From positions 1-64,000 of the forward strand of contig JBBPFI010000003.1 in the NCBI GenBank assembly GCA_037974965.1: 64,000 nt of DNA. The letters run 5' to 3'. The DNA is from Dacryopinax spathularia (Eukaryota; Basidiomycota; Dacrymycetes; Dacrymycetales; Dacrymycetaceae). Position numbers and translations under genes: made by a program. The notes under the pieces are model-generated. The model made no database searches. It was not told where the DNA came from and saw only the letters and a program-made list of their open reading frames with translations. Below are positions 1 through 64,000 of the stretch, one piece after another (within the stretch, counting starts at the first letter, position 1; each line of letters opens with the position of its first letter).

Positions 1-1087
1 GCGGGGGAGGAGGGCGATGGGATCTCCTTTCTTCGGTAAGCACCATATGCTGACCGTGTCCGTCCTGCAGACTGCGATTGGGCATTTGACCCGTGGCACG
101 CCTCCCGAGCTGCACGAGCAAGTGATCGGCTGGTTACGGGACGCCATGTGCCACGTGCTCAGGGCATCAAGGCTGAACATTGTGCCTTGGGCTGGTCGGC
201 GCGGTCTCTGGGCCAGTGCGCTTCACTGGATCCACATGGTCGATGACAACCCCTGGCAGGCCCAGTCCGGCCGCTATGTGCCTGCGGATGAAGACGAGTA
301 TGTGACGATGCAGATCCAGGCCGAACGCGACCGTGTCAACCCCCGGCCGCATGCCTGGAAAGCTCAGCTCCTGCCAACGCTCTGGTCGATTCCAACCTTC
401 CGCAGGGACCTGTCCGAGGAGATGAACATCGGCTTTGAAGAGCTCTGCAAGAGCGGGGGGCGTGGGGTGACAGGTGCGCAGTATCGACCGGCATTCGAGC
501 ACCTCCGTGCGCTCTTCGAGGAGCAGATCGAGACCGACCTGCACCAGTACATCCTATTCTGTGCCACACTGCTCTGCAAGATCCACCCATGATACCGATA
601 CATGGCGTCCAACCCAAACGCGCATCTCAACACAGTCAAGGATGCACGCAATGTGGTGAAGAACATGGTAATGCTGGTGCCGGAGCGTGCCGCAGGGACA
701 ACCCACGTGGGGATTGTGGCCACCTCGTTCATCGCCTGGCTGATGTACATGCTCTATGATCAGCAGGAGCATCTTGCCACGCATTGGGGGGTGACACATG
801 CGATGATGAAGACAAAGACCTGTGAGTGTGACTGGATACGGATGAATGCTCTGCTAATGACTGCAGCAAACCATGCCTTGCATTGGGGTCTGTTCGCATC
901 CTGGGGATTCTACACCGTCCTCAGCCCGCACAAGGACATGCTGGGTAAGCATGGTCCACGCCAGCGTCAAATGAACGGCATCAAATACTGGCGAATGGCC
1001 AAGCATAGCCAGACTGAAGCGCTCTGGAGGGAGATCAAGGACTGCTGGGAACGAGGACAGCACAAAGAAGGGCTACGGCATATCTAG
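1..1087 (+). CDS. Hypothetical protein, 5' cut by window edge
   Basis: Two long open stretches, 17-592 and 602-1087, lie in the same reading frame and are parted by a single TGA at 590-592. I read them as parts of one gene that enters from the left edge. A GTAAGC...CTGCAG intron fits at 36-70, a GTGAGT...CTGCAG intron of 45 bases starts just after the codons KTKT near 820, and an intron from about 561 to 635 would remove the TGA. The predicted protein is Trp- and His-rich (HWIHM, ALHWGLFASWGF), with one moderately hydrophobic segment (GIVATSFIAWLMYMLY). I recognise no family. It could also be two neighbouring genes or a decayed copy of a repeat gene, since it borders palindromes and a transposase relic. 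Confidence 0.4.
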
Positions 1088-1500
1088 TCGGATGCAGACA
1101 TTGCGCACTGGGAAGCTACAGGTATGTTGCAGCATCCTGCACAGTGCAATACGGGTGCAAGCCCAGACAAGAGGGCGACAGCGCAGCAACAGCATGCCCC
1201 GATGACGCAGGAGATGTTGCGTAATCTGACACGCAGCATGCACTCGTCCCGGCTCGAGCTGAACCCGCGTGGAGTCTAAGTCAGGAGCGGATAAAGGGAG
1301 CGCAACGAAATAAATGTAGAGGCTGTATATAAAGAAAGTATACCTTGTATTATAATGTATTATATGTATATTACGCTGTAGGTGGCCAGAGGTGGCCTTG
1401 GGAAGAGGCAGAGGACGATACGGTGCAACAGAGATGCAAGAGAGGGGTTAGGGGGATGGTGGATGTGCTGCGAGCATTGCAGTGTGCGCCTAACAAATGA
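1088..1500. other. Intergenic stretch, no gene seen
   Basis: No convincing open frame. An AT-rich patch near 1320-1375 (TATATAAAG, TATTATAATG, TATATGTATA) is the only notable composition change. It may be a terminator for the gene to the left or the edge of the repeat-rich block to the right. Confidence 0.4.
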
Positions 1501-1502
1501 CC

Positions 1503-1755
1503 CATGCCAACCCATCACGAGCTCACCTGCAAGCTTGTGATGGGTTGGGCCGCTTTTTTGCTTAGCACAGCCCCTTCACGAGCTTGCGCGCGAGCTCGTG
1601 ATGGGTTGGCACGTGTTTGAACCCATCACGAGCTCGCGCACAAAGAGGTGATGGGTTCGTAAGCGTTTTTCCATGACCTCGTCGCACGCAAGCTCGTGAT
1701 GGGTTCAAATGCGTGCCAACCCATCACGAGCTCGCCTGCAGGGAGGTGATGGGTG
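1503..1755. repeat. Cluster of five imperfect palindromes (CCATCACGAGCTC type)
   Basis: Five hairpin-forming units of about 36 bases share the arm sequence AACCCATCACGAGCTC and its complement GAGCTCGTGATGGGTT. They sit near 1507, 1571, 1621, 1670 and 1718, separated by unrelated spacers of about 15-25 bases. The inner loop varies around GCGCGCAAG. Some arms have drifted, for example AGAGGTGATGGGTT on the right side of units three and five. The spacing and the varied spacers speak against a CRISPR. The likeliest source is the end or subterminal region of a DNA transposon, since a Harbinger transposase relic begins 150 bases further on. Confidence 0.75.
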
Positions 1756-1902
1756 TTACAGATAGGGAGATAGGGAGGTTTGGGGCCACGTTTTTGGCGT
1801 ACCCTACCCTCAACCCCTATCCGTACTCACCCATAGACCCCTGTAGGATGGAGTCATCCTGACATGCAATTACTGTACTGCTATGCTATACTCATCCCTT
1901 AC

Positions 1903-2500
1903 TCATTCCCTAGTCATTCTGACATCTTCTGACACATTCTGACGCTTTCTGAGGTCTTCCAGAACCTCCCGTAGGAAGGGATAGCCTTTAGGCAATAGAA
2001 GCACTGGTTGAGCCGCCACAGGCATGTGGTGGTGATTGGGAGTCCAGGCTTCAGGGTCGAAAAAGGTGCATCCCCTGACAGTATCCCCACTTCTTTGAAA
2101 GAGCTCTTGCAAACCCCAATTCAACTCTCCTTTCCATATGGCAACTAGGAAAAGTGCAACTTGCTCATGTATCCCAACAAAACATGTAGCTTGGAGTCCA
2201 CTAATAACCACAAGCATCTGTTACAGCTTGATGAAAACATGCTTATGCATGCTCAAAGTATCCCAAATGTGTTATGCTGGTGCCACCAAAAGCTCTTCGA
2301 CCCATCTGGCACCAGTTTGGACAAAGATGTGACACAAAAGCTTGTCAGAATAATTCTTCTCATACAGCTCTGGCACAGCAGTGCTGGCACAAAGGGCTGC
2401 TATTCCAGCAAGATGGGCATGCTGTTGATGCAAGGAGTTTGTTGCTGCAATGTGAGGCATGGTGGTTGTATACAGCAGGATTCTCAGAAGCAACAGATAC
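1903..2500 (-). pseudogene. Decayed PIF/Harbinger-type transposase fragment
   Basis: Read on the minus strand, two fragments in order carry the N-terminal part of a DDE_Tnp4 (Harbinger) transposase. The first ends with GARWVEELLVAPA. The second has HEQVALFLVAIWKGELN followed by LQELFQRSGDTV, the usual helix-turn-helix region just before the catalytic domain. Stops separate the two pieces, for instance right after VAPA and before the codons for QMLVVISG. The DDE catalytic part is absent: after GDTV the frame runs into unrelated sequence. This is a truncated, inactive copy of a plain DNA transposon. I could not define its terminal repeats. Confidence 0.7.
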
Positions 2501-2824
2501 TAGGAAGGCACTGTTTGTCAAACACACAGCAAGTCTCTCAGATCACACTATCTCACAAATTGTATTTGGGCCCTTGAGCAACCTGCCAGATACTACTCCA
2601 CCAATACTATGGTCCGGTTGCCGAACAGGCTCTTATTAGCCTTTCCGTAGGCAGAAGTTGTCTATCAGCGACGGTGAGACGCGGAAGGGTATTCAGGGGT
2701 CGACCTGTTCAAGCGCGTCGCAAACGCGACCACTTGCTGCAATAACGCCCTGTCACGACCATCCTCTCGTCTCACTTCCTTTCAATCTTACGACTTATCC
2801 CGTTGTACTTGTTCATACCGCTCT

Positions 2825-4414
2825 ATGTCAACCCCGCCCTCACCACGGAATATTGAAGGATCGCCTCAGGTGGAGGACCGGCGTTACTCCATTGACCATG
2901 CCATGGAACTCGAGCATCAACTGAACCAGGAGGAGGGCGAGCATATGACAGCCATCGAAGAGAATGCAACACCCTCAGAACTCGATCCGGACGTGCTCGC
3001 CACCATTGTCATACAACAACGAACAACTCTAGCGGAGATTACGAGCGAACGTGACGAGCTCAAAAGGGCGCTTGCAAAGGCACACATCGTACAGAGCGAG
3101 CTGCATTCGCAGATGGCGGAACTGGCCACGGCCCTGGAGGCAGAGAGGCAAAGGGTGGCTGGGATGGACCTGGAGCTGAAAGCGGCAAGGGAGCAGGCCG
3201 CAAACGATGCAGAATCGATTGCCATGTTGCGGTCTAAAGTCGAGGAGGCGCGGCGAGGAGTGATGAGGCTGCAGTCTGAGCGGGAGAGTCGACGGGTTAG
3301 CCAATTTCAGCCATTGCAACTGGATCTATCTTCGCCTAGCACAAGTGGAAGCAACCGAACCCCAGCATTTTCAACCTTCTCCAAGCGCGCATCTGTCATC
3401 ACGACCGCCACCACACCACGAAGTCCGACATTCATGGGCCATCGTCGAGTATCATCACTGTCGGATCCCGGCCTCACACCGGATGCGTCGGACACGCTAT
3501 CCTCTCCTCCCATGATGACGCAAACTCCAAGCGAACCAGCCACGTCGTCTGTGGGCAGGACAGCAGGCCTGTCACCTCCGCCCTCAATCTCCGCTACACT
3601 GTATCCCGCACCAATCATCTCCGAAGAAGACCTTGTCTCCTTACAGGCCGAACTGCGAAACCTCAAACGAGAGCTCGTCCAAGCTAAGGAAGCGAAGCAA
3701 GCAAGTGATACCGTGCTGCGGGCACTCAAAGAGATGATTGGCATGGATCCCGAGTCGAAAGAGTTACCGCAACCAGACCAGGTTGAATCTCTCAAAGGGT
3801 TGAGCTTACCCCCTTTACCAACGGATGAGCTGGAGGACGAGGATGACTCTCCTGTTAAGGAGCCGCCAACGGAGGAGAAGCGCTCTGGCTGGGGCTTACG
3901 GCTCTGGCGAAGTGGTCCGGCACCTCCAGTAAAGCCTGCCTCGCCCGAACCGACGGGGAACGTAGACCCGCTCGCTGGGTCGGGGGCGGACGCGTCGAAG
4001 AGGTCGAGCGCTTCCAGCAGCATTCAGGCCGAACCTCCGGCTCTGACACGCACCACATCCGCCTCTTCGTCTTCGTCACCTCCGCCACCCCCTCGGAAGC
4101 CGTTGTTCAAAGCGTTCAGTCTCTTTTCATCTGCGAATGCCCCTCCTGTTCCGGAGAAAGACGACGCGGTGTTGCCGGCCAAACCCCTTGTCGAAGAGTC
4201 ACATGCTCCGGCCCACGAAGCTCTCCATGAACTCAGAGGCGAGGTCCCAAATCCTTCCCTCGTTGCAGCGGTGGAAGCGACATCGACAAGCGAACCCAAT
4301 GAACAGCCGAGCCTGGAGCAGGAAGACCCGCAATCTCATGATGAGCTTCATATCTCTACGGAGATTACCAAAGACAGCCCGGAACTTCGCGTGCAGCCGC
4401 CTACTGCAAGCTAG
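2825..4414 (+). CDS. Coiled-coil protein with disordered Ser/Pro-rich regions
   Basis: A single uninterrupted frame of 529 codons starts at ATG 2825. Residues about 60-165 form a strong coiled coil rich in E, R, L, A and Q (SERDELKRALAKAHI and on). Residues about 170-260 are Ser/Thr/Pro-rich with many SP and TP sites. A second short coiled coil follows near 270-300 (LQAELRNLKRELVQAKEA). The tail is acidic and disordered, with a conserved-looking GWGLRLWRSG patch near residue 355 and a PPPPPRKP stretch near 420. The layout resembles membrane-traffic adaptors or Sec2-like exchange factors, but I do not see a clear Sec2 helix, so no function is assigned. The lack of introns is unusual beside its neighbours. 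Confidence 0.75.
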   Translation: MSTPPSPRNIEGSPQVEDRRYSIDHAMELEHQLNQEEGEHMTAIEENATPSELDPDVLATIVIQQRTTLAEITSERDELKRALAKAHIVQSELHSQMAELATALEAERQRVAGMDLELKAAREQAANDAESIAMLRSKVEEARRGVMRLQSERESRRVSQFQPLQLDLSSPSTSGSNRTPAFSTFSKRASVITTATTPRSPTFMGHRRVSSLSDPGLTPDASDTLSSPPMMTQTPSEPATSSVGRTAGLSPPPSISATLYPAPIISEEDLVSLQAELRNLKRELVQAKEAKQASDTVLRALKEMIGMDPESKELPQPDQVESLKGLSLPPLPTDELEDEDDSPVKEPPTEEKRSGWGLRLWRSGPAPPVKPASPEPTGNVDPLAGSGADASKRSSASSSIQAEPPALTRTTSASSSSSPPPPPRKPLFKAFSLFSSANAPPVPEKDDAVLPAKPLVEESHAPAHEALHELRGEVPNPSLVAAVEATSTSEPNEQPSLEQEDPQSHDELHISTEITKDSPELRVQPPTAS

Positions 4415-4644
4415 ACGCGCAGTTGTCTGCACCAATTCGTTCTATGATGCATACGTCACGCATGGACGATCCGATCTGCATTGTGTACTATACTCTACCA
4501 CACGAATTCACGCGTTTTGATTTGCACGGTGCGCTGTGTAGTTAGGAGATATGCCAGTTTGCGGTAGGGTATGAGTCGGTGGCCTAAATTGGCTCCGCCC
4601 GGCAATGGGCGCTTAGTTGCTGTACTCTGCACCGTACCACCACC

Positions 4645-5122
4645 ATGAACGCCGTCCGTACCTCCAGAATGCTGTCACAGGCAACGTCTTCGACGCCATC
4701 GCGTATCCTCCCTCTCACCAGGCATCGATTCGTACGGCATTATCAAATGAAAACCGATGAACCGAGATTGTCATTAACGTTTACCTGTACCGCGCCGGGT
4801 TGTGATGGTCATCGGTCATCGCACACCTTCACTCGGCGGTCTTACGAGCACGGGGTGGTTCTTGTCGAATGTCCTGGTTGTCATAATCGGTGCGTTAGCT
4901 TGCCTGTGCTATCTGAGCGGCCCTAAAGTTTTCTCCAGACATCTGATTGCAGACCACCTCGGCTGGTTCTCACACGGTACGGACGGGGGCAAGAACAAGA
5001 CTCTAGAGGAAATCATGGCGGCGAAGGGTGTGCCAGTCACACGTGGACGGATAGTGGAGAAGAACACATTCGAATTTGACGGATCGGAGGTTGAGGGTGA
5101 GGGAGAGGCGAAGAGCTCATAA
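4645..5122 (+). CDS. ZIM17: Mitochondrial DNL-type zinc finger protein (Zim17/Hep1/Tim15)
   Basis: Two exons, 4645-4889 and 4939-5122, with a 49-base intron (GTGCGT...CTCCAG), give 142 residues. The N-terminus is rich in Arg, Ser and Thr without acidic residues, as expected for a mitochondrial presequence. The DNL zinc finger follows: CTAPGC near residue 51, then RSYEHGVVLVECPGCHNR, and HLIADHLGWF directly across the splice junction. The two Cys pairs bind zinc, and the DHLGW signature defines the family. Zim17 keeps matrix Hsp70s soluble and is needed for protein import and iron-sulphur cluster assembly. The gene is convergent with GRX5, whose stop lies 49 bases away. Confidence 0.93.
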
Positions 5123-5171
5123 TGTATTGTAACACTATACTGTACACCACTCTAATGCACGCTTTCCAGTC

Positions 5172-5825
5172 TTACTGCTTGGTCTCCTCCGGCAGCGGCG
5201 GGACTAGGCCGTTCTTTGCTAGGAGCTCTTCGAGTTCTCCATTTTGGTGCACTAGGGAGAGGTCAGACATGCCTGACGAGATGGTATAATAAAGCGTACT
5301 GCTCAGGACGATGTCACAACCGCCAACAAATTCGCCGTTCACGTATAACTGCGGGATAGTTGGCCATTCACTGTGACGGATCAGCGGTTTGCTCCAGCAA
5401 CGTCGGATATTCAGACGTACGAGTACTCCTTGATCCCATTTCTGAGTTCTTCATCCTCCAGCACGTTGAAGCTCTTGATCTTGTCTTGCGGTACACCTTG
5501 CACATCAAGGATCTGGCATACAGCGCGGGAGAAGCCGCATTGCGGATGGTCGGGAGTGCCCTTCATAAAGAGCACGAGCGGGTATTTGTGGACGGCCTGG
5601 AATATGAGTTCGGAGATGGCAAGAAGCAGAACTGGCTGGCATACATCGTCGATTGCCTTGCGGTGTTCTGCAGACAAGAATCTCCGGCAGAAAGATGGAT
5701 TTGAGAGGAGAGTCGACGCAAGCGTCCGTCGTGGCGCAAACTGCAAGACATCGATCAGTCCGATGCCATTGATTGTATCACGATTCAATACGTACTGCGA
5801 TTCTGGCTGCAATACGGAAGGACAT
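5172..5825 (-). CDS. GRX5: Mitochondrial monothiol glutaredoxin Grx5
   Basis: Five exons on the minus strand (5825-5796, 5740-5645, 5596-5421, 5370-5300, 5251-5172) join in frame to 150 residues, the normal Grx5 length. The start is ATG at 5825. A first exon of only ten codons encodes an Arg-containing presequence that continues into FAPRRTLAS and [10 protein letters not shown]. The core has [17 protein letters not shown] with the single-Cys CGFS active site, then [19 protein letters not shown], the TIP and GG-CD glutathione-binding motifs. Grx5 accepts a [2Fe-2S] cluster from the Isu scaffold with Hsp70 help and passes it on. The 375-base gap upstream is a divergent promoter shared with TSR4 and holds a GA-rich tract near 5828-5860. 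Confidence 0.93.
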
Positions 5826-6200
5826 AGTGGACAGGGAGGGAGAGAGAGAGAGAGGGAGGTTGTGTATTCGCTCGCTGCCGGATGTCGACGCTCCTCATTC
5901 TGTTCGACGCGTCACAAACCGCCACTCGACATTTGGCAAAAAATTAATTGATGGACGCAGACTGGTTTATTGCTTGTCCTCTTTCTCCCCCCCACCAACC
6001 AAGGTGAGTAGCATATTCACTTCTTTTATTTTAGGATGAACACCCTAGATGACGAGTCCGACGTCGTGAATGCATCGTCGGTCATCGGCGATGCTGACGG
6101 TTGACGAGACTCTTTCAAAATACCATTCATGCTTTTCTGATCTTCGCCAAATTGCCTCCTGCCTTATGGACCGTGCTAACACCTTTGAAAGATACCACAA
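5826..6200. promoter_or_regulatory. Divergent promoter between GRX5 and TSR4
   Basis: 375 bases separate the two start codons. A GA microsatellite (GGGAGGGAGAGAGAGAGAG) lies 5' of GRX5 and a CT-rich patch (CCTCTTTCTCCCCCCCAC) lies nearer TSR4. Both are common in fungal TATA-less housekeeping promoters. No specific site is claimed. Confidence 0.4.
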
Positions 6201-7828
6201 ATGTCGTCCGACGAAGATTGGTCTGATTCCGACTCTGAGCTCGAGGTTGAGCAGAAGGGGGAGATCGCGACCTCTGTTCTGCTCGGCATCCCAGATGGCC
6301 CTCTGACCTCCGCCTATGATGATGCCGACCCCACCGTATCTCGAGCAGGTGGACTGCCCGTATGTCAATTCTCCTATATGTCCGGATGTCGTCCTGACAT
6401 TCTTCCAGCCTTTTCTCCCACTAAAGCAGTATCCCTCGCCAGAGGCCGCTCTCTGTAAGCGATGTAACCAGCCAATGGAAATGCTCGTCAGTGTCTTCTG
6501 TCCGTTCGAAGGCTCCTCGAACGACCGTGTCCTATATGTATGGGGCTGTGCGAAGGCTGGATGCCAAAGGAAGGAAGGCAGGTAGGTACGGTGTGCCATC
6601 CATCTTCCCTGATAACGAAATAACATCTTTCGCAGTATTCGCGCCTATCGATCGCTTTGCCACAATGCCAAGTACGCCCGGAAGCTGGAGAAGCAGAAGG
6701 CTCGACAAGCTGCCAGCACCGCCGAGTCTTCCAAGACTTTAGACTCATCAAAACATCGGACCAATCCTTTCGTCGTATGTCAGACGGCTCCACATGTCAC
6801 CCACTGTACTGACCCTTCGTTCCAGAGTGTTAGCGCGACATCCCCCGATCAGGGTACTCCAACTAATGGCCTTGGGGATATCTTATTCGGGAGCATGAAC
6901 ATTGGGGAAAGCAATGGGAAAGATGAGTCCGGTAGCGGATGGTCCGATGATGAAAGCGGCGAGGAGGATGCAGAAGACGACGAGGACAGTAGGGACGAGG
7001 AGGAGCCGACCGAACCCGGGCATTCGACGGGTGAGGGTGGAGAGCGAGGCCAGCCCGATCCAGGTAAGCCTCTGTCGTTTCCGCTGTATCAGTGGTCCTG
7101 ACTCCGAGCAGCATGGGCATCGCAACCGTCGTACAGTCCCTTCTACATATCGACCGTCGAAGAGTATATAACGCCGAAACCTCTTCCGGTCTCCAAGAAG
7201 GTAATAAATGAGGCGCAGTCATCCGATAGTGCTGGTGGAGCACCTTGGGGAAAGGAGGCATACGAGGTGATGCACAAGGTGGACGACATCTTCGAGAAGT
7301 TTGTGTCTCGAGTACAAGAAGAGCCAGAGCAGGTCCTTCGGTAAGTAACAAGCTACATCCTTGACGACCGCGGTCTGATCCATCATCGTCAGCTATGATT
7401 TGTCCGGCACTCCGTTACCCTTCTCATCTCGTGACAGCACGTACAAGCGACTCTTCCCCGCACAACCCATCCCTCCTGGGACGGCCATCGCCGTCAACGC
7501 CCCTCCCCCTGCTCCGAAGCACGCATACGACCCATCAGCCGTGGATCCTTGTCCACGGTGCGGCGGTCCGCGGGTGTTCGAATGTCAGCTGATGCCCAAC
7601 CTGATCAATATCCTAAAGCGGAAGCCGACCCTGGGTCCCGCTAAGCAGCAGTCCGCACAAGAACGGCAACAGGAGCTAGAGTCTCTCTTGCGCGGTAGTT
7701 CTGACGGCATGGAGTGGGGTACGGTGATGATCTTCAGCTGCTTGAGTGATTGCTGCCTGGACCCGGACCGCGCGCCGGCGACGGAGGCTTGGGCCGAGGA
7801 GCTCGTGTTTGTACAGTGGGACGATTAG
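6201..7828 (+). CDS. TSR4: Tsr4/PDCD2-family ribosomal protein uS5 chaperone
   Basis: Six exons (6201-6359, 6409-6581, 6636-6774, 6826-7063, 7112-7340, 7393-7828) join in frame to 457 residues. Residues 1-50 are acidic and then carry LLGIPDGPL. The first PDCD2 zinc-binding half has LCKRCNQPM and LYVWGCAKAGCQRKEGS. A long acidic Ser/Glu insert follows. The C-terminal PDCD2_C domain has YDLSGTPLPFSS, CPRCGGPRVFECQLMPNLI and the final FSCLSDCC and FVQWDD motifs. In yeast Tsr4 binds nascent Rps2 (uS5) and escorts it to the nucleus for 40S assembly. All introns are 48-54 bases with clean borders, so the model is well supported by the conserved protein. Confidence 0.93.
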
Positions 7829-8231
7829 GTGTACGATTTTTAATCCTGATCACGTTGCTACTTCGTCATGACAATATTCACGACTGTCTTGCGGCATACC
7901 TGCTTATCTAGGGACCCCTCCGCACTTCCAGGAGGATGAGATGGCAACGGACGAAGCAACGTAGGTTTTGATTCTTGTAACTACCTATTTTGTTGTGAGA
8001 AACGTCGGTTCCAAAGGAAAACTACCATCACGGACAACCGAGCCGGAAGAAGTGCCAAAGATGGGAAATGTCCCACGTCGAGTGGATCTACCAAAAAATC
8101 CCCATTGCTTAAAATCGCGCCCAAAGAGAAAGAATGTGACCAACAGACTAGCTGTTCCGAAAGATTATCAAAAGAGCGTCAATTCCATCCGGAAGTGCAC
8201 GTGGCACCTCTTCAGGTCTTAAGCCTAGTAT
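7829..8231. other. Convergent intergenic region, no gene seen
   Basis: About 400 bases between the stop of TSR4 and the stop of the membrane protein gene. Only short frames without an ATG or conserved motif occur. It should hold the two terminators. TAATCCTGATC and TTTTTAAT just after 7830 are possible poly(A)-region signals for TSR4. Confidence 0.4.
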
Positions 8232-9615
8232 CTACAGGGCATTCGTGCCGTTCCTCTCCTCATACGAGAGGTTACGCATCTTGTCGAAGACCTCGGGTTC
8301 CGTATCGGAAGCCTCATCCTTGCCCCCTCGTTCCAGGTCCTCCTGATCGACATCGACCGTGCGCGCGACGTTGATGTTGATTTTGCGCATGGGATAGCGG
8401 TGGTTGGTCCCTCCGATGGTCGTCGCCCCAAATTCCCTGCCGGTGTTGACAGCAGCTGAAGGGTTCTTGCTGATACCCAGACCGACACGAACGATAATGA
8501 GACAGAACGTGCAACCCTAGCAACACCAATTAGATGCGTGATAGACTCTCGTGATCGACGACTTACGATAATAGGAACGAGCTATACGCAGCGTCAGTTC
8601 AACCCTAATGACACTACAGGAAGATTACGTACGATGTCAATGCAGATGTACTGAGCAAAGCTGCCGCTGGCATATGTTGCGAGAAGGCAAAGCAAGTTGG
8701 CACTGTAGATGGACCCGGACTCCAGGATGACAGCAATGACGGGCCACAAGCTGCTTGAACCGATGGTCGAGACGGTCATATTCACCCGCCAGATCCGATA
8801 GACGATGAGGAAGGTGGTGAGCAGGTTCTGTGTCAGAGAGATGCTGAAGAACGAGGTGGCCTGGGTGGAGTAGTTAGCGGAGGACAATGGCGGACATATA
8901 AAACAATGCACGTACCCAAGCTGCAATCCCGGAGGCGAACAGTCCCGAACCCTTCAGCGTACCAATGGCCACTTCGATACCAATACCGGACGCTGACATA
9001 AAACTCAGCGATGGCTGCACGGCCTGAGGACACAAGACGTACTCAAGCTGCCCGCCAGGAGCATGATTGGCACAATACAGACCCAAACGTTCCTCGACCA
9101 CACCATATACAGCCGGTAGATCTACAGGATACCGTTAGATGCCAGTCACATGTTCAGTATTTCCACCTCATATACGCACGAAAAGAGTATCAGCAACGGC
9201 AGTCAAACCGATATACACGCCGGTACGGAACACCTCCTTCCTGAAAAGGTGTTAACCGATGAACTCCGCCCAAGACTGAAAGTCAAACGCACCATTGAGT
9301 CAAATCCGACAAGTAGGCCGTCGCATCCGGTTCCACGAAAATCGCTTGCATGAGCCGTGACCAGCTCACACCGAAGTTGATGGTGATCAAGACGAACATG
9401 GCGATGGCTGTAGCCAAGAATGCCATGTTCGTCTGGGTCGACTTCTTGGTTGTCAGGACATAGACAGTCGCCCCGAATAGAACCAGAAAGACGCCTGTGA
9501 GGTGACATGAGCACGCCAGTAATGATCGCCTCTGAGCTTACTTACCATATACGACTCCCTGGCAGACGACCCCAACCAGGATGGCCACTTCCAAGGGCAA
9601 AGCTGCTGCGGACAT
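8232..9615 (-). CDS. Seven-helix membrane protein of an Agaricomycete family, function unknown
   Basis: The start is ATG at 9615 and about nine short exons can be followed to TAG at 8232. The order of conserved pieces is LPLEVAILVGVVCQGVVYG, FLVLFGATVYVL with a KK loop, FLATAIAMFVLITINFGVSW, a loop, then TAVADTLFIYRLYMVWSRN, VWVCIVPIMLLAG, LFASGIAAW, TSFFSISLTQNLLTTFLIVY with RIWRVN, LWPVIAVILESGSIYSANLL and CTFCLIIVRVGLG. These make about seven membrane helices and a cytosolic tail of about 90 polar residues. The YRLYMVW and ESGSIYSA motifs mark a large mushroom family of unknown role, possibly receptor-like. The short exon LVPII (between two introns near 8570-8585) is the least certain piece. 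Confidence 0.82.
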
Positions 9616-10408
9616 GCTGGGTACGTGAAGGTGGGGGAATAGAAAAGGAGAGGATTAACTTGGGCGATCGGCCTCGGGGGGGTTCCTGCGTGCCTCATAT
9701 AGGGCAGGACGAAAAACGACTCCAGGAAAAAGCGGGAATCTTTAGAATCAAATTCAGTGCGGATGGTAGCCCGGAGATCTCGCCCGTAGTGGAGTGGAAG
9801 TGACTGTGGGAATAGAAGGGCATGCGGGATATCGCAAGAGCTTATTGATAGAAGTCGACGGTTCCCCGTCGCAGTGGATTCCAGAAGGTTGTGACGACGA
9901 AAGAACGGGCGTTGGCCTGTACGAAGCTGCGTTTTTTGGTATTGCGGGGTGCCGATCAAGGGAGGAACTTCGGATACAGAAGACCAGGCATGCCGTATGA
10001 GTGACAACGGAGTGAGCTAGGGCCCTGATAAATTCCTGGGATCGTGACGGGCTCCCACAACCGGGGCCCGCGATAGAGAAGCCAGGCAAGCCGTCCGGGG
10101 ACCAAGACGTTCGCCCTTGGGATATCAGTCCTTGCAGGGCCGTCAAATCCGCTGTTGTGACATTGATCGGTAGAATTAAGGTTATAGAGGACTGCGTACT
10201 GTTGTAATGAGCGAGACATCCTTGTTCGATGCGATTCCTGAAAGCTGAGCCCATTGAGACGGCCATGCTTCACCGCCTTGTTCCCATAGAATTAGCAACG
10301 GGAGCAAACAGATTCAGATGATGGGATGCCGAAAATGGAGCACAGCAACGCGAAGATTGGAAGGCATCCCTAGCTGATGGAGAAGATAGGGTGTCTTTTA
10401 AATGGAGT
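9616..10408. other. Gene-poor region left of the MITE, nothing convincing seen
   Basis: Roughly 800 bases upstream of the seven-helix protein gene. Several short open frames overlap on both strands without conserved motifs or splice-consistent extension. The part next to 9615 is presumably that gene's promoter. Confidence 0.4.
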
Positions 10409-10410
10409 TA

Positions 10411-10699
10411 CTGTACCATCCAGCGTAGGTGCGCAATACCCGATTTGGTAGTTGCTTCCGCGGAAGCAAGCGGAAGCGGATTAAGTGCGCACTTTGGCTG
10501 GCTGCTTGGTGACCTTGCGCACTTATGGCTGGTCGGAGCACAGAAACCAAACTTAAGAGGGGATTTTAAATGGAATAATCTGCTTCCGTTAAGTTGGTGA
10601 TCTGCGCACTTCGTTTCAATGGGTGGTGACAAGGACGAAAGTGCGCGGTAGAAGCCCCCGGTGACCGGTGACCCTGCGCACCTTCGCTGGATGGTACAG
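10411..10699. mobile_element. MITE, 289 bp, with 25-bp terminal inverted repeats and TA duplication
   Basis: The left end CTGTACCATCCAGCGTAGGT...GCGCA (10411-10435) is matched with one mismatch by the complement of 10675-10699. TA lies on both outer sides (10409-10410 and 10700-10701), as expected for a Tc1/mariner/pogo-type insertion. Inside are a perfect 18-base palindrome at 10452-10469 (TTGCTTCCGCGGAAGCAA) and at least six copies of a GTGCGCA or TGCGCAC core in both orientations, probably subterminal transposase sites. No coding capacity is seen. The first six terminal bases, CTGTAC, equal those of the autonomous-looking TA-flanked transposon at 28001-30641, although the rest of the terminal repeat differs. 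Confidence 0.88.
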
Positions 10700-10701
10700 T
10701 A

Positions 10702-11681
10702 TGCTCGCGGTCTCGAGCGCCGAACTCCCGTGCAACCACGCGGTTCGAGCTTGTGGAGCAGAAACCGGCAACAACAACGGTCGAGTTGTTGGACAGCAGT
10801 TGTTGCAATTACGAATCGTACCATGCTCGCCAGAGCGACTGGACCAGGGATATGATGAGATAGCTCCCACAACCACTTGCGGGCAATGGCTCCTCCAAGC
10901 GTTCAGGTCGAGGTACCGGATCGGTCAGGGGTAGATTCCTTGTCTCTTGATGTTGTTCCTTGACGCCACTCGCGCTCATGGCGGCGTCGAGTTGTTGCAT
11001 ATCCTCGAGCAGGGAGACGGAGAATGTTCCACCAAATCCAGGAAGTGCAAGAAGCCGGCTACCATGCCGTGAGGAACCCATATTGAAATTTGGCTCAAAA
11101 GATTTCGTTGTTGATAATCAAGGAAGTAAGGGCTGCGGAGAAGGTGGTGCGGTGTGAATATAACAACGGATCGCGGCGCGAGTTGCCGGTTGATAGGACC
11201 GCTTGAATATTGTTTCCGTGGATGAGAAGCCGTGCGGCGGTGAAATGAAAAGAGCCCGTGTCACGTGGAGCTCGGCGCGTCTTGACAAGTCACATCCCCG
11301 TTTGCGCAGTTGGCGGTGACTAGACCTCCTGTACGCGCCGTGTAATGTCGACGTCTCCATGAAAAGCAGTTTCGAGTACTGTGTGTCGTATCCTCTGGCT
11401 GCTCTAGACTTGATCGATGTCTGTGTATCAGACCCGAGCCTCTAAGCGAGCACCGGGGAATCAACGGAGACCTGCGCGTTTCATCTGACCAAATGCGTTT
11501 GAGCATCATCCCTGCGGTATCATCGTGCCCGTGCTGTGTCGCAGATGAAACCCTTCATATAGGGCTCTATGGCGCATATTAGGCCAGCTCCCTCTCTCCC
11601 TCACCTGTTTCCCCGTTGCGTCTGCTGGCCAGACTTCCACCAACCCACTTGGACCCACTTGCTTACAGTCGACAGCTAGTC
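10702..11681. other. Gene-poor region right of the MITE
   Basis: The only ATG-initiated frame worth noting is on the minus strand at 10809-11081 (90 codons, GGTFSVSLLEDMQQLD), which has no recognised family and may be chance or a leftover first exon. The sequence before 11682 is pyrimidine-rich (CCCTCTCTCCCTCACC) and is probably the promoter or leader of the next gene. Confidence 0.35.
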
Positions 11682-12431
11682 ATGCTTGCCATTCCTCGCT
11701 CCCCAGTTGCATCTTCGGCTGCTAGGGCATCCTCCCCTCGCCTTGCTCGAACTTCCTCCCCTGCCAGGCCGGCCGGCCTTCAGCTTCTGTCATCGACGAA
11801 CCCGAGCATGCAGCCTTACTACGGCCGCCTGCCTTCACTGCTATCCCCGCCATTATTCAGCCCGCCTGTAGTCTCACCTCCATCGCCATACTTTCCTCAG
11901 GACGTCCGCTCGCCTCGCCTGCCCTCAGCTTTGGAGAGCTATGCGCTGTCGCCGCATACCCCATCTATCGCCTCAGTTCTTTCACCAGCTAGGTCATGCC
12001 TGAAGATGGATGTGCGCTCGGCAATCCCTTCAATCGACCTTTCCCCAGTTCCGACTTCACCAGAGAAGACGGTCACTCAGGCGACATTTCAGGCTGCTGA
12101 GCTCGAACGTCGCGAGCGACCGCAGATACGACTCCAGACTGGAGGTTTCTTGCAAGCGCCTTTCATGTCTCCAACCACCCCGAAGAGCAGCCGAACACCC
12201 CGAAGCACCCGTACGCCCAAGCGGGTCGCCATTAGTCCGGTCGTATTGGTCGCCAATCAAGTCACCACACCCGATCCAATGTCCGCTTTGAGCCGACGGT
12301 TGGAGCGGTTGCAAATCCGCAGGATCGATGGTGATGAGGAGACCGATGGAGAGGACGACAAATATACGTTAGGGATGCGGCGAGGGACGCCAGTGACCAC
12401 GCCGTGTGTGGAGAGGTTTGATGGGGCATGA
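11682..12431 (+). CDS. Disordered Ser/Pro-rich protein, function unknown
   Basis: An intronless frame starts at ATG 11682 and gives 249 residues. It is almost wholly low-complexity, with more than fifteen SP or TP dipeptides (LLSPPLFSPPVVSPPSPYF, TPKSSRTPRSTRTPKR). These are candidate sites for proline-directed kinases. The last 45 residues are more ordered-looking: LSRRLERLQIRR, then an acidic GDEETDGEDDKYTLGMRRGT segment. The pattern fits small cell-cycle or transcription regulators, but I recognise no family. Its stop is 140 bases from the stop of the convergent amidase gene. Confidence 0.65.
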   Translation: MLAIPRSPVASSAARASSPRLARTSSPARPAGLQLLSSTNPSMQPYYGRLPSLLSPPLFSPPVVSPPSPYFPQDVRSPRLPSALESYALSPHTPSIASVLSPARSCLKMDVRSAIPSIDLSPVPTSPEKTVTQATFQAAELERRERPQIRLQTGGFLQAPFMSPTTPKSSRTPRSTRTPKRVAISPVVLVANQVTTPDPMSALSRRLERLQIRRIDGDEETDGEDDKYTLGMRRGTPVTTPCVERFDGA

Positions 12432-12571
12432 AGTATTGTATCAACGAAGCAGATTGCGTTTCGCCATTTCATAGGCAACAGCAGCATATTTATTCAGAAT
12501 CAACGTAGTCCATGAACTTCTGCCTAGTTCCAAGCAATTCCTGCTCTGCGACTCATTTGTTTGATCCAACC

Positions 12572-15092
12572 TCACATCACCGTGATAAGTTGCCTGTGTC
12601 GAAAGTCAGCTCGCGCTCGCGTCAACACAGGATTCACATACACATTGGGTCGGATGTAAGGCAGGCTCTCATTACGGTGCTGAAACACAATAAGCAAAGG
12701 TGATATCGCGAGTGGTGGTTGCTTACGTTCGTGGCAGCCTCGAAGGCACAGGCATACTTGATGATGGTTGCCTCGTCGAACCTCCTGCTGTAGAAAGACA
12801 GACCGAAAGGCATGTTAGGCGCCAAAGAGACCAGCTGTAGAGATGGGTAAGACTTCTACACGCCGTCTGGAGCTCACAAGCTTACCGTGTTACGAGAGTT
12901 CCAGGTCACATTGGTTGTCGGTGGATAGTACCCGAGAGGGACGCTAATGATCGGATAGCCTACAGAAAGACGAGTTAATCGCCTCCTAAGGACCTTGTGT
13001 GAGGACATACCAGCAATGGAAGCATAACCGGGCGAGGATGAGCTGGGAATGATCAGCGCGTCCAGACCATTCTGCTCCATTGCGCCGAGGATAGCTGGAG
13101 AACACTGTCAGAAGGTATCACACATAATCTATGGTCATCGACGTACTAGCATTGGAGCCATAGTAGTACTGAGCCTCCAGGCCAGCATAGTACGCAGAGT
13201 CACCGATCTTGATGGTGAGGTTAGCATCTTGCTGCCAGGTGACGACGTTGCGATCGGGCTGTCACTTGTAGTCAGGCACACTATGCACGGCAATCAACAA
13301 GATGCTCACATAATCCTCTGCGGGGTAATGCATGGTGAAGTTGATAAGGTCATTGATGTTCGTGATGTTGGTTGGATTATAGGTCAGTCCATTGAAGTAG
13401 TTGGCAATATCAGCGACGAAGTCGGCTCCTACGACGGGATCGGTGGAGTACTATAATAAGTTAGATATGGCACGTCAACACGTCAATAACTACGTACCCC
13501 AGCTCCGCTGAAGTTGCGGTAGCCTAGAAGAGCACGTCAGCACCGCGATCTAAGGGGCGTTTTCTTCATTGGCAGGCCTTACCTGCAAGGTCAGGGAAGT
13601 TCGCCCTTAATTTGGACTCAGCGCAACGCGAGCTAATGAAAGAGTTTAAAGACGTACGGGTCCGTGATGGTCGCACCGAGGCTTTTGAGGATGGCGATCG
13701 AAGCATTGAACGCGGCGATCTCAGGTCCGTTCGTGGCCGACGTGGTGATGGCATTGCGAGGAATGCCAATCTTGGCTCCCTTCAGTCCATCAGGAGTGCA
13801 TCCAGCTGCATAATCCGGGATGCTGGAAAACGGAATAGCGGATGTGTAGTTGTCGTAGGAATCGACTCCTGCAATGACCGAGAGAATGTATGCCGCATCC
13901 TTCATTGTCCGGGTCATGGGCCCAGGGGTGTCCTGTGTCTGCGAGATGGGCACAATGTTGTACCTACTGGTGAGGCCGACGGACTGAATGACTCTTAGCT
14001 CGTACCGATTCCGTAAGTAAATCAACTTACGGGCTTGATGCCTGTAAGGCTGTTCCTGTTGGAAGGAGAGATGATGGATCCAGATGTTTCCGTTCCGATG
14101 GCGGCAGCAGCAAGACCGATTGAGGCTGCGACACCAGACCCACTGCTGGAGCCCGAAGGGTCCAAAAGAGGATACCAGGCTGCACTTGTCTGACCACCAC
14201 GGGCAGTCCAGCCTGCGTGAACTATTAGCGGTATCCCACGCGCTTGGTGATGAACGCACCATTGGTTGAGTTTGTTGAACGGTAGTTCGCCCATTGGGAC
14301 AAATTGGCCCTGTACCAGGATCAGCTGGAGAACTTGATGCGAGGAAGGTCAAACTGACTTTCCGAGGATGATGGCCCCAGCAGCCTTCAGCTTAGCGGCA
14401 ATGGTGGCATCCCTCGGCAGCTTTGCACCCAACAGGGCGAAAGAACCGGCTATGTGCGCTAGTCAGACAGACCGAAACGTGTACCGACAGAGCCCGTGCT
14501 CACCGGTAGTATTCATTTTGTCGAAGGTGCCAACGTTATCCTTGACGATGATAGGGATGCCATGGAGAGGGCTGGAATGGATCAGATGAATATCACGTGG
14601 TTACGCGACATGTTGTTGACGGACCCCCTAACAGTACCATTTGCGCGCTCTGCGTCCAGTCCGGCCGCGATGCTGATGGCATCGGGGTTGGTCTCAATCA
14701 CGGCATGAAGCAGAGGGTTGGTTTCGGCAATACGGCCCAGGTACGCCTGACATGGGTCAGCTGTAGTAGGATAATTCGGCGGGGAAAAGGAAAGAGACCT
14801 TGACCAAGTCAACGGCCGTAAAGGTTCCGTTGCCCATGCCATATTGCCTAAGAGGATTCAGCTTTGGACAGGAATGCCGCATCCGGCTCTCTCACAAGTC
14901 GTCAATAGTCGCATAGTAAAGGTCCGGAAGTGGCTTCCCTATTGTCGCACATTATCAGGCTGCAATAACTTTTCACGAGAATGATAACATGCCATTTCGA
15001 GGACTCACGCCGTAGCTCGGAGTCTCCCCACGAGCGACGGGCGCCAAGGCCAGCAAGGCTGACAGCACGGTAGCAATTTTGATGATCGCCAT
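12572..15092 (-). CDS. Secreted amidase (amidase signature family)
   Basis: The start is ATG at 15092. About a dozen small exons run to TGA at 12572. Residues 1-22 (IKIATVLSALLALAPVARG) form a cleavable signal peptide. The amidase signature core is complete: the catalytic Lys in PLHGIPIIVKDNVGT, then GKANLSQWANYRS and NGWTARGGQTSAAW, then DPSGSSSGSGVAAS with the second triad Ser, and GTETSGSIISPS with the nucleophilic Ser. PISQTQDTPGPMTR follows, as is usual. The C-terminal exons contain MPFGLSFYSRRFDEATIIKY and then RNESLPYIRPNVYV. The enzyme hydrolyses C-N amide bonds outside the cell, and its substrate cannot be read from sequence. Exon borders in the C-terminal third are less certain than in the core. 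Confidence 0.88.
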
Positions 15093-15577
15093 GCCTTGGA
15101 ATTTGGACTAGCCTTTGTGCGAACTAGAGAAGCGCTCCAGTCCTGGACGAGGTCCATAGTGCCAAGGATGCATTATATACGAGAACCGGCAGTCCAGCAG
15201 TCCGCTCGGTTTCCGCTGCAAGACGCAGAACCTTCGTCATACAGAAGAACTGGTTAGAGTAAGCAGAGTTGCCTGTTTGGGGCCCAAAGAAGTGATAGGG
15301 CGGTAATTGACAGAGATGATAACGGAAAAACAAAGCACGCCCGTGAGTGGACGACGCGAAGTCCTTATCAGTGACCCTCATATTATGTAATCAGCCACGA
15401 TTGTCGGGGCTTCCAAAAGTGGCAAGAGCTGCCGCCGGATGTGGCAGTTGTTTCGGGGCGGTATGTTTAAGGACCATGGAAATGAAAAACACATGTCATA
15501 CCGTCGAGGTTCTGGACACCTCAGCTATATATTTGTTCGCCCTATTTTAACTTCTACTGCCCTGAGACATGCAGCAG
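15093..15577. other. Upstream region of the amidase gene, no gene seen
   Basis: 485 bases without a credible frame. GGATGCATTATATACGAG near 15167-15184 holds a TATATA motif on the minus-strand promoter side, about 80 bases before the amidase ATG, and could be its TATA box. Confidence 0.4.
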
Positions 15578-16036
15578 TCACAGCCTCTTGTAATGCTGAG
15601 ACCTCTCCTCTATCCCTACATTCTCGTTTGCAGGCCGCGGTCCGTGCGCACCGCAGAAGGAATTGAAGGCACTCACCGCCCAGGCCACTGCAAAGCAAAT
15701 GAACAGGGGCGGTTTAGAGGGCCGATGGGGAGCGCCTGCGTGGCTTGCGGTACAAGCGAGAAACCTGGCCGGAGCCGGAATCGCAAGCCGTACTTCCGAT
15801 GGCCTTGACATGCCGTGGGATCTGACGAGCGGTTCTAGCGGATGCGCCATCACCATGGGTGTTGAATCGCCAGGAACCTGCTCAACGAACGCCATTGACG
15901 TCTTCGATGCAATTTTCGGGTCGGGCAAGCCAAAAGGCCCGCTGTCTTTGCGGACGACTGACGTTCCCGCAGACTCTGGTGCCTCTCGTCCTACCGAGCA
16001 TTTTGGATGCAACGGGGACGGAATACTAGCTTTCAT
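15578..16036 (-). CDS. Possible small hypothetical protein
   Basis: A minus-strand frame begins at ATG 16036 and encodes 152 residues. It is Pro/Ser-rich and Ala-rich and has one hydrophobic run near residue 110 (PLFICFAVAWAVSAFNSF), which could be a membrane segment. No family is recognised and no splice-consistent extension was found. It lies in the gap between the amidase and APP1 genes and may be chance. Confidence 0.25.
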   Translation of the reverse strand: MKASIPSPLHPKCSVGREAPESAGTSVVRKDSGPFGLPDPKIASKTSMAFVEQVPGDSTPMVMAHPLEPLVRSHGMSRPSEVRLAIPAPARFLACTASHAGAPHRPSKPPLFICFAVAWAVSAFNSFCGAHGPRPANENVGIEERSQHYKRL

Positions 16037-16228
16037 TCCCTCTCACGTTGAGCATAAAGCCCTTTGGAAATCATTGACACAGATACTACAATACGCCGCC
16101 CGCACCAACATACATTTGCGGTACATCCACCTACGTTGCCCACTAAATCTGCTATACATACGGAAGAACCGGACAATTAAAACCGACCCCCACTCAACCC
16201 AGGTATATCGACCTATTGGGTCCATCGC

Positions 16229-19101
16229 TCAAGCACCATATTTCCCCACCAGCTCCCTCCATTCCTCGCACTCTTCCGGTTCTCTAAAAAGCTTGAACAG
16301 TACTCCGTCGGGCACAGCTTTCCTGGCTGCGGCGAGCCTAGCACGCCATGTTTCGGCAGCTTTCACCTGTGCTACTGGAGGCGGCTGGGTAGCAGAAGCT
16401 GGAGAGAGGTACGAGACAGAGGATGGTACTGTCGGAGCTTGTACTGCGGGTGCGTGGGGCTGGGAGGCGGGAGAAGGTGGGGTGCTGGGTGTGGTCGAGG
16501 ATCGCCGAGGCCGGTATGCTTCCAATGTCGGAGAAGATAGTGGTGAGCCGCCGACGGGTAAGGAAGCGCTCAGAGACGCGGCCGACGCAAGCGATAGCCC
16601 CGACAAAGAGCGATGGAATGGTCGTCTCTGCCGCTGTTGTTCTTGCCCCACATCTTCACCCTCCGTCCATGCCGGCGGCGTCACATCCCTCAAGAAGATG
16701 GCCACCACTTGCCCAGGCCGTTCCCGCGCAAGCTGGACATAGAGCTCCATGTCTTGCTCGCCCGTATCGCCGATGAGGATAAACTTGGCATCCGGGAACG
16801 CGTTGAGCACTTCCAGCACGCCGCCACGCTTGCGATCAGCAGCGCTGTCCCATAGGCCAGTGAAGACGGCCGAAGGAGAATAGTACTTCAACTTGATGGA
16901 TCCTTTTGCCATGGGTTTTGTCAGAATGGCTTCATCTAGTGGGCGAAAAGAACCAAAGCTCACCGTGAGGTAATCCTGCTATCTCAAAGAAGTCCTTGAT
17001 CACCGGCAGGAGCTCGTAAGGCGAGTTGGACTGAAGAAACATCCCATCAGCCCAGCCTCTGTTGACTGAAGCAAGGAGAACGTACGACATAGTGAAATCC
17101 CACACCCCACTCCTCCATTTGGCGGTACCACTCCCCTACACCAGGGATCACGAGCTCGTCCAAGTGCCTCACGAAGACATTGTTGAACACGACTTTCGCT
17201 CCTTGAAGCACAGCGGTGTGTTTGACAGTGTCGTCAATATCCGAAATCACTCGCAAGCGAGGTGGAGGCCCAATAGAGTAGCCCTCCGGCGGTGAGATAG
17301 GCGTAGGATGCGCTGGTTGGGCTGGTTGGACAGTGGAGGTGGTGCTGGATGAGGGAAGAGGAGGTAGGGGCAAGACTTCAGCGCGGACGTCCACTTCATG
17401 CAGGCGTGCCAGATCGCCACCGGCTTCCTTCACCCCTCTGGCAAGGACGTCCCATGGTATCTTGATCCTCTCCTCAAAGTACCCGTTCGCGCCAGTGCTG
17501 ACCTTTTTCTCCAGAAGGAGGATCTCCCGCTCCCCGGCTGGAGGCGCAAGAGAGCGCAGCACGCTTCCCGGTGAGGAGGGGTCACTAACAGGCGCGGATG
17601 CAGAAGGGGGTAAGGTGAATGTTAGTCGGACGGTACGCTCCGAGAGGGACGATGCCCAGAACGGCTGGAGTCGAGCGTCGAGGTTGGCGTGCAGCGTCCG
17701 GAGCTCCTCGGGTGATAAGTCGGCGTAAGCTTGCGCTAGGGTGCTACCGGTATTCGACAGCGATACCGAACTCTGCAGGCTGGACAGAGTGGAGACCGTT
17801 GATTTCCTGGCTGGCCGTGGGGAAGGCGGATGCGTGGGTCCCAGAGAAGGGGAGGAGAGGGGAGAAGGCTGCTTGGGTGCATGTGGACGAGGCGTTGCTG
17901 GTGTTGGGGTCGCAGGAGTTGGTGTGGGCACGGACTGGGAACGCGGTACTGCACCCGAATGGAGAGCTGCTGGCTTAGGCGGTACTGGAGGGTGGCGGGG
18001 TGGGAGGGGCGGAGGAGAAGGCGTCGCAGCGGAGAGGGAGATGGCAGGACCTGCTGCAAGCAGTTGCTTTCCTTCTTGGACCGATCGTGAAGAGGGCGGT
18101 GGCTGAGGAGCAACAGGTGTAGGTAGATCTAGCTCCAAAGGCTCTGAGCTTGGGCTCGGGAGGCTGCCCTGGCTCAGGTCGTCCCAGCCACCAGGGAGAC
18201 TGTTGCTCGTAAAGTAGCCGTTTGCGTCCAGCTTGAGCTCCCGGGGCGTGCTCGTGCCGCTCAGAGAGGAATTGAGGTCGATTAGATCTACGTCCCCTTC
18301 GGCGGGTTCTTCAGTGATTACGGCTCGCAGGAGCGGTGACATGAGTGGGGTATTTTGGCCAGAGTGAGATGGAGGTGTGCCACCTGTGAACGATCGAAGG
18401 GAAGCGGCATCGGTCTCGCTTCCATTTCCACTGCCTGATCCAGAGGAAGCCGGGAGACGTGGGAGAGAGGAGAACGAGCGAGCGAGACGCATGAACGCCC
18501 TCTGTGCGCGAGAGGCTTGTTCGGGCGGTCGAAGGGAGGTACAGTAGCCCGATACTTTCAGCTCGAGGTCGAACGCTCCTTCGAGGATAGTCTCCTTTGT
18601 CTGGTGCCTGTTATGACCCCATCTCGCTCCTGGCGCTGCTGAGGCCGCAAGAGGATGTCGGATTGCAAAGCCAGGAAACAACCACACTCTCTCAGTGCCG
18701 CGCTGCTCCTCCTGTCTCCTCCTCCTTCGCTCCCTCGCCCACTCATCCCAGGTCTGCCTCTTCCGCACGACCCAGCCCCCGACCGCCTCTACCCCGACTC
18801 CTTCTTCTCTGCTCAAGCTACCCGCATACTCCCGTGCACTCGAGACGGCAGATTTGAGCCGCTCGGACACGTCGGAGTAAGCGGTCTTGTAGTCCGTACT
18901 GGCGATATACTCCTTTGTGGCGTGTAGGAGCGAGCGAGCGGTGCTGATCCTCGACTGAACCGACGGTCTTCGGAGCTGCTCTTTTGCAGCAGCTAAGAAG
19001 CGTGGTGTACGCATTTCTCCCGGAATCGGTAAGGAGCTTGTCGAACTAGCTGCGTGTGACGATGAGGCTGGTGCTCGTGGGAATGGATATTGCGCGCTCA
19101 T
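16229..19101 (-). CDS. APP1: APP1-type phosphatidate phosphatase (DUF2183 catalytic domain)
   Basis: Three exons (19101-17086, 17030-16964, 16902-16229) join in frame to about 918 residues, starting at ATG 19101. The N-terminal 150 residues hold ARSLLHATKEYI and RVWLFPGFAIRH, typical of the App1 front domain. A long Ser/Pro-rich linker follows. The catalytic part begins with LRVISDIDDTVKHT, the DxDxT motif of Mg-dependent phosphatidate phosphatases, then VFNNVFVRHLDELVIPGV, SNSPYELLPVIKDFFE across the first splice junction, GSIKLKYYS across the second, and FILIGDTGEQDMELY. App1 in yeast dephosphorylates phosphatidate to diacylglycerol at actin patches during endocytosis. The C-terminal 180 residues are Ser/Pro/Ala-rich and end in FREPEECEEWRELV. 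Confidence 0.92.
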
Positions 19102-19517
19102 TTTGCGCTATCCGTTGCGGTGGTGGTGGTGGTAAGGGGATAAGAAAGAGGAGGTCGCATGTCGATATATGAATGAGAAGACGCTGACTGCGTCTGTAAT
19201 TCCTGTTCCTAATTTGGGTTTGGGAGTGATTATAGTCAGAGCACGGTCACCGTCTCTCAGGAACCGGTTGGGAATGAGAGGGAAGAACGTGCGTCATCCG
19301 TCAACGCGACGCGCCACACGGCATCCAGCGACGTGGGCTGTCCTGGCCTATTTCGCCGACAAGTCTGGCGGGCGCGAATACACAGGCAGAACGATTTCAC
19401 AGATGATGCATGGTACAACAGGATATATGCGCATAGTCGTCTATCGCATCTTCCAGAGTGCTTGATATACAGGAAGCAGCGTGACATCTACAACCCAGTC
19501 ATGAGACAATCCACCCT
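19102..19517. other. Intergenic region between APP1 promoter side and NOSIP 3' end
   Basis: About 415 bases, with a TGGTGG microsatellite just upstream of the APP1 start (19116-19135). No gene is seen. Confidence 0.4.
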
Positions 19518-20602
19518 TCAACCCTGGAAAGCGACCCCCTTCACGCTCGTCTCCGCTCGTCCACCAGCAGCATAGCCAGTCCCCTCTCGGTTTAACCTGA
19601 CGACCCCTTTCTCGCCTTCTGGTACAGGGGTATCGCATACGATGCACGCCTTGGCCGGTCTGACAAGCTCGTTCACGCACGTTTGGCAAACAACGTGTCC
19701 GCATCGCTTGACGACGCAGGCGAGGGCTGTCGGTCCCAGCGTCTTCTTGCACGACGGGCAAATATACGTGTCTTCCTCCTTCCCCTTGCTCGCCGCTACG
19801 GCAGCCGCGGCTGCTCCATCCTCAGCATCGTCCTCCTTCGCTACTGGTCTGGTCGTCCGCTCAACCGTGAACAAAACAGGGACAAGACTCTTAAGTGTCA
19901 TCTTATGACTCGGCTCGCCCGCTCGACACACAGTCTCCATCTTGATCTCCCTTAACGGGCCCACAGGTGCGTCGGGCGTAAGACTCGGTAACCAGAAATC
20001 AGGTAGTTTTGCTCGTCGTGCTTCTGCTTGCTCGGCTTCTATTGCTTTCAGTGCTGCGGCTTCCGCTTCGGCAGTGATGGCCTCGAGTGAGGGAGCGGAG
20101 AGGTCGAGCTTTCGTTTTGTCCCGCGGGCTGAGAATGACATCGGCTCAGTTCACAGGACTGAACCAAGATGAACGACTCACTTTCTCCCTCTTTCCCGCC
20201 TTCTGACGCTGTCCCATTAGCGGAAGCAGCACTCTTCCCCACACTCCCCAACCCCAGCTGACTCCTCTCAAACTCCCTCACCACCCTCTCCCTCGCCCTC
20301 TCCCTCGCCCGCTGCCTCTCCGCCTCCTCCTCCCTCTCCCACTGCTCGACCCTCTTCTCCCACCGCTTCATCTCCTTCTTCTGCTCCAGCAAATCCCGGA
20401 CCACACATTCCCGGCAGTATAGATGTCCTTGACTGCAGCTGACTGGGTCTCTCGCTCGGGAGAGGCAGAGCGAGCAGGCTGAGAAGGGACGCATGCTGTC
20501 TACTCCTAGGCGCTGGCGCTGGGTGCCGTAGGAGAGCTTTTTGTATTCTGCATAGGTGAAGACGGAGGAGGCAGTGTTGTTCTTGCTATGAGAGCGGGTC
20601 AT
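19518..20602 (-). CDS. NOSIP: NOSIP-like RING/U-box E3 ubiquitin ligase
   Basis: Two exons (20602-20182, 20128-19518) joined across a 53-base intron give 343 residues. The start MTRSHSKNNTASSVFTYAEY is the highly conserved NOSIP N-terminus. It is followed by RPFSACSLCLSRARDPVSC and GHLYCRECVV, the split first RING/U-box, then a long Glu/Arg coiled coil. The second half has DFWLPSLTPDA and then ICPSCKKTLGPTALACVV with CGHVVCQTCV, the second zinc-binding unit. NOSIP proteins are nuclear E3 ligases that co-purify with spliceosomes. The start codon lies 192 bases from the left end of a MULE that separates it from the divergent glycyl-tRNA synthetase gene. Confidence 0.9.
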
Positions 20603-20793
20603 GCTGCCGGGAGTAGCGTCGGGGCCGCCCAAGAAAGTAGAATTAGTCGAGACAAGAAGGCAAAAGAACCAGCTTGAGTGGTTGCTTGATGAGCAGCTGC
20701 AGCAAGAACACGACCTCAACACGTCCAAGGTGATCGGGGTAACATTCGGTTCCGAGGTAGTGGCGTCCGAGTCAGAATTTTGAGTGAGGGTCC

Positions 20794-20802
20794 TCGTGAA
20801 AG
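20794..20802. repeat. 9-bp target site duplication, left copy
   Basis: TCGTGAAAG directly outside the left MULE end is identical to TCGTGAAAG at 22943-22951 outside the right end. A perfect 9-base duplication is the hallmark of Mutator-like elements and points to a fairly recent insertion. Confidence 0.93.
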
Positions 20803-22942
20803 GAGGTAATTGCTAGAATGCCCCGTGTCGGATTCGTAGTTGCTACAATACCCCGGGCGGGCACTATTTGCTAGAGTACCCCATCCCCAAAAAGCCTGCC
20901 CTAAGCAACCACCACAGGGTCGCTTGTGGTGGTAAGGAAGGAAGAGGTAAACAAGGGTCCGCACCTCCCAACGCGACGTGTTTAAATGCACGTTACCTCT
21001 CGTTCTGCAACCTTCTGCAACCTTCTTGATGGCAGATACTGCTGTTATGTCTACGCTTAAGGAAGGACAGTTCTTCAACACGCTAGATGAGGCCTCCTTT
21101 GCTCTTATTGACTACTGCAATGCACAAGGTGCTTCATGTCGAGTGAAACGCCGAGATCGCATTCGTCTCCAGATGATTTGCGATACTGTCGACTGCCCGT
21201 TTTCTGCAACTCTCCGGGCTCGAGGAGCGGTTTACGTACTGAAGACACTGGTGCCCAATCATACATGCCAGGGAGAGGTGAAGAAACCACGAGCTGCCAC
21301 AAGACGTGCCAAGTATGTCAATCACAAAGCTTCAACGATGCTGCTTCCCGGTCAAAATATCGCTCCGCAAGTAATCCAAGACCTTTTCTTGAAGCAAGAA
21401 ATCGAGCTCGATTACTTTGCAAGCTGGCGGGCTCAGCAACATCACGTTAACGAGTCAATTTCACAGCAAGTTGACGACTTTCAGAGGTTACCGGCATATG
21501 CAGAGCTTATCCGAAAATGCGACCCCGAGGCTTCGGTTGACCTTCACCTTGATGCAGAAAATGCTTTTCACTCGATATTCATCTGTCCCTCCGCCGCAAA
21601 ACATGCATGGACACATTTGCGCCCTTTTGTGGCTGTTGATGGCGCTTTTACGAAGACGGCATTCAAGTATATTCTTATGCTTGCAACAGCATATGACGCA
21701 AATGACCGCATTGTTACCTTGGCATGGGCACTGTCACGACAAGAAGATACTGCGACATGGCGATGGTTTCTCCGAAATCTTAAAGCCGCCCTCCCGCACC
21801 TTAACGAGCCCTCAACTGTTATTATATCGGATCGACAAAAAGGACTTCTGAATGGCATCGAGCTTGAGCTACCGCATGCTGCCGAAGCTTTTTGTGCCCG
21901 TCACCTTCTTGCGAATGCAGAATTGCATTTTGGCCGAGACGTCCGGCACCGATTCTGGCCACTTCTTCATGCCAAGACGGAAAAGCTCTTTCAAGAAGAG
22001 CTTGTCAAGCTTCACAATGTTAATCCGCCCGCTGCTGCTTATCTCAATGGGATCACGCATTCTCGATGGGCAATGTACGCCTTTTCAAAGCTGGCACGAC
22101 GCTTCGGAAAAGTCACCTCCAACTCTGTTGAAGCAATGAATGGAGTTTATGAAGAAGCACGACGTTATTCAGCACTTCACCTCCTCGCACATATTTGGCT
22201 GGATCAGATGACAAAGTTTGCGACAGCAGCGATGAATGCAGCAATGATCACGACCGAGTTTACCAGCATCGCTTATGAATTCTTGGCCAACGAAGCCGCA
22301 CATTCTGCCAAATATCTTCTCTGGCGCTCTACCCCATATTATGCACAAGTCAAATCACCAGACTCCGATAAGCCAGAAGAATATCGAGTCTTTCTGGATC
22401 CAACCAATGCAACGGGGGTGTGTGACTGCGGCGTTTTCCAAGAGCATCTTATTCCGTGTCGCCATGCAATCAAGCTATGTCGCCAATCAAACCTCGCACC
22501 ACGGGTCTTCATCAGCTCTTATTACTCCTCCAATACGCTCCGAGCAACATATAGCAAGCCTTATCCACCAATTCTTCTTTCGGAGCTGAGCAACGCCGAT
22601 AGCAGTATTCGCCCACCCCCAGAGAAAGAGACAAAAGGGCGACGAACGAGAAAGCGGAAAGAGGCATAAGGAACTGTAAATACTTGCTGAATAGCTTGAA
22701 ATTCATTATATTTTGTTACGTCAGAAATATAACTACCTCGGTCGCACAGTACAGAAAAATAGCGATAGCGAAGACCAGACCCTTGTGTGCATCTCTCTCC
22801 TGTACCACCACCATCTCGTTTGCACCCTTGTCAGTTGATTAGGGCCGGCTCTTTTTGACCGAGGGGTACTCTGGCAAATAGGGCCCGGGCAGGGTATTGT
22901 AGCAATTGCGCTCCCGACTTGGGGTAATCTAGCAATTACCTC
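20803..22942 (+). mobile_element. Mutator-like element (MULE), 2,140 bp, apparently complete
   Basis: The element is bounded by imperfect 80-bp terminal inverted repeats, 20803-20882 and 22863-22942, agreeing at about 66 of 80 positions. Outside them is a perfect 9-bp duplication. It holds one transposase gene in a single open frame. Each terminal repeat is built from three spaced modules of the form TTGCTA(G/C)A(A/G)T(A/G)CCCC. The insertion lies between the divergent NOSIP and glycyl-tRNA synthetase genes. Only 69 bases part its right duplication from the first synthetase ATG. The element's base composition is more AT-rich than the synthetase exons beside it. Confidence 0.95.
21029..22669 (+). 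CDS. MULE transposase, intact frame
   Basis: The first ATG of the long open frame is at 21029 and gives 546 residues without introns. Residues about 20-90 are a zinc-binding DNA-binding domain with CRVKRRDRIRLQMICD, CPFSATLRA and NHTC, a GCM/WRKY-like fold typical of MULEs. The DDE core has HLRPFVAVDGAFTKTAFKY (first Asp), TVIISDRQKGLLNGIE (second Asp) and FCARHLLANAELHFG, the C/H motif, with the third acidic residue expected near TSNSVEAMNGVYEEAR. A SWIM zinc finger closes it: VCDCGVFQEHLIPCRHAI. The C-terminus is a basic tail (KGRRTRKRK), a likely nuclear signal. No stop or frame break is visible, so the enzyme could be active. Confidence 0.93.
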   Translation: MADTAVMSTLKEGQFFNTLDEASFALIDYCNAQGASCRVKRRDRIRLQMICDTVDCPFSATLRARGAVYVLKTLVPNHTCQGEVKKPRAATRRAKYVNHKASTMLLPGQNIAPQVIQDLFLKQEIELDYFASWRAQQHHVNESISQQVDDFQRLPAYAELIRKCDPEASVDLHLDAENAFHSIFICPSAAKHAWTHLRPFVAVDGAFTKTAFKYILMLATAYDANDRIVTLAWALSRQEDTATWRWFLRNLKAALPHLNEPSTVIISDRQKGLLNGIELELPHAAEAFCARHLLANAELHFGRDVRHRFWPLLHAKTEKLFQEELVKLHNVNPPAAAYLNGITHSRWAMYAFSKLARRFGKVTSNSVEAMNGVYEEARRYSALHLLAHIWLDQMTKFATAAMNAAMITTEFTSIAYEFLANEAAHSAKYLLWRSTPYYAQVKSPDSDKPEEYRVFLDPTNATGVCDCGVFQEHLIPCRHAIKLCRQSNLAPRVFISSYYSSNTLRATYSKPYPPILLSELSNADSSIRPPPEKETKGRRTRKRKEA

Positions 22943-22951
22943 TCGTGAAAG
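22943..22951. repeat. 9-bp target site duplication, right copy
   Basis: TCGTGAAAG, identical to the left copy at 20794-20802. Confidence 0.93.
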
Positions 22952-23020
22952 TGAACGAAGGCGCGTATCGGTTGCGGTGGCTGCTGCTGCTGCTGCACGA
23001 CTCGACCCTCTGAGCGGTGT

Positions 23021-25378
23021 ATGCGAACATTCTTCCTTCGGGCACGCCCTCGCTTTACTTCATTCACTGCTTCATACCTCACCAGAACCTCGCTCACTAG
23101 GACCATACAGAAAGAATCACTCAATCGCCAGTGGACCAGGATGTCTTCCACTTCTGCCGCTGTCAAGAAAGACGCCCATCCGTTCAACCGCGAGACGCTG
23201 GAGGGCTTGCTCACAAAACGGTTCTTCTACACCCGAGCATTCGAGATCTACGGCGGTACGTCCCCCACCCTCTAACCTCCCTGTATCAGCGAGTGCTAAA
23301 TCCCTGCTGTAGGTGTCGCAGGCCTGTACGACTACGGCCCGCCCGGCTCGGCCTTGCAAGCCAATATCATCGAGTTCTGGCGCAAGCACTTTATTATCGA
23401 GGAGGAGATGCTCGAGCTCGACACGACGATCATGACTCTCTCGGACGTACTCAAGACGTCTGGCCATGTGGACAAGTTCGCCGATTGGATGGTGAAGGAT
23501 TCCAAGACGGGCGACGTGCTCCGTGCGGACCATTTGGTGGAGGGTGTGCTCGAGGCGAGGTTGAAGGGCGACAAAGAGGCGCGCGGCTTGAAGGAGGCCG
23601 CTGCTACGGAGGTCGATGCGGACAAGAAGAAGAAGCGGAAGAAGGACGTCAAGAGCGCCGCAGTCAAGCTGGAGGACGACGTCGTAGCTGAATACGAATC
23701 CATCTTGGCTCAGATCGACAACTACACCGGTCCGCAGCTGGGCGAGCTGATCAGGAAGCATAACATCACCAACCCCGATACGGGTAACGAAGTTGGCGAG
23801 CCGGTCGAGTTCAACCTCATGTTCGAATCCTCTATCGGCCCAACGGGTCAAATCAAGGGCTACCTCCGGCCCGAAACGGCGCAAGGCCACTTTGTCAACT
23901 TCCAGCGCTTACTCGAGTTCAACTATGGTCGTGTTCCTTTCGCTTCCGCCCAAATCGGCAGGAGCTTCAGGAACGAGATCTCTCCCCGATCCGGCTTGCT
24001 CCGTGTGCGCGAGTTCACCATGGCTGAAATTGAGCACTACGTCGACCCGCTGGACAAGCGGCATGCCCGATTCGACGAGGCTAAAGATATCACCCTCCAG
24101 CTCCTGCCAAAGGACGTCCAATCCCAGGGCAAGACCGACCTCGTACACATGACGATTGGCGAAGCAGTCGCCAAGAAGATAGTGGACAACGAGACGCTCG
24201 GCTACTTCCTCGGCCGTATCTACCTCTTCCTCACAAGGATCGGTATCAACCCTGCTCGCCTGAGGTTCCGCCAACATATGGCGAACGAGATGGCGCATTA
24301 TGCTGCCGACTGTTGGGATGCTGAGATTCATACTAGCTACGGCTGGATCGAGTGCGTTGGCTGTGCCGACCGCTCGGCTTATGACTTGACCGTGCACTCG
24401 AAGCGCACTGGCCAGAAGCTCGTCGTTAGGCAGGCGCTGCCAGAGCCGATCGTGGGCGAGAGGTGGACCGCTGAGATTGACAAGAAGCTGTTCGGCCCGA
24501 GGTTTAAGAAGGACGCCAAGGCGGTCGAGGACGGTATCATGGCTCTGGATGAGGAAGCACTTCTGAAGCTCAAGGTTGCTATAGCGAATGGGTAGATCGT
24601 ATTGCTTACTTTCTCAATCTGGCGCTGACGTCTTCATCAGTCCGGCTAAGCTGAAACTCGAAGACGGCCGCGAGTTTGAGATCACGTCCGACCTCCTCAC
24701 AATCTCCAAAAAGACGTTCAAGGAGACCGGTACGTATCTTTGACTCTCGCTTCTCAACTCTACTGACATTTTGCAGTCCGCGAGTTCACTCCGAACGTCA
24801 TCGAGCCATCATTCGGCCTCGGCCGTATCTTCTATGCCCTCCTCGAGCACGTCTTCTGGTGCCGAGAATCCGATAAGGACCGTGGTGTCCTCTCGCTCCC
24901 TTCTGCCGTTGCTCCTATCAAGGCACTCATCGTGCCAATCAGCTCGAATGACCAGTTCACTCCATTCACACGCCAGATCTGTATGTTGCTCATCGCCCAT
25001 TGCTTTCTGTTGATTTATCTTGTGCTTTAGCTGCCAAGTTACGGAAGGCTGGTGTTTCCTGCCGGGTGGATGACTCTAGCGCATCTATCGGCAAGAGATA
25101 CGCTCGGAATGATGAGCTGGGTACACCATTCGGCGTCACCGTCGACTTCGCTAGTACGTATCCTTCCGCACATCAAACACCTTGCAAGTAATTAATCACT
25201 TATTCCAGCTGTGCAAAACGGTACCATCACCCTCCGGGAGCGGGATACCACCGATCAACGCATCGGCAAGATCGACGAGGTCATCAAGGTCGTTATTGAC
25301 CTGGTGGACGGCACGATCGATTGGGCGCAAGCATGTGAGCGGCTACCAGCGTATACGGGTGTGCAGGATGTGGAGTAG
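23021..25378 (+). CDS. GRS1: Glycyl-tRNA synthetase, cytosolic and mitochondrial forms
   Basis: Six exons (23021-23255, 23313-24591, 24641-24729, 24777-24980, 25031-25153, 25209-25378) join in frame to 699 residues. Class II landmarks are [13 protein letters not shown] and GLYDYGPPG, the [15 protein letters not shown] motif, [18 protein letters not shown] (motif 2), [18 protein letters not shown], and [13 protein letters not shown] (motif 3 side). The anticodon-binding domain has [11 protein letters not shown] and [16 protein letters not shown]. Two in-frame ATGs stand out. The one at 23021 adds 40 residues rich in Arg, Ser, Thr and Phe with no acidic residue before position 30, a mitochondrial presequence. 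The one at 23141 begins [10 protein letters not shown], as in cytosolic forms. One gene probably feeds both compartments. The MULE ends 78 bases upstream of the first ATG. Confidence 0.95.
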
Positions 25379-25566
25379 GGAGAATTGCCCAAGAGTTAGA
25401 GTGTGCATGCATATATAATGAGATACGAATCATGGTCCAAGTGTGATCTGGAAACCAATATCACGGCAGCGGGCATATTGGTCTGCGAAGAAATCCAACC
25501 CCGAACGGGAGATAGATGCATAAATAGTGTTAGTGGGGGGAGAAGAGACAATGTCTACACAATCGT

Positions 25567-27528
25567 CTACACAATGTTTCTCCTGGGAGTGATGGAAAAT
25601 TGGAACGGTTTCGGGTGACTGTTGCAAGATGAGCAACCGATCGCTTGCGTCTTTGGACAGCCTTACACGATGAGGTTTCCGTCAAAGTCAATCGAGGAAG
25701 GCGTGATCTCATTGCCTGATTCGTCTAGTGCTTTCTTGATGTCGAAAGCCCACAAAAGACTTGCGGTAGCCAGGAACAACGCATTCAAGGCGAACTCCTT
25801 TCCAGGGCAGATTCTTCGGCCGAAACCGAAGACAGGGGGATCTGGCGCAGGAGGGCTATTCAGATACCGTTCTGGTCTGAAGGAATCTGGTTCGGGGTAT
25901 ACTCCGGGATCACGGCAAAGGTTCCTATCGACTGTAAGCCGTTATCGATCTCTCGAGGGTGGCCAAGACACCGACCATTGGTTACCGAAAATGTAGCTTC
26001 CTCGTGGTATAATACACCCTTTGTATTCAATATCCTGCGAAATTCTCAGCACGACGTTTACCCTTCAGTGGAGCAATCAGACCTCGGATACCATATGAGG
26101 CAGGCCTGCATGGCGCGTTCAGTCTGGGAAGTCTTATGTTGTTATGATTGAACTTACCGGAAGGTACGACCGGCCTCCACCGCAACGTCTCCTTGATCAC
26201 TGCATTCAAGTAAGGCAGTCGGCTTCGGTCTTCAAAGGTCGGTCCATTCTCGCCGACAGCGGCGTCCACTTCCGCTCGTGCACGCTTGTACACCTCAGGG
26301 CATAGGACCATGGCGAGGATAAACCAATGCAGGGTGAATGGCGTCTACGTCATAAGTCAACCTTAGTTTGTGGCAAACAAGCCTTGCAGCCTACCGTTTC
26401 CATGCCAGCACCACTACATAACACCTATATAAGCGATTCTGGAAGTTCGGAGAGGCCGCTCACTAGATCGCAAATGAAGTCCAGGCGATATCCTCGTCAG
26501 AGACACCACCCGTCTTGTCTCGCATCCGAATACAGCTAGCCACAAAACCGGCTTGGCTCTGGTCAAGACAGGTTGAGTGAACCCACTCGAAACGTAGCTA
26601 GGACACGCATACCTCGCCTTTCAAGCCCGGCTCAGACATACCCAAGAGGAACTCGTTGGTATCGTTGTACCAGCGCCGTCCAAATTGTTTCCACTTGCTC
26701 ACGCTCTCTGGGAGTATACCCAGGACTGGAATCAGGTTGACCAGGAACGTTGCAGGGGACATTGCGTCGCCGAGGTTTTGAACGAGCTCCGAGACCTTGG
26801 CGATTTTCTTCTCCTTATCGTCGCCTCCTGTACCTACGCCGTACATCGCTTCATACGTCAAAGAGCCGCTGAACTGGACCAGCTTCTTGCCGACGTCTAA
26901 CGGGTCCACGCCAACAAGTCTTCTCAACAGCTTCTGCGTCTCATCCTCGAATAGGGAGCGATAGTCGGCGAGAGCTCGGACGTTGAAGCTTTCATGCGCA
27001 AGACGTCGGCATCGTCGGCAACTGGGGATTCGATAAGACTGGGATATCGGGAGCGCGAAGGTTCTTACCGCTCGTCATATGGCTCCAAGCTGAACATCAT
27101 ATGGTGTAGCATATACTCGGCCTAGACCATGCTCAGCAAGCACGGTCGGCACATCTTGTCAACTAGCCAACCATCGGAGGTGCCGGCCTAGCACCCGTTT
27201 GACCGCCCATCTTCTCTAGGAGATCCGATGCCGCCTCAGCATTCGTCACGATAACGAACTTTTGCCCAACAGCTGAAAACCTAAAGAACCCCTCCTGTCC
27301 ATATTTCTTCGCCCAGTCATCTAATTTCAGAAAGAGAAGCTTAGGAGGCAGGTCGAGCGCCGAGCCCAGGATCGGCAGTCCGCGAGGACCGGGCAGAGGT
27401 CGGCCCTGACGTTGTTGCCTGTAGAACGTGAAGCCTAGCGCCAGCAAAGTACCGAGGACGACCCAAGCCAGCATGTTGGACGAAACAGCAGGACAAGCCA
27501 GCAAAATGGGAAGACAGAACAATGTCAT
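25567..27528 (-). CDS. Cytochrome P450 monooxygenase (CYP64/O-demethylase-like class)
   Basis: The start is ATG at 27528. At least nine exons can be joined in frame to TAG at 25567, about 500 residues. The N-terminus is a membrane anchor (MLAWVVLGTLLALGFTF) followed by the proline hinge PLPGPRGLPILGSALDLP. The I-helix shows GAGMETT with TPFTLHWFILAM after it. The K-helix ETLRWRP motif, LPHMVSEDIEYKGCIIPRG and RPERYL follow. The heme loop FGFGRRICPGKEFA carries the axial Cys. The end HPKPFQFSITPR is also typical. Apparent stops in genomic reading fall inside introns with good borders, for example the 25619-25666 intron, so the gene looks whole. It is probably ER-bound, with unknown substrate; no biosynthetic cluster partners are visible next to it. 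Confidence 0.9.
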
Positions 27529-28000
27529 AAGTCGCTAATGCCGATTCCAGCCTTTAACGAGCAACAGTGCGCCGGCAGTGCTACCTCTTTGGCTTGGCCG
27601 GCGTCTCCACCTGAAATCAGCAACAAATTTCGCACATTCCGCGAAGCCTCCATATGCCCATTCATTTCCAATAAGCCTCGAGCCCGCAGGTTCGTCCGCG
27701 GGTCAGAGTCCAAAGAAGCGTGGGAAGCGGTGGACGATGCACGCGACTGAAATTGACGTGTTCGGGCTTCGCCGAGTGAAGATGACAATTCATTGCATCG
27801 CCTTCAGGGTTACGGAGCGATGCTGATGCGCTGACCACGAGTAATATTTAGCTCGAAGGTAATGAATATCGCCAAGCTTCGGGCGGTGATGATTACACCA
27901 AGAAGGAGGGGAAGGGGTGGCAAGAAGACGTGTGGTACGCCATTATGAGTCTGCGGTGCTAGGGCGCAAAAGACAAGGCAACAATCGGATGTCGGCAGTA
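27529..28000. other. P450 upstream region, no gene seen
   Basis: About 470 bases up to the left end of the TA-flanked transposon. No supported frame; presumably the P450 promoter. Confidence 0.4.
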
Positions 28001-28070
28001 CTGTACGCGCGGGTGAAGGTGAACATGTAACCTGTAACGGACCCTAAATGTCAACTGCAAAAATGACTAT

Positions 28071-28100
28071 TGTAACACCTACTCCGGGGGAAAAGTCAAC
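28071..28100 (+). repeat. Subterminal direct repeat, left copy
   Basis: TGTAACACCTACTCCGGGGG followed by AAAAGTCAAC resembles 30539-30568 (TGTAACACCAATTCCGGCAG then AAAAGTCAAT) in the same orientation. Inside the transposon, possible transposase or host-factor sites. Confidence 0.7.
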
Positions 28101-28118
28101 TGGTATACTGAAACTAAT

Positions 28119-30369
28119 TTAGGCATTCTCTCGCCACCAGGCATTATTATAGAGGTTGCGGGCTGCATGGCGACGTGGCCGAGAATCTGCCTCAGCATTT
28201 ACTGGCCCAGTAGTCAATGGATCATCTGGTCGCTCTTCCAACTCTTCAAGCTGCTCGACCGAGTCTTCATCGTCAAGTGTTGCATCAGCATCGGTTGCTG
28301 GTATATCATCTTCAGTAACAGTGTCGCCAGCAGCTGGAATGTCGGCTTGTGCTTGATGAGGGAGGATGTCAAGGAAGAGAGCATGATCGGTGAAAGGAAG
28401 TGATTGGAGATACTGCCGGATTGGGTCACTTGTAAGGCAGTCGTATGAAAAGCGAATCTCGTCAAGTTCAGTGTTGCAGAGGCGCCAGGCATCCCGAATG
28501 ATTTCTGGCTGGTTGAGTGCCGCATGTGCTTTCAGTAGCCAGGAGACTGTGCGATTGCGGAGTGTAGGGAGCGATGTGTCAAGCATGATGGCAGAAGGGG
28601 GGATGTCGTCCTGTAGCTGGACCAGTGTTTCATCGGCCACATCTGCTAGTGCCGACTGGCGGATATGACGCTTGAGGCGCTGCTGGAGCCCAACGTCTGC
28701 TGGCTGCCAAACACCAGTGCAGCTCGCTGGGATATACTGGAGAAGAATCCAGGGATGCTCCAGCCGCATCCAATCGCGAAATTCCTGGCTGCGGTGGACA
28801 GAGTATACATCGATTATCCATAGGCATCGGGAGGTATGATCACGCCCATGTTGCTCATTGATTGCATGCAGATAAGGAACCAGCAGATCGGTCACAAAGA
28901 TCTTCAGGGTTTCAAAGTTGGTCCAGTACGTTGAGGAACATGACGGTGTGAAGATGTGCCCTTGCCGGTATGCTTCAGCCAGTGTTGAATGACGAGTATC
29001 ATTGCTGAATGGAAGGGAGCGATTGCTGGAGCCTTTCCATATGCATTGAAATGGGAGCATCGTCCCATCCATACCCAGACTGGTCATGATTGTGCACGCT
29101 CGTTTCTCTTCTTTCCCCAAGACATCAACTTGCTTTGAGCCAGTCGGTGCATATGTACAGTCGCCACCATGCTGGAGCAGAAGCTGGGTTTCATCGGAAT
29201 TGATTACACCAGCTGCTGGGATATCGAAGTACTGGATGGCATAGGCTGCTCGGAGTGCCGCTTTGCGTGTGAGCTGACGCCAGTCTGCTGGAAGCTTGTG
29301 TGCCGCTTTGGTAGCCTGCCGGAGTGACCACCCCAACTGGTCATGGAGAAATTGCCGGACAAACCATGGTGAAGCACGGAATGGTCGACCAGTTTGCAAG
29401 CATTTCCGCTCAAAGACTTCATGACATCCGCTTGAGATATGTCCAATGATGATGCCACGAGCAGTACCAGCTGATATTGGTATGCCAGCTTCACGCAGTC
29501 GGATAAGCTGGAGTTTGATGGCATCATGCACATCCGGGTATTGCGACTGGGATTTCATAAGGTCATGCTAAACCAGTAAAGTAAGGACATACCAAAACCC
29601 GTGATGAGCCAGTAGCATTATATACTGGTGCGGAACCACGACTTGCAGCAGCCAGAACTGCAGGTGTCCACCCTATACCATCAGGCTGATTGATCCAGCG
29701 ACGGATGGTTGTTGTTGTTAAGTGGTGCTGGAAGACATCGGGATTGCTTTGCTGAAGAACTCGGAGAATAGATGTTGGTGACCAGCCAGCCTTTTGCTGC
29801 GCAGCAACGATCTGCTGCCAGAGGAAGGGGGCTTGCCAATTGATATTCCGAGCATCGGTTGCAAGACGAGCTCGCTTTCGGGCTGGCAGACCAGTGCGCT
29901 GAAAGGACCGGTATGGACGTGATAGCTCAGCCAGCTTTGCTGATTCAATCGATGCTGGATCACTGCTGGCAAGTACATCGTCTTCAGAATCACTATCGCT
30001 TTCACTGAACACGGCATTAAGAAGCTATGCAAGCATTAGTTACTGGTAATCATAATAGTGCAGCACACGCACTCGCTGATATCGCTTCCCTGGTTTGGGA
30101 CAGATGCCCAGTGCTCGCTCCAGCCTCACTCTTTCTCTATACCGCTGCACCCGGTCCTTCACTTGCACACGCTTCTCCTGCTGAGCTTTCACCGCTTGCT
30201 GGGCAGCCAGCATTCGCTGCTGTTCTCGCTCGGACTGGTTGGCTTCGATGTGTGCACTGGTTTGCTGGAGGTAGTCGTGCCGGCTAATAACTGGGAAGTA
30301 GTCCAGCATCCCTTGGGGCGAGTAGCCGCGGTCTGAAAGTGAGGAAGTGGGAGTGCTTGGAAGCCACAT
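28119..30369 (-). CDS. DDE_1-type transposase, three exons, intact frame
   Basis: Exons 30369-30044, 30004-29593 and 29546-28119 join in frame (introns of 39 and 46 bases) to about 721 residues. The first exon is basic and Gln/Arg-rich with a predicted coiled coil (VKAQQEKRVQVKDRVQRYRE). The second holds an acidic patch and a helix-turn-helix-like segment (GWSPTSILRVLQQSNPDVF). The third has a second DNA-binding region (HDQLGWSLRQATKAAHKLP) and the catalytic core: AAGVINSDETQLLL (first Asp), LGKEEKRACTIMTS, CLWIIDVYSVHRSQEFRDW (second Asp), and IPASCTGVWQPADVGLQ (third acidic residue, an Asp). The IDVxSVHRS and CTGVxQPxDVGxQ motifs define a DDE family common in mushrooms. The C-terminal tail is acidic. 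Confidence 0.92.
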
Positions 30370-30538
30370 CTGAGGTCGTATTGAGAGGATTGGTTGCTGG
30401 CACCCATCAGACTCTTGTGCCTCATTTTATAGGAGTTGGGTTGGGTCGGTGATACCGGGTAATCAGCGTGCACAGACCAGCAAAACAAGCCCAATCAATG
30501 AGAGGTATGGATCACGAGTTTTGTGCGCTGTTGATTAA

Positions 30539-30568
30539 TGTAACACCAATTCCGGCAGAAAAGTCAAT
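30539..30568 (+). repeat. Subterminal direct repeat, right copy
   Basis: Partner of the repeat at 28071-28100, same strand, about five differences over 30 bases. Confidence 0.7.
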
Positions 30569-30751
30569 GGTCAATATGATATGTACCTCCGCCTGGAATA
30601 GGGTTGCCGGAGCCAATAGTCACCTTCACCCGCGCGTACAGTAGCATTAAGAACCTCTCAGAATGTGGCGGAGGACGCCACAGGCACCTCCATGCTAACC
30701 ATCACGGAATCGACAAATCCAGCGAAAGAAAGCGGGCCACATCCACCGCGA

Positions 30752-32824
30752 CTATGTCCTAAACGTCTTCAACGGGTCCTTCTTCCTCCCCCCACCCCTC
30801 CCACCCCTTCCACCCCGTCCCCCTCGTCCGCCTCTACCCCTACCCCTCCCTCTCCCTCGCCCGCCATCCTTCGTAAACGGCACAAACCCGACTTTCTCCC
30901 CATCCCCATCCACACCAACAACACTCGTATCGACCGCGCCTATCCTCGGAACGAGATATGAAGGAATATGTTTCATATGCTGCTGGATCCTTTGCGGATG
31001 CAGCGGCTTGTCATGTCTCAAATAAGCTAAGTCAAGCGGGTTGTCCTCAAAGTGCGCCTGCGCATAGGGTGAGCCACTTGATACCGCCAACAAGAGAGCG
31101 AAATGAGAAGGCGCACCTTGAGCTTTTCACTCTTGAGCATCTCCTCCTTCACCTCTTTGATCCTCGCTTCCCGCACCGCGGCGCGCGTGACGGCGCGCAT
31201 CGCGTCCCCCGCTCGATAGCGGAATGCCTCGACTTGCTTTTGGTCGAACTTCCACTCCTTTATCCCGCCTCTATTACTCTGCGCGCGCTCGATCCTCTCA
31301 AACACCTTCTCGTCGTTCTTCGCACTCGGGAGTGACACAACGCGGTTCTTGCCCCAGAGCGAAGCAGGCACCACGAAGGAGATCGCCAGCCCGGACTTGC
31401 CAGCACGAGCCGTCCGGCCGACCCGGTGCGTATACGCGCGAGAGGTGGTAGGAAGGTCAAAGTTGATCACGCAGGATACGTCGACAAAGTCGATCCCGCG
31501 CGAAACGCCGTATTCTTTGTCGCTGCGGGGTTTGGACTTGCGTTTCTTGCTCGGTTGGGGTGGATCGGGGTCGCGTTTTCGCTTGAGAGATTTGGACTTC
31601 TTTTCGTCACCGGCCTTGGCTTCTGCGTCGGACGCGGCGTCGTCGGCTTCGCCTTCAGCTGCAGCATCTGAGTGGTTCATCAATTTCGTTGGTATTGGAA
31701 AGGAAGAAGTGCTTACCATTTTCCTGCTCCTGCTCCTCCGCTGCGACCTTCTCTTCTTCCTCCTGCTCTCCCTCGCCAACCGCCCCACCCTCGTCCGTAG
31801 CGATAACATACTCATACACCCCGCTATTAAACTCCTGCACAATATGAAACCTGCTATTCAGCGGCAGCTCCGCATTGAGCACACAGCTCCTAATCGAGAA
31901 CTGCTCCAGAAACAGTTTGAGGCGATAACACCGATCGGTGTCGTTCACGAAGATGATGCATTTCCCCCTCACGAGGCGCAGCTTGAGAATGACGTACAGG
32001 AGGAGGAACTTGTCTTCCTCCGAACAGCGGACAGAGTATTGCGCGAGCGTGGTGGTGTCTTCTGTGTCTTCTAGTTGGAGGACGGCCGGGTCAGGCTGGC
32101 GCAGCACGAGCCCGCGGAGCGCGTCGACGTCGGAGGTCATCGTGGCGGACATGAGGAAGCTCTGGTACGTTCGGGGAAGTGCTTCGCCGGTGAGGAGTTC
32201 TCGGACGGCCGTGTCGTGGCCGTAGGAGAGGATCAGGTCCGCTTCGTCTATCACGAGTGCTTCGACATTGCTGAAAGTGAGGTACTTGGCCGAGAGGGCG
32301 GAGAGCGCTTTGGACGGGGTGGAGATGACGATGTCCGGTGCGTCTGTCAACAGTGTCCTACACACGTGCGCTAGTCAGCATTCTATGAAAGCATAGTCAG
32401 AGGGGGAGAGGACGCACTTGGACAGATGAGCCCCCGCGGCGATATTGGCCACGACGACCTCCCCCTGACAGAACTGCAGCACATCATCAAGAAACTTCTT
32501 GACCTGTTCTGCCAGCTCCCGCGTCGGCACCAAAATCAGTCCTCTCGTCACCCTCTCCTTCCCTTTACTCCCTTCAGCCTGCCGAGCTTGCAGCACCCGC
32601 TGGCATAGCGGTAAGCAGTATGCGGCTGTCTTGCCCGACCCTGTGCGTGCGCGTGCGACGATGTCCTTGCCTTCCAGAGCGAGTGGGATCGCTTTTTGCT
32701 GGATTGGAGTTGGGCGGAGGAATTGGAGTTGTGCGAGAGCACGGAGGAGCCGGCTGTCGAGTTGCGGTGTGAGGGAGGCGAATGTCTCCCCTGTGCTCGA
32801 GGAGGGCTGGGATTCTGTCATCAT
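30752..32824 (-). CDS. DBP9: DEAD-box RNA helicase Dbp9 (DDX56 type)
   Basis: Four exons (32824-32418, 32357-31717, 31667-31117, 31057-30752) join in frame to 634 residues. The helicase motifs occur in order: Q motif [16 protein letters not shown], motif I ARTGSGKT, Ia [10 protein letters not shown], Ib STPSKALS, motif [16 protein letters not shown], motif [60 protein letters not shown]. The long acidic/basic insert between IV and V ([10 protein letters not shown]... [18 protein letters not shown]) and the [11 protein letters not shown] tail are typical of Dbp9. It acts in the nucleolus on 27S pre-rRNA for 60S subunits. A second Met follows immediately, so the start may be 32824 or 32821. The gene is divergent from ARG1. 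Confidence 0.94.
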
Positions 32825-33201
32825 GAGGTGGGTATCTGAGGTTCTAGTTCAGTGTGCAACAACGCCGAGCGCAAACAGCAGCAGCACTGACAATCCTCAA
32901 CTTTTTGGCTCCGGTTCGCAATCACGTGGTAAATCGAAGAACGGTGCAAAAGAAGGAAGGAAGGACCCTATCCATTCCCGAACTCGGCCATTTCGGGCGG
33001 ACGACGATCGGCCACACGCGGGTCCAGCCGATCAGGGTCCAAAACGGCGGGAAGGACGGGAAGCAGGCGAAAAAGTTGGGTTCTTATCTCCAGGGTTGGG
33101 GGCGTGACTTGGACTTTTGACTGGACTCGACCAGGCGTATTTTAACGCAACAACTGCTAGGACACTTTACTTCTCCTTACTCGAAAGCAGAACAAGACAA
33201 T
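32825..33201. promoter_or_regulatory. Divergent promoter between DBP9 and ARG1
   Basis: 377 bases shared by two genes transcribed apart. No TATA box is evident in good position for either. TTTAACGCAACAACTG and CTTTACTTCTCC lie in the ARG1 leader. A TGACTGGACTCG stretch near 33118 is only a weak resemblance to a TGACTC general-control site. Confidence 0.35.
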
Positions 33202-34651
33202 ATGGCTGCTAAGCAACCTAAGGGCCGTGTACTGCTCGCTTACTCTGGAGGGCTTGGTATGCACTGAACCTGCGCACGATATTGTCGCCACTAACTCAGC
33301 TTCGCAGACACCTCATGCATCCTCGCCTGGCTCATCGAACAAGGGTACGAAGTCGTATGCTTCATGGCCGACGTCGGACAAGAAGAAGACTTCGAAGCGG
33401 CGCGGAAGAAGGCCCTTGGCGTCGGAGCGATCAAGTTCCACCTCGAGGACATGAAGCGCGAGTTTGTCGAGCAGCTGATCTATCCTGCTGTTCAGGCGAA
33501 CTGTATTTACGAGGGCGTCTATTTGCTGGGGACGTCCTTGGCTCGCCCGGTTATTGCCCGGGGGATGATTAGTGTTGCTGAGAAGGAGGGCTGCGAGTGC
33601 GTCCTTCCGTTCCTTGTCTTTCGCCAGGAGAGAGTTCTGACGCGAGTGCCCTACGCGCAGTTACGTCTCCCACGGCTGCACCGGCAAGGGGAACGACCAG
33701 GTCCGATTCGAGCTCGCCTTCTACGGCCTCAAGCCCTCAATCAAAGTGATCGCACCCTGGCGTATCCCCGAGTTCTACACCCGTTTCGCCGGCCGGTCCG
33801 CCCTGCTCGCCTACGCCGCAGAGAAGAACATCCCCGTCGTCCAGACGGCGTCGAAACCCTGGTCGACGGACGAGAACTTGTTCCATATTTCTTACGAGGC
33901 TGGGATTCTCGAGGATCCCAATACCACCCCGCCGGCGGATATGTGGAAGCTTACGACGGATCCGACTAAGGCGCCCGATACGCCCGAGCGACTGCAGATC
34001 GAGTTCCGCACTGGGCTCCCAGTGAAGGTCACGACCGAGTCAGGGGAAGTGCACACAGACAGCGTCGATATCTTCCTCACTCTTAACGCACTCGCGCGGA
34101 AGCACGGTGTAGGCCGGATCGATATCGTCGAGAACAGGTTCATCGGCGTCAAGTCCCGTGGGTGCTACGAGTCCCCGGGCGCTACGATCCTCCGAAAGGC
34201 GCATATGGACCTCGAAGGTCTGACGCTCGACCGGAACGTCCGCGCGCTGAGGGATCAGTTTGTCACTGTTCATCTGAGCAATATCTTGTACAATGGGTAC
34301 TTCTTCTCCCCCGAGCGCGAGTTCGTCACGTCGTGCTTGCCCGCCTCCCAGCGGACGGTTAATGGGACGGTCCGCTTGGCGCTGTACAAGGGCAACGTCA
34401 TCGTCGAAGGCCGTTTCTCCGACGAGGTCAGTCCTTCCGTTTCGTGCTTTATCTGCTGTGGCTGATGTCTTCTGTAGAAACTCTACGACGAGAAGGAGTC
34501 CTCCATGGACGAGCTCGGCGGCTTCGAGCCCACCGACACCTCCGGTTTCATCCGCATCGAGTCTATCCGTCTGCGCAAGTGGGGCGCGGCCAACATCCAG
34601 AAGGGCCAGGCCGGCACGGCCCCGGAAGACGTCTACGGCACTCGTGTTTGA
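33202..34651 (+). CDS. ARG1: Argininosuccinate synthase
   Basis: Four exons (33202-33256, 33308-33596, 33661-34426, 34478-34651) join in frame to 427 residues, the family's usual size. The ATP pyrophosphatase P-loop AYSGGLDTSCI spans the first splice junction. Further signatures are VCFMADVGQEEDFEAAR, LGTSLARPVIARGM, SHGCTGKGNDQVRFE, KVIAPWRIPEFY, DENLFHISYEAG and GVGRIDIVENRFIGVKSRG. The enzyme joins citrulline and aspartate with ATP to form argininosuccinate, the penultimate step of cytosolic arginine synthesis. The C-terminal RLRKWGAANIQKG helix is the tetramer-forming tail. Its stop lies 229 bases from the convergent DOA10 stop. Confidence 0.96.
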
Positions 34652-34880
34652 GCGCGCGCTGTTCTTCGCGCTGCGCACTGCACTAAAATCTCCCCCAACA
34701 CACAATGTGCATAGACCGCTTTTGCTGTATCATACCTCCCCTCCTGGGTTTCGAGTCCGTTTTAATGCAAATGAATTTTGTCTAATACCTTGTTGTGCGT
34801 GCTTGGTGTAGTGTATGGGATACAGTAGTGAGGATATCGCGAATGGGTGTGAATAGGTGAAGGATAAATAACCAGGAGAA

Positions 34881-37800
34881 TTAGTTGTCGAGGTTTCGCA
34901 GCCGCAACTCCACTAGGAATTCCTTGTCCCGGACCGTCTGGACCCACATCCCGATCAGGTCGAATAAGCGCATGAGAAGAAGGGTTTGACACATCGTCAT
35001 AACCCAGAAAGGATAGATCAGGCGGTCTGCTGGCTTGTTAGCACGTGTAACGCACGTTGTGAGAAACGGAACTTACAAAGAACGATGGGGTGTTCCTTGA
35101 AGAAACCGAGCCGTATAGCACATCTGGCGATATTTGCGGGAATGAGATTGACGCCAAGACCCAGAAGGACAAGAGGCAGTATCACACTCTTTGTCAACCT
35201 CCAGGCCTGAGGATTTGCCCATCCATTGGCTCGAGCCTGAAGACCACGTTAGCTGGTTATGTCTATGAGGGAAGGCAAGGCATACCTCGTCGAAAATGTT
35301 GATCATTGGTGCCCGACGAAGCCTGAGCAGTCGAGCAGCAATACGGCACAGGACCACCCCACATGCCCAGTTCTCCACAACGTGGAACACAGGCGTCCTC
35401 AGCGGATGCATGACAAACTTGACCGGTAGGACAACGTGCAATTCCAGTGCAACACCCGCAAGAACGGGAAGAATCACGTTGAAAGCGAATAGGAGCCATG
35501 TCATCTTGAGAAGCCAAATGGTGCCGTAAAAGAGTCGCTTGGCCAGCATAGGGATTGCCGAGAGATTAGGGCGACGTGAAATGACCCGGAAGAGAGAACG
35601 ACCAAGAAGGAATGCGACGGCCAGGACATGGAATCCGACACCGAAAGCATAACCATCATGGACCGGGTGATCAAGCACCCCATCCAGAATCATCCTTCCG
35701 GTCAGAAGCGGGATGGTGATGAATGCCACAATGCCCGTCATTCCGTAGAGCCACAACAGGAAGGTGAACATCATCACGCGGCGACCAAAATGTGGGGGCA
35801 GATACACGACGGTGTAATCATCCTGCGGATTTCGTCCTGTCTGTCGGGCTTCGTCATCCTGTCGCTGGAGCCGTTCCCGCGCGTCATCGTCTACAGGCTG
35901 TTCATCCCAGTCCAAAGGCACAACGACCCGAATATTCGGGATCAGTAAAACCTGATCGTTGGCGGGAACGCGGAACAGACCGCCATCTGGCTCTAGCAGG
36001 ACGTCGATCTGCTTCGGCGGAAAGAACAAGCGGAGGTTGACAGAGCGTTCCTCTTCCGGGTAGCGCCCGCCGAACATGTATGACGTGAGCCTCAGCTTCG
36101 CCGCAAGGCGCTTCCATAGTCGTACGATGATCTCCTTGGCATAGCGACGGAGCTTCAACTGCTTCACAGTTGCCGGTACGACATAGTGAACGAACAGGAG
36201 GTCGATCGGTATCTCCGAAATGGGCTCGCTGTCTCACAGTCAATAACACGCCTTTCCTCGATTATAGTCGGTGCTTACTGCATATTCCAGCGTAGTGGAA
36301 GCAAGCCTTGGAATGGACGAAAGTGCCGTAAGAACCATATCACGCTACCGATCCCAGCAAAGATCACAAAGCAGTACATCACGGCGCTCATGAAGAGCTT
36401 CCGTACTTGCGAAAAGGCCGGTCGCCCCAGGATCTCCTGAATAGGGGAATATGATGGGTCTTGTGGATCTTTGAGGAACCATAATGCTCCAGGTCGCATG
36501 ATATGTCGACAATAGTCCAACAAGGTTGCAAACTGGAACATAACTGGAGGGCGGTCTGAGTGATTGGCGACGATACTTGGGGAAGAACTTACACATGGTG
36601 CCGAGCGTCCAGTGCAGGAAGAGTGAGGTGACAGGGGCATAGACTGCGAAGGCAACTCTCTTGACGACGGTTGCATCAGCAAACAGAGGCATGGTGCACA
36701 AGTCCATAACGATCCCGCAGCCAAGCGGAAAAAGTAGCAGCTCAACCACAATGAAGAATGCGACCTGTGATCAGGTGAGCCGGCGAACATACTACAGATC
36801 ATTGAGCGCACCTTGGCAACCAAAAGCTGCTGGTAGACTGTATTACGCAATGATTTCGCGAACCCCTTGATCTGCTGCTGCTTCGTACTCTGCATCCAGA
36901 TGCCCAATGTGACGGCAATAAGCGAGTAGCCAAGCAAGATAGCGAACGCTCGACTGAGCACAGTATCCTTCTCGATGAAGCGTCTGAACTCTTCTTTCCA
37001 CGAGATACGGAGCTCCCTCAGGTGAGGCTTGACATGCCGGATGAAGGCACCCAAAGTGGCGAAGCTTTCCTCTGCCGACGGGTGCGCATCGAACGCGGAA
37101 TCGAAGTAGGACACGGCCGAGGTAGAGTATGTCTGCACTGTCGCATTGAGGTTCCTCCAAACTGTATCCTTCAGGAAAGAGGTGGATGAAGTGCTGGTGC
37201 TCTCTTTGGAGTGCAGAATGCTTAACTCTTTTGCCCACCGCGCCCAGGGACCGGCTGCCCAGGCCCACAGAAAAGGCGGTACCAGCAAGCGACGCAGGCC
37301 CGCAAAGACATTCCGGAAGAGCATTGCCGCAAAGTCGACGACTGGATCAGTGAAAATCCGTATGAGCTTGAGAGGGAGATTGACGATCAAGAGGGCACGT
37401 CGATGGTCGAGCTAAACCAGATACGTAAGCAGCGAACGATGTGCGGGATGACTGTGACTTACAGAGAGGAGTGCCGCAGACTTGCCAATGATGAAGGGCA
37501 GGAAGACAGCAGCGCCGATGAAGACGTCCAGAATGCACATCATCAACGCCACATTCTGGAATAACTGGTGTAGCGGTCCACGCATGCCAACCGCTTCCAG
37601 TGCGCCATCCATATCGTCGTCCATACCGGCTTCACGGCCCTCGCCATCGGCAGCCGCAGCGAGCTCAGCCAACTCGTTGTTCATGATGACCAGAGGTTGC
37701 GGTTCGTCTGCCAGAACTACTGCCGGCTCATCAGCATTACCCGCCGCGGGCTGCTCCGCGGGTTCATCTGGCTCGGGATTGGCGACATTGACTGTAAGAT

Positions 37801-40258
37801 CGCGCGCTGGTGGATTGAGCAGCTCTCCATCAACATCGTCAGCTCCTGGAGCCTTGGGTGGCGCGTCATTAGCCGAAAGATCCGTCTCCTCAACGTCGCC
37901 GAAATAGTCCATATCTTCCGGAGCTCGATATGAAGCGCGTCCGGGACTATCGCCATGACGGGTCCTTGATCCGCTCGCGGTTGGTGAAGCAGCATCGCTG
38001 CCGTGACGATGCCCAGGCCGGTGCATTGGTGTTGGAAGCGACGGTGGGAGGCCTGGCCGGCGAGGAGATACACGACTGGGTGAAAGAAGACCGTCTTCTT
38101 GCGCTCCGTCAGGGTTTCGTAGTGCGATCCGCGGAGGTGGCGCAGCACGCTCTTTGCCTTTCTCATCTGGAGATGGAGCTGTTTTGACGACTAGAGGCGG
38201 GATCTGGGGATGATCACTGCTGTCTGGCTCGTGCTCGTCGTCGGAGTCGCTGCTGTTCATGAGTTCCCTTGGACGTGTCCATGGTGTAGGTGGTCGCTTT
38301 GGAGTTGACCGGTGTCGGCCCCGTGAGCCAGCTGGAAGGCGTACAGGAGACAGTGTCGGTGGCTGTTGGGCACGCGAATCGCGCCGTTTTCTCGCCGACG
38401 CTTCATCCGCTGAATCGTCCACATCGGCATGCGCTCGCTTTACCCCGCGTGCAAGCCCGTCAGAAAGAACAGAGCTTGTCACTCCAGAATCCTCCGCTTT
38501 CTCGGCTCCCCCATTCGTCACATCGACAGATTGGTCACCGATATCATCCGCGTTGATGGTCTTCCGTCGTTTCGCCCTAGGTTTACCATCAATGAGGACA
38601 TTGCTCCAGACCGTAGAGGGCGGGTCCTCGTGCTGCGGACTGGTTGAAGACATGGACGCTCTTCGCTTCTGGGAAGCAACCGCACCAGCATCATCCCCCG
38701 TGACTTGCCATTCTGAGCTCTCGGTCGAATGCGAGGGCAGACTGACGAGCTCCGCAGCTGGGCTCGTACCGTTTGCGGCATCCATAAGATCGAACGAGTC
38801 GTCCGATACCGTTGGTTGGCTGATAGACGGAGGAATGAGGCTTGGCATGTCTTCCCATGCTTGTTCTAAGGTAGTGTTTTGTGATGGTCCAGCGGTGACG
38901 TCTTCGCGCTCGGGGAAATATTCGTCCAGGTCCGATGGTTGCGACTCTCTGTCTGTGTCGCGCAATGGCGGTGGGACAGACGGGTCACCGTCCTGATCTC
39001 CGGCTGACCATTGAGCGTCTTCCCACTCTGCGTGTCGTTTCGCAGCCTCATGCTCTGCCTCGTCCCACTCGCGAGGCGGCAGCTTGAAGGTCGGGTCAGA
39101 TGGGCCTGGTTCGTGCAGATCACCGCCCTCATCCGATCGTCCACCTTCCTCCACACCACCCTGCTCCACACTTGAGTCCGCACGGGCCTGGCTATCTCGC
39201 CGTTCCAGCGATTCTGCTTCACTCCCCTCAGGCTCCTCATGTGGTAGGTCCTCGACTGGACCATCCCGGGCATCCCCCTCGGCGTGAGCGTGAGCCGCAC
39301 GTCTGTCTCGACGCAACCGCTCAATCATTTCCATAGCTCGAGCCCGATCGATCGGTTCCCGATCTATCCTATCCATCGCTTCCGCAGCGACACGGTTCAC
39401 TTCTCGCAGTCCGTCCTCAACCACCTGCTGCAAGTCAACCTCAGGCGCCGCCTCTTCCTCCGCTTGACCCTCCGCAAGCGCTAGGTTTTCTGCCGGGGCG
39501 TTCTGGAAGATCCATTCGCGGAGGAGGAAGAGGGAGAGGAAAAGAAGGACGATGACGGAGGTGATTATTTGGCCCGTGAAGATATCGGAGGATAGGGTTC
39601 GGAGCATCGGGTGGACGCGGGTTTTGGGCAGGGCGGTTGATGTGCCGTTTACGACTTCCGAGGTGGCGTTGACGAGGATGGTGTTGGTCATGTTATAGGG
39701 GGGAGGTGGGCGGCCGGCGATGAACCATGACCTGGCAAGGGGAGATGAGTAAGCGGAATGTATGCGCAGAAAGGTAGGCGTACAGAGCATCCCCGCTCCA
39801 GAAGAAGAATCTCCAGGTCCATACGGTCGAGTATGGGAGCATGGCTAGCCATACTAGCCCAACGAGTGCGCCTCTCAGGATGAGTAGCCCGAACGAGGAT
39901 AGCTGGAGCGAGAAGCGTCTCAAGAAGAGGACAAGCGGTAGTCGGCGAGGCATCTTCGGGTCGTACACTGGCATTTCATCAGAGACTGGGAAACAATCGT
40001 GTATAGACCACCTACCCTTCGTGAAGGCGAACTTGTGCTTGCAGACATCGCAAGTCGTCTTCTTAGAATGCTGGAGCCATGTTGCCAGACAATCTTGGTG
40101 GATGTACCTGATCGTGCCCGAGCACTTGCAGGGATGAAAGAGGGGCTGGTTCTCGTCGCCTGGTGCGGCGCAGATGCGGCAAACATCTTCCTCTGCGGCT
40201 GCCGTGAGCGTGTGTCAAATGCATTCAGCAGAATGAGCGCACCTGGATCCACGTCCAT
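34881..40258 (-). CDS. SSM4: Doa10/Ssm4 (MARCH6-type) ER membrane E3 ubiquitin ligase
   Basis: ATG at 40258 starts a tiny exon (MDVDP) spliced to EEDVCRICAAPGDENQPLFHPCKCSGT and on to HQDCLATWLQHSKKTTCDVCKHKFAF, a complete RING-CH (C4HC3) finger at the extreme N-terminus. Two membrane pairs follow (LPLVLFLRRFSLQLSSFGLL; SVIVLLFLSLFLLREW), then a hydrophilic, acidic insert of about 600 residues, then many more membrane helices (SLPLKLIRIFTDP region, TEB4-like HVLAVAFLLG). The last exon ends YPFWVMTMCQTLLLMRLF and FLVELRLRNLDN, the conserved Doa10 C-terminus. About ten exons make roughly 1,550-1,650 residues. The ligase marks misfolded ER and inner-nuclear-membrane proteins for the proteasome and controls sterol enzymes. 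Middle exon borders are approximate. Confidence 0.92.
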
Positions 40259-40668
40259 CGCTGTCTTCGTCTACAGTTACTTCTGGGTCGTGGAGACCCG
40301 TATCACCGGTATTGTACCAGGACTAGAGATGACCAGAGACTAAAGAGGACCAAGCCCGTCAACGGAGCTCCTTTGTGTGTATGCGTGCGTCGAGAGCGGG
40401 GATGAATCGGAGATGACCGTTTCGTAGGGGCGTTTAGCAGAGGTCGACACCCGACGCCGTCACCGATCCCCTGCAGCGAATTGAAAGGGTGTTGCCGCTC
40501 AGCCAATCACCGACACCGCGCGGTCGGCTCACACGACGCTGCCACGGTGGCGAAGGACGGCAAAGACGGAAGCAGAGCGGTCGTGACTTTCAGAGAACGG
40601 TCACGGTTGAGGGTCCGCTCTTTGGTTAACCGCGGACAAACGCAGCATTCGTCCAGTCAACCACCAAC
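40259..40668. promoter_or_regulatory. Divergent promoter between SSM4 and Y14
   Basis: About 410 bases. It contains ACACCGCGCGGTCGG and a GAAGGACGGCAAAGACGG patch but no clear TATA box. Nothing coding is seen. Confidence 0.35.
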
Positions 40669-41390
40669 ATGTCTGACAGAGACGATGATATGGCACTTGA
40701 TGATGGTATGTTCGTACGATGTGCTATGAACAGCTAGGATGCTAATAGGTCTGATAGATCCGGGCAACGTCACCCGGAGAGGACGTGGTTTCCGCGGTGG
40801 TACGTGTTCCTTGTGAAGCAACGCATACATTTGGCTGACTGTATGGCTCAGGCACGTCGAGCGAACTGAACCGGACGGAGCAGTTCGACAGGCTGGAGAC
40901 TGGAGGTGGACGAGATGCAGATACAGGAAAAGCCGCGCGATGTGAGTCCCAGGATGTGAGTATGATTGTTGCGCTCTGACTGATGATTACTTCAGCGATC
41001 GAAGGATGGATCGTCTTTGTCACCGGTGTTCATGAGGAAGCCTCAGAGGAGGACATGCACGACAAGTTCGCCGACTTTGGCGAGATCAAGAACCTGCATC
41101 TCAACCTCGATAGGCGAACAGGTTTCGTGAAGGTACGTATATCGCCTTCCCGATCCGCTCCTTGTCTGACTCATCGGTCTTAGGGCTACGCTCTGGTGGA
41201 ATACGAGACATATCCCGAGGCGAAAGCTGCTATCGATGCTTGCAATGGCTCTACCTTGCTCGAGCAGGAGATCCACTGCGACTTTGCTTTCATGCGGGCA
41301 CCACAAAACACGAGAGGTCCGATGAGAGGCGGTCGCGGAGGTGGACCCGGACCAAGACAACGGGGTCGGAGTGTCAGTCCTGGTCGATGA
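40669..41390 (+). CDS. RBM8A: RNA-binding protein Y14/RBM8A, exon junction complex core
   Basis: Five exons (40669-40705, 40749-40799, 40852-40941, 40996-41132, 41184-41390) join in frame to 173 residues. The N-terminus is acidic and has a short RRGRGFRGG patch. The single RRM shows [18 protein letters not shown] (RNP2 region) and [20 protein letters not shown] then [15 protein letters not shown] (RNP1 region), with the YALVEYE variant typical of Y14. The tail is Arg/Gly/Ser-rich ([20 protein letters not shown]). Y14 pairs with Mago to lock eIF4A3 on spliced mRNA. Its presence fits the very intron-rich genes in this window. All five splice joins keep frame. Confidence 0.95.
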
Positions 41391-41779
41391 GACGTAGCTT
41401 GACCTTCGCCAATCGATTTTTCCCGACCCGTGCGGAAAGTGCGGATTGGAAATGGTCGGTCTGTGAGACTGGGCCGCCGGTGGTTACGTGTAGATCGGCC
41501 TGATCAAGATTGTCCTAATGTATCCAGAGCCGAATGTAATTCTTTTACCATGATGTCCATTCCAGCATTCTGCCATCGCTCAAGCTAAGGAAACAGAGGA
41601 CTTTGTAGGATAGAAAAGATCCTCAGCGCGTCTAACCACAAACTAAGACTCAATCAATGAGAATCAGCGGAAGTAAACAAGATCGATGCACGCGAAGTCG
41701 CGAACCCTCACGATAGCTCTCCGCGTCTCCCACTCACCACATACCCCTTTCACCGTTCAACACCCTCTACAGAAAAAAC
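41391..41779. other. Intergenic region between Y14 and the HP1 gene
   Basis: 389 bases holding the Y14 3' end and the promoter of the next gene. The leader just before 41780 is pyrimidine-rich (CACCATACCCCTTTCACC). No frame of note. Confidence 0.4.
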
Positions 41780-43074
41780 ATGGTCCGCTCACGGTCTGAC
41801 GAGGTCATCGCCGACTCCGAGGAAGAGCAAGATCCCAAGCCTTCCAGCAAGAAGTCCGCCACTGCTGCTGCTGCTGCTGCGTCGAAAGACCAAGATGAGG
41901 TGATGGAGGACGCCGAGGCCGAGGGAGGGGGAAACAGCGATGATGAGGACGAAGACGAGGATGGCGAGGAGGAGGAATATGAAATTGAGGCTATCTTGGA
42001 CTCGAAGATGGGAATGTTCAAGCCGGTACGTCTTACTTGTGCACTCTGGGCTTGCGCGTGAAGGTGCTGATTATCGTGGTAGCACGAATACGCCTACTTC
42101 GTCAAGTGGAAAGGGTACGACGAGTCTGAGAACAGCTGGGTAGCTCAGGAGGACGCTGTGTACGCTTACACTGCTCTCTACACACGTGCTGCGGCTCACA
42201 TGTATGTAATACAGAAATGCCCAAGAGCTGATCGACGAGTACTGGAAGACTAAGCCGAAGGGAGGGAGGATCCATCCAGTCGGCAAGAAACGGTCGACCC
42301 AGGGTGGCGGAAGCGTCAAGAAAGAGCGCGAGTCACTCAGTAACAAGCGCGAGCCCGTGTCTAGCAAGCGCGAGTCGAGCGTGAAGATCGAATCGTCTGC
42401 TCCGCGAAGGCGTAAATCTGGTACGTGCCGCAATTGTCGGCGTCCTGATTGCCATGGGTTGACAGCTCTTGTAGTCTCGAGACATGAGAGTGAGGATTCC
42501 GAGATTGAATTCATCGAGAAGGTGGATAAGCCCAAGAAGCGCTCCACATTGGTGACCGCTTCGTCCAAAGCGGCCAGGGCGAGCGAGGAGAAGAGCGACG
42601 AGGAGGACATGTTGAAGCCCGTTAAGAAGCTCAAGTCGAACGGCACGACGTCGAGCAGCGTGACGCGGACGCTCACGGACGAGAAGGAGGAAGCGGAGAG
42701 CGACGCGCTTGGTGCGACTGCGGTGGAAGACGAGGACGTCTATCCCACGCTGCCGGACATGGCGCCGTACATGAACAGGGACAATTGGGAACAGCTTGTG
42801 CAGAAGATCGATACCGTCGAGATGCAGCCTGACGGAACTCTTCGCATGTATTTGACGCTGTATGTTGCTGGCTTTGTTCGGTGGGCCGTATTGTTAACGT
42901 ATTTCCTAGTGATAACGGCCAGAAAGCCTCGCATGACGCCGCTGTCGTCCGGCAGCGCTGCCCACAGAAGGTCAGTCAAACTAGCAAGGACTTGAGATAT
43001 AGTGCTGATTCTGAAATTGCCAGGTTATCTCGTTCTACGAGAGTCATCTCCGCTGGAAGCAACCTCGTACATAG
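41780..43074 (+). CDS. HP1/Swi6-type heterochromatin protein
   Basis: Six exons (41780-42025, 42083-42159, 42215-42420, 42466-42859, 42910-42970, 43024-43074) join in frame to 344 residues. The N-terminus is acidic and has a seven-Ala run from a GCT microsatellite. The chromodomain reads EEEYEIEAILDSK, then HEYAYFVKWKGYDESENSW, with the aromatic cage residues Y, W and the Trp of NSW. A Lys/Ser-rich hinge follows. The C-terminal chromoshadow domain has NWEQLVQKIDTVEMQPDG, then DNGQKASHDAAVV, and ends VISFYESHLRWK, including the dimer-interface helix. HP1 binds H3K9-methylated nucleosomes through the chromodomain and dimerises through the shadow domain to build silent chromatin. Confidence 0.94.
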
Positions 43075-43360
43075 TTCCTCTGCATGTACCGTTAAGCTTT
43101 TCTTTTCCGGGTGGTCTCGTATGAATTCTCTCTTGCGTATGCGCCCAATAATGTGTTGCACTATCTCCTCTGTTCGCTACTTCTGTCGAAATACTCGTGT
43201 TTATTTCCCAGAAAATTCCATCTTGTTATCATACAAAAGGAGGTAGGGTATCGGGAAGAATGAAGGTATGAGCATAAAGGTCATTATAGGACAGGCTAAG
43301 ACATCGTTAAGGTTGACGTGTTGCGCCACAAACTAGACGGAGTGCAGAAAGATTGTCTAT

Positions 43361-46300
43361 CTACAGCTCCTCATGATAGATATATGAAGAGATGCTGGAT
43401 GCCACTGAGGCTGCAGAGGAAGAGGCACGCTCGGTCACGGGCTTGGCAGTCTCTACACCAGCGGCAGATTTGACAGAGTCGGTGGCCTTCGTGAAGGTGG
43501 TATCCGCTTCAGATGCCAGCGAATCCAGGACGGAAAGCACAGAGGAGGCCGCACGCTCAGTGAGCGGCTTGGCGCTCTCCACACCGACGGCGGACTTGAC
43601 TGAGTCAGTCGCGCTTGCCAAATTGTCTCCGACCTCAGCAGCGAGCGACTCGAGAACGGCGGCTACAGACGCGACGCTGTCCGTTGCCCTCGCAGACAAC
43701 GAGCTGACGGTCTCGGCCAGGTTTTCAGGCGATGGTGTCACACCAACGGCTCCGAGTACGGTCCTTGTTCCTTGATGAAGGGCCGACGAAGCGGAGTCGT
43801 AGGCCGTGTTGGCCGTGTCAGAAGCCTTTGAAGCGAGAGACGACGCTTGTTCCGATGCCACTGAAGCAGCCGATGCTGCGGAGGCCGAAGCAGCAGATCC
43901 AGCCGACACCAGCGTATCATATGCAGCAGTCGCAGCAGCGGATGCCTTGTCGTTTCCATCCGATGCCACACTGCTGGCTTGTGCAACGACGCTTTCGTAA
44001 TGTTCACCGAAGGTCTCAGGGGTAGGAGTGCCGCCCATGGCCTTGTAAGCAGAACGGGTCGCCGAGTGTGCACTGGAGTACAGGCTGTCGACAACCTCGC
44101 CTGCTACGGCACCAGCGCCTACAACGGCTTCGGACACCTGAGCAACAACACTCTCGTAATGTTCCTTCAGGCTTTCTGGCTCAGGAGTACCGCCTGCGGC
44201 CTTGATAACGGACCGTGTTGCGTGGTGTACGCCTTGCGAGGCTGCGTCGACGATACTCTCGATGTGCTCGCCGAACGTTTCCGGAGTCGGTGTACCGCCC
44301 GCGGCCTTGATGACAGTTCGAGTCGCCTGATGCAGCGCGGAAGAACCGGCATCGTAAACACTCTCGGCGAGATTTGTTGCACCGCCGGCGACCTCCTCGA
44401 TAGCGGAGGAAGCACTGGCGAGGATCTCTTCCACGCGAGCTTGTACTTCCTCAGTGCTTGGAACCCGGTCCGCAACGTTCGCCGCTGCGGAAGATGCAGA
44501 CGCATACGCGGCATTAGCGCTCTTGGAAGCAGCTTCAGCCAGACTGGAGGCGTGCTCCGACAGATTTTCCGGTGATGGAGTTGCTCCGACTGCTTTAAGG
44601 AGGGTTCGCGTGCCATCATGCACCGCGTCCCCAACCACGGCATACGCTGCCTGAGCCTGCGCCTTGGCAAAGTCGTAGTACTCCTCAGCCGTCTCGGGCG
44701 TAGGACTCGCCCCAGCCGCGCTCATCACCGAACGCGTGGCCTTATGAAGGTTCTCTTGCACGTTGGATGTTGCGGCTCCATAGGCACTTTCGACGACAGA
44801 TGAGGCGGAGCTGGCTACAGATTGTGCCTTTCCAACGAGGCTTTCGTAGTGCTCATGGAGGCTCTCTGGGGAAGGCGTCCCTCCGGCAGCTTTGACGACG
44901 GTACGGCTCGCATCATGCGCCAGACTGCTGGCGCCTTCATAGACAGCCTGAGCTTTGTCTGCAGCATAGCCACGGACGTAGTCGTAAAACTCCTCGGCCG
45001 TCTCGGGCGTCGGAGTGGCACCAGCAGCCTTCATAACCGTACGTGTTGCTTGGTGGATATTTTCGTAGACGTTGGACGTGGCGGCACCGTAGACGCTTTC
45101 AACAACAGACGAAACGGAGCTGAGAGTATCTTGAGCAGCAGCCGCGACGTTGTCAACGTGATCCTGCAGGCTCTCGGGAGAAGGCGTGCCACCGGCAGCC
45201 TTGACAACGGACCGGCTGGCATCGTGCGCGACACTCCTGGCATGGTCGTACGCGACTTGTACCTTCTCGCCGGCCTGAGCCTTAGCGAAGTCGTAGTACT
45301 CCTCCACAGTTTCCGGGGAAGGAGTAGCACCGACGACCTTACTTGCAGTCCTGGTAGCAGAATGCCAGGTGTCTTGTGCGTTCTCGAGAATGTCACTCGC
45401 TGCGGCGCTCGCTGCTGACTGGGCATCCTTTAGTGCCCGCTCGACCTCTTCCTTGCTGCGCTTGAGGTAGGCTTCCGCGCCAACATCTTGCGCCATAGCC
45501 CCAGGAATGAACAAGGGAGCTTGTGGCTTCTCATCGACAAGATCGGGCGAGACGAGGGGATCCTTGTCTTCGGCACCGGAGACGGGTGGATCGGCGAAAG
45601 GATGAATCAAGGCCAGGCGCGCTTCGAAGCCCAGAAGTACATCTTGGATATGAGACGTAAGCTCGGCGAGAGCCTTGTAAAGAGGAGAGTCTTCCGTGAG
45701 ATACAAAAGGTCACGGTAAGTCTTGCCGTATTGGTTGGCATCTATCGATCCTTCATTAGCTATTGCCTCTAGCGTGAGAGAAGAAGGGACGAACCATCAA
45801 CCAGAGCATGATAGCGCTTCCAATCTTGTGCAGTAACGTCCTCCAGCCAGGCATATTTCATGCCAAGCTCGTTCTGCGCTTCGGCAGCGATATCCATAAC
45901 ATCCTTTTCGGCTTTCTCGACCTGGAGCAAAATTAGCTTGCAGCCGCATAAGCAGTGATTTGGAGCACTCACATCAGCGATGATACCAGCTTCAGATCCG
46001 GTCCACCAAGTCTTGAGCTTCGACTCCACATCCCCAGCCCAACGCTCGACCTGGTCTCGGACCTTAGCCACGACGTCCCGCAGCATCTGCGTTTTCTCAG
46101 CAGCAGGTCTATCCTCGTTCCGCAGCTTGCTGGCATATCTTTGAAAAAAATTAGATGCTGATCGCAGGAAAGACATGTGCCGGACTCACCGCTCTACCCC
46201 CTCCACAACACGCCCCACTTCCTTCTCATACGCCGCAACATCCTTCCCCCACTGCCCCCCATCCTCACCCAGCAGCTTATCGCTGCTCGCCTTCCTAACC

Positions 46301-48751
46301 TTCTCGATCTCCCTCGTCAGCCTCTCGACCCCTCCCTGGCCAATCGCATGCAGCATCTCCTCCCACTTATTATGGCTCGCTTCGATCTCTTTCCTCTTCT
46401 CGGCGATTTCCTCATCGCTCGGCCGTTTATACTTGGGTCGCGAGGTCTCTTCCGGTATTTCGGCAGGAACGGAAGCCTCAGCGATGGGAGAAGGCGGGAG
46501 CGCAGTTTCTGTACCGACAGCTTTGGCACCGTCGTCCTCCCCCAGGAGACTGGCGAACCAGGCTTCGAAGTCGTCCTTGGCCAGATCGGCAACTTCGGCG
46601 GGATCTTCAGCAGGTGTGAGCTTGCCGAGCAGGTCGGCGATTTCAGCTGCGGCTGCCTCGGGGCTGGTCTCGTGGATCCCGACAGCTTCACGGGCGTCCT
46701 GAAGTTTGGCGGAGAGGGATGCGCTAGCGGCTGAAGCGGAAGATTGAGCTAGGGCCGCTACCAATGCTGCTTGGGATTGATAGGCTGCGGCAAGGGAGGC
46801 GAGAGATGCTGACGCAGCGGCAGCAGCGTCGTTAACATTAGCAGAAGCGGATGCAGCGAGTTCTGCAGCGGTGGCTTGCGCAGATGCAGCGGCCTCAGAG
46901 GCGCTGGAAGCGGCGAGGGCTGCTTTGGAGTAGGCGGACGAAGCGAGAGCAGCTGCTTTGAAGTAGATTTGAGGTGGGACTTCCAGGGCAGCATCTTCGA
47001 GCTCGCTCGCATATGTAGTTGCGGCCGCCGCAGCGTGGGAAACAGCGGAAGACGCGTCCGAGGCGAAATCTGCGGCCGAAGACGAAGCGGCAGAAGCGAT
47101 GGAAGCGACGTATTCCGATGCCGTGCTCGAGGCGGACGAGGCGGCGGAACTGGCAGTGGCGAGGACCGAGGACGCAGACTCGGAGACGGTAGAGGCGGCA
47201 GATGCGACATACTCTGACGCGGTGCTCGATGCCGATACGGCAGCTGCACTGGCGGTGGCTGCGACCTTTGAAGCGGACTGTGAAACGGTAGAGGCTTTAT
47301 CCGCGACTACACTGGCAGCGTCGCTTACGAAGCCAGCAGCAGTATACGAAGCGTGGGAAGCGGCGTCTGCAGCCGACTCAGAAGCAGCAGACGCGGCGTT
47401 GACGACCGCCTCAGAGGCCTTGTGGCTCGCACTCGCGCCAGAGGCAGAGATGCTCGTTCCGGTAGCTTGAGCGGCGCTAGTAATGCTGGAAAGCTTGTCC
47501 TGGACAACAGAAACGTATTCGGACGCGACGGATTGCACAGCAGACGCAGCAGCCATGACCGAAGCTTGTGCTTGCGCTGCAAACCCACTCGCTTGGCTCT
47601 GCACGACTGAGGCGGCAGATGAAGCGGTAGTCTGAGCTGCAGCAGCGGCAGAGGAGGCGGAGCTTGAAGCGGCGGACAGAGTGGACTTGGCCTGATCCTT
47701 GAGCGAAGGTGTCTTTTCAACTGTTATAGGGCTCATCTTCCCGACTTCGCCCACGATCTTATCCCAGTGAGGCTTGATGTAGACGTCGAACAAGGCAGCA
47801 ATGGGGATAGCCGCGCTCGCTCGCTTAGCCAGAACCTTGATGCGAAGCCATAACGCATACACATGCGGCCTGATCTTGTCGTACCCCTGAATGAGAGCGA
47901 CTCGAGCACGAAGGACATGCGGCGAAGCGACGGTGACTGCATGATGTGCTTGAGCGCGGAGCGCGAGCCAACGAGGGCTAATATGTTCGCGTTGAACATC
48001 AAGTGCTTGCCGCCAATAAGGATCGACGGCGGCGGAGACCTTGGCTGCATAGGGCTCGACATATGGCTTGGCGGCGGTCGACGCTTGGGCGTATGCGAGC
48101 GACGAGTACTGGTTCGCCTTCTCGACCACGGGGATGAGGTATCCACGCGCTGTAGACCGAACCGAACTGACATAGGGCGTGACGTAGTTGTACGCATTCT
48201 CGACGTGTTGCGCGTATGGGCCGACTTGAGGGTGAGAAGCGATCGTATTCCAAGCAGATTGGACATGGGGCTCGATGAAGGGGTTGTAGATATCGGTATG
48301 TGCGCGTGCCAAGAGAGTGCAAGGACCGGTGATGGGTTCGTTTGCGGACGTGTTCGTGAGAGGGCACAGGAAGGTGTATGCGGCAAGGGTTAGGAAGGAT
48401 AGGCGAAGTAGGACGGATAGAAGAGAGGGTCGAGGTTTCGCCTTCATTTTCGGTGTTGCTTTTGACTTCGTTACTGCCTTCGACTTCGGAGGCGTCTGGT
48501 GAAAAATAAGCTATGCTCGAAAGCAGTATTGGACTGGTACTCACCACGAACGTGACATTGTCCGTGAACTCTGGCCCCGAGCGAGCATGTTTAGATGTGC
48601 CGTTTGGCACTTTGCTCTCCAGAATGACCGGTTTTGTCTCCTCGATTTCCCCATTCAGGTTCGGTGTTGACGCAGAAGCCGAAGACTGCCTCGACAGCTT
48701 GGCCGATGCTGACCTCGTCGTTGGTGGCCTCGAGGGCGTTTTTGGTGGCAT
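43361..48751 (-). CDS. Giant Ala/Ser-rich amphipathic repeat protein, one gene, function unknown
   Basis: Five exons (48751-48545, 48495-46190, 46138-45973, 45921-45795, 45741-43361) join in frame to about 1,728 residues. Residues 1-85 are Ser/Pro/Lys-rich. A membrane segment or signal anchor follows near 93-112 (LLSVLLRLSFLTLAAYTFLC). Residues 120-330 form helices with HVQSAWNTIASHPQVG-like units. Residues 340-650 are an Ala/Ser run with repeats of TASEYVASAASTVSESAS type. A non-repetitive middle spans three exons (WWTGSEAGIIADV, EAQNELGMKYAWLEDVTAQD). The last exon has at least ten copies of a core like ATRTVhKAAGGTPTPETxEE (h, hydrophobic), spaced 35-95 residues. The periodic Ala-rich helices recall lipid-binding or LEA-type proteins, but no named family is claimed. 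Two genes here is the alternative. I prefer one, because each intron is clean and in frame. Confidence 0.85.
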
Positions 48752-49915
48752 GATTTGATGTCGTCCTCTCTTGTGTTGAGGTACGATAGGTACAGTAGGT
48801 AGGCGGAGAAGGTGCTCGAGATGTTTCCTCAGGGATTTCTCAAGGTATCGATGACCGCTGAGCGGGAGCAATGGGGAACGCAGCTGAAAAGGGGGTTCCA
48901 CGATGAGGTCACTGCACGTCAGTATGGCACAGCCACAATCCACGTCCGCGATCAACAATCAACGTCGTCGCTTCATGGTTGTTTATCATCTCGCCTCGAG
49001 GCTCAGCTTGGACCTGGGGTACTTGCGATCGTTACCGGGCTTCTCACTGGTCTGTAATTGTCAACTCAACACCTTCTCGCGGGCTGGGCTGGGCTACCTT
49101 GATACTGATGGGATGAGGGGCTTCGTTCTTCGTGGGCTGACAGCCTCAACGCGCGACTATTTCCCCTCGGCAGAAGTGCCTGGCGGACTGCATGGAGCCG
49201 CGACGCTTTCATATGCTCTGGACAAGCATGGTGCCTCCCACGCTACAGTAGACTCGAATCAGCAACCACCGGAATTATGCTGTCATGCGCTGCTCTCAAT
49301 GGTCTCCACTTTTGGACTCATAGCTGCATGGGCTCTGCTCGGGTGCGCTCATTGACTTCATACGACCTCTCCTCAGAATCGCTCGCGTACCTCGACCATC
49401 TCCTGCTCCGAAAGGCTGTCATTCTGACCGAAGTCGAGAATCCCGGAGAAACCGGGCGTCGTACAAGTTCCTCCAGCACTGTTGACGAGCCGCAATTCAG
49501 ATGTACCAAATTTAATCCCAAATCGGCATAGATGTCTCTGCATGATGTAGACAAGCTCTGATGATGACGCACATCCCGCCTTCTCGCGCTTGAACGCCTG
49601 ATGCAGCCTGTTTGTCTCCACCTCTCTCCACTTGCATGAGCCTGCCGACTGTACTTCAATGCCGGCGCGACGTGGAGGAGCTCGTACACGTGTGGAGAGG
49701 CCTTGCTCGGGCGAGAAGGCATGGTCGTCGTCACCTGTGCGTAGGCCGAAGACGTCGGGAGCTGCAACAGAAGTGTGGATACCGCCAGGAATCCTAAACC
49801 TCGTCCTGCCCAGGAAACGTATATATAACCGGCTCGAAGGCGACCTCCACTGCTCTTTCGAGCTCCCACGAAGGCCCTGTAATCCAAATCTCAACTTCGA
49901 ATCGTTCTATCCAAC
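48752..49915. other. Intergenic region with overlapping weak frames
   Basis: About 1.2 kb between the repeat-protein promoter and the first secreted-protein gene. Two overlapping minus-strand frames lie at 49318-49887 and 49373-49894, the latter ending GILDFGQNDSLSEQEMVEV. Neither has a firm start or family. A TATATATAA box at about 49830 lies roughly 80 bases before the ATG at 49916. I treat the right part as promoter. Confidence 0.35.
49829..49839 (+). promoter_or_regulatory. TATA box of the first secreted-protein gene
   Basis: CGTATATATAACC lies about 80 bases upstream of ATG 49916. The two paralogues downstream have comparable elements at similar distance. Confidence 0.6.
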
Positions 49916-50505
49916 ATGAAGCTCATCAGCTTGCTTCTCTTGACTATCTTTTCGGCAACTGCTGCTCTCGCCATCCCAGCTCCATCCCTCCCTCGCAGGG
50001 GCTTGACGAAGCGGGGTCTCACTGTTGACACGCCGGCCGAGCTGGTCACGTGCGGTAAGCACACCGCCTTCCCTGAATCGCCTACAACCGTACTCATACA
50101 CCTCGTAGAAACGGCCGAGCTAGCATGGTCGGGCGGAGTGGCGCCCTACTATGTAGCCATCATCCCCGGAGGAGATGCCGGAGCCTCACCAGTACGTCCT
50201 GCGCTGTCCGTCGGCGAATGCTCGATACTCATCAGAGACAGCTCGAGTCTTTCACAGTGGACGCAACAAGCTACGAGTGGACTGTCAATCTCGCCGCTGG
50301 AACTTATATGTAAGGCAAATACTCCCGAGACGTCTGAAGATGTTATGACCTCGTCTTGGTAGAGCGATCGAAGTTAGGGATTCTGAAGGCTATGTGGGCT
50401 TCTCCGCAGCGGTGAGTGTGATTCTCGTCTGCTATGAAAAGGACGGAAGTTGAGCTATTGGTACAGGAAACGATCCAAGCCGGCACGAGCACGAGCTGTC
50501 TGTAA
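49916..50505 (+). CDS. Small secreted protein, Kre9/Knh1-like fold, paralogue 1 of 3
   Basis: Five exons (49916-50054, 50109-50191, 50242-50309, 50363-50411, 50467-50505) join in frame to 125 residues. A signal peptide (MKLISLLLLTIFSATAALA) is followed by a pro-like stretch with two KR-type dibasic sites (RRGLTKRGL). The mature part starts VDTPAELVTCETAELAWSGG and continues VAPYYVAIIPGGDAG, LESFTVDATSYEWTVNLAAG, AIEVRDSEGYVGFSAA and ends TSTSCL. This is the beta-sandwich pattern of the Kre9/Knh1 N-terminal (Ser-Thr-rich GPI protein) domain, here alone and without a GPI tail. One Cys at the start and one at the end may form a disulphide. It is likely a wall or effector-type secreted protein. 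Confidence 0.85.
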
Positions 50506-52500
50506 ATTTCATACTTCACCAACGAGGTGCTGCGCGAGCGGAGCGATTGGCCAGTTCTATGGAATCTATGGATAGAAGAGAGTCGAGCGCGATAAGTATG
50601 CGGAATGAATATTCAATTGTTCCATTCACATAACCCGACCTAAAGCAGTCTGCTGCGAGCATCTTCACGTGACTTCCGTTCATGGATGAAGCCAGTAAGA
50701 AAGAGCTAACGTAGAGAGTTGTTGTGCAAATTGTCAAGGAAACTTCTCCGGCCTCCTGGCCGTGCCGGTAGAATGCCTCCGCGGTGAATCAGAAGACGAC
50801 CCAAGACATCTGTTTCCGTTTGACGACCGACGAAAGAAAAAGTTAGATGCGTCTGTCTCTAGCTGCCCGTACTGAGGCCTCGAATGAGCTCTGACAAGCT
50901 GAGTAGGGTGATATTCAAGTGGTAGGGTATCCTCTGTAGTGGTACGAGGACAGTCGGCAGGCTCTGCTACCTCCTGAGAGTCCATCTGGCATCCGTTCCC
51001 GCTGTTGCCATGCGAGCAAGAAGCACTTCGCCCCTTCTACGGACGAGGCTCATCCGATAACCGCGCCTTTTCGGCCGTCGCTCGACTGGTCTTTCTCTCC
51101 TCGGAGCCGAACCACAGCTCCTCTCCCCTGCGCCGCCGCGCCTTCCAAACCAGGGCCCCTTGTACCCAAGTTTGAGGACTGCTTTCGCCCTCCCAGGTGG
51201 CTCAGTGGTTAAGACGCGCGAGTAGCCGTCATCCCTGAAGATCCTGGGTTCGATTCTCGCGTCCTCCACCGCAGAATTCGAATAATTCCACAGTGGGCCC
51301 CGCAAGCATGCAATTGGAAGTGGAATATGAATATGCAAAGAAAACCAACAACTCTCTACAGCTTCAAAGGTACGCGTTTCCTCTAATAGGGTAACCTCTG
51401 TCCCTAGGTTTTGTTTTGCACGGAGGCCCGACGCCCTTTAGCGGAGATGTTCTCTGATGCGTAATGGCTCGTAGATTATCCCTTCTCCTCATTCTTCGTC
51501 ATGCACACTGGAAGCATGTATACAACTGCAGACTTATAGGTCCTGTTTAGTGGACGAATCTAATTACGTTTGCCTGAACAGCAGTCTTGGTACCCATGCA
51601 ACGGGGTGTCGACCTTCACCCACGTACGCCTATTTACCATGTAGTCCTCTGAACTCGCTATACAAGGAGCAAAGAGCTTCACGATCTCATCGCATTGTTC
51701 CTTCCAATCAGAGCTGAGCCAGCCTCAGAACGCTCAAGGTAAAGAGCGCACATCTACAAATCTCATGCCACTGTATGCGTGGGGAAGTTGCTTTGTTCTT
51801 GAGCTTGAGCTTTAGACCAGGAAGACCCAGGAATGCTGGTAGATGGAGAGCTGCGAACACGTACCGTTCCCGCGAGTCGCGGACCGGAGGGCATTTCCCG
51901 TGATCTACGACATGCTTCCATGTTCTGTGCAGGATATTGAGGAGTCGCAGTTGGATCCAGCATCTGAGCTCTTTTTCCTCAGAATAGAGCAGTGAGGTCA
52001 GTCCTGCCCGGATAGCAGAACGTTTCAGTCCCAAGCGACGAGAACATCGCCGAGACTAGTGTAGGTGGCGGACTTGTGGCCTTGACCGCCGATGGTCCGA
52101 ACTCCGGCTGGACAAGACAACCAAGATCTTTCATGCCGATATAGATATTAGGCCGAGAATCCCGTTTCGCAGTGCCAGCAGGCCCCAGACAACGATGTTT
52201 TCGACCAGGTTCCCGTTTGAGTCGGAGGAGACGTCCTCCTATGCCTCATAGTTGGGACACAATCGATGGCCTTAACAGACGAAGAAGCGTCTTCCCACAT
52301 GGGTATCTTTTGAGGATTACCTTAATGATTGACAGCAAGAGTGGGACAGCACGGTTGTCGATAACACCCTTGCTAATGATCAGATTTCAGGGGAGAACGT
52401 ACGGGAGAACCCGCCTTGCCGAGGACATGGTGTGGTCCAGCCGCGATAACACGCCCGAGACCCAGCGGTGGAGCAAGGCAGAAGATGATCAGACACGGCG
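50506..52500. other. Long gene-poor spacer between secreted paralogues 1 and 2
   Basis: About 2 kb with no supported gene. It contains a tRNA-like Pol III box element near 51192-51271. I looked for a decayed fourth paralogue through its TGG-ACG-GGC-GGA core and did not find one. Confidence 0.4.
51192..51271 (+). ncRNA. tRNA-like element with Pol III A and B boxes, degenerate
   Basis: TGGCTCAGTGG (51198-51208) matches the A-box consensus TRGYNNARNNG, and GGTTCGATTCT (51248-51258) matches 10 of 11 B-box positions about 40 bases later. The D-loop-like GTGGTTAAGACG is present. However, the T stem and the seven-pair acceptor stem do not close, and CCCAGG pairs instead with CCTGGG. It is more likely a decayed tRNA or the head of a tRNA-derived SINE than a working tRNA. 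Confidence 0.4.
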
Positions 52501-52509
52501 CCATTACAG

Positions 52510-52520
52510 GTATAAAGACC
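52510..52520 (+). promoter_or_regulatory. TATA box of the second secreted-protein gene
   Basis: CAGGTATAAAGACC lies about 90 bases upstream of ATG 52603. Confidence 0.6.
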
Positions 52521-52602
52521 AGAGGAGCCAGACGGTCCATACTAGTCAAGCTGCCAACGTCTCAGCCAACATCGCTCTCCTTAGCAAAGCGGCCTACTCA
52601 CC

Positions 52603-53209
52603 ATGAAGCTCAATATCCTCAGTATGGCCCTCCTCTGCGGCTCCGCTGCCTTCGCCGCTCCGGCTCAGCCTCGGGGTGAAAGCTCTCTGGCTGAGCGCAC
52701 TGCACTCACGGTCTTCACGCCAGCTGCGCTGTACACCTGCGGTATGGGCCGGTTCCATCTGATGGAATGAACAAGAGTTGACCGTGCAATATATGCACAG
52801 AGCCGGCCCTCTTGCTGTGGACGGGCGGAGAAGCTCCCTTCACCGTCAGCATCATCCCCGGCGATGACGCCGGCGCCGCTCCGGTACGTCCTGCAGCTTC
52901 TTCCTGCTATAGAGTCAGAGACGATGATCAATGCAGCTCGAGACCTTTGCGCCGACCGAGTACCACGATCTGACGTGGGTTGTCAACCTCGCGGCCGAGA
53001 CGACCATGTAAGCGATATATATATCAGATACCTTGCGTGTCTCGGGCTCGTTTGACACGCATTTTCCAAGCAATGTCGAGGTCGAGGACGCCGCCGGCGA
53101 AGTCAACTATTCCGCGGAGGTGAGCCCAAGCGATTTGGCTCGTTATGGCCAAGGCTGATAGCTAGACCAGGTCACCATCCAGGCGGGCAGCAGCACGACC
53201 TGCTTGTAG
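52603..53209 (+). CDS. Small secreted protein, Kre9/Knh1-like fold, paralogue 2 of 3
   Basis: Same five-exon plan as paralogue 1, from ATG 52603 to TAG 53209, about 120-125 residues. A signal peptide (MKLNILSMALLCGSAAFAAP) leads to FTPAALYTC, then after the first intron EPALLLWTGGEAPFTVSII with PGDDAGAAP, then LETFAPTEYHDLTWVVNL, then VEVEDAAGEVNYSAE and VTIQAGSSTTCL. The two framing Cys are kept. Intron positions and phases match paralogue 1, which shows descent by tandem duplication. The fourth exon's acceptor (TTTCCAAG near 53070) is the weakest border. Confidence 0.82.
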
Positions 53210-54115
53210 TTGAACTGCGAGACACCGCATACGGATAGCAAGCTCGAGAGCGGTGTTGAAACAAACGGACTCGTAGTGCGAAACGAAACGAGGCGTAGCA
53301 GTCAATGCAATCAGCATGTTTGATCCTTCCGGAGGTTCGCCCGCATCGCAAAAGGGCGGTAAGAACTATCTCGCAAGCACCCCCGGACAGCGTGAGGGTA
53401 GTCAGCATGAGTGAAGAAGATACATAGCGCACAAGAGCGAGTATCGCAACAAGGAACAGAGCTGAGAGGGTAAGGTCGCCTGTCGGAGAATTTCGTATAT
53501 CCACATGTCAAGCCGAGAACCACTGCCAGACCGTTGCGAGTCAACTATCGCAGTCAGAGGAGCATGACACCGATATAGCAGAAGACTAGCAGACTGGGCG
53601 GGCCTAGGCATAGCATGGCAAAGTCTCCTGGTGCGACCCCCAAAGAACTAGACGTCGAAGTAGCAAGAAAACGCAGACGTAAAAAGGAAGAGACCAAAAG
53701 TGACGGAGCCAAAACCCGCTAATGCGTGTCCGTCAGAGGAAGGTCGACTCCTCTCTTCCTTCTCTCGGACAATGATTCAGGTTGAGCACATCCTCTTCTG
53801 TTTGACCTTGGCTAGTTGGGCTATGCTAGTCCGGTTTCTTCGCACTCAGTTGACTTGTATACAACCATGCTTAAGGAACGTGCTCAGCAAAGGGTTTCCA
53901 GAAGGCAGAGTGTTGTATGCTCGAGCCCGCTGCCCGCATTTCCGGCATGCTGGCTTCTTGACGAGCTTTCGGCCAATAACTACCCCTTCTTGCTCCTTGG
54001 CCGTCGGACGGATGTTGCAGCACCGCGCTAGCATGCGCATCTACTCTGACGGCAACTTGCACTTGCTGATTGCTGTTCTGAAATAGCAAAACTGAGCCGA
54101 CGGAAATCCCGCAGG
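53210..54115. other. Spacer between secreted paralogues 2 and 3
   Basis: About 900 bases with short frames only (for example 53700-54086, plus strand). No family match, no signal peptide, no splice-consistent gene. Confidence 0.35.
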
Positions 54116-54117
54116 AC

Positions 54118-54128
54118 CGGTATTAAAG
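54118..54128 (+). promoter_or_regulatory. TATA-like box of the third secreted-protein gene
   Basis: CCGGTATTAAAGGAC lies about 95 bases upstream of ATG 54216, in the position held by TATA boxes in the two paralogues. Confidence 0.5.
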
Positions 54129-54215
54129 GACTCGTTGTGCCTTACCCGCCTTTCTAAGTACCGGCTCTGACCTGCTTCTCTGGTACAACGTCTTCAGTTT
54201 CAACGTTTACTCATC

Positions 54216-54790
54216 ATGTCACTCATCCGCTCTCTCCTCATCGCTGGGACGGCGGCCGTCGCTTTGGCCGCTGTCCCGTTGGTGATCAACACACCTAAAG
54301 CCTTCTACGTTGGTGGTGCGTGTCTTGTTGCGACTGCTGCCCACTACGAGCTGACGTGGCCGTATCTCAAACAGAATATTCCGTCATCTCATGGACGGGG
54401 GGTCAGCCGCCTTTCACCGTCTCGCTCCTCCCCGCTGGGCAGGTCGCCCCTCCTCCCGTAAGTCATCACACCCTCTGTTCCGAGCGGTGATTGGCCTGAG
54501 AGAGTCAGACTAAGAGAAACCTCTTTAATGCTATAGGTCAAGACATTCCCGCCGACTGAGGCGCAGTATGTAGGCTGGCAAGTCGACCTTCAGTACAACA
54601 CCACGGTGTAGGTGCACTTCCCCCTCCTGCTGTGTATCCCCTCTGAATACATTTCTTTCGCAGAGTTATCGAAGTCGAGGATGCTGACGGCGCTATCAAC
54701 TATTCCGGCACTGTGCGTGCTCACTAACCCCTTGTGGTTGATAGCTGATGAACATGATAGGTTCCCGTCGAATTCGGCTCACTCTTCTGA
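54216..54790 (+). CDS. Small secreted protein, Kre9/Knh1-like fold, paralogue 3 of 3, without framing cysteines
   Basis: Five exons with the same intron plan run from ATG 54216 to TGA 54790. A signal peptide (LLIAGTAAVALAAVP) leads to VINTPKAFYVGG, joined to EYSVISWTGGQPPFTVSLLP and AGQVAPPP, then VKTFPPTEAQYVGWQVDLQY, then VVIEVEDADGAINYSGT and VPVEFGSLF. The core is the best preserved of the three with respect to the family's WTGGxPPFTV motif. Unlike its sisters it has no Cys before the first intron and no C-terminal TCL, so the presumed disulphide is lost or never gained. Frame is intact throughout. Confidence 0.82.
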
Positions 54791-55185
54791 AGCCGCTGAA
54801 CCGATACGACGCTTATAGTAACAAGCGTAGCACAAAGAACTAAATGGAAGCCATCGTTCACGTTATGATTGAGCCATTGTCGGAAAGAGCTGTCGATGTC
54901 TTGCCCTGGTTAATCCCTAGAGGATGGCAAGACAACGATGACGTCACACGCTTTGTCCCTTAGGCGATCTGTGGCATCGGCACTCCACGAGCGCTTACCG
55001 ACACCCGCCGCTGTCTACGCTGCCACCGTGGTCGGGCTGCTCTATAGACCGAGCCATATATGAGTCTGTAATCCACTCACCCGCTCAGATCCTCTAGTAC
55101 CCAACTACCCCTGCCCGATCCCGCTATCTCAGCTTATTACATCGACTCTAATTTCTTGTGCAACTCAACATACTCCCCAAACCAC
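54791..55185. other. Intergenic region, no gene seen
   Basis: About 395 bases. ATATATGAGTC near 55056 could be a TATA element for the next gene. Nothing else is supported. Confidence 0.35.
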
Positions 55186-55672
55186 ATGGCCCTCCCCATG
55201 GCCACAACAATAATGAACACCCTCCGGACCGAATCCCCCATAGCAGCCACAGCGTCCGCAACCTCCTCTCACGCACTAGCAGCAAGCGCAGGAGCAGTAG
55301 CTGCTAGTCGAACGGCAGTGGTGCACACGGTCGAGAGAGGGGTGGGGATGCAGTTACGCTCTCAGGCGGCTGGCAGTACGTCCTTTCTCCTCTTCTTTTC
55401 ACGGCCGTGGAAGGGAGCTGACAGGGGTGGGTATAGTGTCCACCATGGCACGCACCGCAGCGACGGAACAGACGACCCTGGCGGGCCAGACGTCGGTGCT
55501 CAAGTCCGAGTCGTCTCTCTTGCCTAGCGCGATAGCGAACGACCTTTCTTCCTCTGTGCGTGAGCAAGTCGAGAATGCGCTCCAGCAGGGAGTGGAGGAA
55601 GTGGTCGATCATGAGCTTAACGGGCGGGGAGGGGTGGCTGGCGAGGTGGTCGGGGCGCTCAAGGGCGCGTGA
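55186..55672 (+). CDS. Small hypothetical Ala/Ser-rich protein
   Basis: Two exons (55186-55375 and 55437-55672, intron GTACGT...GTATAG) join in frame to 141 residues, starting at ATG 55186. The composition is Ala/Ser/Thr-rich (TESPIAATASATSSHALAAS) with a probable amphipathic helical C-terminus (LSSSVREQVENALQQGVEEV). No signal peptide, domain or family is recognised. The in-frame splice and good borders support it as a real gene. Confidence 0.6.
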
Positions 55673-55917
55673 GAGTGCCGTCCGACTATGCGCGCGTATG
55701 GGTCTCTTGGAGTGTTCTGGATCTGTAAATGAGGATACCCGATATATATGTGATACCCAGCGCTCATGCAGCTCTGCATACTTACTATGTCCACATTGTA
55801 CAAAATATCATACACGGTCCTCTGCCGTCTTGCATAGCCGCCCACTGTCCTCGCAGCGCTCTCTCCGCCAACAGGGACCGGGACATCCTCGTGGAATCGA
55901 TCGCACCTCACCGCACC

Positions 55918-58283
55918 TCACACCCCGCCAGCAGAAGGCGGCTCCACCCTCACCTCGGGTCCCTGCGGTCTATTCGGATGCGGCGGGATCGCCTCGACTG
56001 CGGTGCGCGCCTCGGCCCACGCGTCCATGTTCGCCTTACACCACTCTCTGTGGCTGCGCGCGAACGCGAGACACATATCGCGCAGGTCGGCGACTTTTTG
56101 CCGCTGGAAACGGTCGAGGTCGGCTTGGATCGTTTGGGAGGCGTAGCGCAGGTCTTGGGCGCACGCTTGGAGGGCGTCTTCGAGCTGTATGGGGCGCGTC
56201 AGCGTCCACTCTCCGTTTCCCTATCTCTCTAAGAACATCGAGAGAAGGGAGGGGGACAGGGGAAGGGCAGGATGGAAAGGCAGAGGGTGAACTGAGAAGG
56301 GGAGAAGGCGGGACGCACCTGCGAGATCTGCTCCCTCGTCTTACTAATACTATTCCTCCTCGCCGCCTCCGGGTCAACATCCATAATCCCCTGCAACGAA
56401 TGACTCAAAGTATTCAAGATCCCGAACCCTCCCGTGCGCTTCTTCGCCGCTGCCGCGGGTGGCGGGGCACGCGTAACAGACCCGGAAGGGAAGGGGGACT
56501 CGTCTTCTCCCCTTTCGGTTTCGGTGTCGGCGTTGCCGTCCCTTTCGCCGTTCGAGTCCGCAACGTCGGACGAGGAACGCCGACCTGCTGTAGGGGTATC
56601 GACGTGCAAACTCCCCGCAAGAGCGCTATCCAGTCTCTTCGCCTCGGCCTCGTTCCGCTCCAGATCCTCAAGGTGTTCACGTTTCGTATCGAGCAACTCT
56701 TGGGTAAGCTCGTATTGCAGGTGCTTTTGGTGTCGGTAGAGAAGGAGCTTCTTGATGATCCCTGCGAACTGGGTGTATTCCTGCAGGGGCTCGTACCATG
56801 TTTGTTCCATTTCTTGGAGCTGTCGCACATTATCAGGTTATCGGGTATGGAGGGAGGAGGAGGGAGGAGGGAGGAGGGAGAGGAGGAGGGAGGGGAGGGA
56901 CGTACGAGCCGCGCGGTGGAGATGTAGGTCGCGTCGACCGCTTGGCCGGTCTTTTCCATCGCGTTCGCCAGGGCGCCCGTTTCGGTAAGGCTGAACCCGT
57001 TGAGCGCTGCACCGAGCTCGGAATAGTCGTGCGAGAAGTCTGCCAACCGAGCGTCAGCCTCATCCTATCATCATCTCGCCCCTCCTCTCCAGAAGAGAGA
57101 AGAAGAGTAGGGAGGAAGCAGAAGGGGCACAAAGACAGAAGATAGAGCGTGGAAGAGATGCACGCACCCGACCACCGCTTCATAGTCCTCCTCGAAACCT
57201 TCTCCATCGACCCCCCCAAATGGTTCGCAAACTTGTTCGTGAACGCCTCCGAGTCCAGAAACCTCTGGTCCGGCCTCCGGAGGGGCTGGGCAGCGGAGGG
57301 GGTGGGGACGGCGGCGTAGACGGCGGCTTGGGACGTGTCGGTGGGATTGTGCGCTGGGGCCTTGAGGAGGTTCTTGGGGAGGTCGGAGAGGGGAGGGGAG
57401 TGCAGGACTTCGCTCTGCGCTCTGTGTCAGCTATCCTTTCTGGACCATCTCTCTCAAGGGAGAGAGGCAAGGAGAGAAGGAGAAGGAGAGCAGGCGCGTA
57501 CCCAGGAGACGTCCCTGTCCAAAAACCGATGAAACACATGTTCGTTCGATAAGATCGGATGCTTCGCCACTCTATTCAGAAACACCTGCAGCATTCGTTT
57601 CCGCCTCGCGATCAGCGCCGCGTCCTCTTTGGCCTTGTTCTGCTTGACGGCGTATTCCCCCAAGGACTGTTTGCCGGGGATGGGCGGGATGATTAGGGTG
57701 GGGTAGAGCTTGACGAGGGATTGGCGGAGGGACTCGAATTCCGAGTAACGCCGGCGGGCTTCGACGTTCTGCGTGAGCGGGGGCATGCGTTAGCCTGTGC
57801 GGCGGGGTACGGATGAGGGTGAAGGGAGAGAAGGGGACTCACGCCGGTCCGGATAACATAGACGATATAGGTCGACGAACCCCCTTCGGAAGTCTTGAGC
57901 GCATCCACGATCTGTGTACGTCCCGTCGGCTCGCATCGCGCTCACGATAAAAGAGAAGGAAACGAGCGACGTACGAGTATCTCGACGTCCTCGCCCGAAT
58001 GCAACCACATATCCCTCGTGCAGCACGGCTCGCTCTTCGGCGCCGCCGGGAACGCGGGCTTGAAGGGCGACGGGAAGGGTTTGTTCGTCGTGGGCAGGGG
58101 GGAGGGGGAGATGGTCATGCTGCTCTTGCGCCCTTCGTTCACTGACCGACCTGCGATGGGTGTTGGGGAGGGCGAGGAGGAACGGGACGGTGAGGATGGT
58201 GAGGCGGCTGAAGTTTCGTCTATTGCGGGCGATGGGTCGTCCTCCGTCCTGAACGGGTTGATCTCATCTTCTGCGTCTATCAT
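55918..58283 (-). CDS. SNX41: PX-BAR sorting nexin of the Snx41/Atg20 type
   Basis: ATG at 58283 opens an exon (58283-57975) with an acidic, Ser/Pro-rich head (MIDAEDEINPFRTEDDPSP). The second exon (57911-57843) starts the PX domain with IVDALKTSEGGSSTYIVYVI. From 57768 it continues NVEARRRYSEFESLRQSLVK and YPTLIIPPIPGK, the phosphoinositide-binding part, then HPILSNEHVFHRFLD. The BAR part has RRPDQRFLDSEAFTNKFANH, ELGAALNGFSLTETGALA and KTGQAVDATYISTARL, then LLYRHQKHLQYELTQELLD and a final helix DLRDMCLAFARSHREW. A long Ser/Glu insert sits inside BAR. Snx41/Atg20 works with Snx4 in endosome-to-Golgi retrieval and selective autophagy. About seven exons, roughly 600 residues. Confidence 0.9.
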
Positions 58284-58670
58284 CTTGTCTTATCACTATC
58301 GCGTCGCAGTAGCCAGTCCGTAGCGTAGTAGGTGATGAGAAAGGTAAGCCAAGGGACGGTGCACTGTGAAAGGCAGGAGGAGTATGAGGACCACGTATGG
58401 CTGCGGCCGCTGTCCCTCACACACTCACACTCAGTTCGATCACGCCCGCCCGCGCTGCTGGCTGTGACAACGGCTGGCCATAACGGGTCACGTTCCTCCC
58501 GCCCCACGCCACCCGGAGATGATTGCTCCCGACGAGCCGAGCCCACACGGACCGAGGGTCCTCGAATTTCAGCACACCGCGTCCCTTGCGAGTTGGAAAA
58601 GCGATTGGTTTGACTGTCGAAGGCAAGGCTTGGAAGAAGGGGCTGGCGGCATATATGCACCTGCAGCTCT
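58284..58670. promoter_or_regulatory. Divergent promoter between SNX41 and the mitochondrial-looking gene
   Basis: About 390 bases. A CACACACTCACACTCAG repeat is present near 58419-58435. No clear TATA box except GGCATATATGCAC at 58648, which is only 20 bases from the plus-strand ATG. Confidence 0.35.
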
Positions 58671-61478
58671 ATGCGCCGTCTATGTCTTCAAAGAAGAAAT
58701 CACTCCCACCCACTGCCGCCAGTCGCGCATTATCTCCTTCCTTTGGCTTTGCAACCTGCTTTTGCGTCGTCTTCCACATCAGCCAACAGACTGGTGCACA
58801 CGACTCGAGCACGAAGGTCTGCGGCGGATGCGACGAGACCCGCTCAACATGCAGGCAGCTTGCGGTCCACTCCAGCAGCTGGGAGATCGACGCTCTTTCA
58901 GAAGAACACTGCGTCCCGACCAGGCGCTCAAAATCCCGCCCAGCCGGATGTGGCCCAAGATGCAGACTTTCGCCAACCGCCCGAACCGCCCGCTCCTCCG
59001 GAAGGCGCAGCAGTCTTGCATCCCCCTTCATCACCACCACCACCACCATCTCCCTCTCCTCCAGCGCCCGGACTCCCAGACACAGACGCACCTCCCCGAA
59101 ACGGCAAGACGCACGCATCTGTCCTGTCCTCCGTCCTGGGGTCGATCAAAGACCATATGCTGACCGATGTCCATTCTATCACCGGGGCGGAACACGATGT
59201 GCGTCCTCTCTTCCTCTCTCATCTACCCGCGACTCCTGCTAACCTAGTCTTCTATGCGTAGGGCAACATCGACCTCCGCGATATCTTCCAACCGCCTGGC
59301 TTCGTCTCCCGCGCCCCTCCCCAGCAAGACAAGTCCGAATGGGCACACAAGCTCCCACCATGGATGACATCCGTCACCATCCCGGCCAACTACGCCGCCG
59401 CTGCCGAGCTCACGCCCGAGCGCAGTCGAGCGCTCTTCGCCCCCCGGAAACCCGCCAAGGACTGGGTCGACCTCTCTGCTCGTTTGCTGGACCCGCAAGC
59501 GAGCGCGGAGGCGCTCAGCGAGCAGGAAATCGCTCTGGTGCTCATGGCGCTCGTGATGAACGGCCAAACCCAGCGACGCGCCGTCCTCTTCCTGTGCGAG
59601 ATCATCCGCCGGCGCGGGCCAGACAGCGTAAAACGCATATTCACGCTGGAGAACATCGAGAAGCTCGTACATGCCGGAGGGGGCGCGAGCGCGCATGCGT
59701 TCGTTTCGCTGCTCTTGGAGCTGGCGTTTCGGCTCTGGTTTCCGGAGTCGCCGTACGCGCCGAATTATCGGAAGGACTGGAATGTGGATTCGGCCAGGGG
59801 GTATATCATGGGATTACGGGAGGGCGGGGGCGGGGCCAGAGACTTCGGACTACCGTTCGAGGATCAAGAGACCGTTTTCCCTCTGCCCACGCCTGCTGTC
59901 AATAGCGCTCTGGCCGTCCGGTCAACCGACACGTTCACGGAGAGCCCGTTCTCGGAGACGCACGCGCACGCGCCTGCCTACACCGGCTCGCGCGGCATCG
60001 ACCGCCTGAACGAACGCGAGCAGGAGACCGCCTCCCGGATATTCAACTACGCCGTCGATCTCTTCTTCTCGCAAAAACACTACCGCGACGTCGTCGCCCT
60101 ACACGAGGCGATGTGCGCCGTGGGCGTGCGCGCCACTTCAGCGGGGTACAACCGCGTCCTCCAGTCCCATTTCCGCTGGTTTCTCTACCCGGACGAGTAC
60201 CGCGCGCCGAAGAACTACGTCACCTTCCGGCAGCTGATGGACCAGGTCAAGCGCACTCTCCGGGAAATGCAAGCCCGGAACGCGCCCGCAAACGGGTACA
60301 CGCGCTCCATCCTCCTTTTCGGCCTTACGCGGTGTCTCCTCTTTTCCCCCGTCTACGAGCTCTCAGAACGCTGGACGGCCATCCAGCCTGCTATTACCCG
60401 CCTCAGAGCATACGCAGAAGGGAACGCGATGGTCCGTATGACATGGACGGAAGCGCTTCTCGAGCTACACGAGCTGCGCAAAAGTCGGCAGATCTACGAG
60501 CGAAGCAAGTTCGGCCGCGTCTCGCCTCCGAAGAACGAGATCGAGTCCCTCACCATCTCCTGGTTCGCGGGCACGCACGAAGCGACGCAGGTGCATCTCC
60601 GGGTCAGCAGCGGGTCCGGGTGGAACAAGTACGACGTCCTCACCCTCCCTGAGCTGGCGAACGAGTTGAGGATATGCAACATCAACATGCGTACCGCGCT
60701 CCTTAGGGACGAGTTTGAAGAAGCGGCATTCTGGATGCAACGCCTTCGACCAGGGTACGAGCACGCCATGCACCGACTCGCTCTCCCAGAAAACTATTCC
60801 TGGCGGCGTGCATCGCTAGACGACTTTGACGCCAAATACGAATCCTCCATGGTCCGGTTCGTCTCTGCCAACCTGTCCGTCGGGCTCCTGCACCACGCAC
60901 TCGGGGCCATGCTCCACTCGGGCTACATCAAGAATGCATACACGTTCGTCCGGCTCTGGCGGAGGCTGCTGTTCCACCAAGCGGCGGGGGCGAACGCGAA
61001 GCTCGCCATTGGCTGGGACGGCCCGCTCGGGGTGCAGAGGGCGCTGCAGGTGTTCTTGACTGGGCTGGCGAGTCAGCGCGCGCTGTCGAGCGTTAACCTC
61101 CTGACGGCGCAGAGGAAACATCTCTGGCAGCTGTACATGCATCTGGGGAGCGAGAAACTCGTCGCGTTCCATGTCTGGGCTGCGCTCGTCGGGCCCAGCA
61201 TGAACGTCCCTTTCCGCGAAGCGGTCCGCCGCGCCGATCGGGGAAGACACGAGCGCATCCTATTCGTCAAGAGCGTGTTCAACACATGTGCCGTCGTCAT
61301 CTCGGACGAGTTTTGGGATCTGGAGCAGTCAGAGTTCGTAGTGATGCTGCGGGAGAAATGGGGGGAGACGCTGAGCGAGGAAGACCTCGCCCTGACGAAG
61401 CGGATCTGGGAGAGCGATGGGCTGCTTAGCGTGGAGGGGAAGCTGTTCGGCATGAAGATGAATATGGACATGGTATAA
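58671..61478 (+). CDS. Large mitochondrial-looking helical protein, function unknown
   Basis: Two exons (58671-59198 and 59262-61478) join in frame to 914 residues. The N-terminus (MRRLCLQRRNHSHPLPP and on to LVHTTRARR) is Arg/Ser-rich and lacks acidic residues, a good mitochondrial presequence. Residues 95-150 are Pro-rich. The rest is a long all-helical protein, with units like LSEQEIALVLMALVMNGQTQ, QKHYRDVVALHEAMCAVGVR and TSAGYNRVLQSHFRWF that resemble pentatricopeptide helical pairs (a short helix pair, then VRATSAGYN). A role in organelle RNA handling or translation is plausible but is inference. The final segment EEDLALTKRIWESDGLLSV is well formed and no break is seen. Confidence 0.75.
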
Positions 61479-61708
61479 GCTTCCAGGCGGGGTTAGGGGT
61501 AATCTGGAGTTTGGCAACGATTTGATGGTGGTCTAGAATATAGACGTTCATATTGTATTAATAACATGCACTTGGAAGACTGCAAACGGGTGTGGGTGGC
61601 TCCTTACGAGAATGGACTCTGACTCTGAGATATACAGCACGTCCGGCGTGAACATGAATCGATAGGACAGCCTAGCTCTCCAGGCGGGTTACGAGCGTCA
61701 CTGGACGG

Positions 61709-62699
61709 TTACTCCTTCCCTTCGGCAGCTTCATGCTCCCTCATCCTCTTCGCAACAAGCTTCCCGCCGACCTGATCACCCGAATGAGCCACCGCCAACA
61801 CCAGTCAAGAACAACATACATTCCGAATGTTCACAGCTGCACGCTCGATCCCGCGCTCCTTGCTCTGCTTGTAGAAGGAAAGCGCTTCTTCCAGATGACC
61901 GCCTGAAGCCAGATAACTCAGCATTTCTGCGGGTCCAAATGGATCGACTAACCTGCTTCGAGGACTGCAGCGAGATTATAGGAGATCTCGGGATCGTCGG
62001 GCGATAGCTCATGTGCAGTCCTGGGGATACATCAACACTGTTTTGTACGACCATCCAGGTTCGAGCGCTCACCTTAAATGTTCCAGAGCAAGGTCGGGTC
62101 GGGAGACGGCGGACATGATGTAGGCCGAAGCGAGGTCTGGGTTCATCAATGTCAGCATAACAAGATCCCTCTTCATCACACAGGGTCCTACTGGTATGAG
62201 CATCAGCGCTCCTCGGCTCCATCTCGATTGACTCGAGCCATGCTTCTATTGCTGCGTCGTAATTCTCTGCGATGGATGCATGAGCCTCACCGGTAGGTCG
62301 GTCCTGACGACACGACTAACTGGCATGATACCGAATAACACCAAGATTATACAGCGTATGTGCAGTTCGCCGTATTTGCACGCTTCGCTCGTAGCACTTG
62401 GTTGCGCCTTCAAGATCACCTTCTTCGAGCTTGCGTGTGCCCTCCTCGAGGGCTTTGATAGCTTCTGCATCGGTCGGGTCGACAAAAGAGGGTGTTCCAG
62501 CCGTTGAGGAGGCAAATCCTTGACGAATGACGTGTATCAACATCCCACAGCAAGTCCCAGAAAGACGGATTTACGGTAATGAAATACACTAGAAGCTCGA
62601 GTGGCCCTTGAGAGGGTCGGTCGGGTTGTCCTTGCTACAGCGCGAACAGTATGACGAGCAGCAGAAGAGCAAATAATCCGAGAAAGCATTGCTTCCAAG
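61709..62699 (-). CDS. TPR-repeat protein, probably mitochondrial
   Basis: ATG at 62699 gives MLSRIICSSAARHTVRAVAR, an Arg/Ser/Ala presequence. An intron (GTAAAT...GTCAAG, ending near 62525) joins it to FASSTAGTPSFVDPTDAEAI. TPR-like helices follow: LEEGTRKLEEGDLEGATKCY with TAHTLYNLGVIRYH, then YDAAIEAWLESIEMEPRSAD, NPDLASAYIMSAVSRPDLAL, TAHELSPDDPEISYNLAAVL and GGHLEEALSFYKQSKERGIE. The last exon is VGGKLVAKRMREHEAAEGKE. About seven exons, roughly 220-230 residues. TPRs bind partner peptides; the partner is unknown. Two inner splice sites are approximate. Confidence 0.78.
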
Positions 62700-63071
62700 T
62701 TTTTCAGGCGACCAGAATGCTTCACAATAGGTTTGACAGTATTTTAGAGGGTATCCAGAGGTAAAATCGTACTCAGATCGGCAGAACAGTCAAGCAGATA
62801 AATGTGGATTTCGAAGGTGCGGACAAGGACAGGCTCTCGGGAAGTTGCGGTTGAAGTCAAGGGACACGAACTTTTTGGTTCCGCGGCTGAACCCCTGACT
62901 TCTTGCAACGACCTTCCCGGCGGTGATGATCACGCGCAACATCGACTTATGTCGCCACAAATCCACGAAACGCATTATCAAAAGGACAATCGCCTCCCAC
63001 GATCCCATACGAATTGATTGCAGATTCGGGTATGCCATGTACAAGAGAATAGATAGCTAGCCCAATTCTCC
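62700..63071. other. Intergenic region between the TPR gene promoter and the MSC2 3' end
   Basis: About 370 bases. Short frames on both strands are without motifs. It should hold the TPR gene promoter and the terminator of the zinc-transporter gene. Confidence 0.35.
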
Positions 63072-64000
63072 TCAACCAGCAAGGAGTTTCGGTCTACACG
63101 AGCAAAACGGCTGCCCGACACTCCCCTCAACCTGCACGCTCAGCTCCTCCAACCCGTCCAGCTTGCCCTTGAGCACCGTCTCGACTCTCCTTACGACTCT
63201 TTCCAGGTCCGCATAGCCCGTCTTCTGCACTGAATGTGGTCCGCCCGGGTCGCGTGATGCTCCGTTGGGTGAGAGCTGGATATGGATCGTCCCGATGAGA
63301 GTGACGGCGTCCTTAGGCCAAAATCGGGCGGCGCTATAGCTCGCCAGACCCTCAACAGCGCTCAGCTCGCTCAGCGCTTGCCTTATCTCGGCCTCCCTGT
63401 CCGAGCCCACGTCGAGCGCTAGTACGCGGCCAGCGTCGATCACGAGCGGGATGACGGATGCGGCGATGAGGACGGCGATAAATATCGATGCTATGGGGTC
63501 GAAGCCGTTCCACCCGTAGAACTTGATGAGGAGGGTGGAGATGATCACTCCGACCGAGCCCAGAGTATCCTGTGCATTGCCATCCTCAGTACGATGTACA
63601 CGTAGATGGAAGGGGATGCTTACAGCCATGACGTGCAAGAACACTCCGCGCATATTATGACTATGCCCATGGTCGTGTCCATGCGAATGCCCTGCGCCAT
63701 GTGAATGACCTGCATGCGAGTGGCCGCCGTGCGAATGATCATGCCCATGATCGTGCCCATCATGCGCATGCTTCTCCCCATGCTCGTGCTCGTGGTCATG
63801 CTCATGCTCGTGGTCATGTTCGGCATGATCATGCTCATGCACATGCACATGCTCTGCAAAACTCGGCACCCTCGGCGTCTTAAGAAAATGGTTCACCTCG
63901 TTCGGCGGACTCAGGTCGATCGGCTGGTCCAGCACGCCGCCCTTCCCAGCAGGCACACTTCCATTCACGGCAACTAGCCCGCTTCCTCCGCGAGAAGAAG
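63072..64000 (-). CDS. MSC2: Msc2-type zinc transporter (cation diffusion facilitator), 5' part beyond the window
   Basis: Only the C-terminal half is present. The gene runs off the right edge in an open frame. The visible part starts with a Pro/Ser segment, then a His-rich loop of about 70 residues (HVHVHEHDHAEHDHEHEHDH and more) that probably binds zinc. The membrane core has MRGVFLHVMA joined across a 54-base intron (63570-63623) to DTLGSVGVIISTLLIKF, restoring the HxxxD zinc site of helix V, then DPIASIFIAVLIAASVIPLV. A cytosolic domain follows (LSELSAVEGLASYSAARFWP, VTLIGTIHIQL) and ends SVGQPFCSC. Msc2 proteins supply zinc to the ER and early secretory pathway. Confidence 0.92.
   Translation of the reverse strand, partial: SSRGGSGLVAVNGSVPAGKGGVLDQPIDLSPPNEVNHFLKTPRVPSFAEHVHVHEHDHAEHDHEHEHDHEHEHGEKHAHDGHDHGHDHSHGGHSHAGHSHGAGHSHGHDHGHSHNMRGVFLHVMAVSIPFHLRVHRTEDGNAQDTLGSVGVIISTLLIKFYGWNGFDPIASIFIAVLIAASVIPLVIDAGRVLALDVGSDREAEIRQALSELSAVEGLASYSAARFWPKDAVTLIGTIHIQLSPNGASRDPGGPHSVQKTGYADLERVVRRVETVLKGKLDGLEELSVQVEGSVGQPFCSCRPKLLAG

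Follow-up and report, generated by a model that had tools for sequence, protein, structure and literature searches.

A single-copy gene on the minus strand of the window (the whole 64,000-nucleotide stretch of DNA analyzed) encodes a giant repeat protein of 1,728 amino acids, which is probably located in the endoplasmic reticulum (ER; we put the probability at about 0.8), judging from its C-terminal HEEL, its N-terminal hydrophobic segment and the presence of a KDEL receptor gene in the same genome. The HEEL ending was overlooked in the initial annotation. As an apparently ER-retained, single-copy and selected giant protein with a predicted helical body, it is a concrete candidate for structural roles in the ER.

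Splicing in silico of the minus-strand gene (48751-43361) joined five exons into one open frame, from an ATG at 48751 to a stop codon at 43361-43363, and the four GT..AG introns (49, 51, 51 and 53 nt) keep the frame at the joins. The exons and the parts of the protein are arranged as follows.

48545..48751, minus strand: exon 1, residues 1-69, which holds the start codon and the larger part of the basic N-tail rich in Ser and Pro (GT donor, in-frame join)
46190..48495, minus strand: exon 2, with the remainder of the N-tail, the hydrophobic segment, the N-domain, the Ala/Ser region and the start of the middle domain (splicing, codon frame)
48364..48429, minus strand: predicted signal-anchor segment, residues 92-113 (hydropathy, basic flank)
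47725..48363, minus strand: N-domain with Pro, Tyr and Trp (Pro-spaced), residues 114-326, predicted luminal (composition)
46603..47724, minus strand: Ala/Ser region with an 11/33-residue rhythm, residues 327-700 (periodicity, composition)
45578..46602, minus strand: charged, non-repetitive middle domain (roughly residues 701-990), split by introns 2-4 and with no Pfam family over cut-off
45973..46138, minus strand: exon 3 (splicing, codon frame)
45795..45921, minus strand: exon 4 (splicing, codon frame)
43361..45741, minus strand: exon 5, with the end of the middle domain, the repeat region and the stop codon (splicing, codon frame)
43658..45415, minus strand: ten TRxxxKAAGxTPxPE units, residues 1045-1630, constrained at the protein level (motif, HMM, self-match)
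43364..43375, minus strand: C-terminal HEEL, residues 1725-1728, a KDEL-type ER retrieval signal (sequence; signal class from the available parts of PMC5430845 and PMC8248988)

With codon usage taken from 14 further long ORFs in the window as reference, the frame of the model ranked first of six in all five exons. Against a five-ORF reference it was the best of six for exons 2-5, and not for exon 1; this smaller reference was flawed, locus L008 having been entered as a 571-aa antisense frame and not as the 521-aa Hsp70 frame. Splicing and codon frame thus bear out the single 1,728-residue repeat protein of the initial annotation. Its middle domain is non-repetitive, as had been stated, but extends over four exons (the last part of exon 2, all of exons 3 and 4, and the first part of exon 5) instead of three. 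It is very improbable that the repeat protein of exon 5 is separate or that Met86 is the true start: although exon 5 by itself sits in an 811-aa open frame, and the hydrophobic segment would, in our reading, resemble a cleavable signal peptide if translation began at Met86, four well-formed short introns preserve the frame, and codon usage backs the model in every one of the five exons. Were exon 5 a gene of its own, moreover, its product would possess HEEL but no ER-entry signal. Two genes were accordingly ranked low on the basis of splicing and codon frame. In searches of the organism's own genome with the exon-2 and exon-5 frames, the sole match was the gene itself.

The HEEL ending fits the KDEL-type pattern (K/R/H/Q/S/A)(D/E/N/Q)EL given in the accessible part of PMC5430845. 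For a protein of this composition, the chance of ending in [KRHQSA][DENQ]EL is 3.5e-4, and in [HK][DE]EL 3.6e-5. In the rice blast fungus Magnaporthe oryzae, a signal-peptide GFP-HEEL construct co-localized with an ER dye, according to the excerpted text of the same study, in which secretion of tagged GFP was higher in the wild type than in the receptor mutant, against the authors' expectation (PMC5430845). The KDEL receptor gene was found in the own genome with an E value of 3.9e-60. Among 36 loci scanned there, four genes have [DE]EL ends, none of them HEEL: an HDEL frame just downstream of an Hsp70 match on the same strand (L008), an RDEL frame placed likewise at another Hsp70 match (L016), a PDI-type frame ending in HDEL (L026 and L028, which are one gene), and a frame of 31 residues, close to a thioredoxin match, that ends in KDEL (L033).

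At the other end of the protein, the top 19-residue hydropathy window (mean 1.84) covers residues 94-112, in agreement with the one membrane segment claimed earlier near residue 100. The 25 residues ahead of the hydrophobic segment (67-91) include eight Lys/Arg and no Asp/Glu. Together, the HEEL, the basic N-tail and the single hydrophobic segment lead us to predict that the 1,600-residue body lies in the ER lumen, a topology at variance with a coat of lipid droplets or a stress chaperone in the cytosol. Luminal glycosylation sequons (2 versus 5.2 expected, P 0.08) argue neither for nor against the ER lumen.

The pattern G.[TS]P.PE occurs ten times in the protein, whereas 2,000 shuffled sequences contain it 0.0015 times on average and at most once; the claim of at least ten repeat units therefore stands. 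Successive units are spaced by 46, 57, 46, 57, 42, 96, 35, 53 and 97 residues. A unit HMM built from these ten scores them, by construction, at 73-84 bits, and a decayed stretch at residues 1629-1656 at 2.7 bits. In addition, units 1-6 form three pairs, or super-repeats, the first two 103 residues long and the third about 99 (4 residues shorter), as evident from a 309-nt spacing in the DNA and a lag of 103 in the protein self-match. A comparison of super-repeats 1 and 2 shows nearly saturated synonymous sites together with constrained amino-acid sites (Ka/Ks 0.15), and by this combination the repeats look old and under purifying selection.

Helix-type periods were detected in the Ala/Ser, middle and repeat regions alike, and this periodicity suggests that the predicted luminal body is helical. 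Structure predictions of residues 110-330 and 1137-1345 were drawn as helices with very low confidence (pLDDT 41.6 and 42.4, respectively), too low for the models to be of use.

The Ala/Ser region (35% Ala, 23% Ser) places its polar residues with a period of 3.66 (power 36.3), equalled in none of 200 shuffles. This period of 11/3 residues and the best self-match lags (33, 11 and 66) confirm the separate Ala/Ser repeat that had been reported for the first half of the protein. The 11-residue rhythm and the Ala-richness would also suit a desiccation-type (LEA-like) chaperone, as had been suggested. LEA group 3 proteins are, however, strongly charged, whereas charged residues make up just 11% of the 11-residue region, and no LEA family appeared among the Pfam matches at E up to 1; the idea is thereby weakened and, ranked low by charge, appears extremely unlikely.

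The 11/33-residue rhythm is shared with perilipin 4 (Plin4; PMC5889406, as far as its available text goes), and to that extent the earlier lipid-surface idea holds: the giant protein could be a helix coating lipid droplets from the cytosolic side. In both, the helix is weakly amphipathic and contains few bulky residues, and the moment of residues 327-700 (0.177) exceeds the maximum of 200 shuffles (0.133). Yet moments of 0.177-0.200 are lower than the 0.257 of Plin4, itself described in that source as the smallest among known lipid-binding helices. Furthermore, the region is acidic (net charge -17 over residues 327-700, versus +1 per 33-mer in Plin4, whose polar face is slightly positive), and the same excerpted paper relates that negatively charged Plin4 was lost from droplets unless its hydrophobicity was raised (PMC5889406). 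Aromatic residues also differ, at 3.2% versus 0.2% in the accessible Plin4 data. Finally, HEEL and the predicted luminal topology would put the protein on the wrong side of the membrane, and a cytosolic lipid-droplet coat, ranked low for its HEEL, acidic charge and weak moment, is very unlikely.

No Pfam or NCBIfam model matched the giant protein over any curated cut-off, which supports the earlier description of an unusual build. Sub-cut-off matches included Rrn6_HB (E 0.0031) and Phasin (E 0.0055) on exon 5, ApoLp-III on exon 2 (E 0.0095; 16.5 bits versus a cut-off of 36.3) and Apolipoprotein (PF01442) on the middle domain (E 0.0019). The resemblance to apolipoproteins A1/A4/E and apolipophorin-III consists of these weak matches and of helices that are Pro-punctuated, as judged by eye; membership was rejected, the 18.4 bits being far under the curated cut-off of 90. 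The Apolipoprotein model gave below-cut-off matches in 13 of 14 prokaryote controls, and its four matches in the own genome did not include this gene. Searches of PDB sequences returned two weak matches for the middle domain (best E 0.015), one for residues 110-394 (E 0.69) and six for the repeat profile (best E 0.0019, to the chain 'Spike protein S2',5HB-H2'), in which no stretch passed alone; these were taken as helix composition. The middle domain had no match among viral contigs or, by tblastn, among plasmids, and the eight pattern matches of the exon-5 piece in prokaryotic genome contigs yielded none that was confirmed, all three collections being without bearing on fungi. No family was thus found in Pfam, NCBIfam, PDB (for those three parts of the protein), the viral, prokaryotic and plasmid collections and the own genome, the last being the only fungal sequences searched. 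Some fungal proteins of similar look may carry the misnomer 'transcription factor hoxa13', and the literature on hoxa13 included no fungal work by title.

We tentatively propose, at somewhat below even odds, that the single-copy protein is a structural component resident in the ER, functioning as a spacer, scaffold or coat. The segment at residues 92-113 would insert it into the ER and leave the basic 91-residue tail in the cytosol, and the luminal body would consist of long alpha-helices in series, with Gly-x-Thr-Pro-x-Pro-Glu turns separating them. Anchored in the membrane, these helices may self-associate and serve ER cisternae as a spacer or scaffold on the luminal side, in the manner of animal CLIMP-63; alternatively, they may lie on the luminal leaflet as a coat. 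Were Met86 the true start, the segment might be removed as a signal peptide, and the protein would then lose its anchor. Fully extended helices of such length far exceed the usual width of the ER lumen, so they would have to fold back.

CLIMP-63 (CKAP4) consists of a basic cytosolic tail, a single membrane segment and a long helical luminal part, the layout predicted here; the giant protein differs in its far greater length, its TPxPE and 11-residue Ala/Ser repeats and its HEEL terminus. In the available portion of PMC7308479, CLIMP-63 is a self-associating helical luminal spacer, and the likeness concerns this way of working, with kinship unclaimed. The organelle-tether idea of the initial annotation is retained in such a luminal form. 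It seems unlikely, if conceivable, that fungi possess a giant scaffold of their own in the ER lumen, anchored and HEEL-retained, whose 11-residue and TPxPE helical repeats space cisternae, coat the luminal leaflet or build a septal-pore-cap matrix, an unrelated protein thus filling the role of CLIMP-63.

That the protein specifically belongs to the matrix of the septal pore cap, an ER-derived structure in mushroom-type fungi, is quite unlikely. The cap is assumed to derive from the ER (PMC2695808, in the part available), two of the known cap proteins are described in the excerpted PMC8893723 as having no known motif, and hydrophobin and STE3 matches are in keeping with a basidiomycete; the source organism, on the other hand, may be one without such caps.

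The N-domain raises the possibility, doubtful at present, of a distant She10/Osw7-type ER protein that helps spore or cell-wall assembly from within the secretory pathway, with the repeats as a lineage-specific extension. The order of parts matches that of the Saccharomyces cerevisiae proteins (an N-terminal membrane segment, a Pro-spaced helical domain, a low-complexity linker and a helical domain), and the N-domain gave a weak signal, its alignment beating 297 of 300 shuffles over 24 columns, with the She10 letters unverified. With the same unverified letters, however, the middle-domain alignment did not stand out, being matched by 57 of 300 shuffles, and nothing in them corresponds to the Ala/Ser region, the ten units or HEEL. 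Basidiomycetes are not known to have dityrosine walls, which also counts against this origin. No literature on She10 in basidiomycetes was found. In the accessible texts, She10 co-purifies with and is enriched in ER membranes (PMC11021466), and osw7 she10 mutants, devoid of dityrosine, form spores with permeable walls (PMC3744438, PMC5753156); against this, SHE10 is labelled an orphan gene by SGD, according to the available part of a review (PMC12684174). The distant link to yeast She10/Osw7 is offered as a lead only, and a true relationship would bring this orphan-labelled yeast spore-wall gene into a wider fungal ER family.

The protein under study is encoded on the minus strand (48751-43361), where four GT..AG introns of 49-53 nt join five exons into a frame of 1,728 residues. 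When codon usage was compared with that of 14 long ORFs elsewhere in the window (6,778 codons), the frame of the model ranked first of six in all five exons. A smaller reference of five ORFs favored the same frame in exons 2-5, but not in exon 1; the larger reference was preferred, because the five-ORF set included one antisense frame. The single long repeat-protein gene proposed in the initial annotation thus appears genuine, exon 1 and the start codon (Met1 or Met86) being the least certain part of the model. The encoded protein is organized as follows.

Modular layout of the 1,728-residue protein (minus strand, N- to C-terminus)
First 91 residues: basic N-terminal tail
Residues 94-112: the only hydrophobic segment
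Residues 114-326: N-domain containing Pro, Tyr and Trp
Residues 327-700: Ala/Ser region (35% Ala, 23% Ser)
Residues about 701-990: charged middle domain
After the middle domain, to residue 1728: repeat region

The membrane segment expected near residue 100 is accordingly the one at 94-112, and the two distinct repeat systems described in that annotation were both recovered. In the Ala/Ser region of the first half, polar residues recur with a period of 11/3 residues (power 36.3, reached by none of 200 shuffles, in which every second period was sampled), and the best self-match lags are 33, 11 and 66. In the repeat region the best lag is 103. The core turn of the TRxxxKAAGxTPxPE unit, G.[TS]P.PE, occurs ten times, in keeping with the minimum of ten units noted there, versus at most once in any of 2,000 shuffles. 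Units 1-6 form three super-repeats of two units each (309-nt spacing), the third being 4 residues shorter than the others.

Comparison of super-repeats 1 and 2 over 103 codons gave a Ks of 2.66, a Ka of 0.41 and a ratio of 0.15, a rough value given that synonymous sites are saturated or nearly so. Super-repeats 2 and 3, compared over their first 41 codons, gave a Ka of 0.13 and a Ks beyond measure. When the individual 35-codon units were paired, synonymous differences exceeded nonsynonymous ones in 45 of 45 pairs (means 0.76 versus 0.37), the pairs being drawn from ten sequences and hence not independent. The repeats are best read as old copies maintained at the protein level.

The protein ends in HEEL. 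By its own composition, the chance of an ending of the class (K/R/H/Q/S/A)(D/E/N/Q)EL, by which fungal ER proteins have been sought (PMC5430845), is 3.5e-4. The same report describes co-localization of a signal peptide-GFP-HEEL fusion with an ER dye, together with greater secretion of HDEL- and HEEL-tagged GFP in the wild type than in a receptor mutant, contrary to its authors' expectation. HEEL is also included alongside HDEL among the canonical signals of human FKBP proteins (PMC8248988). The Dacryopinax genome yielded one KDEL-receptor match, and a scan of 36 of its loci (L003-L038) revealed four genes with [DE]EL endings, none of them HEEL: an HDEL frame (L008) and an RDEL frame (L016), a PDI-type frame with HDEL, and a KDEL-ending frame of 31 residues close to a thioredoxin match. 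The L008 and L016 frames are taken as the last exons of Hsp70 genes, read unspliced, because each lies directly downstream of a separate Hsp70 match on the same strand.

Residues 67-91 include eight Lys/Arg and no Asp/Glu. Under the positive-inside rule, this composition predicts a cytosolic tail and a body in the ER lumen. Translation beginning at Met86 could turn the hydrophobic segment into a cleaved signal peptide; with either start, the body would lie on the luminal side. The likely compartment, judged from sequence features, is thus the ER lumen. The gene and repeats observed in the initial annotation stand, while its interpretation (a lipid-surface or organelle-tether protein, or a desiccation-type chaperone) is altered by the HEEL ending and basic flank.

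An anchor followed by a very long luminal body, apparently helical here, recalls CLIMP-63, the animal ER spacer, for which self-association has been demonstrated (PMC7308479). On the basis of this build, a role as luminal scaffold or spacer of the ER is proposed, and no kinship with CLIMP-63 is claimed. For the combined reading, an ER-resident protein with a structural role (spacer, scaffold or coat) in the lumen, we put the probability at roughly 0.4, its functional part being drawn by analogy.

Alternatively, the long helices may line the luminal leaflet of the membrane. A 33-residue rhythm is common to perilipin 4 and the Ala/Ser region, but the helical moment of the Ala/Ser region (0.177-0.200, Fauchere-Pliska scale, the scale also used by Heliquest) is weaker than that of perilipin 4 (0.257), and its net charge is -17. 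A Plin4 helix made negative left droplets unless its hydrophobicity was raised (PMC5889406).

No described family was found for the scaffold candidate in the searches of Pfam and NCBIfam (nothing above cut-off) or of PDB by sequence (nothing convincing for residues 110-394, the middle domain or the repeat profile). Predicted structures of two pieces had pLDDT near 42. The parts of yeast She10 follow one another in the same order. Against a provisional She10 sequence, the N-domain alignment, just 24 columns long, outscored 297 of 300 shuffles. The middle domain was unremarkable, 57 of 300 shuffles being equally good, and in the crossed comparisons the figures were 39 and 273 of 300. She10 is reported to co-purify with ER membranes (PMC11021466), and outer spore walls to be defective in osw7 she10 mutants (PMC3744438, PMC5753156). 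A relationship to She10 is a possible lead, short of a test.

A second helical repeat protein was observed on contig 15 (L003, around 764364-764660; long open frame 1-1965, plus strand), with repeats of the type EVHExxVQPxxxxAxxKA and Pro-spaced helices that resemble the N-domain by eye. Within the genome it scores best against the Apolipoprotein model, with 34.4 bits (E 2.6e-7), under the 90-bit cut-off. In the window, upstream of the gene under study, the beginning of an open frame (49883-50359, plus strand) resembles a small secreted protein by eye; Pfam gave nothing for it up to E 0.1. A convergent neighbor (41717-42992, plus strand) carries an acidic stretch and a piece resembling a chromodomain start by eye; its two frames gave no Pfam match over cut-off. 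At 40980-41390 (plus strand), an RRM domain lies in two pieces in adjacent frames (E 4.3e-6 and 7.8e-6) and resembles the exon-junction protein Y14/RBM8A. The 29.2-Mb genome (24 contigs) also contains three hydrophobin matches and a set of STE3 pheromone-receptor matches, both of which would fit a basidiomycete. The STE3 matches fall into two clusters on contig 9 (379541-391317), one on each strand and separated by ∼10 kb, and may mark the mating-type pheromone-receptor locus.
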